A DNA stretch of 64,000 nt from positions 1-64,000 of the forward strand of contig NZ_BMWA01000039.1 of assembly GCF_014650995.1 (NCBI RefSeq), read 5' to 3'. Position numbers and translations under genes: made by a program. Of the stretch, positions 1 through 64,000 are shown in pieces (position 1 is the first letter of the stretch; each line of letters starts with the position of its first letter). The stretch is from Streptomyces viridiviolaceus (GTDB taxonomy: Bacteria > Actinomycetota > Actinomycetes > Streptomycetales > Streptomycetaceae). The notes under the pieces were generated by a model, which had not been told where the DNA came from, made no database searches, and was given only the letters and a program-made list of their open reading frames with translations.

Positions 1-116
1 TCCGCCGGCTTCGGATCCGATGGGAACGTCGCGACGACATCCACGAAGCGTTCCTGGGGCTCGCCGTCTGCCTGATCACGCACCGCCACGTCCAACGCCT
101 TTGTTAGGACCTCTTA
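1..116 (+). mobile_element. C-terminal fragment and right end of an IS5-like transposase element
   Basis: One frame from base 3 stays open into the window from the left edge and stops at 105-107 (TAG). It encodes about 34 residues ending in LITHRHVQRLC, a C-terminus I recognise from IS5-superfamily transposases common in Streptomyces. Only this tail is in the window, so whether the element is intact cannot be judged. The bases after the stop (GGACCTCTTA) are probably the element's right terminus. The TAA stop of the convergent thiolase gene lies at 114-116, directly at this end. Family assignment rests on recall of the C-terminal motif. Confidence 0.6.
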
Positions 117-1298
117 GTCCCGTTCCAGGATCAGGGCATTGGCCATGCCGCCCGCTTCGCAGACGGTCTGCAGCCCGTAGCGCTGATCGGCGTCCTCCAT
201 GGCGTGGAGCATCGTCGTCAGCAGGCGGCACCCGGTGGCGCCGAGCGGATGGCCGAGGGCGATGGCGCCGCCGCGGGGGTTGAGTGTGTCCTGCACCGCG
301 TCCAGTTCGGCCTGCCAGGCGAGGGGCACCGAGGCGAAGGCCTCGTTCACCTCGACATGGTCCATCTGCCGGAGCGTCAGTCCCGTGCGGGAAAGGATCT
401 GCCGAGTGGCCCCGATCGGGCCGGTGAGCATCAGCAGCGGATCGTCACCGCAGGCGTGGAAGCCACGGAAGCGGGCGCGGGCCGGCAGATTCAGCCTCCG
501 GGCCGTCCGCTCACTGGCGATCAGTACGGCGCTCGCGCCGTCGGTCAGCTGGGAGGAGGTGGCGGGTGTGATCCGCCAGTCCAGCTCGGGGAACCGCGCG
601 GCGAACTCGTCGGTGCGGAAGGCCGGGCGCAACGCGGCGATCGTCTCGGCCGTGGTGCCCGGCCTGATCGTCTCGTCGGCCTCGACGGGTGCCGGTGCGC
701 CCGGCACCCGGATCGGTACGATCTCGCGCTTGAACGCGCCGGCAGCCGCCGCCTCCGACGCCAGCCGGTGGGACCGGGCTGCGAACTCGTCGAGCTGCCG
801 CCTGGTCAACTTCCATCGCCGGGCGATGAGTTCTGCCGATACGCCCTGCGGGATCAGGCCGGGCGCATAGCGCTCCTCGACCGAGGGTCCGTGGATGTCC
901 GCGCCCTGCCGGTTGGAGCCGATGGGGACGCGGCTCATGGATTCCACGCCGGCGACGACGACCAGGTCGTACCCGCCTGCCATGACTCCTTGCGCGGCGA
1001 ACTGCAGCGCCTGCTGACTCGAGCCGCATTTGCGCTCGACGGTCACGGCGGGCACGTGTTCCGGGTAGCCGGCCGCGAGCCAGGCCATCCGGCCGACGTT
1101 CCCCGACTGCTCGGAGGACTGGGTGACACATCCGACGAGTACGTCGTCGACCGTTCCGGGATCCACGCCGGTGCGTTCGAGCAGCGCGCCGATGACCTGG
1201 GAGAGGAGCTCGACCGGGTGGAGTCCGGCCAGGGCTCCGTCGGGCCGGGCGCGGCCCATCGGGGAGCGGACCGCGTCGATCACCACCGCCTGGTTCAT
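114..1298 (-). CDS. Thiolase (acetyl-CoA C-acyltransferase family)
   Basis: A 394-aa thiolase that would cleave a 3-ketoacyl-CoA with CoA to acetyl-CoA and a shortened acyl-CoA in the cytoplasm. The nucleophilic Cys91 lies in KCGSSQQAL. The NEAFAS segment, the GHPLGATG histidine motif and the second catalytic cysteine in CEAGGMAN are all present, so it should be active. The ATG at 1298 is preceded by GGAGG about 8 bases upstream; a longer frame exists but its extension is arginine-rich and non-native. It follows the LLM monooxygenase (gap about 50 bases) and is probably co-transcribed as the terminal CoA step. Its stop codon abuts the IS end. Degradative versus biosynthetic direction is inferred from the neighbours. 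Confidence 0.9.
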   Translation of the reverse strand: MNQAVVIDAVRSPMGRARPDGALAGLHPVELLSQVIGALLERTGVDPGTVDDVLVGCVTQSSEQSGNVGRMAWLAAGYPEHVPAVTVERKCGSSQQALQFAAQGVMAGGYDLVVVAGVESMSRVPIGSNRQGADIHGPSVEERYAPGLIPQGVSAELIARRWKLTRRQLDEFAARSHRLASEAAAAGAFKREIVPIRVPGAPAPVEADETIRPGTTAETIAALRPAFRTDEFAARFPELDWRITPATSSQLTDGASAVLIASERTARRLNLPARARFRGFHACGDDPLLMLTGPIGATRQILSRTGLTLRQMDHVEVNEAFASVPLAWQAELDAVQDTLNPRGGAIALGHPLGATGCRLLTTMLHAMEDADQRYGLQTVCEAGGMANALILERD

Positions 1299-1347
1299 GA
1301 TCCCCCGCCTCCTCCGTCTTCGCCGGTGCCGTGGACGGCGGGCGTCG

Positions 1348-2508
1348 TCACGACTGTGCCCCTGCCGCGAGTGCGGTGGCCTCTGCCCTGTCCCCCGTGG
1401 CCGCGGCACCCGGAGCTCCGTGGAGGACACCCAGGTCGCCCCCGACGTCGTGGGCCTGCAGGCGGGGAAGGACCTCCTCGGCGAGCAGTTCGAAGTTGGC
1501 CCTGGCGACCTCCGGCGGCATCCCTCCGAACGACGGAGCCAGCAGCACCCCGCCGGCGTCGAGACGCTCGACGTAGCCGAGGAGCCGCTCCACCACCTCG
1601 TCCGGGGTTCCCCAGACCTGAAGGTCGGCGAGGAAGTTGCAGAACCCCTCGACGCCGTGCTTCTCGATGTTGCGGCTCAGACCGGCGTAGTACTCGTAGC
1701 CCGGGATCTTCGCGAAGCCCACGTTGTCGAACTCGTAGTGCTCGACCGTGGATTCCGCGTAGCGCTGCAGGTACACCTGCCGCATCCGGTCCGCCCCCGC
1801 ACGGGTCCGTGCGGCGCCGACGAACACGCAGATGACGGGCTTCGGTGCCTCGTGCCCGTTGATCTCCCTGAAGCGCGCCCGGAAGGACCGCAGCTCCTCC
1901 TCGACCTTGTCCCAGGGCTTCTGCGCGATCACCATCACGCCGATACCCAGCTGGGCCATCAGGTCGATCGACTCCGGCGACACCGCCGAGGCGAACGTCC
2001 GGCCGCGGAACGAGGCGTACGGCTTGGGGCGCAGCGGGACGGACGGCTGCCGGTAGAAGTCGCCGTCGTACTCCATCACACCCGACTCGAGGGCCTGCAC
2101 GATCGCCTCGCTGTACTCGCGGAACAGATCCCGGGACTCCCCCATCTCCAGACGGAACCCGTCGAACTCCACCCGCCCGAGTCCCCGGCCGACGCCCATC
2201 ACGGCCCGCCCCTGGGACAAGTGGTCCAGCACGCAGAAGCTCTCCGCCGTGCGGACCGGGTCCTGCCAGGGCAGGACCGACACCATGGTGCCCAGCTTGA
2301 TCGACGAGGTCCTGCCCGCCAGCCAGGACAGGAACTGAGGCACCATGGGAGTCATCCCGTACCCCGTGAAGTGGTGCTCGGGCGTCCAGACCGAGTCGAA
2401 GCCCGCGCCTTCCGCTCGCTCCGCCAGCGACAGCTCGTCCCGGACCACCTCCTCGTCGGATCGCACACCATCAAGGTTCTGGAACAGAAGCGTCAGACCG
2501 GTATGCAT
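1348..2508 (-). CDS. LLM-class flavin-dependent monooxygenase (copy 1)
   Basis: A 386-aa luciferase-like TIM-barrel protein, expected to use reduced flavin and O2 to oxygenate an organic substrate. Family hallmarks are GFDSVWTPEHHF near residues 36-47, SSIKLGTMVSVLPW near 68-81 and DHLSQGRAVMGVGRG near 94-108. The window has a close paralog at 10241-11359; both begin MHTGLTL and about 70% of the first 100 residues match by eye. It has no reductase domain, so reduced flavin probably comes from the flavin reductase at 12462-13628. A TetR-type operator lies 56-70 bases upstream of the ATG. Type II Baeyer-Villiger oxygenases and Rut-like ring-opening enzymes both belong to this superfamily, so the substrate is open. 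Confidence 0.85.
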   Translation of the reverse strand: MHTGLTLLFQNLDGVRSDEEVVRDELSLAERAEGAGFDSVWTPEHHFTGYGMTPMVPQFLSWLAGRTSSIKLGTMVSVLPWQDPVRTAESFCVLDHLSQGRAVMGVGRGLGRVEFDGFRLEMGESRDLFREYSEAIVQALESGVMEYDGDFYRQPSVPLRPKPYASFRGRTFASAVSPESIDLMAQLGIGVMVIAQKPWDKVEEELRSFRARFREINGHEAPKPVICVFVGAARTRAGADRMRQVYLQRYAESTVEHYEFDNVGFAKIPGYEYYAGLSRNIEKHGVEGFCNFLADLQVWGTPDEVVERLLGYVERLDAGGVLLAPSFGGMPPEVARANFELLAEEVLPRLQAHDVGGDLGVLHGAPGAAATGDRAEATALAAGAQS

Positions 2509-2542
2509 CGCGTTCTCGCCCCCTTCGGGCAGGTTTATCGAA

Positions 2543-2583
2543 CCGACCGGTGGTCGGCTAAGTACCGACTAGTTGGTATCTTA
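2543..2583 (-). promoter_or_regulatory. Promoter and TetR-type operators of LLM copy 1
   Basis: On the minus strand a -10-like TAAGAT (2578-2583) is followed at once by an operator whose plus-strand sequence is ACCGACTAGTTGGTA (2564-2578). With the flanking T it becomes TACCGACT/AGTTGGTA, two 8-base half-sites with one mismatch. A second palindrome, CCGACC-GGT-GGTCGG, lies at 2543-2557. The first operator recurs upstream of five other promoters in the window. A site just downstream of -10 fits repression. The adjacent TetR gene is the obvious candidate repressor (inference). Confidence 0.7.
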
Positions 2584-2649
2584 CGCGTATGACCGAGCCA
2601 CTGCCAACCATGCAGTGTGGGCCTCATTCGCGCCCCGGCAGAAAGACGT

Positions 2650-2678
2650 CGGACGCCCGGGCAGGGCCCGGGCGTCCG
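2650..2678 (-). terminator. Intrinsic terminator-like hairpin after the TetR gene
   Basis: A perfect 13-bp GC-rich stem (CGGACGCCCGGGC and its complement) closes on a 3-base loop, 22 bases past the stop of the minus-strand TetR gene. There is no U tract, which is usual for high-GC actinobacterial terminators. Confidence 0.65.
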
Positions 2679-2699
2679 CCCGATCGGCAGCCGGCTGCG

Positions 2700-3332
2700 T
2701 CAGTCGCCCGCCCTCAGGCCATTGACGATCATCTCCGCGTAGGTCTTGCCGATGTCCGTGGGAGAGACCGGACCCCCGGTGTCGAGCCACGAATACGTCC
2801 AGGCACCCATCCCGATGATGCCGAACGCCATGATGCGCGGCGGGCCGACGGGGCGGAAGACGCCCTCCTCGATCCCACGCTCGATGACGTCGAGGAAATA
2901 GCGCTCGAACTCGTCGCGCTTCTCGCGGATCCCCGCGAAGACCTCGCCGGACAGGAACCTGTGCTCCTGGAGGTAGACGGTGATCTCAGACTTGTAGATC
3001 GCCATGGGTTCGAGCAGCGCCTCGACGATCAACCGGCGAAGGACCTCGTCGCTCGAGAGCTTCGTGTCCGCGACCACCTTACGGGCCCGGTAGAGCTGAT
3101 AGTCGATGAACTGGTCGTGCACCTGGACGAGCAGGTCTTCCTTGGTGTTGAAGTGGTGATAGAAAGCGCCTTTGGTCAGGTTCGCCCCGTCGATGATGCT
3201 CTGCACCGTCGTTCCGGCGTACCCGTGCTTCTCAAAAAGCTGGATGGCGCTCGTCAGAAGTGCCCGGCGGGCGCCCTCCGGGTCGCGCACGACTTTGCGC
3301 CTGCTCCGACTCCTGGAAGCCTGGTCCACCAC
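2700..3332 (-). CDS. TetR-family transcriptional repressor
   Basis: A 210-aa TetR regulator. The N-terminal helix-turn-helix reads GTTVQSIIDGANLTKGAFYHHF followed by NTKEDLL, a textbook TetR DNA-binding domain, followed by an all-helical ligand-binding domain. I chose a GTG start at 3332 (or 3329) because GGAGAGG lies just upstream; the longer frame adds about 53 unrelated residues that run through the promoter. A TAAGAT -10 and a half-matching copy of the shared operator lie 51-70 bases upstream, and a full copy lies at 3496-3510, so autoregulation is likely. It sits between LLM copies 1 and 2, and the same operator precedes both, so it is probably the local repressor of the monooxygenase regulon. 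The ligand is unknown. Confidence 0.88.
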   Translation of the reverse strand: MVDQASRSRSRRKVVRDPEGARRALLTSAIQLFEKHGYAGTTVQSIIDGANLTKGAFYHHFNTKEDLLVQVHDQFIDYQLYRARKVVADTKLSSDEVLRRLIVEALLEPMAIYKSEITVYLQEHRFLSGEVFAGIREKRDEFERYFLDVIERGIEEGVFRPVGPPRIMAFGIIGMGAWTYSWLDTGGPVSPTDIGKTYAEMIVNGLRAGD

Positions 3333-3382
3333 GTCACCTCTCCAAAACCCGAGCGGGCCCACTTCGTGTACCGCTCCATCCA

Positions 3383-3402
3383 ACCGACCAAGGAGTATCT
3401 TA
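3383..3402 (-). promoter_or_regulatory. TetR autoregulatory promoter/operator
   Basis: Plus-strand ACCGACCAAGGAGTA (3383-3397) matches the left half of the window's operator consensus but is degenerate in the right half. It is followed by ATCTTA, which reads TAAGAT (-10) on the minus strand. This is the same -10/operator arrangement as at 2564-2583. Confidence 0.5.
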
Positions 3403-3495
3403 ACAGGCGCCCCTCCGCCGAGGTCGCGAAGCGGGATGGAACCCGCACAGACAGCGGCCTCGCAGGGTCGGTAGGCGTTCGTCAGGTCCACATCA

Positions 3496-3510
3496 TCCGA
3501 CCGGTTGGTA
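3496..3510 (-). promoter_or_regulatory. Full copy of the shared TetR operator
   Basis: TCCGACCGGTTGGTA matches the consensus WCCGACYRGTTGGTM at every position. It lies between the end of LLM copy 2 and the TetR gene, 164-178 bases upstream of the TetR start. Confidence 0.6.
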
Positions 3511-3532
3511 CCTTGTGGGCGGGAACCGGACC

Positions 3533-4798
3533 TCAGACCTGTATCTGGTTGTAGCCGCGTTCACGCAGGATCGGCAGGACGTGATCGCGCATCTGCTGGA
3601 CACCGCGCTGCGGGTCGAAGAAGGAGAGCGCGAACTGACCGACGCCCGCTTCGTAGAGGGCGATCAGCTGGTCGGCGACCGTCTCATAGGAGCCGAACAG
3701 CTGATAGGCTCCCATGCCCATTCCCAGGCCCTCATAGTGTTCCTTGCCGATGCCGAGGTAGGGGTCCTGTGTGGCGCCTGAGGAGACTCGCGCGTCACCG
3801 ACAACCTCGTCGGAGACCGTCCGGGCCTCGCTGTTGAGGATGTGGCCGCTCCGCGTGAGCCAGGTCTCGATCGCCCCCCGGTCGATCTGGCCGCGCATCC
3901 ACTCCACCGTTTCGAGCGCCTTCGCGTCGGTGTCGTCCATGACCACGTAGCACATAGCGGCGATGCGGACCTGCCGGCCGTGCTCGGCGGCCATGCCGTG
4001 GATCCTCGCGGCCTTCTTGCGGTAGCCGTCGACGGTGTTGTCGTCGGCGGTGACGAAGAGCGCGTCGCACTGACGGGTGGCATAGTCCAGACCGATGTCG
4101 GAAGCCGCCGCGCAGATCAGCAGCGGACGCGGACGGCTGGTGGCGCGCGGGTTGATCCGGGCGCCGTACATCTGGAAGTACTCGCCCTCGAAGTCGACGG
4201 GCTCGTCCGATGTCCACAGCAGCTTCAGCGCGGTGGTCATCTCGTCGGCGATCGCGTAACGGATCTCCTGCGACGGCGGCCCCACCAGGCCGAACTGGGC
4301 GTAGTCGACCGCGTTCTGCCCGGCGACGACGTTGACGCCCAGGCGGCCACCGGAGATGTGGTCTATGTCGGAGAAGACCTTCGCGATGAGGAGCGGCGAT
4401 ATGTTGTAGCCGACGTGGATCGTGGAGTAGATGCCGATCCGCTCCGTCACGGCCGCGGAAGCGGTGGCGGCGGTGGCGAAGTCCAGACCGGCGTCGTTCC
4501 ACCCGGTGTCGCCGCCGTACCCGCTCCACATGCCGTACTGGAGCTGGCTGTCGAAGCCGGCCTCCTCGACGGCCCGCATGAGCTTCGACGCGGTCGGCCA
4601 CTTCCAGAAGTCGCGGTGTCGCTCGACGTCCGAGAGAACGGCCTTGCTCGCCGAGAGACCGCTGGAGACGTTCCAGGCGAACAGGGAGATGTGCAGATGG
4701 TTGTCGATCGTCAGTTGCGGCTGACCACCCGGGTCGAAGGGACCGCGCAGGGTCGGGGCCTTCGCACCCGGGCGGGCACCGGCGGGACGACTGGGCAT
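3533..4798 (-). CDS. LLM-class flavin monooxygenase, RutA/SfnG-like subgroup (copy 2)
   Basis: A 421-aa luciferase-like monooxygenase of a subgroup different from the other three here. The segments GFDSQLQYGMWSGYGG, ERIGIYSTIHVGYNISP and HISGGRLGVNVVAGQN resemble pyrimidine monooxygenase RutA and dimethylsulfone monooxygenase SfnG, where the GGRxGVNxV stretch is shared. The ATG at 4798 has AAAGGAG 10-13 bases upstream; the longer frame runs through the crotonase gene in another phase and is rejected. An operator copy lies 46-60 bases upstream of the ATG. It probably oxygenates a heterocycle, sulfone or related compound with reduced FMN. Subgroup assignment is by motif recall. Confidence 0.82.
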   Translation of the reverse strand: MPSRPAGARPGAKAPTLRGPFDPGGQPQLTIDNHLHISLFAWNVSSGLSASKAVLSDVERHRDFWKWPTASKLMRAVEEAGFDSQLQYGMWSGYGGDTGWNDAGLDFATAATASAAVTERIGIYSTIHVGYNISPLLIAKVFSDIDHISGGRLGVNVVAGQNAVDYAQFGLVGPPSQEIRYAIADEMTTALKLLWTSDEPVDFEGEYFQMYGARINPRATSRPRPLLICAAASDIGLDYATRQCDALFVTADDNTVDGYRKKAARIHGMAAEHGRQVRIAAMCYVVMDDTDAKALETVEWMRGQIDRGAIETWLTRSGHILNSEARTVSDEVVGDARVSSGATQDPYLGIGKEHYEGLGMGMGAYQLFGSYETVADQLIALYEAGVGQFALSFFDPQRGVQQMRDHVLPILRERGYNQIQV

Positions 4799-4843
4799 GG
4801 GAGTGCGCTCCTTTGATGCGATGCGGTGCGATCCGGCCTGCAT

Positions 4844-4858
4844 ACGGACCGGTTGGTC
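4844..4858 (-). promoter_or_regulatory. TetR-type operator upstream of LLM copy 2
   Basis: ACGGACCGGTTGGTC differs from the consensus at one position and contains GACCGGTTGGTC, identical to the site before LLM copy 3. It lies 46-60 bases before the start codon, the same spacing as at the other LLM genes. Confidence 0.6.
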
Positions 4859-4929
4859 GATGAGGCTGCTCGTCGGTGCGGTGTCGGGAGTCTGTCCGCG
4901 GGCAGCGCGCTCGGCGCCGCGTCCGACAG

Positions 4930-5673
4930 CTACCCCCGACGCATCGACCACATCTGGGTGGTCCGCTCGAACTGGAGGGCCACGTCCCAGGACATCGGTG
5001 TGGCTCCCGTCTCGCGCCGGAAGTTGGCCACCGCCGCGCGGGCCAGCTCCGGATCCTTGGCGACGCGCCGGGCCAGCTCCAGCGCGCGGTCGTCCAGCTG
5101 CTCCGCGTCGACGGCATCCCAGGCGAGTCCGGCCCGTACGGCCTGTTCTCCGTTGATCTCCTCGCCGAACAGCGCCATCGCGGCTGTCAGCTCGCGCCCG
5201 GCGACGCGGTCGAGCAAGGTGAAGTGACCGCCGCCCGGGTGCAGCCCCCGCTTGAGGAAACCGCTGATCAGCCGGGCGTCCCGGGCGACGATGCGCAGGT
5301 CGGCGGCCAGCATGAGGTTCATGCCGGCTCCCACGGCGGGCCCCCGGACGGCCGCGAGCGTCGGAACGGTGACCCGGCCCAGTCGCATGAACGTCTCGTA
5401 GAGCGTGCCGAGATCCGCGAACGCGGAAGCGTCCAGGGGGTCCTTGCCGGCATCGCTCAGCGTCGACAGATCTGCGCCGGAACAGAACGCCTTGCCCGCC
5501 CCGCGGACCACGAGGGCACCGATCCCCGGTGTGCGGTCGACTTCCTCCATGGCCTCGACCATCTCGCCGCACATCGGCAGGGTGAGCGCGTTGTATCGCT
5601 CCGGGGCGTCCAGCGTCAGGACGGCCACACCGTCCCGCACCTCCAGGGTGGCCTCGGTTTTCGAACGGGACAT
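4930..5673 (-). CDS. Enoyl-CoA hydratase/isomerase (crotonase) family protein
   Basis: A 247-aa crotonase-fold protein. The oxyanion-hole segments GKAFCSGADL (near residue 62) and RGPAVGAGMNLMLAADLRIV (near 108) are clear. The two glutamates that catalyse hydration in classical enoyl-CoA hydratase are not where expected: the first region reads LKRGLHPGGG and the second AAMALFGEE. It may therefore isomerise, hydrolyse or cleave a CoA ester rather than hydrate it. The ATG at 5673 follows GGAGG with 5 bases of spacing; an upstream in-frame ATG lacks such a site. It stands between the alpha/beta hydrolase and LLM copy 2 and is likely part of the same catabolic unit. Confidence 0.82.
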   Translation of the reverse strand: MSRSKTEATLEVRDGVAVLTLDAPERYNALTLPMCGEMVEAMEEVDRTPGIGALVVRGAGKAFCSGADLSTLSDAGKDPLDASAFADLGTLYETFMRLGRVTVPTLAAVRGPAVGAGMNLMLAADLRIVARDARLISGFLKRGLHPGGGHFTLLDRVAGRELTAAMALFGEEINGEQAVRAGLAWDAVDAEQLDDRALELARRVAKDPELARAAVANFRRETGATPMSWDVALQFERTTQMWSMRRG

Positions 5674-5754
5674 TGCATCCTCCTCAAGGACCGGCACGGC
5701 TTCAGCCGCGCCAGAGTACGTGGGCATCGGGTCTCGGGACCCGCACCCGCATCA

Positions 5755-5777
5755 CGGCCGTCCCCCTCCGACGGCCG
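5755..5777 (-). terminator. Hairpin after the alpha/beta hydrolase gene
   Basis: An 8-bp stem (CGGCCGTC/GACGGCCG) with a 7-base loop begins 16 bases past the hydrolase stop on the minus strand. A second small hairpin with a TCGG loop lies at 5728-5743. Either could terminate the long operon. Confidence 0.4.
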
Positions 5778-5793
5778 GCTCCGGTGCCCGGCG

Positions 5794-6558
5794 TCACTGC
5801 GCCAGCAGGAAGCGGGTGACCGACGACGCCGTCTGCTCGTAGGCGGTGGCGAAGATGTCGTGCATGCCGGGGACCTCGACGATCGTGTCCACGTACGGCG
5901 CGTAGGCGGCCCGCTGGTCGGGCGTCACGAGCTCGAAGGCGGGAGCGTAGAGCAGCATGGTCGGCATCGTCAGGGTTTCCGGTGCCGGCGCGTGCGCGGC
6001 GAACTCACTGAAGACGGAGACGATCGCGGCCTGGCAGGTGCGGCGCCGCACACGGCCGTCGGGGAGCGCGTCGAAATAGGCGGCGGCCTCCGCGAGCTGT
6101 TCCGGCGAGATCGCGCCGGTGGCCCCATGCCCCCGGAGGAACGCCTCCACGGAGTCCCAGACGTCGCCGGTGAGTTCCTCGGTGGCCCGGCGCATCGCCA
6201 GCTCCGGGGAGATCCGGATGACGGGCTCCAACAGCACGGCCCGTTCGATGAGTGCGGGCTCCGCCGCCGCCAGGTCGAGCAGCAGCCTGCCGCCGAAGGA
6301 GTAGCCGGCCCAGTGCGCGCGGTCGATGCCGAGCGCCTTGACCGACTCCACGAGGTCGGCGACGTACGTCGCGTGGGTCCACGGCGGCTCCCAGCCCGAC
6401 CGGTTGTGCCCGCGCAGGTCGAAGGCGATGACGCGGAAATGCCTGCCCCACTCCTCCTCGGCCACGCGACGGAAGGACTCGGCCCGGGAGCCGACCCCGT
6501 GGATGAGGACCAGCGGCGGTGCGGAGGCGTCGCCCCACTCGTATCGTTCCAGGATCAT
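5794..6558 (-). CDS. Alpha/beta hydrolase
   Basis: A 254-aa alpha/beta-fold hydrolase. The oxyanion motif HGVG is at residues 20-23, the nucleophile Ser87 lies in GYSFGG, and a C-terminal His233 in GMHDIF completes the probable triad. No signal peptide is seen, so it should be cytoplasmic. Its position behind the FabG gene (gap about 86 bases) suggests it hydrolyses a lactone, ester or thioester made by the oxygenase/CoA steps. A RutD-like role (removing an aminoacrylate-type intermediate) is possible but only by analogy. The ATG at 6558 gives the canonical N-terminus; the arginine-rich upstream extension is not native. Confidence 0.85.
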   Translation of the reverse strand: MILERYEWGDASAPPLVLIHGVGSRAESFRRVAEEEWGRHFRVIAFDLRGHNRSGWEPPWTHATYVADLVESVKALGIDRAHWAGYSFGGRLLLDLAAAEPALIERAVLLEPVIRISPELAMRRATEELTGDVWDSVEAFLRGHGATGAISPEQLAEAAAYFDALPDGRVRRRTCQAAIVSVFSEFAAHAPAPETLTMPTMLLYAPAFELVTPDQRAAYAPYVDTIVEVPGMHDIFATAYEQTASSVTRFLLAQ

Positions 6559-6644
6559 CGTGCTGTCCCTCCCCCACCGCGGCCGCGGTGATCGCTGTCG
6601 GCGTCTACGCGCCCATCGACGCCTTCCTGCTGCGGCGCGCCCGG

Positions 6645-7343
6645 TCAGCCGAAGCTGCGTCCGCCACATACGTAGAGGACCTGGCCGGTGAGGTAACCGG
6701 CCGCCTCCGAGCCCAACCAGGCCACGGCGTCGGCGATGTCCTCCGGCTGTCCGGCGCGGGCCAGTGGGACAGCGCTCACCACGCGCTCACGCACCCGGGC
6801 CGGCATCGCCCTGGTCATGTCCGACTCGACGAACCCCGGTGCCACGGCGTTGACGCGCAGGCGGGGCGCGAGCGCGAGGGCGAGGGCCCGGGTGCAGCCG
6901 ATGACCCCGGTCTTGGAGACCGCGTAGTTGAACTGTCCCACGTTGCCCAACTGCGCCCGCGAACTGAGATTGACGACCGAGCCGCCGTCGACGATGCGGC
7001 CAGCGAGGGCCTCGGTCAGCGCGTACGTCCCGCCGAGGTTGACCCGAACGACGGCACGGAAGACGGCCTCCTCCATCTTGTGGATGAGCGCGTCACGCGT
7101 GATGCCGGCGTTGTTCACCAGCATGGCCGGCGGCTCGGACGCGCCGTCCACCGCCGCGACGATCGCCGCGATCCCCTCGGGCTGCGTGATGTCCGCCTGC
7201 ACGGCGACCGCGCCGAGCTGCGCGGCCGTCTCGTGCACGGCCTGGCTCATGTCCACCAGGAGGAGGCTGTGCCGGGTGACGAGCCTTTCGGCGACGGCGC
7301 GTCCGATGCCTCGCGCGGCTCCGGTGACTACGGCAAGACTCAC
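6645..7343 (-). CDS. SDR-family 3-oxoacyl reductase (FabG-like)
   Basis: A 232-aa short-chain dehydrogenase. It carries the cofactor motif TGAARGIG at the N-terminus, the NNAG segment and the catalytic YAVSK. It would interconvert a 3-hydroxyacyl and a 3-oxoacyl thioester with NAD(P)H. The start is GTG at 7343 and overlaps the upstream gene's stop as GTGA, so the two are translationally coupled. The upstream gene looks like a degenerate SDR domain, and the pair resembles a split version of the two-domain high-molecular-weight FabG proteins. The MaoC gene just upstream supports a hydratase/reductase module on CoA esters. Confidence 0.88.
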   Translation of the reverse strand: MSLAVVTGAARGIGRAVAERLVTRHSLLLVDMSQAVHETAAQLGAVAVQADITQPEGIAAIVAAVDGASEPPAMLVNNAGITRDALIHKMEEAVFRAVVRVNLGGTYALTEALAGRIVDGGSVVNLSSRAQLGNVGQFNYAVSKTGVIGCTRALALALAPRLRVNAVAPGFVESDMTRAMPARVRERVVSAVPLARAGQPEDIADAVAWLGSEAAGYLTGQVLYVCGGRSFG

Positions 7344-7789
7344 GGCAGCATCGCTCCCAGGTGTTCGTGGCCGAGCATGACGACCTGACCGGCTGCTGCT
7401 CTGGTGGTGAGGGCGAACGTCACCGCCTCGGCGACCCTGTCCGGCGGTTCGTCGCCGTCGACGCCGATGACGGTGGCGTAGCGACCGCGCCGCCGGCCCT
7501 CGAAGGCGAGCGCGCGTGCGCCGCCGACCAGTCCGGCCGCGACGGCGGAGTCGAGCGGACCGGACCGGCCCAGGATCGCCGGCGAGCGCAGCAGGTAGAC
7601 CACGGGTGCCTCGACGGCCATCGCCTCACGGCTGAGCAGGAACGCCTCGGTCAGCTCGTCCTCGACCTGCCGCCACTCCCCCAGGTCACGCGCCGGTGCG
7701 AACACCAGGCCACCTGCGATGTCGCCGTCCGGACCACCGATCCGTCGCAGGGCGTGGCGGTCCACCGGGTCCCCGATGCGCGTCCTCAT
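7340..7789 (-). CDS. Small degenerate SDR/Rossmann-like protein coupled to FabG
   Basis: A 149-aa protein with no named family that I recognise firmly. Its second half has the rhythm of an SDR C-terminus: AGLVGGARALAFE where SDRs have a helix after the YxxxK motif, and GQVVMLGHEHLGAML where they have the closing GQVLxVDGG strand. It lacks the N-terminal glycine motif and the Tyr-Lys catalytic pair. It overlaps MaoC (ATGA) and FabG (GTGA) by four bases on each side, so it is translated as part of a tightly coupled trio. It could be the non-catalytic domain of a split high-molecular-weight FabG (inference). Confidence 0.7.
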   Translation of the reverse strand: MRTRIGDPVDRHALRRIGGPDGDIAGGLVFAPARDLGEWRQVEDELTEAFLLSREAMAVEAPVVYLLRSPAILGRSGPLDSAVAAGLVGGARALAFEGRRRGRYATVIGVDGDEPPDRVAEAVTFALTTRAAAGQVVMLGHEHLGAMLP

Positions 7790-8238
7790 GCCGCACCGCG
7801 TCGCTTGAGCATCGTGACCATCTCTCCTGTCTGTACGACGTCACCCTTCTGGTTCGCGACGTCGACCCGCTGGACCACGACTCCCCGGTCGGGCTTGGAG
7901 GTCTCCCGCAGCTCGGTGATCTCGTTCATCGCGTGGACGGTGTCGCCGATGAACACCGGGGCGAGGAAGCGCCATCCCCGGATCTCGGCGAAGGCGATGA
8001 TCGACTCGTCGAAGATGCCGAGCTGACCGCGTAGTCCGGTGACGATCGAGAGCACCAGCGCTCCGTGCGCGATGCGCTCGCCGAAGCCGCTGTCGCGCAT
8101 CCGCTCGGCGTTCATGTGCAGCTCGTTGAAGTCGCCCGAGACACCGGCGAAGTTGACGACATCGGTCTCGGTGATGGTGCGCGCGGCGGTGCGGAACCGC
8201 ATGCCGACGCGTGCGTCGTCGAACCAGATCGAGTCCAT
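7786..8238 (-). CDS. MaoC-family (R)-specific enoyl-CoA hydratase
   Basis: A 150-aa single hot-dog-fold MaoC dehydratase. The hydratase signature Asp...His appears as SGDFNELHMN, followed by RIAHGALVLSIVTGL. It would hydrate a 2-enoyl-CoA to the (R)-3-hydroxyacyl-CoA, matching the downstream FabG. The ATG at 8238 is chosen because homology begins there; the frame continues upstream through the RidA gene with no family similarity. It is 13 bases after the RidA gene and overlaps the next gene by ATGA. Confidence 0.88.
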   Translation of the reverse strand: MDSIWFDDARVGMRFRTAARTITETDVVNFAGVSGDFNELHMNAERMRDSGFGERIAHGALVLSIVTGLRGQLGIFDESIIAFAEIRGWRFLAPVFIGDTVHAMNEITELRETSKPDRGVVVQRVDVANQKGDVVQTGEMVTMLKRRGAA

Positions 8239-8251
8239 GCCGACCGGGTCC

Positions 8252-8638
8252 CTACGGCGCGACGGCGACGGCGTCGAGCTCCACGCGGCAGCCGCAGGCG
8301 ATGCCCACGACCTGGGTGATGCGGACCGCCTGGGTGTCGATGGTCGCGAAGATCTCGTCGTACGTCTGCCAGAACTCGGCGCGGTCCTCGTCGCGGGTGA
8401 GATAGCAGTTGATTTTGACAATGTCCTTGAGACCGCAGCCGGCCTCCTTGAGGACGCCCTCCAGCTGCTCCAGGCAGATGCGCGTCTCGTCGGCGATGGT
8501 GACGGCGGCGGCGTCACGCTGCATGGTCTCGCCGTCGAGGGCCATCGCGGCCGCGAAGACCATGTTGCCGGCGACGGCGCCCGACGACAGGCCGTACTTC
8601 GACGGGTCGGAGCCCGCCTCGTTGATGAACCGGTTCAT
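8252..8638 (-). CDS. RidA-family protein (copy 1)
   Basis: A 128-aa RidA/YjgF/Rut-C-type protein, usually a trimeric imine/enamine deaminase. The conserved arginine is retained in AVRITQVVGIACGCRVELDAVA, the site that binds the substrate carboxylate in active members. The ATG at 8638 follows GGAAGG with four bases of spacing. It sits between the CoA-type aldehyde dehydrogenase and MaoC. A role in hydrolysing a reactive nitrogen-containing intermediate, or an acrylate-type product as in the Rut pathway, is plausible. Either would imply a nitrogen-containing substrate for the pathway (inference). Confidence 0.88.
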   Translation of the reverse strand: MNRFINEAGSDPSKYGLSSGAVAGNMVFAAAMALDGETMQRDAAAVTIADETRICLEQLEGVLKEAGCGLKDIVKINCYLTRDEDRAEFWQTYDEIFATIDTQAVRITQVVGIACGCRVELDAVAVAP

Positions 8639-8709
8639 GAGACCTTCCTGGGAAACGGGGCCACCGGGTGGCCCGCCGGCGGTGGAACGGGTGTGGGCCG
8701 CAGGTGCTG

Positions 8710-10170
8710 TCACCAGCGGGAGACGACGAGTTTGTCCTCGGTGTAGAAGCGCAGCGGGGCGTCGCCGCAGATGTGGGTCTCGCCGAAGAAGGAGTCGCCG
8801 AGGCCGCCCATGGGGAAGTTCGCCGGCGGGGCCGGGAACGAGTTGACGCCGATGTTGCCGGAACGAACGCGCTTGGTGAACGCGCGGGCGGTGGAGCCGG
8901 AACGGGTGTAGATCGTCGCCGCGTTACCGAAGGGGGTGTCGTTGGAGATCGCGATCGCGTCCTCCAGGAATGCCGTCCGGTGCACGGCGATGACCGGGCC
9001 GAAGGTCTCCTCCTGCTCGACCGGATCGGTGTGGCGGAGGCCGGTGAGGACGGTGGGGCCGAAGAAGTAGCCGTCGGCGGTCGCCGAGGGGCCCTGGGGA
9101 ACAGCGCCGCGGCCGTCGCGCACCGCGGTCGCGCCGGCGGTGAGCGCCCGCTCGACGAGGTCTTCCAGCCGCTGCCTGGCGGCCGCGCTGACCACCGGGC
9201 CGAGGGTGGTGCCGGTGTCGAACCCGCTGCCCACCACCAGCTTGTCGCTCAGGGCGGCGACCTTCTCCACGAGCTGGTCGTAGACCTCGTCGACCGCGAC
9301 GACGCGGGTGCCCGCGAGGCAGCGCTGGCCGGCCATGCCGAAGGCGGAGGCGACGATGCCCTCGGCCGCCAGGTCGAGGTCGGCGTCCGCGGCGACGACG
9401 ATGGGGTTCTTGGCTCCGCCGTTGGCCTGGACGCGCTTGCCGAGCGCCGAGGCCCGCTCGTGCACGGCCTTCGCGACCGGCGAGGACGTGATGCAGGAGA
9501 CCGCCACGACCTCCGGGTGGTCGATCAGGCGCTGCGCGACGTCAGCCCGGCCGTGGACGAGGTTGAGCACACCGTCCGGCAGGCCCGCCTGCTGCAGCAG
9601 CCGGATCACCGCGGTCGAGGCCAGCGGGTCCTGCTCGGACGGCTTGACGACGAGGGTGTTGCCGGTGACCAGCGCCCAGGCGGAGAACTGACTGGGGTTC
9701 ATCACAGGGAAGTTGAATGGCGTGATCGCGACGCACACGCCCAGGGGCTCGCGGACCTGGTGCGCGTCGATACCGCCGGCGATGTTGCCCGCCTTCGTGT
9801 GGTAGAGCATCGGCGCGGCGATCGCGGTCTCGATGAACTCGCCGGCCCGCAGCACTTCACCACGGGCCTCGTCGAGGGTCTTGCCCTGGTCGAGGGTGAT
9901 GGTGCGGGCCAGGTCCTCGGCGTTGTCGGCGAGCTGCTGGCGCATCCTGTAGAGGTACTGCACGCGCCGCTGCAGCGACATCTCGCTCCAGGTGCCGAAG
10001 GCGGCGGATGCGGCGGCGACCGCCGCGTCGACCTCGTCCGGGATGGCCGCGGTCAGCTCGGCGACCTGCTCCCCCCGGGACGGGTCGTGGACGGCGATCC
10101 CGTCCGTGCCGGAACCGGTCTGCCATTCGCCGTTGATCAGGTGCTGCGGCGACTTGACTGTGTCGGGCAT
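8710..10170 (-). CDS. mmsA: CoA-acylating methylmalonate-semialdehyde-type dehydrogenase
   Basis: A 486-aa aldehyde dehydrogenase of the CoA-dependent MMSDH subgroup. The catalytic Cys284 lies in AGQRCLAG. The position of the usual general-base glutamate is Asn250 in QANGGAKNP, the substitution typical of MmsA. It would convert a semialdehyde plus CoA and NAD+ to an acyl-CoA (propionyl- or acetyl-CoA in classical MmsA). The ATG at 10170 is chosen over an upstream one because family similarity starts there. The gene follows LLM copy 3 by 70 bases. True valine-pathway function is doubtful in this context; the symbol reflects subgroup only. Confidence 0.85.
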   Translation of the reverse strand: MPDTVKSPQHLINGEWQTGSGTDGIAVHDPSRGEQVAELTAAIPDEVDAAVAAASAAFGTWSEMSLQRRVQYLYRMRQQLADNAEDLARTITLDQGKTLDEARGEVLRAGEFIETAIAAPMLYHTKAGNIAGGIDAHQVREPLGVCVAITPFNFPVMNPSQFSAWALVTGNTLVVKPSEQDPLASTAVIRLLQQAGLPDGVLNLVHGRADVAQRLIDHPEVVAVSCITSSPVAKAVHERASALGKRVQANGGAKNPIVVAADADLDLAAEGIVASAFGMAGQRCLAGTRVVAVDEVYDQLVEKVAALSDKLVVGSGFDTGTTLGPVVSAAARQRLEDLVERALTAGATAVRDGRGAVPQGPSATADGYFFGPTVLTGLRHTDPVEQEETFGPVIAVHRTAFLEDAIAISNDTPFGNAATIYTRSGSTARAFTKRVRSGNIGVNSFPAPPANFPMGGLGDSFFGETHICGDAPLRFYTEDKLVVSRW

Positions 10171-10240
10171 GCTCTTGGGGTCCCTTTCTCGGCGGGTACG
10201 GGGGCGAGGCACTCGGTGCGTGCCCCCGGCGGTTCGTGGA

Positions 10241-11359
10241 TCAGTCGTTGGCGGTGGGGGTGCTGCCGTCGTAGGTGACGCCGAGGTCCCCGCCGACGTC
10301 GTGCGCCTTGAGGGCCGGCAGGATCTTGCGGGCGATCAGGTCGAAGTTGGCGTCGGCGACCGGCTCCGGCATGCCGCCGAACGCCGGCACGAGCAGGATT
10401 CCGCCGGCGTCCAGTCGCTCCACGTAGTCGAGCAGACGCTCCACCACCTGCTCCGGCGTCCCCCAGACCTGCAGATCGGCCAGGAAGCCGGCGAAGCCGT
10501 CGATACCGTGCTTCTGGATGTTCCGGCTCAGGCCGGCGTAGTACTCGTAGCCCTCGATCCGGGCGAAGCCGACGTTGTCGAATTCGTAGTGCTCGACGGT
10601 CGACAGGGCGTACCGCTGCAGGTACTTCTCCCGCATCTCCTGTGCGCCGGCCGCCGTTTCGGAGACGGCGGTGAAGACGCAGATGATCGGCTTGGGCGGC
10701 TCGGCACCGTTCACCTCGACGAAGCGTTCGCGGTAGTCCTGCAGCTCCTGCTCCACGGTGTCCCAGGGCTTCTGGGCGATCACCATGAGGCCGACGCCCA
10801 GGCGGGCCATCAGGTCGATCGACTGCGGCGAGACCGCCGAGGCGAAGGTGCGGCCGCGGTAGCCGGCGTACGGCTCGGGCCGCAGATCGACGCGAGGCTG
10901 CCGGAGCATCTCGCCGTCGTACTCCATCACGCCGGTCTCCAGGGCCGACATCACGAACTCGGCATACTCGCCGAACATCCGGCGGGAATCCGCCATGTCG
11001 ACCCGGAAGCCCTCGAACTCGATGCGGCCGAGCCCCCGTCCCATGCCGAGGATCGCGCGACCGTCGGAGAGATGGTCGAGCATGCTGAAGCTCTCGGCGA
11101 CGCGGACCGGGTCGTGCCAGGGCAGCACCGAGACCATCGTGCCGAGCCGGATCCGCGAGGTGCGGCCGGCGAGCCAGGACAGGAACTGCGGGACGTTCGG
11201 TGTGAGCTCGTAGTCGGTGAAGTGGTGCTCCGGCGACCACACCGAGTCGAAACCCAGTTCCTCGGCCCGCGTGGCGTACCGCAGTTCGTTCCGGTAGACG
11301 TCCGCGTCCTTCCTCGCGCGTCCGAGGTTCTGGAAGATCAGCGTAAGCCCGGTATGCAT
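10241..11359 (-). CDS. LLM-class flavin-dependent monooxygenase (copy 3)
   Basis: A 372-aa luciferase-like monooxygenase, a close paralog of the protein at 1348-2508. It shares MHTGLTL at the start, FDSVWSPEHHF, SRIRLGTMVSVLPWHDPVR and EYYAGLSRNIQKHG. The copies flank the module, each next to CoA-pathway genes, suggesting either two steps of one route or two related substrates. Its ATG is preceded by GAGGCAGG and, 51-65 bases upstream, by a full operator copy with a -10-like TAATGT. It heads the probable operon LLM, MmsA-type dehydrogenase, RidA, MaoC, SDR-like, FabG, hydrolase. It needs reduced flavin from a separate reductase. Confidence 0.87.
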   Translation of the reverse strand: MHTGLTLIFQNLGRARKDADVYRNELRYATRAEELGFDSVWSPEHHFTDYELTPNVPQFLSWLAGRTSRIRLGTMVSVLPWHDPVRVAESFSMLDHLSDGRAILGMGRGLGRIEFEGFRVDMADSRRMFGEYAEFVMSALETGVMEYDGEMLRQPRVDLRPEPYAGYRGRTFASAVSPQSIDLMARLGVGLMVIAQKPWDTVEQELQDYRERFVEVNGAEPPKPIICVFTAVSETAAGAQEMREKYLQRYALSTVEHYEFDNVGFARIEGYEYYAGLSRNIQKHGIDGFAGFLADLQVWGTPEQVVERLLDYVERLDAGGILLVPAFGGMPEPVADANFDLIARKILPALKAHDVGGDLGVTYDGSTPTAND

Positions 11360-11409
11360 GCCTGCCTCAGCTCGTCGTCCGGGGCACGAGCCACCCAGCA
11401 GCGACTCAT

Positions 11410-11437
11410 TCCGACCGGTTGGTCTGTTGGGACATTA
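11410..11437 (-). promoter_or_regulatory. Promoter and TetR-type operator of the LLM copy 3 operon
   Basis: TCCGACCGGTTGGTC (11410-11424) matches the consensus operator. On the minus strand TAATGT (11432-11437) lies seven bases before it as a possible -10. The start codon is 51 bases further on. Confidence 0.65.
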
Positions 11438-11484
11438 GCGAGTGCCCTGCTCAGTGGCAAGCCCCTCGATAGGCGCTCCGCGTC

Positions 11485-11928
11485 TCAGGAGCAGCCCGCT
11501 TCCCGCACCTGCGGCATCGACGACAGCACGGCAGCGAGCCAGTCGACCTGACCGTCGACGCTCGGCAGCAATCCCGGGGCGATCCAGCAGTACGCGTCGT
11601 GCTCCCAGTTGAGTGCCAGCCGGCGGCGCTCAGTCTCGGCCCAGAAGGTGTGGACCGTCCAGACGGAGTCCGCGCGGTCCGGCAGCGACAGGACGGGGCC
11701 CGTGCTGATCCTGACCAGATCGGCGACGCCGAGACCGGTCTCCTCGTACAACTCCCGCACCGCGTCGAGCAGCGGCGAGCCCGATTCCATGAATCCGGTG
11801 ACGCAGTGCCAGCGCCCTCGTTCCGAGCCCACCAGCGCGCTGCGCCGGAACAGGGCGATGCGCCCCCGCCGGCCGAGCACGACTGCGACCACCGCACGCC
11901 CGGTCGGCCGCCGTACCGGAACAACCAT
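11485..11928 (-). CDS. Nudix-like hydrolase with an altered Nudix box
   Basis: A 147-aa Nudix-fold protein. The box reads GFMESGSPLLDAVRELYEETGL. The REL-EExGL core that binds metal is intact, but the canonical GxxxxxE spacing is one residue short and the first glutamate is Ser or Gly. It would hydrolyse a nucleoside-diphosphate-linked compound if active. The order flavin reductase, RidA, Nudix on the minus strand suggests an operon; action on a flavin or pyridine nucleotide is possible but unproven. The ATG at 11928 has GGGGG nearby. A neighbouring frame covering the same bases is arginine-rich noise. Confidence 0.78.
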   Translation of the reverse strand: MVVPVRRPTGRAVVAVVLGRRGRIALFRRSALVGSERGRWHCVTGFMESGSPLLDAVRELYEETGLGVADLVRISTGPVLSLPDRADSVWTVHTFWAETERRRLALNWEHDAYCWIAPGLLPSVDGQVDWLAAVLSSMPQVREAGCS

Positions 11929-12023
11929 GCCATCAACCCCCAGACCCGTCGGCCGGCGTCACACGAACCGGGCCGCCGGCCTTCCGATGCCTCCCGCGGT
12001 GTCTCGGGCCGCGGCTCGCCCAC

Positions 12024-12356
12024 TCAGCTCGCCGCGACGACTTCAACCTGGACCCGGCAGTTGCCGGCGATGCCGAGGAACAGCGTGCTGGTCACCGGGT
12101 ACGGACCGGGGGCGAACACAGCCTCGTACGCCTCGACGAACTCCTCCAGGTGCGACTCGTCGCTGAGGTAGCACGTCGTCTTGACCACGTCGCGAAGCGT
12201 CAGGCCGCTGTGGGCGAGCCGGGCCGAGATGCGCTCGAAGACCACGCGCGTCTCGTTGGCGATGGTGTCGGCCTCGGGCACGAGCTTCATCGTGGCCACG
12301 TCGATGGCGAGGCTCGAAGCGTAGACGAACGGGGTCTTGGCGACGGCGGTGCTCAT
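12024..12356 (-). CDS. RidA-family protein lacking the catalytic arginine (copy 2)
   Basis: A 110-aa Rid-superfamily protein, short for the family. The C-terminal segment reads YPVTSTLFLGIAGNCRVQVEVVA; the position of the deaminase arginine (PARSC in archetypal RidA) is threonine. It is thus probably not an imine deaminase and may be a Rid subgroup with another activity or a binding role. The ATG at 12356 follows GGAG with seven bases of spacing. It lies between the flavin reductase and Nudix genes with gaps of about 100 bases. Confidence 0.83.
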   Translation of the reverse strand: MSTAVAKTPFVYASSLAIDVATMKLVPEADTIANETRVVFERISARLAHSGLTLRDVVKTTCYLSDESHLEEFVEAYEAVFAPGPYPVTSTLFLGIAGNCRVQVEVVAAS

Positions 12357-12461
12357 GGGGAGTCTCCTTCGGTTCGGGCGCGTGCGGGGCGCTTCCCTTC
12401 GCACGCGAAGGTACGACGACTGCCGGGCCAGGGAACGGCACGGCTCGGTCCGGGACACGGC

Positions 12462-13628
12462 TCAGACACCCGCCGGCGCGTGACCGTTCAGGGAGGATGC
12501 CGCCTGTCGGCCCGCCTCTCTGACACGGTCGATGTAGGCGTCGATGCCGCCGTTGGCATCGGGCTTCGAGAAGCCGTACAGCGTGAAGGCGAGGTCCGCC
12601 TCGCCGTTGACGCCGGGTACGGGCACGGCGATCACCCGGATGGCCCTCTTGGCGTCGGACGACAGATCGGCCGGGTCGTAGTTGAGCCGTGTGACCAGAG
12701 AGCGCAGGTTCTCGGTCTTCATCGAGCGCGGATCGGCCGCCAGGCGGTCCAGAACACTGGCGAACTTGCGCTGCGCCTCGTTGAGCAGGCCCACCGAGTA
12801 GCCGCGCTCACGGACCCGGTCGAGCCGGCGCCGGTGCTCGTCGCGGTCGGTGCCCTCGGGCAGCGTCTTCAGCCACGCCTCGACGCGACCCTCGTCGTAC
12901 GACGCGGCGAGCGCCGAGCCGTTGGGCGGTGCGAAGGGGAGGTGTACACCCACCAGCGTCGCCCGCGCGCCCGCGTCGGGGCTGCCGGAACTCGCCAGGA
13001 CGACGAGTTCGTCGTCGACGACCGCGGTCGCGATGCAGCGCGCCGAGAGGTCCGCGGCGAGACTCTCCATGGCCGGGCGCACCAGATCCACCTTGCGCAG
13101 TTGCTCGGTCAGAGCGCCCCGATGGCCGGGGGCGGCCAGCGACAGCGGGGCGAAGCGGCCGTAGCCGCCCTGGAAGAACAGCAGCGGCAGCTGGGGGTCC
13201 TCGACGTCGAGTTCCCGCACCCGGCCGAGTACGATGTAGTGATCGCCGGCCTCCTGGACCGACTCGAGGTCGCAGTCGATCCACGCAACGACGCCCTCGA
13301 TGACGGGCGACCCCGAACCGGCCGCACGGACGGCGACGCCCTGGAACTTGTCCTCGGCCTTCGAGGCGAACTGCCGACACAGGTGCTCCTGGTCGGCGCT
13401 GAGGATGTTCACACAGAAACGTCCGGCCTTCTCGATCTTGGGCCAGCTCGTCGACCCCTTGTCGGGGAAGAACGCCACGAGTGGCGGATCGAGCGACACC
13501 GAGGTGAAGGATCCCACCACGAAGCCCGCACGCGAGCCGTCCGCCTGCACCGCCGTGACCACACAGACTCCGGTCGGGTACTGCCCGAGCACCTCACGGA
13601 ACCACCGCGAGTCGGAGGGTTCGCGCAT
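12462..13628 (-). CDS. Flavin reductase fused to an IclR-type effector-binding domain
   Basis: A 388-aa two-domain protein. Residues 1 to about 165 are an HpaC/DIM6-type flavin reductase: FREVLGQYPTGVCVVTA, FTSVSLDPPLVAFF, and GRFCVNILSADQEHLCRQFA. Residues about 180-375 resemble the GAF-like C-terminal domain of IclR regulators, including RERGYSVGLLNEAQRKFASV and the closing AIRVIAVPVPGVNGEADLAFTLYGF. No helix-turn-helix is present. It would supply reduced flavin to the LLM oxygenases, with the second domain perhaps gating activity by ligand, as known for some two-component oxygenase reductases. The ATG at 13628 is chosen because GGGGAG lies six bases upstream. An operator copy lies 24-38 bases upstream of the start, tying it to the LLM regulon. 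Confidence 0.87.
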   Translation of the reverse strand: MREPSDSRWFREVLGQYPTGVCVVTAVQADGSRAGFVVGSFTSVSLDPPLVAFFPDKGSTSWPKIEKAGRFCVNILSADQEHLCRQFASKAEDKFQGVAVRAAGSGSPVIEGVVAWIDCDLESVQEAGDHYIVLGRVRELDVEDPQLPLLFFQGGYGRFAPLSLAAPGHRGALTEQLRKVDLVRPAMESLAADLSARCIATAVVDDELVVLASSGSPDAGARATLVGVHLPFAPPNGSALAASYDEGRVEAWLKTLPEGTDRDEHRRRLDRVRERGYSVGLLNEAQRKFASVLDRLAADPRSMKTENLRSLVTRLNYDPADLSSDAKRAIRVIAVPVPGVNGEADLAFTLYGFSKPDANGGIDAYIDRVREAGRQAASSLNGHAPAGV

Positions 13629-13651
13629 TGCCATCTCCCCTGTCCGTACGT

Positions 13652-13671
13652 ACCGACGAGTTGGTATGCTA
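13652..13671 (-). promoter_or_regulatory. Promoter and TetR-type operator of the flavin reductase gene
   Basis: ACCGACGAGTTGGTA (13652-13666) differs from the LLM copy 1 site at one base. The flanks also match: plus-strand TACGCGTA follows both sites at the same distance. TAGCAT on the minus strand (13666-13671) is a likely -10. Confidence 0.7.
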
Positions 13672-13755
13672 CGCGTAGTCCCAGACTCGGAGCAATAGCC
13701 CGGCAACGGCCCATCATCAGCCCTTCTTGGCTCTGTCGACCGGCTGTCCCAAGCA

Positions 13756-13785
13756 TTGACTATCAGACCGAACGGTCTTTAGTCT
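13756..13785 (+). promoter_or_regulatory. Promoter with a second type of palindromic operator
   Basis: TTGACT (13756-13761) and TAGTCT (13780-13785) are separated by 18 bases and form a good sigma-70-type promoter for the RidA gene at 13829. Between them lies AGACCG-AA-CGGTCT (13765-13778), perfect 6-base arms. It shares the GACCGnnnGGTC layout with the operators before LLM copies 2 and 3 but differs in the centre. A TetR-type repressor is the likely reader. Confidence 0.7.
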
Positions 13786-13828
13786 GCAAGCCGACGAGAC
13801 CGACCCGTGCCGTCAACCGAGGAGGACC

Positions 13829-14212
13829 ATGCCTACCTTCATCAGCGCTGAGTCCCAGAACGAAACGCACCCGCGTCGCGCGTCCGGCGTCACCGTAGGG
13901 GACTTCACCTTCGCGGGGGTCTCGGCCCTCGATCCGGTCACGGGTCGGCGCGCCGCTTCGGCCGTCACGATCCGCGACGAGATCCGCCACTGCTTCGCCT
14001 CCCTCGACGAAGTCCTGCGCCAGGCCGGCCTCACCCGCTCCGACCTGCTCAAGACGACCTGCTGGGTGAGCGACGACGCGTACCGGACGGAGTTCATCGA
14101 GGCGTACCTGGCCGAATGCGTACCGGGCGTGTACCCCGCGCGCGTCACGCTGCGGGCCGGCATCCCCGGCGACTGCCGCGTCGCGATCGAAGCGGTCGCG
14201 GCGAGGTCGTAA
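13829..14212 (+). CDS. RidA-family protein (copy 3)
   Basis: A 127-aa Rid-family protein. The conserved arginine is present in YPARVTLRAGIPGDCRVAIEAVAA, so deaminase activity is possible. The ATG follows GGAGGACC. It is transcribed away from the flavin reductase and leads a probable plus-strand unit with LLM copy 4 (gap 210 bases) and the CoA ligase. A recognisable promoter with a palindromic operator lies upstream at 13756-13785. It is closer in style to copy 2 than copy 1 around TTCWVSDDAYRTEF, but only this copy and copy 1 keep the arginine. Confidence 0.87.
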   Translation: MPTFISAESQNETHPRRASGVTVGDFTFAGVSALDPVTGRRAASAVTIRDEIRHCFASLDEVLRQAGLTRSDLLKTTCWVSDDAYRTEFIEAYLAECVPGVYPARVTLRAGIPGDCRVAIEAVAARS

Positions 14213-14422
14213 GCGGGCCTGAGCCCGCGGCGCCCGTGGCACTCAAGGAGAGCCGGACCGCCGCCGACAGGCGCCGCGCAGACCTTGCCGGACACCCTCT
14301 CCAGCAGATCATCCCGTCGTGCGAGTGAACGCCCGCGCCCCGAGCGTTCGCCGTCGGCGGCCACCCAACCACCGGAAGAGCGGCGACCGGCACGGACGCG
14401 TTCGCCACGAGGGAGATGCTTC

Positions 14423-15559
14423 GTGAGAGTCGACATTCTGCACTCGTTCTCCAACGAAGGAAACGTCCGGCCCTGGCGGGACGTCCTGAACCGGGCCCGA
14501 CGCCGGATCAAGCTCGCGGACGAGCTGGGCATCGACGGATTCTGGCTCGGTGAGCACCACTTCGACCACGCCGGGATCGACCAGTCGCCCAACCCCGCGA
14601 TGCTGATGGCGGACCTGGCCAGTCGGACCTCCCGGATCCGCATCGGCATCGCCGCGATCATCCTGCCTTTGTGGCACCCGCTTCGTCTGGCCGAGGATCT
14701 CGCGATGCTCGACCACATGACCGACGGCCGCCTCGACGTCGCGCTCAGCCGCGGCATCCTGCAGGCCGAGATCATCAACCTCAACGCGGAGGCCGACCGG
14801 GCCGACGACCGGCGCAGCAAGGAGATCTTCGCCGAACGCCTCGACATCCTGCGGGCCGCGTGGTCACAGGACCCGTTCTCCTGGAGCAGCGAGCGGTTCC
14901 GGATCCCGCATCCCGACACCAGGTGGCCGGGTGCCGGAGAGAAGTACACCGACGACAACGGCCGCGTCACCGGTCTCAGCATCGTGCCCCGGCCCGCCCA
15001 GCCCGGCGGCCCCCCGCTGTTCAGCGTCACCGACACCGTCGGGGGGTTCGTCGGCGCGGCGCAGCAAGGGCTGAACGTCATCACCTGGTTCCCCACTCGG
15101 CGGGTGCTCGACGGCCTCAACGCCGCATACCAGGAGGAGCTGGACCGCGCGGAGCAGCCGAACCCGGCTCTCGCCCGCTCGTCCGCGATCCTGCGGGGCT
15201 GCCTGATCGCCCCGACCGACAACGAGGCCCGGGAACTGACCGAAGCCCAGATCAACGACAACGTCGCCTTCATCGACAAGGTGCGCGGCCGCAAGATCTG
15301 GCTCGACCGTGGCGAAAACCCCGACGATCCCGGCATTCGCGAGCAGAAGCCGTTCGACCTGCTCTTCGAGCGCGATCACCTGCTCATCGGCTCCCCCGGC
15401 ACCGTCGCGGAGAAGATGATCCAGATCGCTCGCACCCAGAACGTCGAGCACTGGTTGCTCTCCCACTACCAGGACGAGGACGACGCGTACGTCGACCGGT
15501 CCCTGCGGCTACTGGCCGATGAGGTCCTGCCGAAGGTGCGCGCGGCGCTCGGCCGGTAA
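14423..15559 (+). CDS. LLM-class flavin-dependent monooxygenase (copy 4)
   Basis: A 378-aa luciferase-like monooxygenase. Hallmarks are FWLGEHHFDH (near residue 39), SRTSRIRIGIAAIILPLWHPLRLAEDLAMLDH read across residues 66-97, and a GSPGTVAEKM segment near the C-terminus. It is clearly diverged from copies 1-3. The GTG at 14423 follows GGGAG with seven bases of spacing; the frame opens further upstream with no family similarity. It lies between RidA copy 3 and the CoA ligase on the plus strand. The substrate is unknown; with the downstream ligase the product may be a carboxylic acid that is then activated (inference). Confidence 0.85.
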   Translation: MRVDILHSFSNEGNVRPWRDVLNRARRRIKLADELGIDGFWLGEHHFDHAGIDQSPNPAMLMADLASRTSRIRIGIAAIILPLWHPLRLAEDLAMLDHMTDGRLDVALSRGILQAEIINLNAEADRADDRRSKEIFAERLDILRAAWSQDPFSWSSERFRIPHPDTRWPGAGEKYTDDNGRVTGLSIVPRPAQPGGPPLFSVTDTVGGFVGAAQQGLNVITWFPTRRVLDGLNAAYQEELDRAEQPNPALARSSAILRGCLIAPTDNEARELTEAQINDNVAFIDKVRGRKIWLDRGENPDDPGIREQKPFDLLFERDHLLIGSPGTVAEKMIQIARTQNVEHWLLSHYQDEDDAYVDRSLRLLADEVLPKVRAALGR

Positions 15560-15765
15560 GGGAAGGTCCGCTGTGGGGATCACCGATTCCCCGCGCCGTC
15601 CAGCTCTGGCGGGCCGTGCTGCAACGCCGACGAGTTGCCCCCAAGGTCTCGTCACGGCACCCGTTCCGTGATCTCCTACCCGGCACGCCGGGAGGCACAG
15701 TCGATGCCCTCCCGGCGGGCCGGGTCACCGGTTCTTCCCTCCTTCCGCTGCCGAACGGAGCCGAA

Positions 15766-17388
15766 GTGCGACACGACCAGGAGTACGCGAGCATCCCGAA
15801 CGCCGTCCGCCGCGCCGCCGACCGCTTCGGCGACGCGGCGGCCGTCATCGACGGTGCTCACCGGTGGAGCTTCCGGGAGCTGGCAGAACGGATGACACAC
15901 GCGGTACGCGCCGCGCTCGCCCTGGGCATAGGCCCCGGCGACCGGGTCGCCCTCTGCGCGCCGAATTCGGCCGAGTGGATCGTCGCCGCGCTCGGCGTCC
16001 AGGGCGCTGGGGGCATCGTGGTGCCGCTCAACACCCGGTTCAAACCGGCCGAACTCGCCTACGTCCTGCGTGCGTCGGCGGCCAAGGCTCTCTTCGCCGC
16101 CGAGTTCCTCGGCACCGACTACGTCGCGGAGCTCCGCAGGACCGCACCGGACGTACCCACGCTGCGCTCAACGGTCTCGCTGCTCGGGCCGCGCGGTTCG
16201 CCGGACCTCGCCTGGGACGACTTCCTGGACGCCGGCTCGTCCGTCGCCGAGGCGGAGGCGCACGCCGCGATCGACCGGCTGACCCCGGACCAGGTCTGCG
16301 ACATCATGTTCACCTCCGGCACTACCGGCCATCCCAAAGGCGTGATACTGACCCATGGCCAGTCCCTGCGGCTGTACGGCTGGCTGGGGCATGCCTACGG
16401 CTACAAGGACTCCGACATCTCGCTGATCGTCCCGCCGTTCTTCCACTGCTTCGGTTCCAAGGCCGGTTGGCTCACTTCCCTGCTGCACGGAGTCACAGTC
16501 GTCCCCGCGCCGGTCTTCGAGCCTCGGCGGACGTTGGAACTCGTCTCGGAGGAGAAGGTCACCGTCCTGTCCGGTCCCCCGACCCTCTTCCAGGACCTGA
16601 TCGACTGCCCGGATCGCGCCCGCTACGACCTCTCGTCCCTCCGCTTCGCCATGACGGGGGCCACCACCATTCCCGAGTCCCTCATCCACGCCATGCGCGA
16701 CGAGCTCAGCTTCGAGGTGGTCATGAGTGCCTACGGACTCACCGAGGCGTCGGCACTGGTGACCACCACCCGCGTCGACGACGCCGCACGCACGGTGGCA
16801 CGCACCACCGGCCGTGCGATACCCGACGTCGAGGTCCGGATCGTCGACCCGACCGGCCGTGTACTGCTCCCCGGGCAGCCCGGCGAGGTGGTGATGCGCG
16901 GCTACACCATGACACGCGGCTACTGGCAGGACCCCGACGCCACCGCGGCACTGATCGACCGGCACGGCTGGCTGTACACCGGTGACGTGGGCTGCCTGGA
17001 CGCCGACGGCAACCTGTCGATCATCGACCGCATCAAGGACATGTACATATCCGGCGGGTTCAACGTCTACCCCACCGAGGTCGAACGGCTGTTGCAGACC
17101 TGCGAGTCAGTGGAGCAGGTCTCGGTCGTCGGCGTCCCCGACCTTCGCCTGGGCGAGGTGGGGTGCGCGTTCATCGTTCCGAGGCCCGACCGCCGCTTGA
17201 CGGAGGAACAGGTCGTCGCCTGGGCACGCGACAACATGGCGAACTTCAAGGTGCCGCGGTACATCCGCTTCGTCGAGCAGCTTCCGCGCAACGCCAGCCA
17301 CAAGGTGCTCAAGCATCGGTTGCGGGCCGAGTTCACCGGCGCGGGCGCCCCCAGCCCCGCCTCCGCCGGACACCGGCGGAACGGATAG
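15766..17388 (+). CDS. AMP-dependent acyl-CoA synthetase/ligase
   Basis: A 540-aa ANL-superfamily ligase that activates a carboxylic acid with ATP and CoA. The phosphate loop FTSGTTGHPKGV, the SAYGLTEAS motif, YTGDVG, DRIKDMYISGGFNVYP and the C-terminal lysine region RNASHKVLKHRLR are all present, so it looks functional. I place the start at GTG 15766, preceded by CGGAG; the frame opens 50 codons earlier at 15616 but that part has no similarity. Its 3' end overlaps a decayed SDR gene on the other strand. It probably feeds the product of LLM copy 4 or of the hydrolases into the CoA pathway. Confidence 0.9.
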   Translation: MRHDQEYASIPNAVRRAADRFGDAAAVIDGAHRWSFRELAERMTHAVRAALALGIGPGDRVALCAPNSAEWIVAALGVQGAGGIVVPLNTRFKPAELAYVLRASAAKALFAAEFLGTDYVAELRRTAPDVPTLRSTVSLLGPRGSPDLAWDDFLDAGSSVAEAEAHAAIDRLTPDQVCDIMFTSGTTGHPKGVILTHGQSLRLYGWLGHAYGYKDSDISLIVPPFFHCFGSKAGWLTSLLHGVTVVPAPVFEPRRTLELVSEEKVTVLSGPPTLFQDLIDCPDRARYDLSSLRFAMTGATTIPESLIHAMRDELSFEVVMSAYGLTEASALVTTTRVDDAARTVARTTGRAIPDVEVRIVDPTGRVLLPGQPGEVVMRGYTMTRGYWQDPDATAALIDRHGWLYTGDVGCLDADGNLSIIDRIKDMYISGGFNVYPTEVERLLQTCESVEQVSVVGVPDLRLGEVGCAFIVPRPDRRLTEEQVVAWARDNMANFKVPRYIRFVEQLPRNASHKVLKHRLRAEFTGAGAPSPASAGHRRNG

Positions 17389-17618
17389 GCGGCGGCGTGC
17401 AGGGATTCGGCCAGGACCGGGTATTGGATGAAGCCGCTGGTCATCGTTGTCTCCGCGGCTCCGGGAGCGACGGTGTTGCCCCAGATGTCCCGGCTGCCGA
17501 AGTCGATGGCGATGCTACGGGTGAGCCTGGCCAGGCCCGCTATGGCCGCCCCGTTGGCCCTCCGGCGGCCCTGGACGGCGGTGAGATCTGCCGGTGAGTC
17601 GACATTGACGATCTTCAT
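17373..17618 (-). pseudogene. Remnant of a short-chain dehydrogenase gene
   Basis: Minus-strand translation of this stretch reads like the middle of an SDR, from VNVDSPADLTAVQGRR through GLARLTRSIAIDFGSR and NTVAPGAAETTMTSG to LHAAAYPFRR. The catalytic Tyr is gone (the YxxxK site reads NGAAIAG), the N-terminal Rossmann motif and the C-terminus are missing, and the end runs into the CoA ligase gene. It is therefore a truncated relic with no likely product. It marks a recombination or decay point between the first module and the rest. Confidence 0.7.
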
Positions 17619-17950
17619 GTCGAGCGTGCGGCGCCATTCCGTCCGGGCCGAGCGCGTGAGAGCGGTCGTCGAAGCAATCCGGCACCGCAACAGCTGGGAC
17701 GCGGGCCGACGCACCCGCGACATGAACGAGTGGCTGATCGACGCCCTGCGGTCAAGCCGGCCCGCCTACCTGGAGAGCCGGACCTCCAGCCGGACCTGGA
17801 CGAAGTCCTGTCGCAAGCCCGAAGGGCCCACGTCACCCCTCATGGGGGGCCCGATCTGGCCCTGGTTAGCCGGTTCGATTGTTGGAATTCGTCCTGTATG
17901 CACAAGGCCGTCGCCCACGGCCACGGCGACGCGTACAGCAAGGAGCAGCC
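17619..17950. other. Unassigned stretch between SDR remnant and hydrolase
   Basis: No intact gene is supported here. One plus-strand frame contains ERVRAVVEAIRHRNSW and MNEWLIDALRSSRPAYLE, which look protein-like but match no family I recognise. They may be another decayed gene. The codon bias is weaker than in neighbouring genes. The last 80 bases must carry the promoter of the hydrolase at 17951. Confidence 0.4.
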
Positions 17951-18874
17951 ATGGAATCCGTGCGATTCAAGAACCGCACCTGGGACGTCGCGGCAGATCT
18001 GCGGCTCCCGAAGGACTTCGACGCCACGAAGAAGTATCCCGCGATCATCTGCGCCCATCCGATCAGCAGCTGCAAGGAACAGACCGCTGGGAGCATCTAC
18101 GCCGAGAGGCTCACCGAGCAGGGATACGTGACCCTCGCATTCGACGCCTCCTTCCAAGGTGAGAGCGGTGGCGAACCGCAGTACCTCGAAGACCCGGCGA
18201 CCCGCGTGGAGGACTTCCGCTGCGCCGTGGACTACCTGGTGACGCTCGACTACATCGACGAGAACCGCATCGGCGCCCTCGGTGTCTGCGGCGGCGGGGG
18301 TTACGCCGCCAACGCCACGATGACGGAGCACCGGATCAAGGCGCTGGTCACCGTCGTCGGTGCCAACTACGGACGGCTCATGCGCGAGGGCAACCTGACC
18401 CCCACCGCGGCCGTCGACACGCTCGAGGCGATCGGCAGGCAGCGGACGGCCGAAGCGCGCGGCGCGGAACCGGCGATCACGACCTACATCCCCGACTCCC
18501 AGGAGGAACGGAAGCAGGCCGGCATCGACGACGTCGACATCATCCAGGCCATCGACTACTACAAGACGCCCCGGGGACAGAACCCCAACTCCCCGAACAA
18601 GCTGCGCTTCTCCGGCCTGGCGGCAGCGGTGGGCTGGGACGCCTTCCACCTGGCCGAGGTGCTGCTGACGCAGCCGCTCCAGGTCATCGTGGGAGACGTG
18701 CCGGGCAGCTTCGGCTCGTACCGGGACGGCTTCGAGCTCTTCGACCGGGCCCGGTCCGAGAAGAAGGACATCCTGGTCGTCGAGGGCGCGAGCCACTACG
18801 ACCTGTACGACAAGCCGGAGGCGGTGGACCAGGCGTTCGAGAAGATCACACCCTTTTTCAAGGAGAACCTCTAG
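17951..18874 (+). CDS. Dienelactone-hydrolase-like alpha/beta hydrolase
   Basis: A 307-aa cytoplasmic alpha/beta hydrolase. The probable nucleophile is Cys113 in GVCGGGGY, as in dienelactone hydrolases where the serine is cysteine; a C-terminal His282 lies in EGASHYDLYD. The segments CKEQTAGSIYAERL and YYKTPRGQ recur in the hydrolase at 33723-34637, so the two are paralogs. The ATG at 17951 follows AGGAG with four bases of spacing. It is a single-gene unit closed by a strong hairpin. It may open a lactone or strained ring; the substrate cannot be read. Confidence 0.83.
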   Translation: MESVRFKNRTWDVAADLRLPKDFDATKKYPAIICAHPISSCKEQTAGSIYAERLTEQGYVTLAFDASFQGESGGEPQYLEDPATRVEDFRCAVDYLVTLDYIDENRIGALGVCGGGGYAANATMTEHRIKALVTVVGANYGRLMREGNLTPTAAVDTLEAIGRQRTAEARGAEPAITTYIPDSQEERKQAGIDDVDIIQAIDYYKTPRGQNPNSPNKLRFSGLAAAVGWDAFHLAEVLLTQPLQVIVGDVPGSFGSYRDGFELFDRARSEKKDILVVEGASHYDLYDKPEAVDQAFEKITPFFKENL

Positions 18875-18886
18875 GCCGACACAGCA

Positions 18887-18938
18887 CCGGCCTGCGACGG
18901 TCAGCCCGCCGGCGGGTGGACTGACCGTCGCAGGCTGG
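18887..18938. terminator. Bidirectional terminator between convergent genes
   Basis: A long hairpin with arms CCTGCGACGGTCAG and its exact complement, extended outward to 18 bp with one G-U pair, lies between the stop codons of the hydrolase (18874) and the SDR (18946). It can serve both strands. Confidence 0.8.
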
Positions 18939-18945
18939 TCGGCGG

Positions 18946-19713
18946 TCACCGCGCCAGCCAGCCCCCGTCGACGGCGACGGCGTGGCCGGTGACGAACGAC
19001 GCGGCGTCCGAGCCGAGCCACAGCACGACGTCGGCGATCTCCTCAGGGTTGCCGAGGCGCCCCATGGGCTCCAGCGCCACCATGGCGGCGCGGCCCTCGT
19101 CGGTGCCACCGCTGAATTCCGCGGCCATCGGAGTGTCGATCGCACCCGGGAGGACGGCGTTGACGCGGATGCCCCGGGTGGCGTAGTCGAGTGCCGCCTT
19201 CTTGGTCAGCCCCACGACGGCATGCTTGGACGCGGTGTACGCCGTCAGCCCCAGGGAGGCGATCTCGCTCGCGACCGAACCGGCGTTGACGATCGCTCCA
19301 CCGCCCTGCGCGAGCATCACCGCGGCCTGGTACTTGAGGCAGTGGAAGACACCCGACAGGTTGACCGCGATGACACGGTTCCACGCCTCCAGCTCGACCG
19401 CGTCCACGGTGGCGTGCGGATCGAAGGTCGCCGCGTTGTTGAAGGCGACGTCGAGACGGCCGAAGGTCTCCACGGTCGCCATCACGGCCCGCTCGACCTG
19501 AGCGGCGTCGGAGACGTCGGTCGGAAGCACCTGCACCTTGCTGCCGGTCGCGGCGATGAGCGACGCGGTCTCCTCGAGTCTCTCCGCGTCGATGTCGGCG
19601 ATCGCGACCTCGGCACCGGCCCGGGCGAACGCGAGTGCGGTGCTGCGGCCTATGCCCGATCCGGCACCGGTCACGAAGGCGACCTTGCCGGAATAATCGA
19701 ATGTGGTGGCCAC
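18946..19713 (-). CDS. SDR-family oxidoreductase
   Basis: A 255-aa classical SDR. TGAGSGIG binds the cofactor near residue 16, with an Asp acceptor region (IADIDAERL) that favours NAD(H). NNAA and the catalytic YTASK follow, and the C-terminus ends in VDGGWLAR. The start is GTG with GGAGG about 8 bases upstream. It lies 16 bases after the cupin gene and is surely co-transcribed with it from the promoter near 20300. It would oxidise a secondary alcohol or reduce a ketone; the exact substrate is unknown. Confidence 0.88.
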   Translation of the reverse strand: MATTFDYSGKVAFVTGAGSGIGRSTALAFARAGAEVAIADIDAERLEETASLIAATGSKVQVLPTDVSDAAQVERAVMATVETFGRLDVAFNNAATFDPHATVDAVELEAWNRVIAVNLSGVFHCLKYQAAVMLAQGGGAIVNAGSVASEIASLGLTAYTASKHAVVGLTKKAALDYATRGIRVNAVLPGAIDTPMAAEFSGGTDEGRAAMVALEPMGRLGNPEEIADVVLWLGSDAASFVTGHAVAVDGGWLAR

Positions 19714-19729
19714 GGATGGCTCCTCCGAA

Positions 19730-20257
19730 TCAGTTCGCCGTCGGCAGCATCACGGCCACCATCGTCACGGGCTTGTCCGTGCGGTTGCTCCACGCGTGCT
19801 TGTTGCCGCGGTTGATCACGGTGTCGCCGGCCCGCAGCAGCGTCTCACCGGTCTCGTACACGACGTGGATCTCGCCGTCGAGGATGCAGGCGACGTCCAC
19901 GGTGTCGGTGGCGTGCCGGCCCATCACGGCGCTGTCGGCGGCGTGGGCGTCCTCGCCGTGCAGGGTGTCGATCGACTGCACGTACACCTCGGGATCGATC
20001 TCACTGTCCGGCGGGAAGGTGGCCAACCGGACGACCAGTCCACGAGCCGGCGGCGCCAGTTCGACCTCCGCACGCATCGCGTCGTCGGCGTCCACGCTGG
20101 TGGGCAGTTCGTCGAGCCGCCAGACGTCGTTCACCGTGAAGGCGGGCAGCGCCACGCGCGTCGCGGTGAGCTCGTCCTCGACGATCGTCGACTTGCCGTT
20201 CGCGTCCACTCCGGCGACCACCCGCCGTGCTCTCTTCTCAAGGTGTTCTCCGCTCAT
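19730..20257 (-). CDS. Cupin-domain protein
   Basis: A 175-aa protein with a single C-terminal cupin barrel. Motif 2 is AGDTVINRGNKHAWSN, close to the family pattern. Motif 1 is reduced to one histidine (GRHATDTVDVACILDGE), so metal binding is uncertain. The N-terminal half has no recognisable domain. The ATG at 20257 follows GAAGGGAAG; the upstream frame runs through the promoter. With the downstream SDR it forms a two-gene operon divergent from an MHS transporter, so all three may act on one compound. Confidence 0.8.
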   Translation of the reverse strand: MSGEHLEKRARRVVAGVDANGKSTIVEDELTATRVALPAFTVNDVWRLDELPTSVDADDAMRAEVELAPPARGLVVRLATFPPDSEIDPEVYVQSIDTLHGEDAHAADSAVMGRHATDTVDVACILDGEIHVVYETGETLLRAGDTVINRGNKHAWSNRTDKPVTMVAVMLPTAN

Positions 20258-20291
20258 CGCCCACTTCCCTTCGAGACCGACTCTCGACGCC

Positions 20292-20322
20292 ATATTTTTT
20301 ATATGATACTTCTCACGAGAAG
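20292..20322. promoter_or_regulatory. Divergent promoter region with AT-rich box and palindromic operator
   Basis: The AT-rich core (20292-20307) gives a plus-strand TATGAT for the MHS transporter and a minus-strand TATAAA preceded at 16 bases by TTGCTT for the cupin gene. The palindrome CTTCTC-AC-GAGAAG (20309-20322) sits between the minus-strand -35 and -10, where a repressor would block both genes. The stretch TTTTTTATATGAT also occurs at 38558-38570. Confidence 0.65.
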
Positions 20323-20434
20323 CAACCATCCGATCACCGGGTGCATGAAAGAAGCCGCCATTCCCCGTCCGCGGTCATGACCACCCCCGCCTCGCACGAG
20401 CCGCCACCCCCGGTCGAACGTAAGGACCCACCCC

Positions 20435-21823
20435 GTGACGCATCCGCTCAATTCCCCCGGCACCGCATCGCCGCCCCCTCGAGCCGCACAGAGAATCGGC
20501 CCCGCGGTAGTCATCGGCACCACCCTCGAATGGTTCGACTTCTACCTCTACGCCTCCATGGCCGCATTGGTGTTCGGACGGATCTTCTTCCCCTCGGAAG
20601 ACTCCTCCCTCAGCACCCTGGCCGCGTTCGCCACCTTCGCCGTCGGGTTCCTGGCCCGCCCCCTCGGGGGAATCCTCTTCGGCGTCCTGGGCGACAGGAT
20701 CGGCCGTAAGGCCGTGCTGTCGCTCAGTCTGCTGATCATGGGGCTCGCATCGGGACTCATCGGCCTGCTTCCCTCCTACGCGGCCATCGGAGTCGCCGCC
20801 CCGGTGCTGCTGGTGATCCTGCGCATACTGCAGGGCTTCGGGGCGAGCGCCGAGCTCGGCAGCGCCATCGCGGTGGCCTACGAGCACGCCGACGACCGGA
20901 CGAGGGGCCGCTACGCGGCGCTACCCGCGCTGGGCGCTCAGATCGGCCTGCTCGCCGCCTCCTTGACGGTCACCGCCGTCACCAGCTTCGGCGACGATTT
21001 CCTCTACACCTGGGGCTGGCGGATCCCGTTCGTCGCGAGCTTCGCCATCGTCGGAGTGGGCCTCTGGATCCGCCGCACCATGCCGGAGACGCCCGAGTTC
21101 GAACGGGTGGCCGTGGATGCGAGGGAGCGCAAGACCCTCCACGTCCTGCGCGACCTCATGAAGTCCGACTGGCGAGGACTGGCGGTCGTCGCGGCGGTCT
21201 ACGGCGGTTACGCGGCGATCTCCTACACGTTCAAGACCTTCTCGCTGTCCTACCTGACCGAATTTCAGGGGGTGGCCGCCAACGTGGGGTCCTTCGGCGT
21301 CACTCTGGCCAGCGCGGTCGCGATCGTCACGGTGCCGGTCATCGGCCGGCTCTGCGACCGGATCGACGTCCGCCGCGCCATCATCGGCGGAGCCTGCGGT
21401 GTGCTGCTGCTCGCGTTCCCCATGTTCTGGGTCCTCGACACCGGACGGCCCGTCTACATATGGGCTCTGCTGATGCTGACGACGGGCGTCCTCGCACCCG
21501 TCATCATCGTCGCGGCGAGCCCATTCATGGCCCGTCAGTTCCCCACCGAGGTCCGCGCGTCGGGACTCGGTACGGGACGTGAGATCAGTGGTGCCACGGC
21601 CGGCGGGCTCGCTCCGATGGCGGCTCTCGCCATGGTCACCATGTCTTCCAGCCACGCCACTTGGGGGGTCTCGCTACTGATCGTGGCCTCCGCGCTGCTG
21701 GTCGTCCTCGGCGCGTGCTTCGATCAGCAGCACCGCGTCCGTGCCCGAACCCGCCCGCTCTCGGACGCACCGGAAGCAGCAGGCTCCACCCGCGGAAGCG
21801 ACCACCGGGCGACCGCGGACTGA
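20435..21823 (+). CDS. MHS-family MFS transporter
   Basis: A 462-aa membrane protein of the metabolite:H+ symporter group (ShiA/ProP/KgtP type). The family opening TTLEWFDFYLYASMAALVF, the cytoplasmic loop GDRIGRKAVL and about 12 hydrophobic segments are visible. The start is GTG 20435 with AAGGA about 10 bases upstream. It probably imports an organic acid or zwitterion by proton symport. Divergence from the cupin/SDR operon through a shared operator suggests it brings in their substrate. It ends only 16 bases before the convergent oxidoreductase, with no clear terminator. Confidence 0.9.
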   Translation: MTHPLNSPGTASPPPRAAQRIGPAVVIGTTLEWFDFYLYASMAALVFGRIFFPSEDSSLSTLAAFATFAVGFLARPLGGILFGVLGDRIGRKAVLSLSLLIMGLASGLIGLLPSYAAIGVAAPVLLVILRILQGFGASAELGSAIAVAYEHADDRTRGRYAALPALGAQIGLLAASLTVTAVTSFGDDFLYTWGWRIPFVASFAIVGVGLWIRRTMPETPEFERVAVDARERKTLHVLRDLMKSDWRGLAVVAAVYGGYAAISYTFKTFSLSYLTEFQGVAANVGSFGVTLASAVAIVTVPVIGRLCDRIDVRRAIIGGACGVLLLAFPMFWVLDTGRPVYIWALLMLTTGVLAPVIIVAASPFMARQFPTEVRASGLGTGREISGATAGGLAPMAALAMVTMSSSHATWGVSLLIVASALLVVLGACFDQQHRVRARTRPLSDAPEAAGSTRGSDHRATAD

Positions 21824-21839
21824 TCCGGTTCGCACCGAG

Positions 21840-22826
21840 TCAGGGCACCGTGAGGACGATCTTTCCGTGGGCCTGGTGGGAGCGTAGCCTCCGCACGGCC
21901 TCGAAGGCGGTGTCGAACGTGTACGTGCCGTCGATCGCGGGACGCACCCGGCCGTCCACGACGGCCGGCATCAGTCGGCTCGACGCCTCGGACAGGACCG
22001 CGCCGAGTTCGGCCGCCCGCGTGAAGCCGAAGGACACGCCGCCCACCCGCAGATGACGGTAGGACAGAGCGTCCAGGTCGATGGTGGACTCGGCCCGGTC
22101 CAGGCGTCCGATGTTGACCACGGACCCGTCGACGCGGGTGGCGGGCAGACACGCGGCGAAGGTCTCTCCGCCGACATGGTCGAGGACCAGGTCGACCCCC
22201 TGACCGCCGGTGATCTTCAGGACGGAGTCCGTGAGGTCCTCCTCCGAGGTGCTCACGACTTCGTCCGCTCCGGCCTGCCGGATCAGAGCACGCTTGGCGG
22301 CCGTGCGGGTGGAGGCGATGACGGTCGCGGCGCCGAGGGCCTTGGCGATCCGGACACCGATCAGGCCGATGCCCGACGTCGCGCCGGTGATCAGAACCGA
22401 CTGCCCGGCCCGGAAACCGCCGCACATCAGTGCTCCGTGCTCGGTCAGCAGTCCGGTGGGCAGCGCGCACGCCTCCTCGTACCCGAGGCCGTCGGGGACG
22501 GCGACCATGTGCCGGTGGTCGGCGAGCACGTACTGGGCGAAACTGCCCGGAGTGGTGCCCATCACCCGTGCTCCGACCGTCAGGCCCGCCACACCCTCAC
22601 CCACGGCCGCGACCTCGCCGGCGAACTCGTACCCGGCCTGGTACTCCTGGCCCGTGCCGCCGACCGTCGGGTCGGCGGCCTCCAGCATCGGGCCGTCCCC
22701 GTGGTTCAGGGCCACGGCGCGGGCACGCACCAGCACCTGGCCGGGCCCGGCCTCGGGGACCGGGACCTCCCGGAGCTCCCATTCGGGGCCTGTGCCGCCG
22801 AACAGCGCGGTCATCGTCACGGACAT
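21840..22826 (-). CDS. Zinc-independent quinone oxidoreductase (MDR family)
   Basis: A 328-aa medium-chain dehydrogenase/reductase. GATSGIGLIGVRIAKALGA is the NADPH-binding motif. The catalytic-zinc Cys and the structural four-cysteine lobe of alcohol dehydrogenases are absent, so it belongs to the QOR/enoyl-reductase branch. The ATG at 22826 follows GGAG with five bases of spacing. It probably reduces a quinone or activated alkene. It faces the MHS transporter and diverges from the MFS exporter, with no evident operon partner. Confidence 0.87.
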   Translation of the reverse strand: MSVTMTALFGGTGPEWELREVPVPEAGPGQVLVRARAVALNHGDGPMLEAADPTVGGTGQEYQAGYEFAGEVAAVGEGVAGLTVGARVMGTTPGSFAQYVLADHRHMVAVPDGLGYEEACALPTGLLTEHGALMCGGFRAGQSVLITGATSGIGLIGVRIAKALGAATVIASTRTAAKRALIRQAGADEVVSTSEEDLTDSVLKITGGQGVDLVLDHVGGETFAACLPATRVDGSVVNIGRLDRAESTIDLDALSYRHLRVGGVSFGFTRAAELGAVLSEASSRLMPAVVDGRVRPAIDGTYTFDTAFEAVRRLRSHQAHGKIVLTVP

Positions 22827-22915
22827 GCGTGCTCCTTCACGTACAGGCCGTGCCACCCATGGCACGCGGGCCTGACCACCGTCTGCCGTGCCCTACGCCG
22901 GTCCTGCCCGCCATG

Positions 22916-22967
22916 TTGACGGGCCTCGGATCCATTATCGATATTATATGTCATCGTTCAATGACAT
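22916..22967 (+). promoter_or_regulatory. Promoter and TetR-type operator for the MFS exporter
   Basis: TTGACG (22916-22921) and TATTAT (22942-22947) form a possible promoter with wide (20-base) spacing; GATATT at 22940 gives 18. Directly after comes ATGTCAT-CGTTCA-ATGACAT (22948-22967), perfect 7-base arms with a 6-base spacer, about 34 bases before the MFS start. The TetR gene downstream of the MFS gene is the likely reader. Another partial copy, TTGATGACAA, follows at 22971. Confidence 0.7.
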
Positions 22968-23000
22968 TGGTTGATGACAACCGTCGAAAGGAAACCCGGC

Positions 23001-24470
23001 ATGGCCGGTCAATCGCGGGTCCTGCTGCCGTCCTTGATGTTCACGGCGCTGACGGTGTCCGTGATCAGCACACTCGGGGCGCCGATGGTGCCGACCGTCG
23101 CGCGCGAGCAGCATGTGTCGCTCAGCGCGGCCCAGTGGATTCTGACCGCGACCCTGCTGGCCGGAGCGGTCGCCGGCCCGGTCCTGGGCCGGCTCGGTGA
23201 CGGGCCGCGCCGGCGCGGGGCGATCCAGGGGGCGCTGGCCGGTGTGTTGGCCGGCAGCGTCCTGGCGGCGGCCGCTCCCGGCTTCGCGTGGCTCCTGGCG
23301 GGACGCACCCTGCAAGGTATGGGGATGGGCCTGTTGCCGCTGGCGATCGCCGTCGCCCGTGAGCATCTGCCCGCGGAGCGGATGCGCTCCGGGATCGCGT
23401 CGCTGTCCATCACCACGTCGGTGGGCGCGGGCATCGGGTATCCCCTGACGGGCGTCATCGCCCAGCACCTCGACTACCGCGCCGGGTTCTGGTTCGCGGC
23501 GCTGCTGAGCGCCTTCGCCCTGGTGGTCGTGAAGTGGGCGGTGCCCGTGGGGTCCTCGGTGCCGCGGCGTCCGCTCGACGTGACGGGGACGGCGTTGCTC
23601 TGCTCCGGGCTGGCCCTGGTGCTCCTGGCCGTGAGCCAGGGTGTGGCATGGGGAATGGTGTCGGGGGCCACTCTCGGGTGCCTCGGTGCCGGAGCCGCGG
23701 TGCTGGCCCTCTGGATCGTCCAGGCCCTGCGAACCCCGCATCCCCTGGTCGACATCCGTCTGATACGCAACCGCGCGGTCCTGGCAGCCAATACGACCGC
23801 CCTGCTCACCGGCATCGGCATGTTCGGCGTGCTGTCCCTGATCAACCTCTACACACAGGTCCCCGCCGCGGCCGGGTACGGCTTCCAGCTCTCCCTGACC
23901 GCCACGGGACTCGTCCTGCTGCCGATGTCCCTGGGCAGCCTGACGGCGAACCGTGCCGCCTCGGCCCTGGTGTCCCGCTTCGGTCCCTACCGGGTGCTGC
24001 CCCTGGGCTCCCTCGTGGTCACCGTCGACCTGCTCCTGCTCGCCCTGTGGCGCGACCACGTGGCCGTACTCGTCCTCGGGACCTTCCTGCTCGGCGCGGG
24101 TGTGGGGGCGGCGTACGCGGTCATGCCCCTGCTCATCGTCCGCCACGTACCGCCGTCCGAGACGGGCAGCGCCACCAGCTTCAACCAGGTCCTGCGCACG
24201 GTCGGAGGCTCCGTCGGCAGCGCCGCCATCTCGGCCATCATGCTCGCCCACACTCCGGCCGGCGGGGACGTCCCCCGCAGCTCCGCCTACACCACGGCGC
24301 TCCTGGTCACCGCGGCGGCTACCTTCCTCGGCGTCGTCACCGCCGTCGTTGTGCCGCCACGCCGCCGCGCAACCTCGAAGTCGCAGGCAGTCGTGACTCG
24401 GGCCCCGGCCCCGGTCGCGCGGCCGACGGATTCCGAGTGGGGTATCGTCCGCCGCGGCTCCGGGCGCTGA
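23001..24470 (+). CDS. MFS drug/solute antiporter (EmrB/QacA-like)
   Basis: A 489-aa membrane protein with about 14 hydrophobic segments, typical of the DHA2 drug:H+ antiporters. The motif LGRLGDGPRRRG marks the first cytoplasmic loop and GYPLTGVIAQHLDYRAGFW resembles motif C. I chose ATG 23001, which has AAAGGAAA seven bases upstream; upstream starts (22971, 22974) lie inside the operator. A TetR gene follows 27 bases downstream and probably represses it through the palindrome at 22948. It likely exports a toxic substrate or intermediate. Confidence 0.88.
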   Translation: MAGQSRVLLPSLMFTALTVSVISTLGAPMVPTVAREQHVSLSAAQWILTATLLAGAVAGPVLGRLGDGPRRRGAIQGALAGVLAGSVLAAAAPGFAWLLAGRTLQGMGMGLLPLAIAVAREHLPAERMRSGIASLSITTSVGAGIGYPLTGVIAQHLDYRAGFWFAALLSAFALVVVKWAVPVGSSVPRRPLDVTGTALLCSGLALVLLAVSQGVAWGMVSGATLGCLGAGAAVLALWIVQALRTPHPLVDIRLIRNRAVLAANTTALLTGIGMFGVLSLINLYTQVPAAAGYGFQLSLTATGLVLLPMSLGSLTANRAASALVSRFGPYRVLPLGSLVVTVDLLLLALWRDHVAVLVLGTFLLGAGVGAAYAVMPLLIVRHVPPSETGSATSFNQVLRTVGGSVGSAAISAIMLAHTPAGGDVPRSSAYTTALLVTAAATFLGVVTAVVVPPRRRATSKSQAVVTRAPAPVARPTDSEWGIVRRGSGR

Positions 24471-24497
24471 GAGGATCCGGGCCGGAAAGGACGAGTG

Positions 24498-25145
24498 ATG
24501 GGCTCGGGTTCGGAACGCCCGCGGAGCAGGAAACGCGACTCGGACGCCACGCGTGCCGCGCTGCTCGACGCCGCCCGCGACCTGTTCGGCCGCCACGGAT
24601 ACGAAGCGGTGACGCTTCGCGACATCGGTGAGCGCGCCGGAGCGGACGGTTCCCTGGTCGCACGGTACTTCGGCGGCAAGGCCGCCCTGTACCGGTCGGC
24701 CGTGGCCGAGGACAGCCGTGAGGTGACCGTGTCTCCCGACACCGTCGACCTCGCGGCATTCACCGCCTACGCGCTGGGCCGGGCCGACCGGCGGGGAGCA
24801 CCGGGTCCGCTGGTGCAGGCGCTCCTCTCCCAGGGCAACGCCCCGGAGGTGCGGGCCTCGGCGGCCGACGAGATGCGCACCCGCCTGGTGGCGCCGCTCG
24901 CCGCCCGGCTGGCGGCCGACGGTGCCGAGGATCCGGTCGCCAGGGCCGAAGTCCTGATCTCCTGCCTCGTTGGTGTCATCGCCCTGCGGTCGAGCGGCCT
25001 CTTCGACGGCCTGTCGGCCTTGAGCCCCGAGGCGATCGGCGCCATGCTCGAGTCCGCCGCGCAGGCACAGGCGTCGTCGGCGAACGGCCCGGGAACGTCC
25101 GCCGTCGACAGACCCGGCCGGGCGGACGTGCCGCCGGCCGGCTGA
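24498..25145 (+). CDS. TetR-family regulator of the adjacent exporter
   Basis: A 215-aa TetR protein. The DNA-binding segment AVTLRDIGERAGADGSLVARYF follows an N-terminal basic stretch (RPRSRKRDSD). The C-terminal part, with TRLVAPLAARLAADGAEDPVARAEVLISCLVGV, matches the TetR_C-type ligand domain seen in many actinobacterial exporters' regulators. The ATG at 24498 follows GAAAGGA; a GTG three bases earlier is possible. It lies in an operon with the exporter. Self-regulation via the exporter's promoter is the expected circuit (inference). Confidence 0.87.
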   Translation: MGSGSERPRSRKRDSDATRAALLDAARDLFGRHGYEAVTLRDIGERAGADGSLVARYFGGKAALYRSAVAEDSREVTVSPDTVDLAAFTAYALGRADRRGAPGPLVQALLSQGNAPEVRASAADEMRTRLVAPLAARLAADGAEDPVARAEVLISCLVGVIALRSSGLFDGLSALSPEAIGAMLESAAQAQASSANGPGTSAVDRPGRADVPPAG

Positions 25146-25164
25146 TCACCTCTTCCTCCGGCTG

Positions 25165-26652
25165 CTAGTCGAGGTTGATGTAGACGGCCTTCGGGTACAG
25201 GAAGCTCTCCACGTGCTCCTTCGCTCCCTTCCAGCCGTAACCGCTCATCTTGGTTCCGCCGAAACCGATGGCCGGGTCCAGGACTCCGTAGCAGTTGACC
25301 CAGATCGTCCCCGCGTTGATCCCCTGCGAGACCTTGTGCGCGGTGGACAGGTTACGTGTCCACACCCCGCCCGCCAGGCCGTACGGGGTGTCGTTGGCGA
25401 CGCGCAGCGCGTCGTCGATGTCGTCGAAGGGGATCACCGAGGCGACGGGCCCGAAGATCTCTTCCTGGGCGATGGTCATGTCGTTGGACGCACCGGCGAA
25501 GATCGTCGGTTCGACGAAGAAGCCCGGGGCGAGTTCGCCGCCCAGGCGGTTTCCGCCGCCTGCCAGCCGGGCTTCGCCGCCGCCCACGCCGATGTAGTGC
25601 ATGACCCGTTCGAGCTGCCGCTGAGAGATCAGCGGCCCCATCTGGGTGTCCGGGTCGAGTCCGTCTCCCACGCGGATCGTCTTCGCGAAGTCCCTCATGC
25701 GCTCGACGAACTCGTCGTGGACGGAACGCTCCACGAGGATCCGGGTACCGGCGACGCAGACCTGACCGCTGTTGGTGTAGACGCCCATGGCGGCGCCGGG
25801 CACGGCCTTGTCCAGGTCGGCGTCGGCGAAGACGATGTCGGGTGACTTGCCGCCCAGCTCCAGCTGCAGACGCTTGAGGTTGCCGGCCGACGCCCGGACG
25901 ATCGCGCGCGCCGTGCCGACCGAGCCGGTGAACGCGATGCGGTCGACGTCCTGGTGCTCCGCCAGGGCCTGACCCGCGTCGGCGCCGTAACCCGTCACGA
26001 CGTTGATCACGCCGTCGGGCACTCCCGCTTCCAGCAACAGCTCGGACAGCCGCAGTACGGACAGGGAAGCGTCCTCGGCGGGCTTCAGGACGGCGGTGCA
26101 GCCGGTGGCCAGCGCGGGGCCGAAGATCCACCAGAGGCCGATCAGGGGACCGTTCCAGGGGATGATGCCGCCGACCACGCCGACGGGGGCAAGGTGCTTC
26201 AGCGTCAGGAAATGCCCTGGGAGCGAGTTCTGCGGCGCCGACACACTCGCGCTGTCGCACTGCGAGGCGAAGAACTGCAGGACCTGCGAGGTCCACTCCT
26301 TGAGCCCCTTGGTCCTCGACAGGGGCGCGCCCATGTCCAGGGTCTCGATCAGGGCCAGTTCGTCAAAATGGTCGAGGACGACGTCATGGATCCTCAGCAG
26401 AAGCTTGCGGCGCTGATGCGGCGTCCAGCGGTTCCACTCCCCCTCGAAGGCACGCCGCGCCGCGGCGACGGCGAGGTCCACGTCCGTGGCGTCGCCCTGG
26501 GCGATGCTACAGAGCTGCTGCCCTGTCGCCGGGTTGATGACGTCGATCTGTTTGCCGGATGTCGGTTCGACCCACTTGCCGCCGATCAGAAGCTGTTTCG
26601 GGCCGGCGACGAAATCCGGGACCACAGGCGGTGTCCCTTGGGCGGTAGGCAT
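25165..26652 (-). CDS. NAD(P)-dependent aldehyde dehydrogenase
   Basis: A 495-aa aldehyde dehydrogenase with both catalytic residues: general base Glu265 in LELGGKSP and nucleophile Cys299 in SGQVCVAG. GSVGT near residue 243 and the C-terminal FGGTKMSGYG are canonical. It oxidises an aldehyde to the acid in the cytoplasm. The ATG has GAGGAG five bases upstream. It is the last gene of a minus-strand set, 70 bases after MmgE/PrpD, which lies behind the hyuAB genes. It is convergent with the TetR gene, only 19 bases apart. Confidence 0.9.
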   Translation of the reverse strand: MPTAQGTPPVVPDFVAGPKQLLIGGKWVEPTSGKQIDVINPATGQQLCSIAQGDATDVDLAVAAARRAFEGEWNRWTPHQRRKLLLRIHDVVLDHFDELALIETLDMGAPLSRTKGLKEWTSQVLQFFASQCDSASVSAPQNSLPGHFLTLKHLAPVGVVGGIIPWNGPLIGLWWIFGPALATGCTAVLKPAEDASLSVLRLSELLLEAGVPDGVINVVTGYGADAGQALAEHQDVDRIAFTGSVGTARAIVRASAGNLKRLQLELGGKSPDIVFADADLDKAVPGAAMGVYTNSGQVCVAGTRILVERSVHDEFVERMRDFAKTIRVGDGLDPDTQMGPLISQRQLERVMHYIGVGGGEARLAGGGNRLGGELAPGFFVEPTIFAGASNDMTIAQEEIFGPVASVIPFDDIDDALRVANDTPYGLAGGVWTRNLSTAHKVSQGINAGTIWVNCYGVLDPAIGFGGTKMSGYGWKGAKEHVESFLYPKAVYINLD

Positions 26653-26722
26653 TCGTTCTCCTCTTTTTCCGTTCTCCGTGAACAGAAGCGGCTCGATGAG
26701 GGGTCACACGGAAGGCGGGCGA

Positions 26723-28117
26723 TCAGATCAGCAGGAGCTTGGCCATCGTCTCGGCCGGCATGCCGTCGTCACCGTCGTTGATGGCCCGCAGCAGTGCCTC
26801 GCTGCGTTCCTCGCCCATGCTCGCCACCGTCAGGTCGCGGAACTTGGCGTCGAGGTCGGCCTGCGAAACCGGGTTCTCCGAGGTGCCGAGCGGGCTGTCG
26901 ACGAAGAGGTGCTCGCGGGTGCCGTCGCGGTAGGTGACCGTGATGTCGGCGACCCACTTCCCGGGGTGAGCGGTGTCGAGCTCGGGCTTGGGCGTGATAC
27001 GGACCCGGCCGGCCAGTTCCGCCGCCCTGCTGCCGTCGGACAGGTCGAGACGTCCGTCCATGAAGGCGCGATGCGTCGAGAAGCCGTTGCCGAGGCCCAG
27101 GAGCGAGAGGGCGAACTGGAAGGGCAGGCTGTACTGCAGGTTCTCGATGCTCCGGGGCGCGTAGGCGTTGGCGTTGCTGGTGCCGACGATGACGTTCCCG
27201 CCTGTCTGGATGCCGAGCTCGACCTCGTCGATCAGTTCCACCCGGTCGGCCAGCTGCCGCGCGCCGTCGATGTAGGCGTGATTGATGCCGCAGCAGCAGT
27301 AGGGCTTGATCCAGACCCGGGTGATCTCGAAGGGAGCACCGAGCGCGAACGCGGAGGCCGCGTCCGGGCCCACCTCACGTCCGACGAAGGTGCGGTAGAA
27401 CCCCTTGGTTCCCGTGAGGTAGGCCGTGGGTCCGGTGATGCCCGCCTCGGCCATCTCGGCCGCGCGGATTCCGTTCCGGGTGCCGATGCCCGCGTGCACC
27501 CGCTTCACCGAGCCGCCCGACGACGTGTACTCGGTGGTCCCCGCACAGTGGCTCATCGCAATGGCCAGGGCGTGGGTGGTCTGCTCCAGGTCCAGGCCAC
27601 GCATCTTCGCGACCACCGCGGCGGCACCGAAGGCCGACAGGAGCGCGTGCGGGTGGAAGCCGCGCTCCAGCAGTTCCGGCGCGGCGAGCACGCCGATCCG
27701 GGTGTACACCTCATAGCCCGCGACGATGCCGAGCAGTACGTCCCGCATGGACGCGCCGATCTCTTCTCCCACCGCGAGGGCGGTGGAGACGACGCAGCTC
27801 CCGGGATGGCTGGAGCTCGCGCGGTGGGCGTCGTCGTACTCGAAGCCGTGACCGAACGTGGCGTTGACGAAGGCCGCGTCCGCCGCGCTCATCGTGTCGC
27901 CGGCGAAGACCACGTGCGCCGCACCCGGAACGTGGCGGTTCCGCGTCAGGTTCAGCACTGTCTGGCTCCACGGCAGGCTCGCGCATCCGATCTGCACCGC
28001 CAGCTGGTCCTGCATCAGCCGCCGCGCGCCCTGCACGGCCTCGGGCGGGAGTGAGTCGTGATCCAGCTCGACCACCAAACGCGCGACCGCTGCCTCGACT
28101 GGGGGGATGATCTGCAC
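26723..28117 (-). CDS. MmgE/PrpD-family protein (copy 1)
   Basis: A 464-aa member of the MmgE/PrpD family, whose known members dehydrate 2-methylcitrate, isomerise or decarboxylate (for example cis-aconitate decarboxylase). The N-terminal helical domain contains FGHGFEYDDAHRASSSHPGS, with the Asp-Asp and His-Pro typical of the active site. The start is GTG 28117, preceded by GAGGCG. An AT-rich box (28155-28174) lies just upstream, so it may have its own promoter separate from hyuAB. The actual substrate is unknown; PrpD function proper is unlikely as no methylcitrate synthase is near. Confidence 0.85.
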   Translation of the reverse strand: MQIIPPVEAAVARLVVELDHDSLPPEAVQGARRLMQDQLAVQIGCASLPWSQTVLNLTRNRHVPGAAHVVFAGDTMSAADAAFVNATFGHGFEYDDAHRASSSHPGSCVVSTALAVGEEIGASMRDVLLGIVAGYEVYTRIGVLAAPELLERGFHPHALLSAFGAAAVVAKMRGLDLEQTTHALAIAMSHCAGTTEYTSSGGSVKRVHAGIGTRNGIRAAEMAEAGITGPTAYLTGTKGFYRTFVGREVGPDAASAFALGAPFEITRVWIKPYCCCGINHAYIDGARQLADRVELIDEVELGIQTGGNVIVGTSNANAYAPRSIENLQYSLPFQFALSLLGLGNGFSTHRAFMDGRLDLSDGSRAAELAGRVRITPKPELDTAHPGKWVADITVTYRDGTREHLFVDSPLGTSENPVSQADLDAKFRDLTVASMGEERSEALLRAINDGDDGMPAETMAKLLLI

Positions 28118-28154
28118 GACGTGCGCCTCGCTTCCGGCGAAGATGACCTGGAGA

Positions 28155-28174
28155 GAAATGAAATATATTTTATG
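28155..28174 (-). promoter_or_regulatory. AT-rich box upstream of MmgE/PrpD copy 1
   Basis: The run contains the palindrome AAATATATTT (28161-28170) and, on the minus strand, ATAAAATAT (28165-28173). It lies 44-56 bases before the GTG start, where a -10 region would be. The same cores occur at 62294-62306. Confidence 0.5.
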
Positions 28175-28218
28175 GTGAACGTCTTGGCTAGGGTTCGGTC
28201 AATCGAAAGCGAGCGCGA

Positions 28219-30177
28219 TCACCCCCTGTTCCGCGCCCGACGGAGGGCAGTGGTGGCCTCCATGTCGATCCGCAGGCGCTCGGGGTCGAAGTGGGGGTCG
28301 CCGAGCACGACGACGCCGTAGTCGCGGGCCGCGCCGTCGATGCTCACGTACTCGTCCCGCACGTCGGCGAGGACCTTCTCGGGGTCGCGTGCGAAGGGCG
28401 AGCCCCAGCCTCCGCCGCCGTTCGTCAGGCACCGCAGTACCGCGCCCGCCCTCGTCCGCCATGTCTTACGGCTGGCGAAGTGGTGGTACGTGCCGTTCAC
28501 GGGGTCGAGGCTCTTCGTCTCCGGGTCGAGTACGCCGGCGACCGGAATGCTGTCGGCGTAGACGTCCGGGGCGGTTGCCACGAGGCCGGCGGGACCGTCG
28601 GTTCCTTCCCTCGGCGGGAAGATCCACATGGCTCCGGTCGGTCCCGCCTGGCCACCGCCCGCGCCGACACCGCTCGGCTCCCTGGTACGGAAGGGCGACA
28701 GGTAGTGGTCGGCGTCGGTGAGCCAGAGGGTGTCCTTCAGGTTGGCGGCACCACCGCGGTGGGCGCCCGGTCCGCCGGTGTCGATCGCATGCTCCTTGCG
28801 GAGCATGACCACGGGCGAGTCGTGCTCGATGGTCTCGGTCGCGGGGTCAAGGTTGTTCAGGTTGAACAGGACGGTGTAACTGTCGCCGTCACCCGCCTTG
28901 GTGGCCCCCCACGGTCCGTGTTCGCCGCCGCACTGGGTGGCGCTCGTCCACGGCGTGCCGTCCTGTCGCACGCCGTTCGCGTTGTGGGTGTTGGTGGAGC
29001 CGTAGTCGCCGCCCACCGCGTTCTCGCCGAGGACCGGGTTCAGCGCGTCGAAGACCGCCGCGATCAGGGCCCCGGAGGCCTCCCAGAACATCATGGGCGC
29101 TCCCTGGGGAGGCAATGCCGTGAGCAGCGTCCCCGGGGGCGCCACCAGGTCGAGATGGCGCCAAGTGCCGGAGGTGAACGGGATCGCCGGGTCGAGGAGC
29201 ATCGTCAGGGCGACACCCAGAGCGGTCTTCGCGTCGGAGATGCCGCAGTTGATGCAGGTCCTGGCCTGCGCCGACGTCCCCGACAGATCGGCCTCGATGT
29301 CGTGGTCGCGCTTGCGCAGCGTGACGTGGACGGTGTAGTCGACCGTGTCGTCCATTCCGTCCGCGTCGATCCTCGCGGCTCCCGTGTAGTCGCCGTCCGG
29401 GACGCGCGCGACGGCCTCGCGCATCAGCTCGGCCGAGGTGTCGCAGGCGTAGGCGAGTGCGCCGAGGTGGGCGTCCGGTCCGTAGCGCTCGATGTTCTCC
29501 CGCACGAGCCGCTCGCCGAGCTGCAGTTGCTGGTGGATGCTCTTGAAGTCGGGCAGGAGCATCGCGCCCCAGCGCGTGTTGTCGAAGATGAGGCTGAAGG
29601 TCGAGCGCACCGGCTGGTCCTTCGACCACAGCAGGACGGGCGGGATGACCACGCCGTTCTCGTAGACGTCCCGCTTCGTGGCCGAGAAGCCGCCGGGCAC
29701 GGTGCCGCCCATGTCGAGCTGGTGGGCGCGCATGCTCACGAAGGACACGATCCGCCCGTCGACGAAGACGGGCCTGGTGAACAGGACGTCGTTGACGTGG
29801 GTGCCGCCGCGGTAGGGGTCGTTGCAGATCAGTACGTCGCCCGGGGCGAGGCCCGTCGGTCCGAACTCCTCGACGGTGTTGCGCACGGCGTCCGGCATGG
29901 TGCCGAGGAAGGGGGTGAGGCTGTTGCTGACCACGGCCGTCCGGTAGTCCTGCTCCGGGGGTCCGCTGATCGTGCAGGCGAAGTCGTACCAGTCCCGGAT
30001 GATCGGCGAGAACGCCTCCCGGAGGAACGCGGTGCTCATGTGGCCGACCGCGTATTTCAGCCGGTTCACGATGACGGACGCGGTGAAGCGGTCGCAGCCG
30101 TACGCCGCCCTGAAGGCTTCGTCGGTCAGGTCCCGGATGCGCGTCGGTGCGGTGGCGGGGATGCCGAGGTTGCTCAC
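28219..30177 (-). CDS. hyuB: Hydantoinase B/oxoprolinase-family subunit
   Basis: A 652-aa HyuB-type protein, somewhat longer than typical HyuB (about 590). Family segments are GDVLICNDPYRGGTHVNDV, RAHQLDMGG and RGGAANLKDTLWL. Members form complexes with HyuA and catalyse ATP-dependent hydrolysis of cyclic amides (N-methylhydantoin, 5-oxoproline) or ATP-dependent ketone carboxylation. The start is GTG 30177, six bases after the hyuA stop, with GGAGG upstream; the longer frame that runs into hyuA is rejected. Gene order zinc-ribbon, hyuA, hyuB is discussed under findings. Which reaction applies cannot be decided from sequence alone. Confidence 0.85.
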   Translation of the reverse strand: MSNLGIPATAPTRIRDLTDEAFRAAYGCDRFTASVIVNRLKYAVGHMSTAFLREAFSPIIRDWYDFACTISGPPEQDYRTAVVSNSLTPFLGTMPDAVRNTVEEFGPTGLAPGDVLICNDPYRGGTHVNDVLFTRPVFVDGRIVSFVSMRAHQLDMGGTVPGGFSATKRDVYENGVVIPPVLLWSKDQPVRSTFSLIFDNTRWGAMLLPDFKSIHQQLQLGERLVRENIERYGPDAHLGALAYACDTSAELMREAVARVPDGDYTGAARIDADGMDDTVDYTVHVTLRKRDHDIEADLSGTSAQARTCINCGISDAKTALGVALTMLLDPAIPFTSGTWRHLDLVAPPGTLLTALPPQGAPMMFWEASGALIAAVFDALNPVLGENAVGGDYGSTNTHNANGVRQDGTPWTSATQCGGEHGPWGATKAGDGDSYTVLFNLNNLDPATETIEHDSPVVMLRKEHAIDTGGPGAHRGGAANLKDTLWLTDADHYLSPFRTREPSGVGAGGGQAGPTGAMWIFPPREGTDGPAGLVATAPDVYADSIPVAGVLDPETKSLDPVNGTYHHFASRKTWRTRAGAVLRCLTNGGGGWGSPFARDPEKVLADVRDEYVSIDGAARDYGVVVLGDPHFDPERLRIDMEATTALRRARNRG

Positions 30178-30182
30178 GCTGC

Positions 30183-32228
30183 TCACTTCCTCCGGATGAC
30201 GAGTTCGCCGTACCGGCCGACGACGAGGCGCTGGCCGGTACCGACATGGGTGGTCGACAGACCCTCGTTGACGATGACCGGGCCCTCGATCTCGTCGCCG
30301 GCGCGCAGCGCGTCCCGGTCGTAGACGGCGGCCTCCTGGCCGGCCTCGTCGTCGATCGCGTCCAGGTCGCCGAGGTAGCGGAGCGTGACGATCCGGGTCG
30401 GGGTGAGCGGCTCGTCCGCGCCGCGACGCGGGAGCTCGGGATACTCGACCTTCTCGGTGTCCAGCACGGCGCGGACCCGGAAGGTGACGCCCTCGACGGG
30501 CATGGTGTCGAAGCGGTTGCCCGAGCGCTCCTGGTACGTGTCGTGGAACGAGGCGATCATCGCGGCGACGGCATCGGCGTCGACGGCACCGCCCGGGACC
30601 GGCACGAACGGGGTCTCCCAGCTCTGGCCGACCAGATGGCCGTCGTAGCTGCGCTCGAACGTGACGGTCGCGTCGGAGGCGATGCGCTCCCGCAACTGTG
30701 TCTCCATGTCCGTGAAGAGCTCGTCGATCCGCGGGGCCGCCTCGGGGGTGAGGACGGTGTAGGCGCTGCGGTTCGCGGTGAACACCTGGTCGGCCGACAG
30801 CAGACCCAGTGCCGAGAACAGTCCGGGGTTGGGCGGGACGACGACCTGCTTGCAGTGCACGGCGTCCATCGCGGCAGGCAGCAGCATCGGGCCCGCCGCG
30901 CCGTAGGCGATGAGGGTGTAGTCCCGGGGGTCGACACCGTTCTTGATCGCCACGTTGAAGACGCCCTCGGCGATGTTGTGCACCGCCATCTCGTACGCGT
31001 AGCGGACCCGCTGCGCGAGCGTGAACTCCGTGCGCAGGTTCTCGAAGGCCGCGCGCGCCCGCTCGGCGTCGAGGTGCAGTTTCCCGCCGGCGAAGGTGTC
31101 CGGATCGATGATGCCGATCATCAGACACGTGTCAGTCGTCGTCGGCTGGGTCCCGCCGCGGCCGTAGCAGGCCGGTCCGGGCGTGGAACCGGCGCTGCCC
31201 GGCCCCACCTGGATCTCACCCGACTGCCCGATCGTCACGAGGCTCCCGCCTCCGGCACCGATGGCGGTGACCTCGTTGGCAAGCGCATTGACGACCAGGT
31301 CGTGTTCCAGCTCGAAGGTCGTGGCGACGTACGGCTCGCCTCCGGTGACGACGCTGATGTCGCAGGACGTGCCCCCGACGTCGGCACAGAGCAGCTCCGG
31401 TTCGCCGATGAGGGAGCCGAAGTGGGCGCTCGCGACCGTGCCCGCGGCCGGACCCGAGAACACGATCCTGAACGGCTGCTCCATGGCCCGGTTCGACGGC
31501 ACCAAGGTGGCCGCGCAGTCCGCAAAATTGAGCTGCCCGGTGAAGCCGATGTCCGCGAGGCCCTTCTCGAGGGTGGCGGTGTAGTCGGCGTAGATCAGTT
31601 TCATCAGCGCGTCGACCACCGTCGTCGAGGCGCGGGTGTACTCCTTGGCGAGCGGGGAGACCTCGCTGGAGATGGAACATGGGACGTCGCCGAGCACCTC
31701 GTGCACCAGCTCGCGGAGCCGCTCCTCGTGGGCCCGGTTGACGTAGGCGTTGATCAGGCAGATCGCCACTCCGGCGACCCCGCAGCCGCGCAGGACCTCC
31801 AGTTCCGCCCGGGCCTGCGCCTCGTCGAGGGGGAACAGCACTCCGCTGTCGGCCGTGATCCGCTCCCGGATCCCGCGCCGCAGGTAGCGCGGCACCAGCG
31901 GGCGCGAGGCGTCGCCGAAGCTGCGCCGCCAGTGCGGATCCAGCATCGCCTCGGCGGGCCGCCACACGCGGCCCATGTCGAGGATGTCGCGGTGCCCCTC
32001 GGTGGCCAGGAACCCGATCTTCGGGAGCCGGCGGGTGATCACCGCGTTGAGTCCGTGGGTACTGGCGTGGTTGAAGACGCGGGATCCCTCGACCCCCAGC
32101 GCGGCCGCGCCCTGAAGTACCGGCTTCGTCACGTCGGTGTAGTCCGTGGACACCTTCGCCGTGTGGATGGCCCCGTCCCGAAGGGCGACCACGTCGGTGA
32201 AGGTGCCTCCTACGTCCACTGCGATCAT
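30183..32228 (-). CDS. hyuA: Hydantoinase A/oxoprolinase-family subunit
   Basis: A 681-aa HyuA-type ATPase subunit of the actin/Hsp70-like fold. The phosphate motif is at the very start (MIAVDVGGTFTDVVAL) and a second one, CADVGGTSCDISVV, lies near residue 290. GAGGGSLVTIG and GPGSAGSTPGPACYG are also family-specific. The ATG at 32228 follows GAAGGA with six bases of spacing. It works with HyuB in an ATP-driven ring opening or carboxylation. The gene lies 13 bases after the small zinc-ribbon gene, so the three form one operon, divergent from the AraC regulator at 32712. Confidence 0.88.
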   Translation of the reverse strand: MIAVDVGGTFTDVVALRDGAIHTAKVSTDYTDVTKPVLQGAAALGVEGSRVFNHASTHGLNAVITRRLPKIGFLATEGHRDILDMGRVWRPAEAMLDPHWRRSFGDASRPLVPRYLRRGIRERITADSGVLFPLDEAQARAELEVLRGCGVAGVAICLINAYVNRAHEERLRELVHEVLGDVPCSISSEVSPLAKEYTRASTTVVDALMKLIYADYTATLEKGLADIGFTGQLNFADCAATLVPSNRAMEQPFRIVFSGPAAGTVASAHFGSLIGEPELLCADVGGTSCDISVVTGGEPYVATTFELEHDLVVNALANEVTAIGAGGGSLVTIGQSGEIQVGPGSAGSTPGPACYGRGGTQPTTTDTCLMIGIIDPDTFAGGKLHLDAERARAAFENLRTEFTLAQRVRYAYEMAVHNIAEGVFNVAIKNGVDPRDYTLIAYGAAGPMLLPAAMDAVHCKQVVVPPNPGLFSALGLLSADQVFTANRSAYTVLTPEAAPRIDELFTDMETQLRERIASDATVTFERSYDGHLVGQSWETPFVPVPGGAVDADAVAAMIASFHDTYQERSGNRFDTMPVEGVTFRVRAVLDTEKVEYPELPRRGADEPLTPTRIVTLRYLGDLDAIDDEAGQEAAVYDRDALRAGDEIEGPVIVNEGLSTTHVGTGQRLVVGRYGELVIRRK

Positions 32229-32241
32229 CGTTGATCCTTCG

Positions 32242-32463
32242 CTACAGCAGGTCGGAGAGGAGCCGGATGGGTCCGAGGCGCGGTCCGCGGTCACGACTGA
32301 CCGACAGCAGGCAGCTCTGGCACTTGACGACGTCGAACCAGCCTCCCTCGGAGTTGACGGGATAGCCGCGCAGCTCTTCGGCGGCGCAACGGGGGCAGGT
32401 GCCCTGCATCGGATGCCGCTCGACGGGGAGCGGCCGGTTCGTGGTGCGCGATTCCTCGCTCAT
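32242..32463 (-). CDS. Small zinc-ribbon protein, putative third subunit of the HyuAB enzyme
   Basis: A 73-aa protein with two CxxC knuckles, CPRC and CQSC, 27 residues apart between first cysteines, which should bind one zinc. It resembles the small subunits that accompany some decarboxylases and carboxylases. Its ATG at 32463 follows GGAG with nine bases of spacing, and it is the first gene of the operon, 13 bases ahead of hyuA. Such a subunit is not part of simple hydantoinases, so the complex may be closer to the ketone carboxylases that carry a zinc-binding small subunit. Confidence in the gene is good; in the role, low. Confidence 0.72.
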   Translation of the reverse strand: MSEESRTTNRPLPVERHPMQGTCPRCAAEELRGYPVNSEGGWFDVVKCQSCLLSVSRDRGPRLGPIRLLSDLL

Positions 32464-32640
32464 GTCGCACGACTCCACTGTTCGGCTCAAGGACGGCGCA
32501 GGTGCTGCGCGTCGAGGGCAGACGCTAGGTCGCGGCAGAATCGCGTCACCATCCGCGGACCGCAGGCGGGCATCCGCAAACCGAAACCGCGCTTTGGGCG
32601 GTCGTGACCCAGCCTTCGGGCACCCTTTCCGATGGTCGGC

Positions 32641-32660
32641 ATATCCAATATTGTGTTTGC
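32641..32660. promoter_or_regulatory. AT-rich divergent promoter region, zinc-ribbon/hyuAB and AraC
   Basis: The 248-base gap contains one AT-rich patch, ATATCCAATATTGTGTTTGC, with a plus-strand TATTGT (32649-32654) that may be the -10 of the AraC gene at 32712. No clear -35 is visible. Confidence 0.4.
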
Positions 32661-32711
32661 ACTTCTCGCCGTCAGTGGCTTCGGAGGCCGGCACGGAACA
32701 CGCGAGGGAAA

Positions 32712-33698
32712 ATGAGTACCGATCGGCAGACGGCGCAGCCGGGGCCCCGGCTGCGCTTTCGCACCACTGATCTCGACATCGCCCGTACACAGGTCACGAA
32801 GACGTTCGCCGAGCACGACATGTCGGTCGGCGACAGGGCAACGTTGGACTGCCGTCTCGATCTGACGCCGTCGGGCCGGCTGACGCTCGCGCGGCTCGGA
32901 TACGGCACCGACGTCACGATCTTCGGTCCTCCGATGAGGTCCGTCTACCACGTCAACCTGCCCGTCTCCGGCGCCAGCACGGTCCAGCAGAACGGCACGA
33001 CCCGCACCTCGACGGCTGGCCGCAGCGGCATCGCCATGCTGCCGAACGGTCCCGTGACCATGTGGTGGAGCCCGGACGGCGTGCAGTACGCCATCAAGCT
33101 CCCCAAGGAGCTGCTGGAGGCCCATGCCGCGAAGCTCACCGGCCGCCCCGTCGACGGCGGCATCCGGTTCGCCCTGGAGTTCGATCTCAGCAGTGCACCG
33201 GGCCAGATGCTCAATGCGACGGTGAGCTTCCTCTACGCGGAGCTGCTCCGGCCGGACGGCCTCGCCACCATGCCCACCGTCCGGCACGAACTCGAGTCGG
33301 CGCTGATGACCCAGCTGCTCATGACCATCCCCAGCCAGCTCAGCGAGACCCTCCACGGCAAGCCCGCGCACAGCCGACGGACGAGGATCATGCAGGTCGT
33401 GGAGTACATCGACGAACATCCCCACCTGGAGCTGAGCACGGCCGACCTCGCCGCCGTGGCCGGAATCGGTGAACGGTCCCTGCAGGCCGGTTTCCGTGAC
33501 CTGGTGGGGATGTCGCCCCGCGCCTACGTGCGCGTGGTCCGGCTCGACCGGGTCCATCTGGAGCTGAGTACGGGGACGCCCGAATCGGTCACCGACGTCG
33601 CGGCCCGCTGGGGATTCTTCCACCCGGGACGGTTCGCGCAGCAGTACCGGGACCGGTTCGGGGTCCTTCCGTCGGACACGGTGCGCTCGGCCCGGTGA
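32712..33698 (+). CDS. AraC-family transcriptional regulator (copy 1)
   Basis: A 328-aa regulator with an N-terminal AraC-binding-like domain (residues about 20-205) and a C-terminal double helix-turn-helix (about 225-325): LSTADLAAVAGIGERSLQAGF, then VTDVAARWGFFHPGRFAQQYRDRFG. The ATG at 32712 follows GAGGG. It is divergent from the zinc-ribbon/hyuAB operon and probably activates it in response to the substrate. A close paralog at 52510-53499 has the same relation to another operon. Confidence 0.9.
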   Translation: MSTDRQTAQPGPRLRFRTTDLDIARTQVTKTFAEHDMSVGDRATLDCRLDLTPSGRLTLARLGYGTDVTIFGPPMRSVYHVNLPVSGASTVQQNGTTRTSTAGRSGIAMLPNGPVTMWWSPDGVQYAIKLPKELLEAHAAKLTGRPVDGGIRFALEFDLSSAPGQMLNATVSFLYAELLRPDGLATMPTVRHELESALMTQLLMTIPSQLSETLHGKPAHSRRTRIMQVVEYIDEHPHLELSTADLAAVAGIGERSLQAGFRDLVGMSPRAYVRVVRLDRVHLELSTGTPESVTDVAARWGFFHPGRFAQQYRDRFGVLPSDTVRSAR

Positions 33699-33722
33699 CG
33701 GGCCGGGCGCACCGGTCGCCGG

Positions 33723-34637
33723 TCAGGCAGCCAGGTGCTTGCCGAAGAAGTCGGTGAGCTTGGCGACCGCCGGGGTGACGTGCTCGTCCTTGTCGTACAG
33801 CGAGATGTGGGTGGCGCCGTCGACGACGAACAGTTCCTTGGGCTCCTTCGCCTTTTCAATGGCCTCACGGCTGAAGTAGGCGGTGTCCGAGTCGGAACCG
33901 ACGATCATCAGCAGCGGACGCGGGGAGATCAGCTCGACCATGGCGTAGGGGTCGAACTGGGCGATCTGGTCGATGCTGCGCAGCGGCCACTCGTTGGTGG
34001 AGTTGCAGTGCCCGCCCCGCGGAGTGCGGTAGTAGTCCTGCGCCTCCCGGTACAGGGTGGGCGCCTCCTCCAGGCCCTCGGGGCTCTCGGGCGCCCAGTT
34101 GAGCGTGGCCGGGGCCTCGCCCTTGGCCTCCGCGGTGCGCAGCGCGCCCGCCTGGTCGAGCAGGGCCTGCAGGACCTCGGGGCCCTGAGTGCGGCCCAGG
34201 CCGTCGACCAGCAGACTACGGATGTCCACGGCGCTGACGGCGGCCACGGCATTGATGCGGTGGTCGGTCTGCGCGGCGAACGGCACGTAGCCGCCGGAGG
34301 CGCAGATGCCGAGCGCGCCGATGCGGTTCGGGTCGATGTCGTTGCGGGTGGTGAGGTAGGTGACCGCGGCGCGGACGTCCTCGGCGCGCTGGAAGGGGTT
34401 CTCCAGCCCGCGCGGGCTGCCCTCGGACTCGCCCTGGTAGGCGGCGTCGAAGACGAGCGCGGCGAAGCCCTCGCGGGCCAGGCGCTCGGCGTAGATGCTG
34501 GCTGTCTGTTCCTTCACACCGCCGCCCGGGTGGGAGACCACCACGGCCGGCAGGGGTGCGCCGGTGTGGGAGTCCGGGGTGAACAGGATGCCGGCGAGGG
34601 AGAGACCGGCGCTGGGGAAGGTGACGTTCGTCTTCAT
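33723..34637 (-). CDS. Alpha/beta hydrolase, paralog of the one at 17951
   Basis: A 304-aa alpha/beta hydrolase. The nucleophile is probably Cys112 in GICASGGY; a C-terminal histidine lies in DGATHISLYDKDEH. The segments KEQTASIYAERL and YYRTPRGGHCNS match the hydrolase at 17951-18874. The ATG at 34637 is chosen on homology; an AAGGA is 14 bases away, so translation may be weak or start differently. It is divergent from an XRE regulator across a perfect 24-bp palindrome, a common actinobacterial regulator/target pairing. It is convergent with AraC copy 1 with only 24 bases between. Confidence 0.85.
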   Translation of the reverse strand: MKTNVTFPSAGLSLAGILFTPDSHTGAPLPAVVVSHPGGGVKEQTASIYAERLAREGFAALVFDAAYQGESEGSPRGLENPFQRAEDVRAAVTYLTTRNDIDPNRIGALGICASGGYVPFAAQTDHRINAVAAVSAVDIRSLLVDGLGRTQGPEVLQALLDQAGALRTAEAKGEAPATLNWAPESPEGLEEAPTLYREAQDYYRTPRGGHCNSTNEWPLRSIDQIAQFDPYAMVELISPRPLLMIVGSDSDTAYFSREAIEKAKEPKELFVVDGATHISLYDKDEHVTPAVAKLTDFFGKHLAA

Positions 34638-34794
34638 GTGCTGGGTGTGCGTCCTTGGGTTGAGCGGCGCTTTGCGCTGATGTGCTGGGTCGTGGCCGTC
34701 CAGGCCCGGGGGGTGTCGGCCCTGGCGGGCGGCCCGGGCGGCCACCTATTTGAGATTCACACGCTCCGTCCCTGGGAAAAAGGGGCAGGAACCA

Positions 34795-34818
34795 GCCCAG
34801 GACACTAGTGTCCTGGGC
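34795..34818. promoter_or_regulatory. 24-bp perfect palindrome, probable XRE operator
   Basis: Arms GCCCAGGACACT and its exact complement meet without spacer at ACTAGT. It lies 50 bases before the XRE regulator start and about 157 bases before the divergent hydrolase start, so it can control both. A partial third arm, CCAGGAC, follows at 34818. Confidence 0.75.
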
Positions 34819-34867
34819 CAGGACTGGCCCCCTCACGAACACCCCATGCGCTGCCAGACTGGGTGGC

Positions 34868-35737
34868 ATGGATCGTCATGCGCACCACAGTGAACTCGGT
34901 GCCTTCCTCAAGGCCCGCCGCATGGAACTCAGCCCCTCCGCCGTCGGACTGCCCGACACCGGGGGCAGGCGCCGGGTGAAGGGGCTGCGACGCGAGGAGG
35001 TGGCCCTGCTCGCGTCCATCAGCACGGACTACTACACCCGCCTGGAACAGGGCCGCCGACAGGCATCGCAACCGGTGCTGGACAGCCTCGCCCGGATCCT
35101 CCAGCTCGACGACGACGAGCGTGCATACATGTTCGAACTGGCCGGCAAGGAGGCCACCCGGCCTCGCCGGCGGGTGACGCAGAGGGTGCATCCCCAGCTG
35201 CAACGGCTGCTGGACGAGCTGGTCGCGGTGCCCGCCATGGTCCTGGGCCGCCGCATGGACGTCCTGGCATGGAATCCGATGGCCGCTGCCCTGGTGACGG
35301 ACTTTGCGCGGATCCCTGAGAAGCAGCGCAACTACGTGCGCCTGGTGTTCACCGACCCTGCCGTGCGGGCTCTGTACCCGGAATGGGAGAGCGTCGCCCA
35401 CACCTGCGTGGCCCAACTGCGCATGGAGGCGGCCCGCGACCCCAAGGATCCGCGGCTGACCGCCCTCGTGGGCGAGCTGTCGGTGCGGGACGAGGACTTC
35501 CGCCGGTGGTGGGGCGCGCATCATGTCGCGATCCGGGGCATGGGTACCAAGGTGTTCCGCCACCCGGTGGCCGGCGACCTCACCCTCGACTGGGACACGC
35601 TCACCTGCGCCACCAATCCCGATCAGCAGCTCGTCACCTGGACCGCCGAACCGGGCACCCCCTCCCACGACGGCTTGCGGTTCCTCTCCTCCTGGGCCGC
35701 GAGCGGCGTGGGCTCGGAGGCCGAGACCACACACTGA
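34868..35737 (+). CDS. XRE-family regulator with MmyB-like ligand domain
   Basis: A 289-aa regulator. The N-terminal helix-turn-helix spans about residues 8-85 with the characteristic GLRREEVALLASISTDYYTRLEQGR, found in the MmyB group. The C-terminal part (WNPMAAAL, RNYVRLVFTDPAVRALYPEWESVA, VFRHPVAGDLTLDWDTLTC) is the MmyB-like small-molecule-binding domain. The ATG at 34868 fits the conserved start; the ribosome site is weak. It likely represses or activates the divergent hydrolase gene through the palindrome at 34795. Confidence 0.9.
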   Translation: MDRHAHHSELGAFLKARRMELSPSAVGLPDTGGRRRVKGLRREEVALLASISTDYYTRLEQGRRQASQPVLDSLARILQLDDDERAYMFELAGKEATRPRRRVTQRVHPQLQRLLDELVAVPAMVLGRRMDVLAWNPMAAALVTDFARIPEKQRNYVRLVFTDPAVRALYPEWESVAHTCVAQLRMEAARDPKDPRLTALVGELSVRDEDFRRWWGAHHVAIRGMGTKVFRHPVAGDLTLDWDTLTCATNPDQQLVTWTAEPGTPSHDGLRFLSSWAASGVGSEAETTH

Positions 35738-35831
35738 CGATCAGAGCTCCCTGGGCCCCGTTGACGGACCGCCTTGAGCCGGGCCCCGGTTGCCGCCGTA
35801 CCCCTGCCAGCATTCCGGCCGCGAGACGGTC

Positions 35832-35857
35832 GGCGGTTGGCGGTTGGCGGTTGGCGG
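35832..35857. repeat. Tandem GGCGGTT repeat
   Basis: GGCGGTT occurs three times in a row followed by GGCGG. Function is unknown; copy-number variation by replication slippage would be expected. Confidence 0.8.
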
Positions 35858-36009
35858 CAAAGTTTGGACTCGGTTCTCCTCTCACGGTCGCCCCCGCTCC
35901 ACGCGAGTGGTGGCCGCTCACGAGGCGAAGCGCCCACAGAACGGCGGTCTCCCGGACGCGCGGGGCGGCCACCTTGCCCTCCACTCCGGGGTGGAAGATC
36001 AAGGGCTGA

Positions 36010-36057
36010 CCCGGGGAACACACCGACGCGCCCGGCGGACGACCAGCCTTCCCCGGG
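36010..36057. terminator. Possible terminator between convergent genes
   Basis: Arms CCCGGGGAA and TTCCCCGGG (9 bp, perfect) enclose a 30-base loop, ending nine bases before the phosphatase stop. The large loop lowers confidence. Confidence 0.4.
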
Positions 36058-36065
36058 CGCGCGGC

Positions 36066-38465
36066 TCACAGGAACGCCGTGACGTCGACTTCCGTCGGCA
36101 CGAGAGGCTGCTCGGCCCAAATGGTCTTTCCCTGCCGGCCGTAACGGCTCCCCCACCGGCTGGTGAGCTGAGCGACCAGGAACAGGCCACGGCCTCCCTC
36201 GTCGCTCCAGCGGGCCCGGCGCAGGCGCGGCTGGGTGTTGCTCGGGTCGGTGACCTCGCAGACGAGCGCGTTCTCGCGGATCAGCCGGAGTCCGACCGGG
36301 CCGCCCGCGTATCGGACGGCGTTGGTGATCAGCTCGCTGACGATGAGTTCCGTGGTGAAGGCCACGTCCTCCAGGCCCCAGGCGGCGAGTTGCCGGGTCA
36401 CCGCCTGGCGCGCGGTGGCCACGACCGTCGGATCCGCGGCGAACTCCCAGCACACGGTGTGGTCCGGCGGCACGGCCCGAGTGCGGGCCAGCAGCAGCGC
36501 GATGTCGTCCCGAGCCGGGGCACTGCCGAGGTCGGCCAGCAGCGCGCGGCCTGATTCGCCCAGAGGGCGGTCGGGGTCGCAGGACGCGGAAAGGCTCTCC
36601 TGGAGCCAGCTCCATCCGCCGTCGGCGTCGTCGGCACGGTGCTCGACCAGACCGTCGGTGTAGAGGGCCAGGACGCTGCCGGGTTCGAGGTCGACGACGG
36701 TTGTCTCGAACGGCATGCTGCCCACGCCGAGGGGCGGTCCGGGGGAAACGCCGATCACCTCCGTGGTGCCGTCGGGCCTGATCAGGACGGGCGGCGGATG
36801 ACCGGCGCTGGCCAGGGCACAGCGTCGGGCGACGGGGTCGTAGACGACGTACAGGCAGGTGGCGACGACTGGGCTTGCCGGGTCCGCCTCCCTGCTGAGC
36901 TGCTGTACCCGGTCGTCCAGGTGCGTGAGGAGTTCCGTCGGATCCAGTTCCAGGTCGGCCAGCGTGCGCACTGCCGTGCGCAGCCGGCCCATGGTGGCGG
37001 TGGCGTACAGGCCGTGTCCGGCCACGTCCCCGACGACGAAGGCGACCCGGAAGGAGGGGAGCGGAATGACGTCGTACCAGTCCCCGCTGATGCCGGCCCC
37101 ACTGCGGGTGGGCAGGTACAGGCCGGCGGTCTCGGCCGCGGGTGTGTCGGTCGTGGGCTCGGGAAGCAGACGCTGCTGGAGGGCGAGGACGGAACGGTGC
37201 TCACGGGTGTAGCGACGGGCGTTGTCCACACTCAGTGCGGCCCGGGAGGCGATCTCGGTCAGCAGGTCGACGTCCTCCTCGTCGAACGGTTCGGGTCGGT
37301 CCGTGCGCCAGACGGCCACGGTGCCGAGGACCAGACCGCGCGCGTACAACGGGGCCCACATGGCCGAGTGGCCGCGCTCCGGTATGGCCAGCCGGTGCCA
37401 TCCCGCCTTTTCGAAGAGAGCGATCACCCCCGGCCTGTCGAGGACAACGGCCCGGCCGCGCTGCACCTCCCACAGGTCGGCCGTGTTCAGCACCGGGGGG
37501 ATGGCCTGGCCCGGCTGCAGCAGGTAGTCCGGCCAGGTGCCGGTGGCCGAGGCGGCGGCGGCCCGGCGCAGGTGCAGGTCTCCCCCGCCGTGGATTCTCG
37601 GGGGGTCGTCACCGTCGAGCACTCCGTCGGCGAGTTCGACGGTGGCCAGGTCTCCGAGGGCGGGGACGAGGACGTCCACGAGGGCCTGGGCGGTGCGTGC
37701 CGCGTCGAGCGAGCCGCCGATCCGGACGGCGGCCTCGTGCAGCAGGTCCCGCTCACGACGGGACCGCGTCTGCGCGAAGGTTTCGGTGTACAACACGACG
37801 AGGCCCTGCGGTGCCCCCTCTGTGTCGTCCATGCGGAAGGCGGACATCGACACCCGCCGCTCCTCCGGGGGCCGCCCCACTCTCACCTGCAGGTCCCTGC
37901 CGAGCAGCGGTGCGCCCTTCTCCAGAACTCGGCGCAGTGCGGCCTCGGCGACCCTGGCGTCCCGTGGGGAGAGCAGGTCACGCAGGCGGCTGCCCGGTGG
38001 CGGTGCCGGGCCGGCGAACACCTCGGAGGCATGGTTGCTCCGTACGACGGTCAGGTCCGGACCGTGCAGAGTGACCCCGATGCGGTCCTGCGCAAGCAGT
38101 GCGCGAAGGGTGCCCACGCCCTGCCGCCACTCCGTCGCGTGCTCGCTGGGCATGACGAACATGAGGAGCTCGGCGGAGGGTTCCAGCCTCAGAACGCGGA
38201 GACTGACATCGATCGGGCGGCCGGTTCGCTGCAGCATGAGCGCCCGGCCCCCGGTCGGAATGCCGGCGTCGTCGGTCGTACCCACGCCACCGTCGTGGAG
38301 CAGTGAGCGGACCGGACGACCGCAGACCTCCTCGGCGGTACGGCCCAGCAGCTCGGCCGCATCCCGGGACCAGCGCAGCACGGTGCCACGGTCGTCCAGC
38401 ACGGCTGTAGCCACAGCCGGGAACGGAAACACCTCTCTCGCGTCGCCAGCGGCGGACCCGCCCAT
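36066..38465 (-). CDS. PAS-GAF-SpoIIE/PP2C phosphatase with HATPase domain
   Basis: A 799-aa multidomain signalling protein. In order: PAS (about 8-105, FPAVATAVLDDRGTVLRWS), a second PAS-like domain (about 115-225), GAF (about 245-420, ending EIASRAALSVDNARRYTREH), SpoIIE-type PP2C phosphatase (about 430-650, with SGDWYDVIPL, VGDVAGHGLYA and LALYTDGLVE) and an RsbW-like HATPase (about 665-785, ELITNAVRYAGGPV). Such proteins dephosphorylate anti-anti-sigma factors and may phosphorylate them through the last domain. The ATG at 38465 has GAGGAG upstream; a GTG at 38492 is an alternative. It stands alone and is probably unrelated to the catabolic genes. Confidence 0.9.
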   Translation of the reverse strand: MGGSAAGDAREVFPFPAVATAVLDDRGTVLRWSRDAAELLGRTAEEVCGRPVRSLLHDGGVGTTDDAGIPTGGRALMLQRTGRPIDVSLRVLRLEPSAELLMFVMPSEHATEWRQGVGTLRALLAQDRIGVTLHGPDLTVVRSNHASEVFAGPAPPPGSRLRDLLSPRDARVAEAALRRVLEKGAPLLGRDLQVRVGRPPEERRVSMSAFRMDDTEGAPQGLVVLYTETFAQTRSRRERDLLHEAAVRIGGSLDAARTAQALVDVLVPALGDLATVELADGVLDGDDPPRIHGGGDLHLRRAAAASATGTWPDYLLQPGQAIPPVLNTADLWEVQRGRAVVLDRPGVIALFEKAGWHRLAIPERGHSAMWAPLYARGLVLGTVAVWRTDRPEPFDEEDVDLLTEIASRAALSVDNARRYTREHRSVLALQQRLLPEPTTDTPAAETAGLYLPTRSGAGISGDWYDVIPLPSFRVAFVVGDVAGHGLYATATMGRLRTAVRTLADLELDPTELLTHLDDRVQQLSREADPASPVVATCLYVVYDPVARRCALASAGHPPPVLIRPDGTTEVIGVSPGPPLGVGSMPFETTVVDLEPGSVLALYTDGLVEHRADDADGGWSWLQESLSASCDPDRPLGESGRALLADLGSAPARDDIALLLARTRAVPPDHTVCWEFAADPTVVATARQAVTRQLAAWGLEDVAFTTELIVSELITNAVRYAGGPVGLRLIRENALVCEVTDPSNTQPRLRRARWSDEGGRGLFLVAQLTSRWGSRYGRQGKTIWAEQPLVPTEVDVTAFL

Positions 38466-38555
38466 CTCACTCCTCAGGTTCGGTATCGCCACCTGTCCTC
38501 ACGGTACGTCCACCAGGCGAGGGTGCGCGCTTTCCTATAGCCCTCCGAGCTGACG

Positions 38556-38601
38556 AATTTTTTATATGATGCGTGATTACCTGTCTCTGACAGGCGATCA
38601 C
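38556..38601 (+). promoter_or_regulatory. AT-rich promoter core and palindrome before the NTF2-like gene
   Basis: TTTTTTATATGAT (38558-38570) ends in a perfect -10 hexamer, TATGAT, and is identical to a stretch at 20295-20307. It is followed by a nested inverted repeat: CCTGTC-TCT-GACAGG (38580-38594), extended outward by GTGAT/ATCAC with two mismatches to span 38573-38601. That fits an operator overlapping the transcription start, or a 5'-leader hairpin. Confidence 0.6.
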
Positions 38602-38637
38602 ACTCCCTTACTCACCAGTAGGAAGGCATCGAGGCCA

Positions 38638-38979
38638 ATGGCAGAGAAGACGAACGAGGAAATCGCGAAGCACTGGTTGCGTGCCCTCACCGACGTGGAT
38701 GTGTTCTACGAGTTCTGTGCGCCTGACTGCAAGGTCTGGCACAGCTCCGACGACAAGTGGATGACCGTCAAGGAGGCCATCGACGCCGTGCACAGCCGTG
38801 GGGGCCTGCCGCCGTTCCGCAACTCTCGTTACACGTTGACCGACAAGGGCTTCATCATGCAGACGTCGACGACACTCGACGGTACGAATGTGCACATCGT
38901 CCAGGTCGCCGTGGTGAAGGACGGCAAGGTCGTCTCGGCGGAGGAGTACATCGGCCCCGAGATGGACATCGCGGTCTAG
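38638..38979 (+). CDS. SnoaL/NTF2-like protein
   Basis: A 113-aa protein with the alpha+beta cone fold expected of the nuclear-transport-factor-2-like/SnoaL group: an N-terminal helix (NEEIAKHWLRALTDVDVFYEFC), a KVWH strand where active-site residues often lie, and a final strand DGKVVSAEEYIGPEMD. Members include isomerases, cyclases and hydrolases of small ring compounds as well as non-enzymatic binders. The ATG at 38638 follows GAGG. It is a one-gene unit with its own promoter and is convergent with the MBL hydrolase. The function is not assignable. Confidence 0.78.
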   Translation: MAEKTNEEIAKHWLRALTDVDVFYEFCAPDCKVWHSSDDKWMTVKEAIDAVHSRGGLPPFRNSRYTLTDKGFIMQTSTTLDGTNVHIVQVAVVKDGKVVSAEEYIGPEMDIAV

Positions 38980-38995
38980 GACGCAGGGCAGACGG

Positions 38996-39026
38996 CACGC
39001 GGCTGTGGTTTCACCGCAGCCGCGTG
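38996..39026. terminator. Compact bidirectional terminator
   Basis: Arms CACGCGGCTG and CAGCCGCGTG, extended inward to 14 bp with one G-U pair and a 3-base loop. The stop codon of the minus-strand MBL gene sits in the loop, so the hairpin overlaps that gene's end. Confidence 0.7.
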
Positions 39027-40048
39027 TACCGGTTCACTCCGTCGGCGCCCGACACGGTGGCCTGGCCCCGCAGGACGAGGACGTCGAGGTGGGCGACCGT
39101 CTCGTTGACCGCGAGCATCTGGTTGAGGGCGCTGAGCTCGCCGAACGGAACCTCGCGGCGGGTCCAGGCGAGGGCGCGGGCGACCCTGAAGGCGTCGTGC
39201 GTGCCGTCCCCGAGGGTGGCGAGGGTCTTGGCCAGCCGGTCGTCGTGGTGGGCGACCAGTTCGGCGACCCGGGTGTGGGTGCTGTCGGTGACGGGGCCGT
39301 GCGCCGGCAGCAGGCGGGCGTCGGCGTACTGGGTCATCAGGTGCAGTGAGTCCAGGTAGGCGGCCAGCGGCCGGCCGCCGGGGTCCGCCGCCTCGAAACC
39401 GATGGAGGGCGTGATGCGCGGCAGGACGTGGTCGCCGGAGAACATCAGCCCGCGCTGCTCGTCCAGGAAGACGACGTGTCCCTGGGTGTGCCCCGGCGTC
39501 GGGATGACCTGGAGTTCACTGCCGCCGAAGCGCAGGGTCTCGGCGCCCAGCCAGCGGTCCGGGGTCTCCCAGTCCTCGGGCTGATAGAGGTCGGGGTACG
39601 TCGCCTGTACGTGGTCGGCGAGTTTGTCGGCGCCTGCCTGTCGCAGAATGCGCAGGGAGCAGGTCAGTCCGCCACGCAGCTCGTTGAGCAGTTCCAGGCC
39701 GCGGCGTTCCCCGGCACCGAGGTAGACGCGGGAGCCGAGCAGCCGGCGCAGTTCCACGGCCTGCGTGTAGTGGTCGCGGTGGACGTGCGTGACCAGGATG
39801 TGGCTGATGTCCGCGAGGTCGCGGCCGATGGCGGACAGGGCCTCCTCCAGGGTCTTGCGTGCCTCGGGGATGGCCCAGCCGCCGTCGATCATCACCAGGC
39901 CGCCGTCCTCGGCCAGGTCCTCCAGCAGATAGACGTTCACGGCGTGCAGACCGTCGTTCGGGAGGGGCAGCGGCACGCGGTGCACTCCGGGCTGAACGGT
40001 CTGTACGCCCGGTGTTGCCCAGGAACCCTGGTCGAACCGCTTGGTCAT
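39011..40048 (-). CDS. Metallo-beta-lactamase-fold hydrolase
   Basis: A 345-aa MBL-fold hydrolase with a full dinuclear metal site: THVHRDH (His88, His90, Asp92, His93), PTPGHTQGH, SGDH and a late PAHGPV. It would hydrolyse a thioester, lactone or similar bond in the cytoplasm. The ATG follows GGGAG. It is the last gene after thiolase, MaoC and FabG on the minus strand (gap 54 bases), so a role as an acyl-CoA thioesterase or in clearing a side product is reasonable (inference). Confidence 0.87.
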   Translation of the reverse strand: MTKRFDQGSWATPGVQTVQPGVHRVPLPLPNDGLHAVNVYLLEDLAEDGGLVMIDGGWAIPEARKTLEEALSAIGRDLADISHILVTHVHRDHYTQAVELRRLLGSRVYLGAGERRGLELLNELRGGLTCSLRILRQAGADKLADHVQATYPDLYQPEDWETPDRWLGAETLRFGGSELQVIPTPGHTQGHVVFLDEQRGLMFSGDHVLPRITPSIGFEAADPGGRPLAAYLDSLHLMTQYADARLLPAHGPVTDSTHTRVAELVAHHDDRLAKTLATLGDGTHDAFRVARALAWTRREVPFGELSALNQMLAVNETVAHLDVLVLRGQATVSGADGVNRYTRLR

Positions 40049-40102
40049 GACTCTCCCTTGCTGCTGGTGGTGCGTGGTGGAACTGGCCGGACGCCTGCGC
40101 GG

Positions 40103-40873
40103 TCAGCCTCGCGGGCCGCCGGCGACGTAGAGAACCTGCCCGGTCACGAAGCCGGCGCCCTCGCTGGCGAAGAAGGAGACCGCGTGGGCGATGTCGTCGG
40201 GTTCGCCCACCCGGGGCACGGGGGTGACGGCCGCGCGCTTGGCCTTGAACTCCTCGAAGGGAACGCCGAGCCGCTCGGCGGTGGCGGCGGTCATCTCCGT
40301 GACGATGAAACCGGGGGCGACGGCGTTGGCGGTGACACCGAACTTACCGAGTTCGATGGCGAGGGTCTTGGTGAAGCCCTGCATGCCTGCCTTGGCGGCG
40401 GAGTAGTTGACCTGGCCGCGATTGCCGAGCGCGGAGACGGACGAGAGGTTGATGATGCGGCCCCAGCCGGCCTTGGTCATGTGCGCCTGGGCGGCCTTGC
40501 TCATGAGGAATGCGCCGCGCAGGTGCACGCCGATGACCGCGTCCCAGTCTGCCTCGTCCATCTTGAACAGCAGGTTGTCCCGCGTGATGCCGGCGTTGTT
40601 CACCAGCACCAGGGGCGGGCCGAGTTCGGCCGCCACGCGCGCGACGGCCGACTCGACGCGTGCGGCGTCGGCCACGTCGACGCCGACGGCGAGGGCGCGC
40701 CCGCCCTCTTTCTCGATGGCGGCGACGGTGTCGGCGCACGCCGTCTCGTCGAGGTCGAGGACGGCGACGGCGAAGCCGTCACGGGCCAGACGCCGGGCGG
40801 TAGCGGCGCCGATACCGCGGGCGGCACCGGTGACGACGGCGACGCGCTGGGCGGTGGCGGTGGGTTCGGACAC
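40103..40873 (-). CDS. 3-oxoacyl-ACP/CoA reductase (FabG-type SDR)
   Basis: A 256-aa SDR. TGAARGIG, the NNAGITRDNLLFKM stretch typical of FabG, and the catalytic YSAAK are present. The start is GTG 40873 with AAGGAG seven bases upstream; a longer frame running into MaoC is rejected. It follows MaoC by 41 bases. With MaoC and the thiolase it makes a complete hydration, oxidation and thiolysis set for beta-oxidation through (R)-3-hydroxyacyl-CoA. Confidence 0.9.
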   Translation of the reverse strand: MSEPTATAQRVAVVTGAARGIGAATARRLARDGFAVAVLDLDETACADTVAAIEKEGGRALAVGVDVADAARVESAVARVAAELGPPLVLVNNAGITRDNLLFKMDEADWDAVIGVHLRGAFLMSKAAQAHMTKAGWGRIINLSSVSALGNRGQVNYSAAKAGMQGFTKTLAIELGKFGVTANAVAPGFIVTEMTAATAERLGVPFEEFKAKRAAVTPVPRVGEPDDIAHAVSFFASEGAGFVTGQVLYVAGGPRG

Positions 40874-40914
40874 GCTCGTACTCCTTGACAGCAGGGGAAG
40901 AGGAAGGGGGACGA

Positions 40915-41370
40915 TCAGCTGTAGAGGCGGGTGACCGTCTCCGCGACGCAGGCCGGCTTGTCGGCGCCCTCGGTCTCGACGGTCACCTTGAGGACCACCT
41001 GATGGCCACCGGGGACCTCGTCGGCCGCGACGACGTCCACCGAGGCCCTGACCTTGGAGCCGACGCGGACCGGGTTCATGAAACGCACCTTGTTCAGGCC
41101 GTAGTTGACGGCCATCTTCACGCCCTCGGTCCGGTAGACCTCTTTGACCAGCACGGGGATCAGGGACAGCGTCAGGAAACCGTGCGCGATCGTGGCACCG
41201 AACGGGCCGGACGCGGCGCGCTCGGCATCGACGTGGATCCACTGATGGTCGCCGGTCGCGTCGGCGAACAGGTCGATGCGGCCCTGGTCGACGGAGATCC
41301 ACTCACTGGTTCCGACATGGGTGCCTACGGCCGCGGCCAGCGCGGCAGGGGAAGGGAAAACCTTGGTCAT
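40915..41370 (-). CDS. MaoC-family enoyl-CoA hydratase
   Basis: A 151-aa MaoC protein with the hydratase site in DATGDHQWIHVD and the helix segment TIAHGFLTLSLIPVL, followed by GLNKVRFMNPVRVG, typical of the NodN-like branch. The ATG at 41370 lies 28 bases after the thiolase stop. It hydrates a 2-enoyl-CoA for the next-encoded FabG. Confidence 0.9.
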   Translation of the reverse strand: MTKVFPSPAALAAAVGTHVGTSEWISVDQGRIDLFADATGDHQWIHVDAERAASGPFGATIAHGFLTLSLIPVLVKEVYRTEGVKMAVNYGLNKVRFMNPVRVGSKVRASVDVVAADEVPGGHQVVLKVTVETEGADKPACVAETVTRLYS

Positions 41371-41398
41371 CGGGAGTCTGTCGCCTTTCGGGTGGGGC

Positions 41399-42595
41399 TC
41401 ACGCGGCGGAGAAGAGGGCGGCCATGCCCTGGCCGCCGCCGATGCACATGGTCTCCAGCGCGTACCGGCCGCCCCGGCGCCGCAGCTCGTGGAGCATCGT
41501 GGTCATGATCCGCACGCCGGTCGCCCCGATCGGGTGGCCGAGCGAGATGCCCGAGCCGTTGACGTTGATGCGGTCGGGGTCGTGCCAGCCCCACTCGGCC
41601 AGTACCGCGAGGACCTGGACGGCGAACGCCTCGTTGATCTCCACGAGGTCCAGATCGTCGAAGGACTTGCCCGTGCGGGCGAACAGCTTGGCCACGGCCG
41701 GGACCGGGCCGATGCCCATGACTGCCGGGTCGCAGCCCGCGGCCGCCCAACCCTCCAGGAAGCCGATGGGCTCCAGACCCAGGGCCTCCAGCCGGTCTTC
41801 GGCGACGATCAGGCACGCGGCGGCGGCGTCGTTCTGCTGGCTGGCGTTGCCGGCCGTGACGGTGCCGCCGGGCATCACGGTGCGCAGTCGGCCGAGGACC
41901 TCGGCGTTGGAGTCCGGGCGCACGCCCTCGTCCCGGTCGACGACGACCGGCTCCCCACGCCGTTGCGGCACGGTGACCGGCACCACCTCGTCCTTGAAGA
42001 CCCCGGATTCCCAGGCCGCCGCGGCCTTCAGATGGCTGGTGACGGCGAACCGGTCAGCGGCCTCGCGGGAGATGCCGTAGCGCTCCGCCAGGTTCTCCGC
42101 CGTCTCGACCATGCCGGAGATCTTCCCGAAGCGATGCTCGGGCTGCGACCGCTCCCGGCCCCGGTCGAGCCGGTCGTACAGTTCCACGTTGCCCGCGCGC
42201 CGCCCCCACCGCATCGAGGTGGTGTAGTGCTCGATGTTCGACATGCTCTCCACGCCACCGGCGAGCACCACGTCACAGGCGCCCGTCTGCACCATCATCG
42301 CCGCCGTCACCAGCGCCTGCAGTCCCCCGCCACACCGGCGGTCGGTCTGGAAACCCGGTACCCCGATCGGCAGCCCCGCGTGCAGCGCCGCCCAGCGTCC
42401 GATGCAGGGTGTCTCGGAATTGGCGTAGGACTGCGCCATGGCGACGTCGTCGATCCGCTCCGGATCGATGCCGGTCCGCTCGACCACCGCCTTGATGACG
42501 GTGGCGGCTAGGTCCTCGACCGGCACCGTCCGCAGGGCTCCGCCGAAAGCGCCCACGGGTGTGCGTACCGGACTGACGATGGCTGCTCGTCGCAT
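41399..42595 (-). CDS. Thiolase (acetyl-CoA C-acetyltransferase family)
   Basis: A 398-aa thiolase with nucleophile Cys88 in DRRCGGGLQA, NEAFAVQ, GHPIGATG and the second cysteine in ETMCIGGGQG. All catalytic elements are intact. The ATG at 42595 has GAGGGG about 10 bases upstream. It is the first gene of the operon thiolase, MaoC, FabG, MBL. A promoter TTGTCC-N17-TATTTT with an AT-rich box precedes it. It is only distantly related to the thiolase at 114-1298. Confidence 0.9.
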   Translation of the reverse strand: MRRAAIVSPVRTPVGAFGGALRTVPVEDLAATVIKAVVERTGIDPERIDDVAMAQSYANSETPCIGRWAALHAGLPIGVPGFQTDRRCGGGLQALVTAAMMVQTGACDVVLAGGVESMSNIEHYTTSMRWGRRAGNVELYDRLDRGRERSQPEHRFGKISGMVETAENLAERYGISREAADRFAVTSHLKAAAAWESGVFKDEVVPVTVPQRRGEPVVVDRDEGVRPDSNAEVLGRLRTVMPGGTVTAGNASQQNDAAAACLIVAEDRLEALGLEPIGFLEGWAAAGCDPAVMGIGPVPAVAKLFARTGKSFDDLDLVEINEAFAVQVLAVLAEWGWHDPDRINVNGSGISLGHPIGATGVRIMTTMLHELRRRGGRYALETMCIGGGQGMAALFSAA

Positions 42596-42622
42596 GGCTT
42601 CATGTCCCCTCTAAGAAAACTT

Positions 42623-42653
42623 AAAATAAAATATCTGATGTAGAGGTCATGGA
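42623..42653 (-). promoter_or_regulatory. Promoter of the thiolase operon with AT-rich box
   Basis: On the minus strand TTGTCC is followed after 17 bases by TATTTT, a fair sigma-70-type promoter. The -10 falls in the AT-rich run, whose plus strand reads AAAATAAAATAT (42623-42634) and contains ATAAAATAT. Confidence 0.6.
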
Positions 42654-42674
42654 CAAGAGAGTGCTTGGGCGGCA

Positions 42675-44204
42675 TCAGTGCACGGCGGCGAACAACAACG
42701 CCTCCTCATCCGCCTCCTCGGGGTCGAACTCGGCGGCGATGGTGCCTTGCTTCGCCACCAGAATGCGGTCCGACAGCGCCCGGATCTCCGGCAGGTACGA
42801 GGAGATGACCACCACGGCGACGCCCTCGTCGGCGAGTGCGCGGATCATCGCGTGGATCTCCACGATGGTCCCGAGGTCCACCCCCCGGGTGGGCTCATCG
42901 ATGATGGCCACCAGCGGCTTTCTGGTCAGTCCCTTCGCGAGGACGACCTTCTGCTGGTTTCCGCCGCTGAGCTCGACCAGCTTGGCCCGGTGCGGCTGCA
43001 GCGTGCGTACCTGGAAGCGCTCGACGAGACGCTGCGCCACCGACGTGCGCTCCCTGGACCGTACCAGGAGCGGCAGTCGCGGAGCGGCGCAGATGTGGCC
43101 GAGGTGGATGTTGTCGGCGATGGTGAAGTGGCTGAAGAAGCCCGATGCCTTGCGGTCCTCTGTGATGTGGACGACGCCGGCCCTGCGCGCATGGCGCGGA
43201 GTGCGGAAGCGTACTTCGCGTCCGTTCAAGCGGATCTTCCCCCCGCGCAGCCGACGCCGTTTGGTGACTCCACTGATGATCATCGCGGTCTCGCTGCGGC
43301 CCGCGCCCACGAGTCCGTAGATGCCGACGATCTCGCCGGGGCGGGCGGTGAACGACATGTTGCGCACGGCGGGCAGCAACGTCAGGTCCTCGACCTCCAG
43401 TACCGGCACGGGGTCCGGCGCCCGCCCGGGCGGTACGCGCCCGTACTCGACGCTGCGCCCGACCATCATCCGCACCACGTCGTCACGGTCGAACTGCGGT
43501 CTGGTCAGTGTGCCCTGCACTTCGCCGTCCCGGAGCACCGTGATGCGGTCGGCCTCGGTGAGGGCCTCGTCGAGCATGTGGGTGATGAAGACGACCCCGA
43601 TACCCTCGCGTTTGAGTCTGCGCATCGACAGGAACAGCTGCAACCGCTCCTCCGGGGTGACCGATGAGGTCGGTTCGTCCAAGATGACGAGTCTGGCCTG
43701 CCGGCGCACCGCACGGGCGATCTCCACCATCTGCTTCTGGGCGATGCCCAGCGCTCCCGCGGGGGCCTCGGGCCGGATGTGGAAGTTGTGCGATTCGAGC
43801 AGCTCACGCGCCGCGATGTTGAGGTGCGAGAGGTTGTTGAACGCCTTTTCGTTGCCCAGGAAGAGGTTCTGCGCGACCGTCATCGACTCGACCAGGGAAC
43901 CCTCCTGGTACACCATCGCGATGCCGGCTTCGGTGGACTCCTTCGGTGCCGAGAACACGCGCTCCCGGCCATCGACGGTGAGTGTGCCGCTGTCATGCGT
44001 GACGGCGCCGGCGACGATCTTGACGAGAGTGGACTTGCCGGCGCCGTTCTCGCCCAGGAGCGCGTGGATCTCCCCGGGTCGGACATCGAAGTCGATCTCC
44101 CGAAGGGCGTAGGTGCCGCTGTACCGCTTGCTGACGCCGTCGAGCCGGATGATCGGCCGGGCGGTGGCAGGGCTTTGGCTTTCCTTCGGCACGCGTGTCC
44201 TCAC
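42675..44204 (-). CDS. Ribose/sugar-type ABC transporter ATP-binding protein
   Basis: A 509-aa protein with two ATPase domains, as in RbsA/MglA. The first domain has Walker A GENGAGKST, a reduced signature (ALGIAQKQMVEIARA) and Walker B VILDEPTSS. The second has a degenerate Walker A (GLVGAGRSE) and a good signature LSGGNQQKVVLAKGL with DEPTRGVD, the usual RbsA pattern. The start is GTG 44204, overlapping the SMP-30 stop as GTGA. It is the last gene of a seven-gene operon and energises the permeases at 45298 and 48620. Confidence 0.92.
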   Translation of the reverse strand: MRTRVPKESQSPATARPIIRLDGVSKRYSGTYALREIDFDVRPGEIHALLGENGAGKSTLVKIVAGAVTHDSGTLTVDGRERVFSAPKESTEAGIAMVYQEGSLVESMTVAQNLFLGNEKAFNNLSHLNIAARELLESHNFHIRPEAPAGALGIAQKQMVEIARAVRRQARLVILDEPTSSVTPEERLQLFLSMRRLKREGIGVVFITHMLDEALTEADRITVLRDGEVQGTLTRPQFDRDDVVRMMVGRSVEYGRVPPGRAPDPVPVLEVEDLTLLPAVRNMSFTARPGEIVGIYGLVGAGRSETAMIISGVTKRRRLRGGKIRLNGREVRFRTPRHARRAGVVHITEDRKASGFFSHFTIADNIHLGHICAAPRLPLLVRSRERTSVAQRLVERFQVRTLQPHRAKLVELSGGNQQKVVLAKGLTRKPLVAIIDEPTRGVDLGTIVEIHAMIRALADEGVAVVVISSYLPEIRALSDRILVAKQGTIAAEFDPEEADEEALLFAAVH

Positions 44205-45301
44205 TGTGTCACCGCCTTCTCGTTCGCAACCTGCGGCTGCAACAGATTCCGATACCCCTGCGCGGCAACCACAACGCGACCACCACGCACGGCCACTCCC
44301 GTAATTCCGTGGCGCTCGCCGTCGACGCGGGAGTGGAGGCTTTCGGCGACACGCCCCGAACCGTCCAGCCGGAACGCGAGGCCGTAGGACCTCGCCGGTG
44401 CCCAGGGTTTGATCACGCCGAGCACCCGCAGCTGCCCCATCTGCAGGGTGTCGGTGTAGGGGGTCGTACAGCGCAGGCGCGGGACGAACCAGTCCTCGGG
44501 AGCGATGGTCCGCATCATCTCCGACGCCAGCTGCGGTTCGTCGAGGAGGAGTTCGGTGAAGCGGTTGCGGGGGTACGGGGCCACGAACCACCAGCCGTCG
44601 TCCGTCGCGGCAATGCGCCCGGGGTAGACAGGCAGGTTCGCGGCGAGGCGCGCAGACGGCTTGCCCAGGGAGGCCGTCATCCGCCGCTCGATCCGGTGAT
44701 CGCAACTGAGCGACACCAGTACGTCGGTGTCGGAGGCCACCTCGATGCCGGCCGGCCATCCCAGTCCTTCGGCCTCGATGCGGACGCGCGGACCGTCCAC
44801 CCGTACGATGCGTCCCGACCGGTCGCCGCGCAGCAGCGCACGGGCCCAACCGCCCGGAGACTCGTGCGACGAGCCGATCGTCACGAGCAGCGAACCGTCG
44901 GGAAGCCGGGCCGCGTCCGTGACGCACGAGGACACGGCCCGGTCCGCGCAGAGCTCCTCGGTCTCGCCGGAGGCGCCGACCGAGACCAGTCCCACGCCCT
45001 CGACCGCCGCGACGACGCCGCTGCCGGACGGAACCAGGACACCGACCTTGCCCCCCAGCGCGGCGACGACGCGGACCTCGTCGCCGCGCAGCTCGAAGAT
45101 CGACTCTTCGCTGGAGAACATGACGGTTCCCGATTCCGTCAGCACCAGGTCATCGGGTGTGTAGGCCTCAGCCGGGAGCAGCACGTGGGCCTCGTCGAGA
45201 CGGCGATTGGGGCGCAGGCCCGCCTCCATGGGCGGGACGGTGCGGTGGCGCGCCCAGTCGGGATTGATCCACTCCCTGATCACCGCGAGCGTGCGGTTCA
45301 T
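44201..45301 (-). CDS. SMP-30/strictosidine-synthase-like beta-propeller protein
   Basis: A 366-aa six-bladed propeller protein of the SMP-30/gluconolactonase/strictosidine-synthase-like group. Blade-like repeats include GTVMFSSEESIFEL, GWPAGIEVASDTDVLVSL, VYPGRIAATDDGWWFVAPYP and GERHGITGVAVRGG. It has no signal peptide. Members hydrolyse lactones or related esters using a calcium or zinc ion at the propeller centre. The ATG at 45301 overlaps the previous gene as ATGA, and its own end overlaps the ATPase gene. It follows a gene with a similar domain fused to the permease, so two such propellers act with this transporter. Confidence 0.85.
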   Translation of the reverse strand: MNRTLAVIREWINPDWARHRTVPPMEAGLRPNRRLDEAHVLLPAEAYTPDDLVLTESGTVMFSSEESIFELRGDEVRVVAALGGKVGVLVPSGSGVVAAVEGVGLVSVGASGETEELCADRAVSSCVTDAARLPDGSLLVTIGSSHESPGGWARALLRGDRSGRIVRVDGPRVRIEAEGLGWPAGIEVASDTDVLVSLSCDHRIERRMTASLGKPSARLAANLPVYPGRIAATDDGWWFVAPYPRNRFTELLLDEPQLASEMMRTIAPEDWFVPRLRCTTPYTDTLQMGQLRVLGVIKPWAPARSYGLAFRLDGSGRVAESLHSRVDGERHGITGVAVRGGRVVVAAQGYRNLLQPQVANEKAVTQ

Positions 45302-47469
45302 CGGTCCACCACCGCCAGTGAGGGCGCGGTGGTCGTGCCGGGCACGCTTGCCGGGTCGATCGGGCCGACCTCGTCGGATTCGAGCCGCAGCCGGCCGACG
45401 CGGTTGTTGCTGACGCCGCACAGGTACAGGTGGCCGGCGTGCTCCTTCACTGCGGTCACCATCGGATGGTTCCTCAGCGTCGCGTCCCACATGACGCCCA
45501 GCACCTCCCCACGGTCGTTGAACTTCATCACGCACGAGACGTTGAGCTGCGGAACGACCCAGCTGTCCAACGGCACCTCCTGCGTCATCCGCCGCCGCAC
45601 GGCCGGGTACTTGGTCAGCAGGTCCGACATCGGTGTCCGCATGGACACGAACGGCAGCCAGTAGTTGCCGTCGGAAGAGCGGTTGATGTTGTCCGGGTGG
45701 CCCGGCAGGTTCTCCAGTACCGGCTCCAGCTGCCCCTGCTTGGGTCCGGCGATCCACAGGCGGTCGACCCGGCACAGGCCGGTACTCGCGACCAGGATCG
45801 ACCGGCCGTCGTGTGCCGTGCAGATGCCGTTGGGAAAGACATGGTGTGAGATGACGACCTCGGTGCTGCCGTCGGGATCCACCCTTACCACACGGCCGTT
45901 CGGCCTGGACTCGACCAGTTCCACCATGTATTCGGCGGCGTTGGTGCGGGTGGAGAAGTCCGACACGAAGATCGCGCCGTCGGGAGTGACGTCGAGGTCG
46001 TCGACGGCACGCAGTCCTGAGTCGTCGTGCAGTGAGAACGGGCTGCGCCTCACCTTGTCGGCGACGAGTTCCGGCTCGCCGTCGGCGTGGATCCGGTAGA
46101 CGCCCATGCCGCCGACCGCCACGAGGAGCCGGCGCTCGTGGTCCCAGGCGTGTCCCAGGGGAAGGCCACCGGTCCTGGCGAAGATCTCTCCTTCGGTGTC
46201 GTCCGGCCCGGCGAACCGCCACACCCAGCCGCGCCGGTCACCGCAGTACATGTTGCCCTCGCGATCCACCGCGCAGTCCTCGGCGCCCTCGATCTTGCCG
46301 AGGCCGATCGGGGACGCGTCGGTCAGCCGGTCGTTGACCGTCCAGACCGTTCCCGGCTCGGTGACGTCCACGAGGGGGCCGAGTGTGATGCGGCCGGGGT
46401 CGATCCTGAGCTTCTCCGCCGTGCGCTGCCGGTACTTGCCCCACTTGAGGTCCAGGACGGCGAACAGCAGCAGGGCCGCCGCGAGGATGACCGTGTAGGA
46501 GGACCCCTCAGCACCCGTGGCGATCGTGCCCTGCTGGATCACCTGGACCACGACGATGCCGACGGTCGCCCGCAGCACCGATCCGCGTCCGCCCTTGAGG
46601 CTGACCCCGCCCAGGACCACCGCGGTCAGCGCCACCAGTTCCCAGCCCTGTCCGACGTCCGGGTCGGTGCGGCCCAACCGCGCGGCGGTGAGCAGCCCGG
46701 CCGTGCCGGCGAGGGCACCGGACAGGACGTAGGTGCAGAAGACCACCCGGGCGACCGGGATTCCGTTGCGGCGCGCCGACCGCCGGTCGGAGCCCACGGC
46801 CGCGATCCACCACCCCCATCTGGACCGGGTCAGCCCCACGTGGACGACGATCAGTACGACCGCGAAGACGACCCACCCCGTGGGCACGCCGGCCACCGCT
46901 CCGGCGCCGAGGAAGTCCCACACGATGTCCTGCTCGGGGACGCCGAGTTGGAAGCTGTAGGCACTCTGCAGCGCCGCTGCGGCACCGCCGAAGGCCACGA
47001 GAGTGACCAGCGTGGTGATGAAGGGCCGCATGTTGACCCGCGCGATCAGGAACCCGTTCACGGCGCCGAGGGCGGATCCGGCGAGGATCGCCGCGGGGAC
47101 GACGAGGGCCATCGGCCAGTTCCAGGCCCGTGAGGCCACCATGGCGCCCAGGGACGCCAGGCCCACGATTGAGCCAATGGACAGGTCGATGCCGCCGCCC
47201 ACGAGCACGACGGTCAGTCCGATGGCGAGGAGGCCCTTCTCGGTCGCCTCGTCGAGGATGAGCGGAGCATCACCCGGGCCCACGGGGGTCGTGGCCGTGA
47301 CGAGCACACTGAGCAGTACGGCCAGCCCGAGAGGGACCGCTCCCTCCATCCATCGCTGCCCGAACAGCTCGGAGAGGGTACGGAAGGGAGCCAGCCGGTC
47401 CCGCCTGCTTCCGCCGGTCAGGGGGAATGCGTCGATCTCCCGGGAGAACGCCTTCGTCTTCATCGGCAT
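45298..47469 (-). CDS. ABC transporter permease fused to an SMP-30-like propeller
   Basis: A 723-aa fusion. Residues 1 to about 345 are a RbsC-type permease with several hydrophobic segments and the family motif VLVGGGIDLSIGSIVGLASL near residue 92 and LTAVVLGGVSLKGGRGS near 281. After a basic junction (KWGKYRQRTAEK, about 343-353) residues 355-723 form a strictosidine-synthase/SMP-30-like propeller with EDCAVDREGNMYCGDRRG, GHPDNINRSSDGNYWLPF and VKEHAGHLYLCGVSNNRVGRL. The basic junction predicts a cytoplasmic propeller. The frame is continuous and codon usage is uniform, so the fusion is real, not a read-through. The ATG at 47469 lies five bases after the binding-protein stop. Confidence 0.88.
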   Translation of the reverse strand: MPMKTKAFSREIDAFPLTGGSRRDRLAPFRTLSELFGQRWMEGAVPLGLAVLLSVLVTATTPVGPGDAPLILDEATEKGLLAIGLTVVLVGGGIDLSIGSIVGLASLGAMVASRAWNWPMALVVPAAILAGSALGAVNGFLIARVNMRPFITTLVTLVAFGGAAAALQSAYSFQLGVPEQDIVWDFLGAGAVAGVPTGWVVFAVVLIVVHVGLTRSRWGWWIAAVGSDRRSARRNGIPVARVVFCTYVLSGALAGTAGLLTAARLGRTDPDVGQGWELVALTAVVLGGVSLKGGRGSVLRATVGIVVVQVIQQGTIATGAEGSSYTVILAAALLLFAVLDLKWGKYRQRTAEKLRIDPGRITLGPLVDVTEPGTVWTVNDRLTDASPIGLGKIEGAEDCAVDREGNMYCGDRRGWVWRFAGPDDTEGEIFARTGGLPLGHAWDHERRLLVAVGGMGVYRIHADGEPELVADKVRRSPFSLHDDSGLRAVDDLDVTPDGAIFVSDFSTRTNAAEYMVELVESRPNGRVVRVDPDGSTEVVISHHVFPNGICTAHDGRSILVASTGLCRVDRLWIAGPKQGQLEPVLENLPGHPDNINRSSDGNYWLPFVSMRTPMSDLLTKYPAVRRRMTQEVPLDSWVVPQLNVSCVMKFNDRGEVLGVMWDATLRNHPMVTAVKEHAGHLYLCGVSNNRVGRLRLESDEVGPIDPASVPGTTTAPSLAVVDR

Positions 47470-47474
47470 GGTCC

Positions 47475-48551
47475 TCACCGGCCCTTGTAGCAGGCGATGG
47501 TGGTGTCGTCCACGTTGGACCGGTCCACCACCGTGTGGGAGACATAGGCGACGGTGTGCGTGCTGCCGGCGGGAGCACCGCCCTGGACGAGCTGCTGCGC
47601 CGTGACGACCGCCGCCTCCCCCACGCCCTGCACGTCGTAGGCAGCCGAGGCCGTGACCTTGCCGGCCCGCAGCGCGTCGCACCAGCGGGTGTCGGCAGCC
47701 ATCGTGTAGACGCCGATGGAGTCCGGCCGGATCACGCCGCGCTCGGCCGCGTCCGCGACCGCGTCGCCGACGGCGATCGCGTTGAGGTCGTAGGCCACCA
47801 TGTACGCGCAGATGTTGTTCTTCTGCTGCTGGGTGATCGAGGCCGCCGCCTGCTGCGCCAACGCGTTCTGCCACTGGGTGTGCGCGGTGGTGACGACCTC
47901 GTACCCCGCCGGATCCAGCACGTGGTGCACGCCCTTGGACCACATCAGCGAAGCGGCGTCGTTGCCCGGCCCGTCGATGATCGCCATGCGCTTGGGCGCG
48001 CCTCGCTTCTCGCAGTCCTGAACGGCCCGCCTGGTGATGTCCTCGGCGGCGTGCACGGAGTCGACACCGATGAACGCGTCGCCGAGCCGGCTGGAGACCA
48101 TGTTCACGACGACGGTGTGGATCCCCGCCCGCTCGGCGGCGTCGATCTGCTTGGTCAGGACGCCGACGTCAGGGTTGTGCAGGATCAGCACGTCGACGGC
48201 GCGCCGGGCGACGAGATCGTTGATGATCTTGACCATCTTGTCGGTGTCGAAGTTGGGGTCGTAGACCCGGAAGTCCGCTCCCAGGTTCCCGAAGGCCCGC
48301 TCCATCGTGCTGCCCCAGTTCAGGGTCAGGTTGTATCCCTTGTAGAGGATCGGGACGAACGCGATGCGCTTGCCCTTCATGGCCTCGTGGGTCTTCTTGT
48401 GCGCGTCGAAAAGCTGGACGTTCCGACCGAACGTCTGCTTGCCGCCGCCGGCCCCGCCGCCCGCGGACGAGCCGCCCCTGTCCACCGTGCAGCCGGCAAG
48501 GGTCATGGCGGTCGCTGCCGCCGTGAGCAGGGCAGTGAGCTTCTTCTTCAT
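47475..48551 (-). CDS. Substrate-binding lipoprotein of the ABC transporter
   Basis: A 358-aa periplasmic-binding-protein-like lipoprotein (Peripla_BP_4 type). The signal sequence MKKKLTALLTAAATAMTLAG ends in a lipobox with Cys21, so it is anchored outside the membrane. A Gly/Ser linker follows. VDVLILHNPDVGVLTKQIDAA and AYMVAYDLNAIAVGDAVADA are typical hinge-region strands. The ATG has AAGGA nine bases upstream. It delivers a sugar, lactone or other small polar compound to the two permeases. Confidence 0.9.
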   Translation of the reverse strand: MKKKLTALLTAAATAMTLAGCTVDRGGSSAGGGAGGGKQTFGRNVQLFDAHKKTHEAMKGKRIAFVPILYKGYNLTLNWGSTMERAFGNLGADFRVYDPNFDTDKMVKIINDLVARRAVDVLILHNPDVGVLTKQIDAAERAGIHTVVVNMVSSRLGDAFIGVDSVHAAEDITRRAVQDCEKRGAPKRMAIIDGPGNDAASLMWSKGVHHVLDPAGYEVVTTAHTQWQNALAQQAAASITQQQKNNICAYMVAYDLNAIAVGDAVADAAERGVIRPDSIGVYTMAADTRWCDALRAGKVTASAAYDVQGVGEAAVVTAQQLVQGGAPAGSTHTVAYVSHTVVDRSNVDDTTIACYKGR

Positions 48552-48619
48552 CGCTGAGATTCCTTCGTCCGCGTGAGTTGGCCGGCGCGCGGGCGTCCCG
48601 CCCGCCGGGTGAGCTGTGC

Positions 48620-49636
48620 TCATAGCTCGTCCGACCTGGCCGTCTCCTCGTCCCGTGGGTGCAGCCACGCGTCGAGTGCGATCGCCGCGATGAGCACACC
48701 GCCGCGTACCAGGTCCTGCAGGGGCGAGCTCAGCCCGCGCAGGATCAGCAGGTTGTTGAGTACGCCCACGAACAGCGCTCCGGCGAGGACGCCGAGGATC
48801 GTGCCGCGCCCGCCGGACAGCGAGACTCCGCCGATCACCGTGACGGTCAGCGCCGTGAACAGCAGGGGGTCGAAGGACGTCACCGTCGTCTGGACGCTGC
48901 CTTGGACGGAGACCGTCATGTAGCCGGCCAGCAGGGCCAGCAGCGCGGAGACGACGTAGCCGAGGACCTGGAGCGGCCGGACCGGCGCCCCGCTGGATCG
49001 CGCGGTGTCGAAGTTGTCCCCCATGGCCCGGGTGAGCCGACCGGCCACCGTGTACGAAACGAACAGCCAGGCGAGCACGAAGACGGCTCCCGCGACGAAG
49101 ATCGCCCTGGGCACGCCCAGGACCGAACCGCTGCTCAGCTCCGAGATGGCCGACGAGGCGGGCAGGGAGTAGAAGTTCTGGTCCAGCAGCAGGATGTCGA
49201 TGCCGCCGATGGTCAGCAGGCCCGTGGCGAGCGTCGCGAACAGCGCCGGCACTTCGAGATACGCCACGAGTATGCCGTTCACGACTCCGACGACCAGGGC
49301 CACGCCCGCGAGCAGGGCGATGGCCTGCCATTCCGACATGCCGTCCGCCATGAACGCCAACGTGGCCTGCGCGCAGCCGAGCGCGACTCCGGCGACGGAG
49401 AGGTCGATGCCCTTGGCGAGGATGACGACGGCCTCGCCGACGGCGAGGATCCCGAACGCGGCCGACAGCCGCAGCAGGTTCTCCACGTTGCCGCCGGTGA
49501 GGAATCCGTCCGTCGTCACGGCACCGGCCAGGCACAGCAGGGCGGTGATGCCCAGGACGAAGAAGCCCTGTTCGACGCGGGCGAGTCGGTCGCGTGGGGA
49601 GAGGTCCGGCCTCGCGTCCACAGCAGCCACTCCCAT
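48620..49636 (-). CDS. Ribose-type ABC transporter permease
   Basis: A 338-aa RbsC-type permease with about ten hydrophobic segments. VILAKGIDLSVAGVALG and FTALTVTVIGGVSLSGGRGT mark the family. The ATG at 49636 gives a normal length; an upstream GTG (49702) would add 22 residues of unlikely sequence. It pairs with the fused permease at 45298, so the transporter has two different permease subunits, only one carrying the propeller. Confidence 0.88.
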   Translation of the reverse strand: MGVAAVDARPDLSPRDRLARVEQGFFVLGITALLCLAGAVTTDGFLTGGNVENLLRLSAAFGILAVGEAVVILAKGIDLSVAGVALGCAQATLAFMADGMSEWQAIALLAGVALVVGVVNGILVAYLEVPALFATLATGLLTIGGIDILLLDQNFYSLPASSAISELSSGSVLGVPRAIFVAGAVFVLAWLFVSYTVAGRLTRAMGDNFDTARSSGAPVRPLQVLGYVVSALLALLAGYMTVSVQGSVQTTVTSFDPLLFTALTVTVIGGVSLSGGRGTILGVLAGALFVGVLNNLLILRGLSSPLQDLVRGGVLIAAIALDAWLHPRDEETARSDEL

Positions 49637-49741
49637 GAGTGTTACCGCCAATCCAGTGGGTCGGGTGTGCTTCTCGAACTCCACGGCGCACCGCGGCTCC
49701 ACGCCAGGAGTCGGTGGCGGGCGGCGCGCCGTGGCGGTGTT

Positions 49742-50791
49742 TCAGAACTCGATGACGGCCTTGCCGCCGGTCTGCTTGTCGAACTCCCGGTAGGCCTGCT
49801 CGGCGTCGTCCAGGGTCCAGCGGTGGGTGAACAGCCTGTCGACGTCGACGCCATGTCGTGCGACGAAGCTCGCACAGTCCGCCTGGCCGGAGACGGAGAA
49901 GGTGTACGAGCCGAGGATGGTCAGCTGCTTGCGGATGACGTCCGGACTGACGTCCACGGTGACGTCACCGCCTTCGCCCACGAACGCGACCGTGCCCCAC
50001 GACGCGCTGCCGCGGACAGCAGCGAGCCGCGCGGCGGAGGCGCCGGAGCAGTCCAGCGCCCGGGTCGCTCCCCTTCCGCCGGTCAGTTCGCGGATCGCCT
50101 CGACCGGGTCGGTCGTGCCCGCGTCGATCGCGTGGGCCGCGCCGAACTCTTCGGCCCGTGCGATCCGTTCGCTCGCGACGTCGACGGCGATCACTTCGGC
50201 TCCCATCGCCGAGGCGAGCTGCACCGCCGACTGTCCGACCGGCCCGAGGCCGAACACCGCGATCGTGTCCCGGGCGGTCAGGTCCAGCCGCACCAGCGCG
50301 CCGAAGGCCGTTCCGGTGCCGCAGGAGATCGCCGCACCGGCGGCGAAGGAGACCTCGTCCGGCAGGGGGACGAGGGTCCTGGCCGGCACCTTCAGGTAGT
50401 CGGCGTGGCCGCCGTGTGCGGTGGCGCCGAAGATGGTCGCGCCCCGCTCGCACATCTGCGTCCAGCCCGTACGGCACAGGTGACAGAACCCGCACCCGTC
50501 GTAGTGGTGGACCATGACCCGGTCGCCGACCCGCACGGAGCGTTCGTCCACGTTGCTGCCGACGGCCGCGACGACCCCGCACGGTTCGTGTCCGGCGATG
50601 ATGCCGCTGTCGTCGCCCTTGAGCCCGAACGCCGCGAGGGCTTCGCCGGCCGGTGCACGGTAGAAGCGGAGGTCGCTGCCGCACATGCCCGAGGCCCTGA
50701 CTTCGAGGACGACGTCATCGGGTCCGGGAGCCGGATCGTCGAAGGCGACGATCTCCAGCTCGCGGTCCCCGTGGAACACGACTCCTCGCAT
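49742..50791 (-). CDS. Zinc-dependent alcohol dehydrogenase (MDR family)
   Basis: A 349-aa zinc alcohol dehydrogenase. Catalytic zinc ligands are Cys37 (GMCGSD) and His68-Glu69 (AGHEP). The structural zinc lobe has Cys100, Cys103, Cys106 and Cys114. FGLGPVGQSAVQLASAMGAEVIAVDV is the NAD-binding fold. The ATG follows AAGGAGGAAAG. It lies 45 bases after the aldehyde dehydrogenase and before the transporter genes, so it probably oxidises the imported alcohol or polyol to a carbonyl that the ALDH or propeller hydrolases process. Confidence 0.92.
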   Translation of the reverse strand: MRGVVFHGDRELEIVAFDDPAPGPDDVVLEVRASGMCGSDLRFYRAPAGEALAAFGLKGDDSGIIAGHEPCGVVAAVGSNVDERSVRVGDRVMVHHYDGCGFCHLCRTGWTQMCERGATIFGATAHGGHADYLKVPARTLVPLPDEVSFAAGAAISCGTGTAFGALVRLDLTARDTIAVFGLGPVGQSAVQLASAMGAEVIAVDVASERIARAEEFGAAHAIDAGTTDPVEAIRELTGGRGATRALDCSGASAARLAAVRGSASWGTVAFVGEGGDVTVDVSPDVIRKQLTILGSYTFSVSGQADCASFVARHGVDVDRLFTHRWTLDDAEQAYREFDKQTGGKAVIEF

Positions 50792-50836
50792 CTTTCCTCC
50801 TTGGTCCCGGTCCGCGACCGGGCGCTCGATCGGCTG

Positions 50837-52303
50837 TCAGGACAGGGCGTCGGCCAGGGCTGCCGGGAGGCCGTACGACTTGAGCTCCACGTAGGAGTCG
50901 AAGCCCTCCAGGCCGGCCTCCCGGCCTATGCCGCTGCACTTGAACCCGCCGATCGGGGCGTGGAAGCCCACCCCATGACCGTTGAGTTCGACGGTGCCGG
51001 TGCGGATGCGGCGGGCGACGGCCAGGGCGTGCTCCGGGTCCGAGGTGAACACCGAGCCGTTGAGCCCGTAGTCGGAGTCGTTCGCGATGGCCACCGCCTG
51101 CTCCTCGTCGTCGAAGGCGAGGACGGCGAGGACCGGACCGAAGATCTCCTCCTGTGCGATGCGCATGGACGGCTGGACGTCGGTGAAGACCGTCGGCTCG
51201 ACGAACCACCCGTGTTCGAGCCCGGCGGGGCGGCCACCGCCCACCAGGACCTTGGCCCCCTCCTTGCGGCCCAGGTCGATGTAGCCCTCCACGCGCTCGC
51301 GCTGGGGTGCACTCACCACGGGGCCGACCTGCGTGGCCGGGTCGGCGGGGTCCCCGACCGGCATGGACCCCACCATCGCGGTCAGCCGGTCGAGTAGTTC
51401 GGCGTGTCGTGTCCGCGACACGACGATCCTCGTCTTGTTGCTGCACGCCTGGCCGTTGTTGCGAAGCGACAGCGCCCGGATCGATTCGACGGCCACGTCG
51501 AGGTCGGCGTCGTCGAGGATGACGGCCGCGGACTTGCCGCCGAGCTCCAGCGTCACCCGTCGCAGGTCCTGACCGCACAGGGAGGCGATGCGCCGGCCGG
51601 CCGCCGTGGAGCCGGTGAACGACACCTTGTCCACGTCCCGGTGGGTCACGAGGTACTCGCTGACGTCCCGGTGTGCGGGAACGATGTTGACCACGCCCCC
51701 GGGCAGACCGGCGTCCTGCAGCATCTCGGCGAACAAGTAGGAGTTCAGGGGGGCTTCGGGTGAGGGCTTGAGGATCACCGTGCATCCGGTCAGGAGCGCC
51801 GGCGCCAACTTGAGCATCGTCACCAGCAGCGGCGCATTCCAGGGCACGACGGCCGCCACCACGCCGACCGGTTCACGGGTCACGAGCGCGTTGCCGGTGT
51901 TCGAGCGGCGCACCGTACTCCACGGGTACTGCGGCGCGAGGTCGAGGAAGCTGTCGAGCAGCAACCGGGCGCCGGTGGTCTGCATCGTCCGCGACAGCGA
52001 GATCGGGCACCCCATCTCCTGAGAGACGAGGGTCGCCGTCTGCTCGTGCCGGTCCCCCAGCGCCACACTGAGCCGGCGCAGGACCTCCAGCCGCTCCTGA
52101 AGCTGCATCCGCGGCCAGGGACCGTGCTCGAACGCCTCCCGCGCGGCCGCCACCGCCTGGTCGACGTCCGCCCTGGACGCGGCGGGTACGCGCGCCACTG
52201 CCTGCTCGGTGAAAGGCGACACGACGTCGATCGTTTCGTCGGTGGCGGGACTCACCCATCGACCACCGATGTAGAGCTTCGAGTAGTTGCCTTGCCAGAC
52301 CAT
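50837..52303 (-). CDS. NAD(P)-dependent aldehyde dehydrogenase
   Basis: A 488-aa aldehyde dehydrogenase with general base Glu253 (LELGGKSA) and nucleophile Cys287 (NGQACSNK). The subgroup resembles those acting on aromatic or terpenoid-type aldehydes in actinobacteria, but this is weak. The ATG has GGAG seven bases upstream. It heads the seven-gene operon running to 42675 and is divergent from AraC copy 2 across an AT-rich box. Confidence 0.9.
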   Translation of the reverse strand: MVWQGNYSKLYIGGRWVSPATDETIDVVSPFTEQAVARVPAASRADVDQAVAAAREAFEHGPWPRMQLQERLEVLRRLSVALGDRHEQTATLVSQEMGCPISLSRTMQTTGARLLLDSFLDLAPQYPWSTVRRSNTGNALVTREPVGVVAAVVPWNAPLLVTMLKLAPALLTGCTVILKPSPEAPLNSYLFAEMLQDAGLPGGVVNIVPAHRDVSEYLVTHRDVDKVSFTGSTAAGRRIASLCGQDLRRVTLELGGKSAAVILDDADLDVAVESIRALSLRNNGQACSNKTRIVVSRTRHAELLDRLTAMVGSMPVGDPADPATQVGPVVSAPQRERVEGYIDLGRKEGAKVLVGGGRPAGLEHGWFVEPTVFTDVQPSMRIAQEEIFGPVLAVLAFDDEEQAVAIANDSDYGLNGSVFTSDPEHALAVARRIRTGTVELNGHGVGFHAPIGGFKCSGIGREAGLEGFDSYVELKSYGLPAALADALS

Positions 52304-52439
52304 GGCATTGCTCCTTCCGCTGATGTCGACCGGGACGGTAGGGCCGGCATGAGGCCGGTCACTATCCGTCGGCCGCGCGGAAACAGCCGGAAAGCGAAGG
52401 AGCTTTCAGCCCCACGAGTCTTTCGGGAGCCGACGCTCG

Positions 52440-52455
52440 GATATTTAATATTTGC
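52440..52455. promoter_or_regulatory. AT-rich divergent box, ALDH operon and AraC copy 2
   Basis: ATATT-T-AATAT (52441-52451) is a perfect short palindrome in a 206-base GC-rich gap between the ALDH start and the AraC start. TAATAT (52446-52451) could be the -10 of the AraC gene. Confidence 0.45.
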
Positions 52456-52509
52456 CAGCGGGTCATCCCGCGCTCAGGTAGTCGGCGACGAGGGTGCGAG
52501 GAGGCACAG

Positions 52510-53499
52510 TTGCCCGAGAACCAGGACCGGACCGCGGCCGGGCGTCCGCTGCACATCAGCACCCGCGATCTGGACGTCGCGCGCGAGCAGGGCAGCAGGA
52601 GCTTCGCGGAGCACGACATGCAACTGGCGCTCGGCCACGAGCTCGATTTCCGGCTCGACCTCGCCCCGTCACCACGCGTCACACTGGGCCGGTTGAGCTA
52701 CGGGGCCGACGCGAGGCTCATCGTGCCGCCCATGCGGCTGTGCTACCACGTGAACCTCCCCCTGAGCGGGAGGAGTTCCGTCGAGCAGAACGGCACCCGC
52801 GGCGACTCGGGCGCGGGCACGGCCGGTGTCGCCTTCCTGCCGGACGTTCCGCTGCGGGTCCGCTGGAGCCAGGACGCGCGGCAGTACGTGATCAGGTTTC
52901 CCAGGGAGCTGCTGGAGTCCCACGCGGCGAAGCTCGCCGGGCTGCGTTCCAGCGAGGGGATCCGGTTCGACCTGACCTTCGACCTCAGGGGCGGACCGGG
53001 GCAGGCGCTCGTCGCCACCGCCGGGTTCATGTACGCCGAACTGACCCGGCCTGGCGGGCTCGCCGCCATGCCCACCGCCTGCCGGGAACTGGAGGCACTC
53101 CTCATGACGCAGTTGCTCATGGCCGTACCGAACCAGTTGAGCCCCGTGCTGTACGGCAGTCCGGCGCCCACCAGGCGTTCGAAGATCCGCGCGGTCATGG
53201 AGTTCATCGACGAGCACCCGGCGGCGGCGACGAGCACGGCGGATCTCGCGGCCATGGTGGGGGTCAGCGCACGCGCCCTGCAGCTGGGTTTTCAGGAGGC
53301 CGTGGGCATGTCCCCGACCGCCTACCTGCGCGGGGTCCGGCTCGACCGGGCCCACCTGGAACTCTCGTTGGGCACCGGCGGCTCGGTGACGGAAGTGGCC
53401 GCACGGTGGGGCTTCTTCCATCCCAGCCGCTTCGCCCGCCAGTACCGGCAGCGATTCGGCCTCCTCCCCTCCGAGACGGCCCGCGGCACACGGTCATGA
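52510..53499 (+). CDS. AraC-family transcriptional regulator (copy 2)
   Basis: A 329-aa paralog of the regulator at 32712 with the same layout: an AraC-binding-like N-terminal domain and a double helix-turn-helix (TSTADLAAMVGVSARALQLGF; VTEVAARWGFFHPSRFARQYRQRFG). The start is TTG 52510 with GAGGAGG five bases upstream; no in-frame ATG fits the alignment with copy 1. It is divergent from the ALDH/ADH/ABC operon and probably its activator. Confidence 0.9.
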   Translation: MPENQDRTAAGRPLHISTRDLDVAREQGSRSFAEHDMQLALGHELDFRLDLAPSPRVTLGRLSYGADARLIVPPMRLCYHVNLPLSGRSSVEQNGTRGDSGAGTAGVAFLPDVPLRVRWSQDARQYVIRFPRELLESHAAKLAGLRSSEGIRFDLTFDLRGGPGQALVATAGFMYAELTRPGGLAAMPTACRELEALLMTQLLMAVPNQLSPVLYGSPAPTRRSKIRAVMEFIDEHPAAATSTADLAAMVGVSARALQLGFQEAVGMSPTAYLRGVRLDRAHLELSLGTGGSVTEVAARWGFFHPSRFARQYRQRFGLLPSETARGTRS

Positions 53500-53505
53500 A
53501 GGCTG

Positions 53506-53548
53506 CATGGCCCGGTCCCCGCCCTTGCGAGGCATGGACCGGGCCATG
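53506..53548. terminator. Bidirectional terminator between AraC copy 2 and PrpD copy 2
   Basis: Perfect 13-bp arms CATGGCCCGGTCC and GGACCGGGCCATG with a 17-base loop, seven bases past the AraC stop and 41 bases before the PrpD stop on the other strand. Confidence 0.75.
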
Positions 53549-53588
53549 GCGCGTGCCGACACCCCGGTCAGCGCGGTATGGGCACTTT

Positions 53589-55019
53589 TCAGCCGTCCGA
53601 CCTGCCCAGCCGGCTCATGATGGTGCCGAGGTCGTCGACCGTTTCGAGTTTCAGGACGGCGTCCACCACGTGGTCGATGTCCGAGGCCGAGATGACGCCT
53701 TCGGCGTGCCCGCGGAACTTGGCGACCAGTTCGTCCGTCGTCATGGTGGTCTCGGGCTCCGGCGACTTGCTGCCCTTGGGGTACCGCCGCTCTCCGACGA
53801 AGGTCCTGCCCCGCGCCGAGACCTCGATCTTGGCGGGACGGCTGGCCGCGTGGCCGGAGATCAGCTCCACGTAGTCGGGGTGGACCTCGTACGTCACTCG
53901 GTCCATGAGGCCCATGACCGAGTCTCCGAAAACGAGATCGGGGTCCTGCCACGCCTTGGTGGGCGGCACCCGGTGCGCCCCGACCGCGAGACCGTGGGCG
54001 ATGCTGAACTGCGCGTCGTGGACATGTTCGATGCGGCGATTGACCCAGAGGGGCTGCTCCACGAAGCCTTCGACCCACGCCTTGATGCCGTCGATCTCCG
54101 TCGGCTTGATGTCGTTCGCCTCCACGATCTCCGTCAGGGAGTCGAGCAGCGCGTGGAGAATGCGGCAGTGCGGGTACGGCTTGTAGGACTGCTCGGCGGG
54201 GAACCGCCAGTCGCTCCCGAGCCCGTCGGTGATGACCTCCGGCTCCCACCGGCGCGTCCCTATGAAGCGCGGGAACCCGTACTCCCGGTCGTCCAGCACC
54301 CGCAGGTCACCGCGGTGGCCCAACTCGCCCATGTGCGCCGCCGTCAGCGCCGCCTGGGTCAGGGCGCCGGCCATCAGGTACTTGATCGTGGAGGTCGGGG
54401 CGTGCTCGCTCCAGGAACGGAAGGAGTTGACCGGCGCGATGCTGCCGGCGATGCCCAGCGCATGGGACAGAACGCTCTTGTTGAGCCCCTTCACCCGAGC
54501 GACGGCCGCAGTGGCGCCGAAGACGGTACTGCTGTACCCGTAGACCGGTGGCGGGGACACCTTGCCGTCCTTCACGTCCCTCAGGTAGTCCATGGCCTTG
54601 CCGATCCGGTAAGACATCTCATGGGCGACGGCCACCGCGGTGATGAGTTCCTTGCCCGAAGCGCCCATGCTCTCGCCGACGGCCAGCGCGCCCGGCAGCA
54701 CGTACGGTGTGACGTGCCCCGGCGGCAGCACCGCGTCGGCGTCGAGCGTGTTGATCAGCTCGCCGTTGGCGAACGCGGCACCGAAAACCGACACCCGGTC
54801 ACCGGTGCCGATGATCGTCGCGTCGCCGCCCGATCCGCCGGTCATGCGCCCGTACTCGATGCCTATGCGGCCCTTCGGCTCGTTGATGGCCCCTAGGGCG
54901 CAGCCGATCGAGTCCAGCACGATCCGCTTGCACTCGTCGACCACGTCGGGGGGAAGCTGGTCGAACTCGCTGTCGAGGGTGAAGCCCGCCAACTGCTCGA
55001 CGAGGGTCTTCTCGGTCAT
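53589..55019 (-). CDS. MmgE/PrpD-family protein (copy 2)
   Basis: A 476-aa MmgE/PrpD protein. The active-site region reads LDADAVLPPGHVTPYVLPGALAVGE, and SYKPYPHCRILHALLDSL matches the family's second conserved segment (KPYPSCRxxH). It is only distantly similar to copy 1. The ATG at 55019 follows GAGAGGA. An AT-rich box lies 50-63 bases upstream. It may dehydrate, isomerise or decarboxylate a dicarboxylic or tricarboxylic intermediate; the CitE-like lyase nearby would suit such a product (inference). Confidence 0.87.
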   Translation of the reverse strand: MTEKTLVEQLAGFTLDSEFDQLPPDVVDECKRIVLDSIGCALGAINEPKGRIGIEYGRMTGGSGGDATIIGTGDRVSVFGAAFANGELINTLDADAVLPPGHVTPYVLPGALAVGESMGASGKELITAVAVAHEMSYRIGKAMDYLRDVKDGKVSPPPVYGYSSTVFGATAAVARVKGLNKSVLSHALGIAGSIAPVNSFRSWSEHAPTSTIKYLMAGALTQAALTAAHMGELGHRGDLRVLDDREYGFPRFIGTRRWEPEVITDGLGSDWRFPAEQSYKPYPHCRILHALLDSLTEIVEANDIKPTEIDGIKAWVEGFVEQPLWVNRRIEHVHDAQFSIAHGLAVGAHRVPPTKAWQDPDLVFGDSVMGLMDRVTYEVHPDYVELISGHAASRPAKIEVSARGRTFVGERRYPKGSKSPEPETTMTTDELVAKFRGHAEGVISASDIDHVVDAVLKLETVDDLGTIMSRLGRSDG

Positions 55020-55068
55020 TGCACAGTCCTCTCGGACGACGATCGGAGCACAGGGATTCATGCATGAT

Positions 55069-55082
55069 GGATAATATTTACT
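55069..55082 (-). promoter_or_regulatory. AT-rich box upstream of PrpD copy 2
   Basis: The minus strand reads GTAAATATTATCC within otherwise GC-rich DNA, where a -10 would be expected. TTGCCG lies 12 bases upstream of TATTAT, too short for a standard promoter. Confidence 0.4.
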
Positions 55083-55133
55083 TGTCGGCAATGTGTCATG
55101 ACCAACGACACCAGTCCGTGACAATCCGCGGAG

Positions 55134-55895
55134 TCACCAAACCCGATCACCCCGACCGCCGAACACCACCACCGCGTCCCCCACGTCCGCGCGCGTGGTG
55201 CGGAACCGGTTGACCGGGTGCGCGTTATCGGCATAACCGAAGGAGACCGCGCACACGACGAGCCGGTCCGGCGGGATCCGGAAGTACTCACGAACGTGGT
55301 CCGAGTGCATGGCGATCGCCGCCTGCGGAATCGTCGCGACACCCAGCGACGACGCGGCGTTGATGAGGTTCGCGACGTACCCGCCGCAGTCGACCGCACC
55401 GTACACACCCTGGCCGCGGTCGGTGGTGACGACGGCGACATGAGGAGCGCCGAAGAAGTCGAAGTTCTTCAGGCGCTGCTCCTCGCGAGCCTCCCAGTCC
55501 TCCCGCGCGATCCCCAGACTCGCGTAGAGCGCGTGCCCCGCCCCACGCCGGCGCTCCTTGTAGACACCGCGGTACTCCGCGGGCATCTCGAAGTCGGACA
55601 CCTGATCGTGGGTACGCGCGTGACCGGTCAGACTCTCGGCGAACCGCCGAGTCGCCTCGCCCTTCGTCAGGTAGACCTGCCACGGCTGGGTGTTGCACCA
55701 GGATGCGGTCCGCTGGGCGATCGCGAACATCTCCGCGATCACGTCATCGGGAACCTGGTCCGGGAGATAGGCGCGACAGCTCCACCGTTCGCCGATCAGC
55801 CTCTCGAAGCCGACGGGCACCCCCGTCTTCAGGGGACGACCTGCACGGTCATCCACATTGCGCACCTGACTCTCAGGGGCTTCTGGCGTGCTCAC
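55134..55895 (-). CDS. Nitroreductase-family FMN enzyme
   Basis: A 253-aa nitroreductase-fold protein. RWSCRAYLPDQVPDD matches the RRSxRxF start of the family and ASWCNTQPWQVYLTKG the FMN-binding segment. GVATIPQAAIAMHSD and the final VSFGYADNAHPVNRFRTTR are also typical. It is longer than RutE-type members. The start is GTG 55895 with GGAGG six bases upstream. It could reduce a nitro group, an enone or a flavin. It is divergent from the MHS transporter at 56075 through an AT-rich gap and may act on what that transporter imports. Confidence 0.87.
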   Translation of the reverse strand: MSTPEAPESQVRNVDDRAGRPLKTGVPVGFERLIGERWSCRAYLPDQVPDDVIAEMFAIAQRTASWCNTQPWQVYLTKGEATRRFAESLTGHARTHDQVSDFEMPAEYRGVYKERRRGAGHALYASLGIAREDWEAREEQRLKNFDFFGAPHVAVVTTDRGQGVYGAVDCGGYVANLINAASSLGVATIPQAAIAMHSDHVREYFRIPPDRLVVCAVSFGYADNAHPVNRFRTTRADVGDAVVVFGGRGDRVW

Positions 55896-55946
55896 AGGAG
55901 GCCTCCGCTCCGACGACGGTGAAATGAACTTGCCTACACCCTAGAC

Positions 55947-55967
55947 ATATCAAATTTTATATACAAT
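55947..55967. promoter_or_regulatory. AT-rich divergent box, nitroreductase and MHS transporter
   Basis: The plus strand reads ATATCAAATTTTATATACAAT; its complement contains TATATAAAATTTG, a near match to the ATAAAATAT core. It also has ATTGTATAT, shared with 62406-62414. The gap between the genes is 179 bases. Confidence 0.45.
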
Positions 55968-56074
55968 CCTGCGCTCGGTTGCACCTCTCCGATCACGGCG
56001 TGCGACGACCCGACTCCTCATGGCGACACGCCGCACAACGCATACCCGCAACGCTGATGCAGAACGAGGAACAA

Positions 56075-57418
56075 ATGAGCACAGAAACAGGTACTCAGGC
56101 GACCGCCACGCCGGCGGCCACCGCGCGTCGAGGCCGCGTCCTCTTCGCCGCCGTCGCCGCCCAGTCGATCGAGTACTACGACTTCCTGATCTACGGCACG
56201 GCTGCTTCGCTGATCCTCAACACCCTCTTCTTCCCTTCTGAAAGCACACTGGCCAGCACCCTCGCCTCGTTCGCCACGTTCGCGGTCGGCTTCGCCGGCC
56301 GGCCGATCGGTGCCGCGCTCTTCGGCCACTTCGGCGACAAGTTCGGCCGCAAGCCCGCACTGCTGGCGGCCATGCTGTTGATGGCCGTGTCCTCGACGCT
56401 CATCGGCCTGCTGCCCACCTACGGAACCATCGGCATGGGGGCACCGATCCTCCTGGTGGTGCTGCGCATCGCCCAGGGGATCTCGGTGGGCGGGCACTTC
56501 GGCGGTGCCACACTGCTGGCGCTGGAGAGCGCGCCGCCGAACCGGCGCGGTCTCTTCGGCGCGCTGCCCCAGATCGGAGTGGCCGTCGGCATGATCACCG
56601 GCACCCTCGTCTTCCTGCTCGTCAGCAGCCTCACCACGGACGACCAGTTCTCGTCATGGGGCTGGCGGATCCCGTTCCTGCTCAGCATCGTGATGTTCCC
56701 GGTCGCCTACTTCGTGCACCGCTACGTCGAGGACACACAGGAGTACCACCAGGCCGAGGCCAACGCGTCGGCCCGCAAGGGCTCCGTGCCCCGATCGTCC
56801 GTGCTGCAGGTACTGCGCCGCCCCAAGCAGCTCCTGCTGGTCGCCTTCACCTTCCTTCCGGCCACGATCTCCTTCTACGGCATCGTCGCAGGCCTCCTCC
56901 ACTACGCGACGGACGATCTGAAGATCTCCAAGGACACGATGCTCACGGTGGTCATGCTCTCGATGATCGCGTTCACGGCGGGCACGATCGGTTTCGCGTG
57001 GCTGTCCGATGTTCTGGATCGCCGGAAGGTCTACGCGGGCAACGCCCTCTTCTTCGGCGCGTGGGCCTTCGCCATGTTCCCGCTGGTGGAGACTCGCAGT
57101 TTCCCGCTGATCCTGGTCAGCGCGTCCGTCGGGCTGCTCGCATGCGGAGGCATGTTCGGGCCCGGGACCGCACTGCTGGCCGAAGCCTTCCCTGCCGGTA
57201 TGCGCTATTCCGGATCCTCGCTCGGGAACCAGCTCGCGAACATCCTCGGCGCCGGCCTGGCTCCCTTCATCATGGTCGCGCTGGTCGCGGCAACGGACAC
57301 GACGGTGTCGGTGTCGGCCTACATGGCAGCGTCCTGCGTCATCAGCCTGTTCGCTGTGGCCATGCTGAAGATTCCGGCGAGGGAATCCGCCGAGGAAGCG
57401 AGCCGAGACCGGGCGTAG
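56075..57418 (+). CDS. MHS-family MFS transporter (copy 2)
   Basis: A 447-aa metabolite:H+ symporter, paralogous to the one at 20435. SIEYYDFLIYGTAASLILNTLFFP is the family opening, GHFGDKFGRKPAL the loop motif, and about 12 membrane segments follow. The ATG at 56075 has GAGGA four bases upstream, better than the start 96 bases earlier. It probably imports an organic acid for the downstream CoA pathway. A strong terminator follows. Confidence 0.9.
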   Translation: MSTETGTQATATPAATARRGRVLFAAVAAQSIEYYDFLIYGTAASLILNTLFFPSESTLASTLASFATFAVGFAGRPIGAALFGHFGDKFGRKPALLAAMLLMAVSSTLIGLLPTYGTIGMGAPILLVVLRIAQGISVGGHFGGATLLALESAPPNRRGLFGALPQIGVAVGMITGTLVFLLVSSLTTDDQFSSWGWRIPFLLSIVMFPVAYFVHRYVEDTQEYHQAEANASARKGSVPRSSVLQVLRRPKQLLLVAFTFLPATISFYGIVAGLLHYATDDLKISKDTMLTVVMLSMIAFTAGTIGFAWLSDVLDRRKVYAGNALFFGAWAFAMFPLVETRSFPLILVSASVGLLACGGMFGPGTALLAEAFPAGMRYSGSSLGNQLANILGAGLAPFIMVALVAATDTTVSVSAYMAASCVISLFAVAMLKIPARESAEEASRDRA

Positions 57419-57454
57419 CAGCAGAGCCCTGGAGGGCGCTGACGCTCCCGTACG

Positions 57455-57499
57455 AAAGCCGCTGCCCGTCGCGACCTGGTCGTGACGGGCAGCGGCTTT
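57455..57499. terminator. Strong bidirectional terminator
   Basis: A 19-bp stem with one G-U pair (outer arm AAAGCCGCTGCCCGTC and its complement) and a 7-base loop between convergent genes. The A-rich and T-rich ends serve both strands. Confidence 0.85.
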
Positions 57500-57529
57500 G
57501 TGACGGGCCGGGCAGCCGGCCATCGTCCA

Positions 57530-58420
57530 TCAGTTCGCGGCGAGAGCGTCGGCGAGGTCGATCACGCCCTGTGCCGTCTTGGCGTGCGCGAGGTCGATGT
57601 GCTGTCCCTCGAAGTCGACCGCGGCGCTGCCGTTCGCCTCGGCCTCGCGGAAGGCGGCGATCATCCGCCGGTAGTGGTCGACGACCTCCGGAGAGGGCGT
57701 GAAGACCTCGTTCGCCACGGCCACGTGGGACGGGTGGATGACCACCAAACCCCGGTAGCCGAGGCGGCGATTGTCCTCGGCGAAGCGCCGGCACCCGTCA
57801 AGGTCGGCCATGTCCTGCCAGACCCCGCTCACCGGGTGGTGCAGACCGGCGGCGCGGGCGGCCAGGACGATCCGGCTCCGCAGGTACAGGGTCTCCAGGC
57901 CCTCCGGGGTGAACTCGAAGCCGAGCTCCCGGCCGACATCGGCATTGGGACCGGTCGCCCCGAGCAGGCTGGACACCCGGGGGCTGGCCGCCGCGATCTC
58001 CTCGCAGTGTGCCATCGACACCGCGGTCTCGAAGCTGACGATCAGACCGACCGAACCCGCCTCGAGTCCCTCCCGCTCTTCGATGTGCGAGACGATCGCG
58101 TCGATACGGACGATCTCCTCGGCCGTGAACACCTTGGGCAGGAAGAGGCCGCTCAGGCCGGCCGTCACGACCTGCTCCACGTCGGCACCGAAGAGGCCGC
58201 TGTCGACACTGTTGGGGCGCACCCACACATCGGGCCGGACGCCCTCGGTCCGCAGCCGGTCGACGGTCTCGCGGACCATCTTCCTCGCATCGGCCTTGTC
58301 CGCGGCCGGCACCGAGTCCTCCAGGTCGAGAATGATCGCGTCGGTGCCCGAGGCAACGGCCTTGGCAGCCCAACTCGGCTTGTGACCCGGCACGAACAGC
58401 ATGGACCGGTAAGGCTTCAT
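57530..58420 (-). CDS. CitE-like HpcH/HpaI-family CoA lyase
   Basis: A 296-aa TIM-barrel protein of the CitE/malyl-CoA-lyase group. RSMLFVPGHKP is the classic N-terminus, IILDLEDSVP holds the acidic metal-binding patch, WVRPNSVDSG has the conserved arginine, and IVSFETAVSM and GATGPNADVG complete the site. It would cleave a 3-hydroxyacyl-CoA such as a malyl- or citramalyl-CoA-like compound, giving acetyl-CoA and an oxo acid, or hydrolyse the thioester. The ATG follows GGAGG. It lies 37 bases after the crotonase in the operon that starts at the CoA-transferase. Confidence 0.87.
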   Translation of the reverse strand: MKPYRSMLFVPGHKPSWAAKAVASGTDAIILDLEDSVPAADKADARKMVRETVDRLRTEGVRPDVWVRPNSVDSGLFGADVEQVVTAGLSGLFLPKVFTAEEIVRIDAIVSHIEEREGLEAGSVGLIVSFETAVSMAHCEEIAAASPRVSSLLGATGPNADVGRELGFEFTPEGLETLYLRSRIVLAARAAGLHHPVSGVWQDMADLDGCRRFAEDNRRLGYRGLVVIHPSHVAVANEVFTPSPEVVDHYRRMIAAFREAEANGSAAVDFEGQHIDLAHAKTAQGVIDLADALAAN

Positions 58421-58457
58421 CGGAAAACCTCCTTGAGGTGAATGAACAAGGGCCTGA

Positions 58458-59249
58458 TCAGAAGTTCGGCTTGCGGCGCTCACGGTGCGACGCGAGCCCC
58501 TCACGCACCTCGGGTCCGCCGAAGCCGTAGAACTCCAGGGCGAGCGAGGCATCGAAGATGGCCCCGGCGACCTGCCGGTACCAGTTGTTCAGCGACTGCT
58601 TGGTGAAGCGGATCGCCGACGGGGCACCCAGCGCTAGTTCCTGAGCGATCTCGCGAGCGGTGGACAGCAGATCGTCCTCGTCGACGCACAGCGACACGAG
58701 TCCGATCCGCTCCGCCTCCTCACCGGTCAGCGGACGGCAGGTCATCAGGTAGTACTTGGCCTTCGCCATGCCGCACAGCAGCGGCCAGCACACCGCCGCA
58801 TGGTCGCCCGCAGCGACGCCGAGCCTGGTGTGCCCGTCGATGATCTTCGCCGTACGGCTCACGACGGAGACGTCCGCGAGCACGCCGGCCACCAGCCCGG
58901 CGCCGACGGCGGGGCCGTGCATCGCCGAGACGATCGGCTTCGAGCAGTCGATGACGTTGTAGACCAGGTCACGCGCCTCACGCATCGTGCGCGTTCGGGT
59001 GTCGTAGTCGTTGCTCAGCTTCTCGACCAGGTCGAAGGACCCACCGGCGGAGAACCCCTTGCCCTCACCCCGCAGCAGCACGGCCTTCACGGCGGGGTCC
59101 TTGTCGAACTCCCGCCAGATCTCGGCGAGGTCCGCGTGGGCCTCCTCGCTCACCGCGTTCAGTTTGGGGGCGTCGAGCACAAGCTCGATCACCCCGGCCT
59201 CGTCCGGCCCGTCCACACGCAGGTGGGGGAAGCGTTCGTAGCGGCTCAT
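58458..59249 (-). CDS. Enoyl-CoA hydratase/isomerase (crotonase) family protein
   Basis: A 263-aa crotonase. The oxyanion-hole parts are [14 protein letters not shown] and [19 protein letters not shown]. The positions of the two catalytic glutamates of hydratases appear to be non-glutamate ([13 protein letters not shown] and [10 protein letters not shown]), so, like the copy at 4930, hydration is not assured. The ATG at 59249 follows AAAGG. It lies 54 bases after the acyl-CoA dehydrogenase. Confidence 0.85.
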
Positions 59250-59303
59250 CCTTGTCCTTTCCCTTCGCGTTCTCCGGTCCACGGGCACCAGTGGCCCTGA
59301 GTG

Positions 59304-60482
59304 TCAGGCACCGGAGGCGCGCTCCCGACGCATGAGTTCGCGTCCGATGATCAGCTTCTGGATCTCGCTCGTGCCCTCGTACAGGCGCAGGAGCCGCGCG
59401 TCGCGGTAGATCCGTTCCACCGCGACCTCCCTCATGTAGCCGCTGCCGCCGTGCACCTGGACGGCGAGGTCGGCGGCGCGTCCGGCCGCCTCCGTGCAGA
59501 ACAGCTTCGCCGCCGACGGTGCGATACGGCGGTCGGAACCGTCGAGGTAGTGCCGCGCTGCGTCCCGGGCCAGTGCCTTGCTCGCCATCACCAGCGACTG
59601 CTGCTCGGCGAGCATGGCCTGCACCAGCTGCCGGTCACCGGTCGGCACGCCGCCTTGCAGGTTCTGCGCCGAGTACCGCACCGACTCGTCCAGCGCCCGC
59701 TCGGCCAGGCCCGTCGCCAGGGCGGAGATGTGCACCCGGCCGCGAGCCAGGACGGTCATCGCCGCCCGGAACCCCGTCTCCACCTCACCGCTGATCAGCG
59801 CGTCCGCGCCGACCTGTACGTCGTCGAAGTAGACGTCCGCAGTGGTGGCGCCCTCCTGGCCCATCTTTCGGTCCTTCGGCCCCACGGTCAGGCCCTTGGT
59901 GCCCGCCGGCACCAGGAAGACGGCGATCTTGCCCTCGGCCTCGGTGCCCTTGACGCGGGCGAACGTGACGAAGAGGTCCGCCAGCGGCGCGTTGGTGATG
60001 AACCTCTTCCCACCGCTGATCGACCACCCCTCCCCCGTCCAGGTGGCGGTCGTGCGCATCCCGGACGGGTCGGACCCCGCCTCCGGCTCGGTCAGGGCGA
60101 AGGACGCCAGGCACGCGCCCTCCGCCATCGGCTCCAGCCACTGCTTCTTCTGCTCCGCGGTGCCGAACCCGGCGATGACCTGACCGGCGATGCCGTTGTT
60201 GGTCCCGAACAGCGACCGGAAGGCCAGGGCCGTGTAGCCGAACTCGAAGGCCAGCTCGACGTCCTGGGTGATGACCAGCCCCAGCCCGCCGAACTCCTGC
60301 GGCAGCGCGTACCCGAACAGCCCCATCGTCGCGGCCTTGCTGCGCAGGTCGTCCGGGATCGCGTCACTGTCGGCTATCTCCCGCTCCCGGGGAACAACCT
60401 CCTCACGGATGAACTCGCGCACCTGGGCGCGGATCTGTGCGAAGTCGTCCGCGCTGACCGTCTCTTCAACGGGTGTGGACAT
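59304..60482 (-). CDS. Acyl-CoA dehydrogenase
   Basis: A 392-aa FAD acyl-CoA dehydrogenase. ALTEPEAGSDPSGMRTTA is the first signature and ITNAPLADLFVTFAR the flavin-side segment. The catalytic glutamate lies in LYEGTSEIQ near the C-terminus, as in short/medium-chain members. It makes a 2-enoyl-CoA and passes electrons to electron-transfer flavoprotein. The ATG at 60482 follows GAGGA and overlaps the CoA-transferase gene by 17 bases, so translation is coupled. Confidence 0.92.
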   Translation of the reverse strand: MSTPVEETVSADDFAQIRAQVREFIREEVVPREREIADSDAIPDDLRSKAATMGLFGYALPQEFGGLGLVITQDVELAFEFGYTALAFRSLFGTNNGIAGQVIAGFGTAEQKKQWLEPMAEGACLASFALTEPEAGSDPSGMRTTATWTGEGWSISGGKRFITNAPLADLFVTFARVKGTEAEGKIAVFLVPAGTKGLTVGPKDRKMGQEGATTADVYFDDVQVGADALISGEVETGFRAAMTVLARGRVHISALATGLAERALDESVRYSAQNLQGGVPTGDRQLVQAMLAEQQSLVMASKALARDAARHYLDGSDRRIAPSAAKLFCTEAAGRAADLAVQVHGGSGYMREVAVERIYRDARLLRLYEGTSEIQKLIIGRELMRRERASGA

Positions 60483-62262
60483 CGGCCTTCCTCTCATTGG
60501 GGGAGTTTGTGGTCGACACGCGCTTACGCGCACGGCCGAGGAAGTACCCCTCCGGATCGAAGGAGCGCAGTTCCTCGACGTCGGCGGCGGTGACCGCGCG
60601 CAGCTCCTGGAGGTGCGGGCTCACGGACAGACCCCATCCGCACTGCTCCTGGACACGGGCCACCCGGTCGGCCAGCGGCTCCGGTCCGGGGGCGACGTGG
60701 CTGAGGACGAGTTCCCCGTCCTCCATGGTCAGGATTCCCAGGTCGGTCACGACCGCGCTCACGCGCCGGCCGGGACTGGTCACGTAGCCGCATCGCTCGA
60801 CGAAGCGGCGGCGCCCCATCGTGCCGACGACCAGCACCTCGTCCGCGTTCGTGATGACGTCGTTGCCGCCGCCGGACCCGACCAGGTAGGGGCCACCATC
60901 GATCCGGGTCGTGTTGATGTTGCCCTGCCGGTCGATCTGCGCCGTGCCCACGCACGCGATCGACCGGAAGAAGCGACCGTTGATCAGGTTGCCGAGCACC
61001 TGCTCGGTGTCGAGCAGCATGGTCGACGACGGGAAGTTGTAGAAGCTGAAGATGAAGGGATCGCCCGGGGTAGGCGTGTAGTCCCACAGCCCCAGTTCCG
61101 CGGCGAGTGCGACCTGGTGACCGTCAGCCTTGGCCCGTCCCACACCGACCCAGGCCGCGAGGTTCGCCAGGCCGGCTCCGGCGAGCACCGCGTCGGTCGC
61201 GGTCTCGGCGACACGGCGGGCCACCAGATCGGCGAGCCACACCGCCGCCCGTTCGGCACCGGTCGGCGGTTCGTCCCGTCGGGCCGCCGCGGTCACCGGC
61301 GCAGGCCCCTTGGCCCCCCGCACCAGCCCCTCCAACCGTGCCGCGCCGAGCTTCGCCAGGTAGGCCTCGTGGTCGGCGGGCTCCAGGATCCACTCCCGCA
61401 GCCAGTCGTCGAAGTCCGGGCTCCTGGTCGCCTCACGGGCGGAGACCCAGAAGGGAATGTCCTCGACATAGCCCTGCACGGGCAGCTGTGTTCCGGGAGG
61501 GCCGGGGAAGACGCCTCCGGGGTGCGCTCCGAACGGCGCCTCGACGATGCCCAGGACCCGGTGGGCGGGGATCCGCACCATGGACGACCACGGCCGCAGA
61601 TCGTCCACGACCTTCTCGACCGTCGCGATCACTCCACGCCGCGAGGCGAGCGCACCGACCACGCCTTCGAACATGGGCGGCGCGATCGCCAGGTTGCCCT
61701 GCCGGTCGGCCACGGCGGCGTGCACCAGGGTCACGTCCGGCACCAGCGGCGCGACGAGACCGACCCGGCCGAAGGTGGTGTCCACCTCCTCGTAGGCGTC
61801 GTTCTCGGTCATCGACGAGTCGCGCACCGAACCCGTCACCACGGCCGGAACCCCGGTGGCCGCGGCTCGAAGCCGCTGGATGTACGTCAGGAAGGACCAG
61901 TTCTCGACCTCCACCACGCCCGAAGCGTATGCCTCCTGGAACACCGGGTTCGGGGTGAAGACGGGGAACGAGTCCCCGGAGTACACGGTGACGACCTTCT
62001 TGAGGCATCCCGCGCGGAACAGGACTGCTCCGAGCGAGGAGAGGCTCGCCATGATCAGCGTGAACTCGGAGGGCTTCCCCCAGTGCTGCCGGGCGAGCTC
62101 CCGCACCAGGGCGCTCCAGCGGCTGTGCCCCATCATCACGTGGACGGCGTCGCCCGGGCGCACATAGCGGACGATGGCATCGTCCAGCCGGCAGAAATCG
62201 ACGGGCTGCCGTGTCGGCTCATCGCCGCCGGACCTTGCGACATCGGTGAGCAGCTCCGTCAT
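60466..62262 (-). CDS. Class I CoA-transferase, alpha and beta subunits fused
   Basis: A 598-aa protein. Residues 1 to about 290 resemble a CoA-transferase alpha subunit (DAVHVMMGHSRWSALVRELAR, FVSxTxxL-like region replaced by VVTGSVRDSS). Residues about 335-575 resemble a beta subunit (NFPSSTMLLDTEQVLGNLINGRFFRS, GNINTTRI, GSGGGNDVITNADEVLVV). Separate subunits are usual in the GctAB/IpdAB-type enzymes; here they form one chain. The ATG has GGGAG five bases upstream. It activates an acid by CoA exchange and begins the operon with the acyl-CoA dehydrogenase, crotonase and CitE-like lyase. In IpdAB-type enzymes a ring is hydrolysed instead, so that alternative is open. Confidence 0.85.
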   Translation of the reverse strand: MTELLTDVARSGGDEPTRQPVDFCRLDDAIVRYVRPGDAVHVMMGHSRWSALVRELARQHWGKPSEFTLIMASLSSLGAVLFRAGCLKKVVTVYSGDSFPVFTPNPVFQEAYASGVVEVENWSFLTYIQRLRAAATGVPAVVTGSVRDSSMTENDAYEEVDTTFGRVGLVAPLVPDVTLVHAAVADRQGNLAIAPPMFEGVVGALASRRGVIATVEKVVDDLRPWSSMVRIPAHRVLGIVEAPFGAHPGGVFPGPPGTQLPVQGYVEDIPFWVSAREATRSPDFDDWLREWILEPADHEAYLAKLGAARLEGLVRGAKGPAPVTAAARRDEPPTGAERAAVWLADLVARRVAETATDAVLAGAGLANLAAWVGVGRAKADGHQVALAAELGLWDYTPTPGDPFIFSFYNFPSSTMLLDTEQVLGNLINGRFFRSIACVGTAQIDRQGNINTTRIDGGPYLVGSGGGNDVITNADEVLVVGTMGRRRFVERCGYVTSPGRRVSAVVTDLGILTMEDGELVLSHVAPGPEPLADRVARVQEQCGWGLSVSPHLQELRAVTAADVEELRSFDPEGYFLGRARKRVSTTNSPNERKADVHTR

Positions 62263-62290
62263 CTGGGCTCCCTACTTACTCGTCAGATCT

Positions 62291-62309
62291 CGAATAAAAT
62301 ATATTTATC
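62291..62309 (-). promoter_or_regulatory. AT-rich box upstream of the CoA-transferase operon
   Basis: It contains ATAAAATAT (62294-62302) and the perfect palindrome AAATATATTT (62297-62306), 32-44 bases before the start codon. No matching -35 is seen. Confidence 0.5.
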
Positions 62310-62392
62310 ACACCCAGGGACAGCGAGAGTCCAGTTACGATGACGCCGAGTCTGACCTCCCGTCCGAGGAGTGACACACACCGCCAAGACTC

Positions 62393-62422
62393 TTGACATT
62401 GGCGAATTGTATATTTTACATA
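62393..62422 (+). promoter_or_regulatory. Consensus-like promoter of the CaiB-type gene
   Basis: TTGACA (62393-62398), an 18-base spacer and TACATA (62417-62422) make one of the best sigma-70-type promoters in the window. The spacer and -10 form the AT-rich box; TGTA-TATTT-TACA (62408-62420) is an inverted repeat that could bind a regulator. Confidence 0.7.
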
Positions 62423-62465
62423 ATCCTAACAGCTGGCGACCGTGACGATGGAGCGAGGTCACCCG

Positions 62466-63641
62466 ATGCACCACAAGCCACTCAACGGCATCCGGATCCT
62501 GGAACTTGGGGGCTACATATCAGCGCCCTACGCCAGCTCACTACTGTGCGCGCTGGGCGCCGAGGTGGTGAAGGTCGAGAAGCCGGGCCTCGGCGAGGAC
62601 TTCCGACGCCTCAAGAACGATCGCAGTCCGTACTTCATCCAGTACAACGCCGGCAAGCGCAGCCTCGCCGTGGACCTCAAGAAGCCCGAGGGCATCGCGC
62701 TGGTGAAGGCGCTGGTCCCCCGCTTCGACGTGGTGCTGGAGAACCTACGCGCCGGGAAGCTCACCGCCCTCGGCCTGGGCCCCGCGGAATGCACCGCGCT
62801 CCGCCCCGACCTGGTGTACGCGTCCGTCACCGGATTCGGCAACGGCGGCCCGCTGGCGCAGCGGCCCGCCTACGACACCATGGGCCAGGCGTTCGGCGGC
62901 CTGTACTCCCTCCTCGGCGACGCCGGCTCCCCCCAGCTGTCCGGCACGATCCTCGCCGATCTGATCACCGGCGTCTCCACCGCCACCGGTGTGCTGGCGG
63001 CCCTGGTCGGACGCACCACGACCGGCACCGGACAGCATGTGGAAACCTCCGTCATGGAAGCGGTCAGCACGCTCACCGCCGACGCCGTCAGCCAGTACTT
63101 CGACGACGGCGGCCAGGACCCCAGCCGGGAGAGCCGTCACCCCCAGGCCCAGAACTTCTGCCTCAAGACCGCCTCCGGCGAGGACATCGCCGTCCACCTG
63201 TCGTCCTCGCAGAAGTTCTGGCACTGTCTGGTGGAGGCGATGGGCCGGCAGGATCTGGCGGACGACCCGCGATTCGCGACGTACCCGGAACGCGAGCGCA
63301 ACTACTTCGAGCTCGTGGAAATCGTGAAGACCGAGTTCCTCACCAGGCCGGCGAGCGAGTGGGAGAAGCGGCTCACCGACGCGGACGTGCCGTTCGCTCC
63401 GGTCCTCACGATGTCCGGTGTCATGAACCACCCGCAGACCGAGTGGCTCGAACTCTTCGAACCGGAGTACAACGGCGTCTCGCTGCTGCGGCCGCCCTGG
63501 CGGTTCGCGGGGACCCGGCCCGACCGCGGCGGCGTCGCACCGCGCGTCGGCCAGCACACACGCGAGATCGCCGGTGAGGTGTACGACGCCTCGCGCATCG
63601 AGGAACTGCTCGCCGCCGGTGTCCTCTTCGCCGACTCCTGA
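62466..63641 (+). CDS. CaiB/BaiF-family (class III) CoA-transferase
   Basis: A 391-aa formyl-CoA-transferase-like protein. GIRILELGGYISAPYASSLLCALGAEVVKVEKP is the family N-terminus (read across residues 8-40), and the catalytic aspartate is expected in the region YDTMGQAFGGLYSLLGD/SGTILADLITG. The ATG at 62466 follows GAGG; an earlier GTG at 62442 is less likely. It transfers CoA to a carboxylic acid. It diverges from the fused class I transferase, so two unrelated CoA-transferases share one regulatory region. Confidence 0.9.
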   Translation: MHHKPLNGIRILELGGYISAPYASSLLCALGAEVVKVEKPGLGEDFRRLKNDRSPYFIQYNAGKRSLAVDLKKPEGIALVKALVPRFDVVLENLRAGKLTALGLGPAECTALRPDLVYASVTGFGNGGPLAQRPAYDTMGQAFGGLYSLLGDAGSPQLSGTILADLITGVSTATGVLAALVGRTTTGTGQHVETSVMEAVSTLTADAVSQYFDDGGQDPSRESRHPQAQNFCLKTASGEDIAVHLSSSQKFWHCLVEAMGRQDLADDPRFATYPERERNYFELVEIVKTEFLTRPASEWEKRLTDADVPFAPVLTMSGVMNHPQTEWLELFEPEYNGVSLLRPPWRFAGTRPDRGGVAPRVGQHTREIAGEVYDASRIEELLAAGVLFADS

Positions 63642-63667
63642 ACGACAGCGGTCCTCCCCGACGTCAC

Positions 63668-63704
63668 AAGCCGCCCACGTCATGGACGATGACGTGGGCG
63701 GCTT
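63668..63704. terminator. Strong hairpin terminator after the CaiB-type gene
   Basis: A perfect 16-bp stem (AAGCCGCCCACGTCAT and complement) with a 5-base loop, 26 bases past the stop. A and T ends make it usable from both strands. Confidence 0.85.
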
Positions 63705-63756
63705 GCCGTCCAGAGCGCTACGCGAGCCATCCCGACTCGTGCACCTCGACAACACA

Positions 63757-63788
63757 CGCCCCCAGGCCATGTACGAGACCTGGGGGCG
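63757..63788 (-). terminator. Terminator of the Fe-S protein gene
   Basis: A 10-bp GC stem (CGCCCCCAGG/CCTGGGGGCG) with a 12-base loop lies 25 bases past the stop of the minus-strand gene at the right edge. Confidence 0.7.
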
Positions 63789-63813
63789 GCGTCGGTTCTA
63801 CCGATGATGCCGG

Positions 63814-64000
63814 TTACTGCACCGACTTGTGCGTCTTGACGGAGTCCAGCAGGAGCTGGGCGACGTCGACGACCTGGATGGACTCCTTCGCCTTGCCGCC
63901 CGCGGCGAAGCCGCTGTCGGATGCGGCCTTCTTGCCGTTGATCGAGTCGGTCAGCATGACGAGGCAGAAGGGGCAGGCGGTGGAGACGATGTCCGGGTTG
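63814..64000 (-). CDS. C-terminus of an (Fe-S)-binding oxidoreductase (partial)
   Basis: The minus strand is open from the window edge to a TAA at 63814-63816 and encodes 62 residues. They include STACPFCLVMLTDSINGKK and end in VVDVAQLLLDSVKTHKSVQ. The CPFC/VML pattern belongs to the cysteine-rich CCG domain of heterodisulfide-reductase/GlcF-like Fe-S proteins, which in Streptomyces usually continue into a large multidomain protein. The rest lies outside the window. Such proteins accept electrons from acyl-CoA dehydrogenases or electron-transfer flavoprotein in some bacteria, but no link to the neighbouring operon can be shown here. Confidence 0.75.
   Translation of the reverse strand, partial: NPDIVSTACPFCLVMLTDSINGKKAASDSGFAAGGKAKESIQVVDVAQLLLDSVKTHKSVQ

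Follow-up and report, generated by a model that had tools for sequence, protein, structure and literature searches.

As a rule, an ABC importer is distinct from the enzymes acting on what it brings in. In the window analysed here, 64,000 nucleotides of a Streptomyces viridiviolaceus contig, a gene for an importer permease runs on in frame into a six-bladed propeller of a hydrolase-like family and the next gene encodes a second, free propeller (Table 1), which raises the question of what two propellers contribute to one importer, and whether either could act on the ligand as it enters the cell.

Table 1 Coordinates of the importer cassette, its sites and neighbouring genes in the window
Feature	Position	Strand	Evidence
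FabG-type reductase, context	40103-40873	-	
MaoC hydratase, context	40915-41370	-	
Thiolase, downstream catabolic context, same strand	41399..42595	-	
ATPase, two ABC domains (RbsA/AraG type); GTG start overlaps free-propeller stop	42675..44204	-	
Free propeller, 366 residues; metal ligands 3 and 4 lost; no signal-peptide-like start	44201..45301	-	
Fusion gene, RbsC-type permease and SSL-type six-bladed propeller, 723 residues	45298..47469	-	Pfam, translation
SSL-type propeller of the fusion, about residues 375-700	45370..46347	-	Pfam and profile alignment
D593-N594, metal-ligand position 4; both invariant (25/25); N594 aligned with TGW6 Asn-272	45688..45693	-	
N547, metal-ligand position 3; Asn in 25/25; aligned with TGW6 Asn-226	45829..45831	-	
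D490, metal-ligand position 2; Asp in 20/25, Asn in 5/25; aligned with TGW6 Asn-167	46000..46002	-	
E397, metal-ligand position 1; Glu in 25/25; aligned with TGW6 Glu-59	46279..46281	-	
Basic junction, residues 341-374, predicted cytosolic; mean 5.8 K+R per 34 residues	46348..46449	-	
Permease domain BPD_transp_2, residues 79-338	46456..47235	-	Pfam, 136.8 bits (cut-off 26.8)
Substrate-binding lipoprotein, Peripla_BP_4 (E 4.6e-32)	47475..48551	-	Pfam
Permease 1, RbsC type, unfused	48620..49702	-	Pfam BPD_transp_2, 111.3 bits (cut-off 26.8)
Zinc-type alcohol dehydrogenase	49742..50791	-	Pfam
Aldehyde dehydrogenase	50837..52303	-	Pfam

The fusion gene and its cassette

The fusion gene translates into a single protein free of internal stops, and its domains exceed the curated Pfam cut-offs: BPD_transp_2 in the permease part (E 1e-39) and, in the propeller, SSL_N (residues 375-419, E 4.5e-10, 39.7 bits vs. 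a cut-off of 18.9), SGL (421-608, E 7.1e-10) and Str_synth (490-575, E 1.2e-14, 54.6 bits vs. 25). The in-frame fusion, first proposed in a sequence-only reading of the locus, is therefore real. That reading had called the propeller SMP-30/strictosidine-synthase-like; the strictosidine-synthase-like branch holds, SMP-30 proper being more distant in sequence. By its Str_synth and SSL_N scores the domain is placed in the SSL subgroup of the N6P superfamily, and it shares both domains and four ligand positions with SSL proteins such as rice TGW6 (8kg3), its best PDB profile match (E 5.4e-33). With SMP-30/gluconolactonase, DFPase, PON1 and Drp35 it shares the fold and the ligand positions, but it is nearer to the SSL branch (the profile match to DFPase reached 3e-8 at best) and, unlike them, is tethered to a membrane protein.

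The permease, ATPase (ABC_tran in two stretches) and binding-protein domains class the cassette as an RbsC-type (CUT2-like) ABC importer, although it falls far short of the listed NCBIfam sugar-importer equivalog cut-offs; the ribose permease model has a cut-off of 398 bits, vs. 144.4 for the fusion and 125.9 for permease 1. Two RbsC-type permeases, a one-chain double ATPase and a Peripla_BP_4 protein are common to the cassette and to RbsABC, AraFGH and Lsr-type importers, from which it differs in the C-terminal propeller on one permease and in the second propeller encoded beside it. A full-text search of openly licensed papers found no description of a permease-propeller fusion.

Distribution and selection

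We compared 25 sequences, the window and 24 other loci (L001-L009, L011-L016 and L018-L026), leaving out of the counts L010 (identical with the window), L017 (a P. aeruginosa plasmid with an SSL propeller but no permease) and L027-L031. The locus scan used exact short query peptides, its reach being close relatives, and 16 of 26 pattern matches were non-relatives. The fusion is 702-763 residues long (start codons assigned by script) and occurs in all 24 loci, as do relatives of the ATPase and binding protein. Each locus begins its gene order with permease 1, then has the binding protein, the fusion and the free propeller, and last the ATPase, whose gene in L021 is truncated by the record edge. 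The loci come from Actinomycetota and from plasmids of alpha-, beta- and gammaproteobacteria; other actinobacteria, where the earlier reading had suggested a search, gave the fusion at nine loci, seven of them closely related Nocardia loci. In a related genus, 14 of 150 genomes have the fusion without internal stops, the match covering 706 or more of the 723 residues, whilst in the window's own family it occurs in this genome alone among 394 sampled, and in a sample of the phylum in 1 of 396. The open frame and the full-length fusions in these loci and genomes rule out a junction created by a sequencing or frame error, a doubt raised with the original proposal. Judged by these comparisons the fusion is real and old, and its patchy spread fits horizontal transfer.

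The free propeller was detected in 16 of 72,556 plasmid records (E 1e-5), and these accessions are identical with the 16 that have the fusion; one of them, NZ_CP015745.1, where the fusion copy spans the record start, stands outside the 24 loci. No plasmid record gave the free propeller without the fusion. A further eight plasmid records have SSL matches that start no earlier than residue 315 of the query (702 residues) and are therefore essentially propeller-only, in contrast to the importer-tethered propeller of the fusion.

In eight pairwise comparisons, which are non-independent (five are Nocardia), dN/dS was 0.036-0.172 for the fused propeller, at about the level of the permease part in the same pairs (0.045-0.197), and indicates strong purifying selection on the fused propeller. 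The free propeller gave 0.165-0.296, above the fused one in each pair by 1.7 to 5.1 times.

Metal-ligand positions in the two propellers

Ligand positions were transferred through the TGW6 alignment from the Ca2+-site residues named in PMC10958001. E397, D/N490, N547 and D593, which correspond to the four ligand positions of metal-dependent propeller hydrolases, are kept in 25/25 fused propellers; a loss of metal ligands in all homologues, which the earlier reading had named as evidence against its proposal, was not seen. By sequence, the fused propeller carries the four ligand positions expected of metal-dependent hydrolases of the N6P superfamily, and a metal site is predicted. Conserved positions are no proof of a metal, because TGW6 has similar ligand residues yet anomalous diffraction gave no Ca2+ there, according to PMC10958001, which also describes TGW6 as hydrolysing IAA-glucose. 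TGW6 has one acidic ligand and the fused propeller two or three. According to PMC4215206, most SSL proteins apparently keep all four ligands and are likelier to be hydrolases than synthases, hydrolysis was seen in an SSL protein that has three of the four, and the strictosidine synthases with proven activity are outliers of the subgroup that need no metal.

The free propeller is a diverged relative of the fused one (BLASTP 7e-12; profile-profile E 2.1e-32 across 291 columns). Its own Pfam match lies below the cut-off (17.5 vs. 25 bits), and its AF2 model finds its best structural matches in TGW6, at Z 28.5, and in strictosidine synthases, at Z 25.9-27.2, with metal-dependent propeller hydrolase folds at Z about 25. 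Its profile also matches designed 'Pizza' and NHL propellers, which we judge to be repeat similarity and not close kinship. The start of its gene overlaps the fusion stop as ATGA in the window; an NTGA overlap recurs in 23 of 24 loci besides the window, and the overlap is 4 bp in 24/25. Chance adjacency of the two propellers is ruled out by the constant gene order, these overlaps and the 16/16 co-occurrence on plasmids.

The free propeller lacks the four-ligand set of the N6P metal-dependent hydrolases in every sequence: Asn/Asp is absent from positions 3 and 4 in 25/25, whilst position 1 is Asp and position 2 Thr, each in 24/25. Because the Asn and Asp ligands are lost throughout, the 44201 protein is predicted to be inactive as a lactonase; the propeller fold assigned to it earlier stands, but its proposed role as a second metal-dependent lactonase is rejected. 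It nevertheless keeps 29 invariant columns, including K298, S321, S324, R325 and H331.

Predicted membrane topology

No usable PDB relative of the permease domain emerged from a profile search (best E 0.029), so the topology rests on charges. Helix limits were set by hand from hydropathy and from an AF2 model of the fusion (10 close sequences as input, mean pLDDT 36), which was consulted for these limits alone and kept out of the fold search. Tails excluded, predicted cytosolic loops hold 8-11 K+R and outer loops 1-4, in the same direction in 25/25 sequences, and the first 20 residues past the last helix hold 4-7. This positive-inside pattern agrees with the earlier placement of the propeller inside the cell by its basic junction, and the fused propeller is predicted to be cytosolic. 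Its position at the channel exit is a possibility that a linker of about 35 residues allows, the fusion model being of too low confidence for any statement of geometry.

Neighbouring pathways and candidate ligands

In the window, and at some of the other loci too, alcohol dehydrogenase, aldehyde dehydrogenase and acyl-CoA genes adjoin the cassette, a setting that would suit the oxidation of a released alcohol. L002 and L007 have an alcohol dehydrogenase gene, 75-78% identical, at the equivalent place. Flanking aldehyde dehydrogenase matches occur at 9 of 24 loci (one partial; 15 without a match), vs. about 1.3 copies expected if the density is that of the genome to which the window belongs, 37 matches per 9.13 Mb, a rough enrichment, the Nocardia loci being close kin and the density borrowed from a single genome. 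One common substrate is unlikely, because neighbouring pathways differ between loci. Peripla_BP_4 is mainly a sugar-binding family, hence the binding protein gives no pointer to a lactone. In L012 (Shinella sp. HZN7), the cassette directly follows a degradative HMG-CoA reductase gene (434 bits vs. a cut-off of 260), making mevalonate or mevalonolactone a candidate first ligand there. As for an itaconate-type pathway among the neighbours, one lyase in L013 is RipC-like but scores 169 of 375 bits.

A model of coupled uptake and its alternatives

We propose, at roughly even chances, that the five genes encode an importer with one built-in cytosolic hydrolase domain and one non-catalytic propeller partner. 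The binding protein would pass the ligand to a heterodimeric channel of permease 1 and the fusion, powered by the one-chain double ATPase. The fused propeller, holding a divalent metal at E397/D490/N547/D593, would open an ester or lactone bond of the ligand on the cytosolic side, and the ligand, altered on arrival, would be prevented from returning through the channel. The metal-less free propeller would act as non-catalytic partner of the fused propeller or of the permease 1 side, and may help to retain ligand or product; alcohol dehydrogenase, aldehyde dehydrogenase and acyl-CoA enzymes, where present, would oxidise the released alcohol or acid. A stricter version, in which hydrolysis is vectorial, the tethered metal propeller cleaving the substrate before release and its metal-less sister, at the transporter's other half, making up a pseudo-symmetric pair, is put forward tentatively, as a possibility short of probable.

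Some other ABC importers have C-terminal regulatory domains, and the two propellers could instead form a cytosolic sensing unit that binds the imported ligand or product and adjusts transport (trans-inhibition), the metal site being structural. Such a unit would account for a partner that is metal-less throughout and yet keeps its invariant columns, as in a binding pocket, and for both propellers remaining with the transporter while neighbouring pathway genes vary; the complete hydrolase ligand set of the fused domain, kept across two phyla, exceeds the needs of a binding domain, and we regard this role as rather unlikely. Still less probable is a structural scaffold, the fused and free pair stabilising the heterodimeric channel or clamping the ATPase with residual or no catalysis. 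The constant gene order and the 4-bp overlaps suggest a fixed stoichiometry, and among plasmids the free propeller is confined to records with the fusion, but a scaffold has no need of an invariant E/D/N/D set, the excess in dN/dS of the free propeller is unlike equal halves, and RbsC-type importers in general work without a propeller domain.

Strictosidine synthase proper has its catalytic Glu in the last blade, where the profile match of the fused propeller is weak (11.5 bits). That the fused propeller is a non-hydrolytic condensation enzyme of this plant type, as its Str_synth match and the strictosidine synthases among its best PDB profile matches might suggest, is very improbable given its four kept ligand positions and the metal independence of proven strictosidine synthases (PMC4215206). 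An accidental fusion or annotation artefact without function, to which the rarity near the window might point, has a negligible probability against full-length copies in all 24 other loci of two phyla and 14 genomes of one genus, under strong purifying selection.

Implications

Coupled uptake by a built-in hydrolase would have precedents in principle, as SulP transporter-carbonic anhydrase fusions and group translocation (PTS, vectorial acylation) couple transport to chemical change. Here both the transporter family and the enzyme differ, and we know of no second pseudo-enzyme in those systems. If the stricter, vectorial version is true, a single machine would combine transport with the first catabolic step, and the chemistry would make uptake irreversible. 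A conserved importer with a hydrolase-like domain and a pseudo-enzyme partner would lend itself to asking whether a reaction at the channel exit speeds up uptake or prevents its reversal. Few SSL proteins have a known substrate, and the cassette offers a handle on the substrates of this group, with the Shinella locus giving a concrete ligand candidate.

A conserved permease–propeller fusion

All 723 codons of the fusion gene are open, and its product matches BPD_transp_2 over residues 79–338 (E 1e-39) and then the strictosidine-synthase-like (SSL) propeller families SSL_N (375–419), Str_synth (490–575) and SGL (421–608), each above the curated Pfam cut-off. It is the sole Str_synth match at E 0.001 in its own 9.13-Mb genome. 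Beyond the ATPase, the same minus-strand run continues with a thiolase, MaoC, FabG and an MBL-fold protein. Overlaps of 4 bp link the fusion stop to the free propeller start, and the free propeller to the ATPase.

Genes of the minus-strand run around the fusion, in window coordinates
Feature	Coordinates	Strand	Basis
ALDH	50837-52303	-	same-strand run around fusion
ADH	49742-50791	-	same-strand run around fusion
Permease 1 (separate, unfused)	48620-49702	-	same-strand run around fusion
Lipoprotein binding protein	47475-48551	-	same-strand run around fusion
Fusion	45298-47469	-	open frame and Pfam
Free propeller	44201-45301	-	same-strand run around fusion
Double ATPase	42675-44204	-	same-strand run around fusion

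Six short peptide patterns, matched exactly against one genome per species (84,980 species), returned nine loci at 72–82% identity (seven Nocardia, Amycolatopsis deserti and a Propionibacteriales MAG), so the search for the same fusion in other actinobacteria, proposed by the sequence-only reading, was successful. Against 72,556 plasmids, tblastn gave 23 records at 1e-20, 14 with at least 80% of the query, whilst a proteobacterial query gave 24, 15 with at least 80%; from these matches 15 fusion loci and one orphan propeller were retrieved. Permease 1, binding protein, fusion, free propeller and ATPase follow in identical order in 24/24 fusion loci (counting L021, a Salipiger abyssi plasmid whose ATPase gene is cut at the record end), with fusions of 702–763 residues, and an NTGA overlap joins fusion and free propeller in 23 of these and the window. 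In one further genus (reached via G050), 14 of 150 genomes carry the fusion across 706 residues or more, free of internal stops. The 24 loci and these 14 genomes rule out a sequencing or frame error at the junction, and a chance pairing of the two neighbouring propellers is rejected as well; the in-frame fusion with a separate free propeller next door, first read from the sequence, is real and conserved, as open frame, Pfam and the 24 other loci agree. No split version was seen in the searched genomes and plasmids, proteobacterial chromosomes lying outside the search. In Salipiger abyssi (L018, L021) and in Shinella sp. HZN7 (NZ_CP015738.1, NZ_CP015745.1) the fusion and free-propeller genes occur twice, as diverged copies on two separate plasmids.

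In phylogenies of the fusion and of the ATPase alike, ten actinobacterial rows (window included) split from fifteen proteobacterial ones, with support 100/100. At 1e-60, just one of the 394 genomes sampled from the window's family matched the fusion, namely the window's own, as did 1 of 396 in a sample of the phylum; given this rarity, the cassette is probably a horizontal arrival in this genome.

Of 12 named fusion plasmid records, ten are called 'SMP-30/gluconolactonase/LRE family protein' and two permease (examples are H1-H4 and H7-H8). Each public name covers one half, which hides the fusion from anyone counting by name. Searches aimed at it found no description in openly licensed literature; the component families are already known, and the novelty is their combination.

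Metal-ligand positions of the two propellers

A PDB profile search matched the fused propeller to the rice SSL protein TGW6 (8kg3, E 5.4e-33), strictosidine synthases (2.9e-22 to 4.1e-21) and DFPase (2.9e-8 at best). The four ligand positions of metal-dependent propeller hydrolases (E397, D/N490, N547, D593) are retained in 25/25 fused propellers, so the refuting case named in the earlier reading, metal-binding residues missing from all homologues, did not arise. No variation is seen at E397, D491, N547, D593 or N594; at position 490, 20 sequences have Asp and five Asn. At position 4, DFPase and SMP-30 use Asp, and PON1 an Asp-Asn pair. Aligned to TGW6 (numbering offset of 28, derived from the profile alignment), E397, D490, N547 and N594 correspond to Glu-59, Asn-167, Asn-226 and Asn-272, with D593 just ahead of the last. 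In PMC10958001 these are the named Ca2+-chelating positions, and no bound Ca2+ was seen in TGW6 itself, which counts against a metal in the fused propeller. According to PMC4215206, four metal ligands appear to be retained in the vast majority of SSL proteins, for which a hydrolase function is likelier than a synthase one. Over eight pairs, of which five compare Nocardia loci and have members in common, dN/dS was 0.036–0.172 for the fused propeller, about equal to the permease (0.045–0.197), and 0.165–0.296 for the free propeller.

The free propeller aligns with the fused one profile to profile (E 2.1e-32, 291 columns), and its AF2 model (mean pLDDT 77.6) has an SSL fold, best matched by TGW6 (Z 28.5, rmsd 2.7 over 272 residues). 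Ligand position 1 is Asp instead of Glu and position 2 Thr, each in 24/25; Asn is absent at position 3 and Asp at position 4 in 25/25, Gly, Ala or Ser replacing the lost ligand, followed by Arg in 24/25. Other invariant residues include W152, Y226, P227, Q287, K298, S321, S324, R325 and H331. No strongly hydrophobic start was found, and the protein is therefore read as cytosolic. Among plasmids, the free-propeller query recovered 16 records at 1e-5, by accession exactly the 16 bearing the fusion; in the other eight records of the proteobacterial query the match starts at residue 315 of 702 or later, essentially the propeller alone.

Topology, neighbourhood and possible ligands

Ten helices were assigned to the fusion from mean hydropathy and from where a low-confidence model places its helices. 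In 25/25 sequences the cytosol-assigned loops, without the two tails, hold 8–11 K+R against 1–4 in the outer loops, and junction residues 341–374 average 5.8. The wider set thus supports the placing of the propeller inside the cell by the sequence-only reading; its position at the channel exit is a guess.

No single pathway common to all 24 loci was seen in the flanks (annotation is absent for L019, L022 and L025), and genes for oxidation and acyl-CoA metabolism recur near the cassette. ALDH matches occur in 9/24 loci (L023 partial) against ~1.3 copies expected in 320 kb of flanks, an expectation from the density of the window's genome, uncorrected for kinship and from a different search than the observed count. 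Zinc ADH, CoA transferases, MaoC, AMP-binding ligases, acyl-CoA dehydrogenases and alpha/beta hydrolases also recur. An MmgE/PrpD protein close to the cassette in the window (53589-55019, minus strand) is 63% identical to one in Nocardia L003 (5020-6453), and Salipiger (L018) and Paracoccaceae La 6 (L016) also have genes so annotated in the vicinity. Small proteins near the cassette of the window (38638-38979, plus strand, 113 residues) and of L003 (22456-22827, 123 residues) are 41% identical, with no Pfam match at 1e-5. A nitroreductase-family gene near the cassette (55134-55895, minus strand) has a 33% identical counterpart, likewise close by, in Paraburkholderia L013 (6430-7137).

On a Shinella sp. 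HZN7 plasmid (L012, 6333-7658) permease 1 is immediately adjoined by a gene for a degradative HMG-CoA reductase, a hint of mevalonate or mevalonolactone as candidate ligand there. Ligands may differ among loci, since within the cassette it is the binding protein that varies most between phyla (23–28% identity; fusion 39–44%).

The main rival explanation gives the propellers a sensing role. The simplest account is an importer whose two cytosolic propellers, one of them catalytic and the other not, may pair: the ligand would enter through the ABC importer, the putative tethered metal site of the fused propeller would hydrolyse an ester or lactone, possibly trapping the ligand, and the freed alcohol or acid would pass to ADH/ALDH and CoA enzymes where such genes are present.
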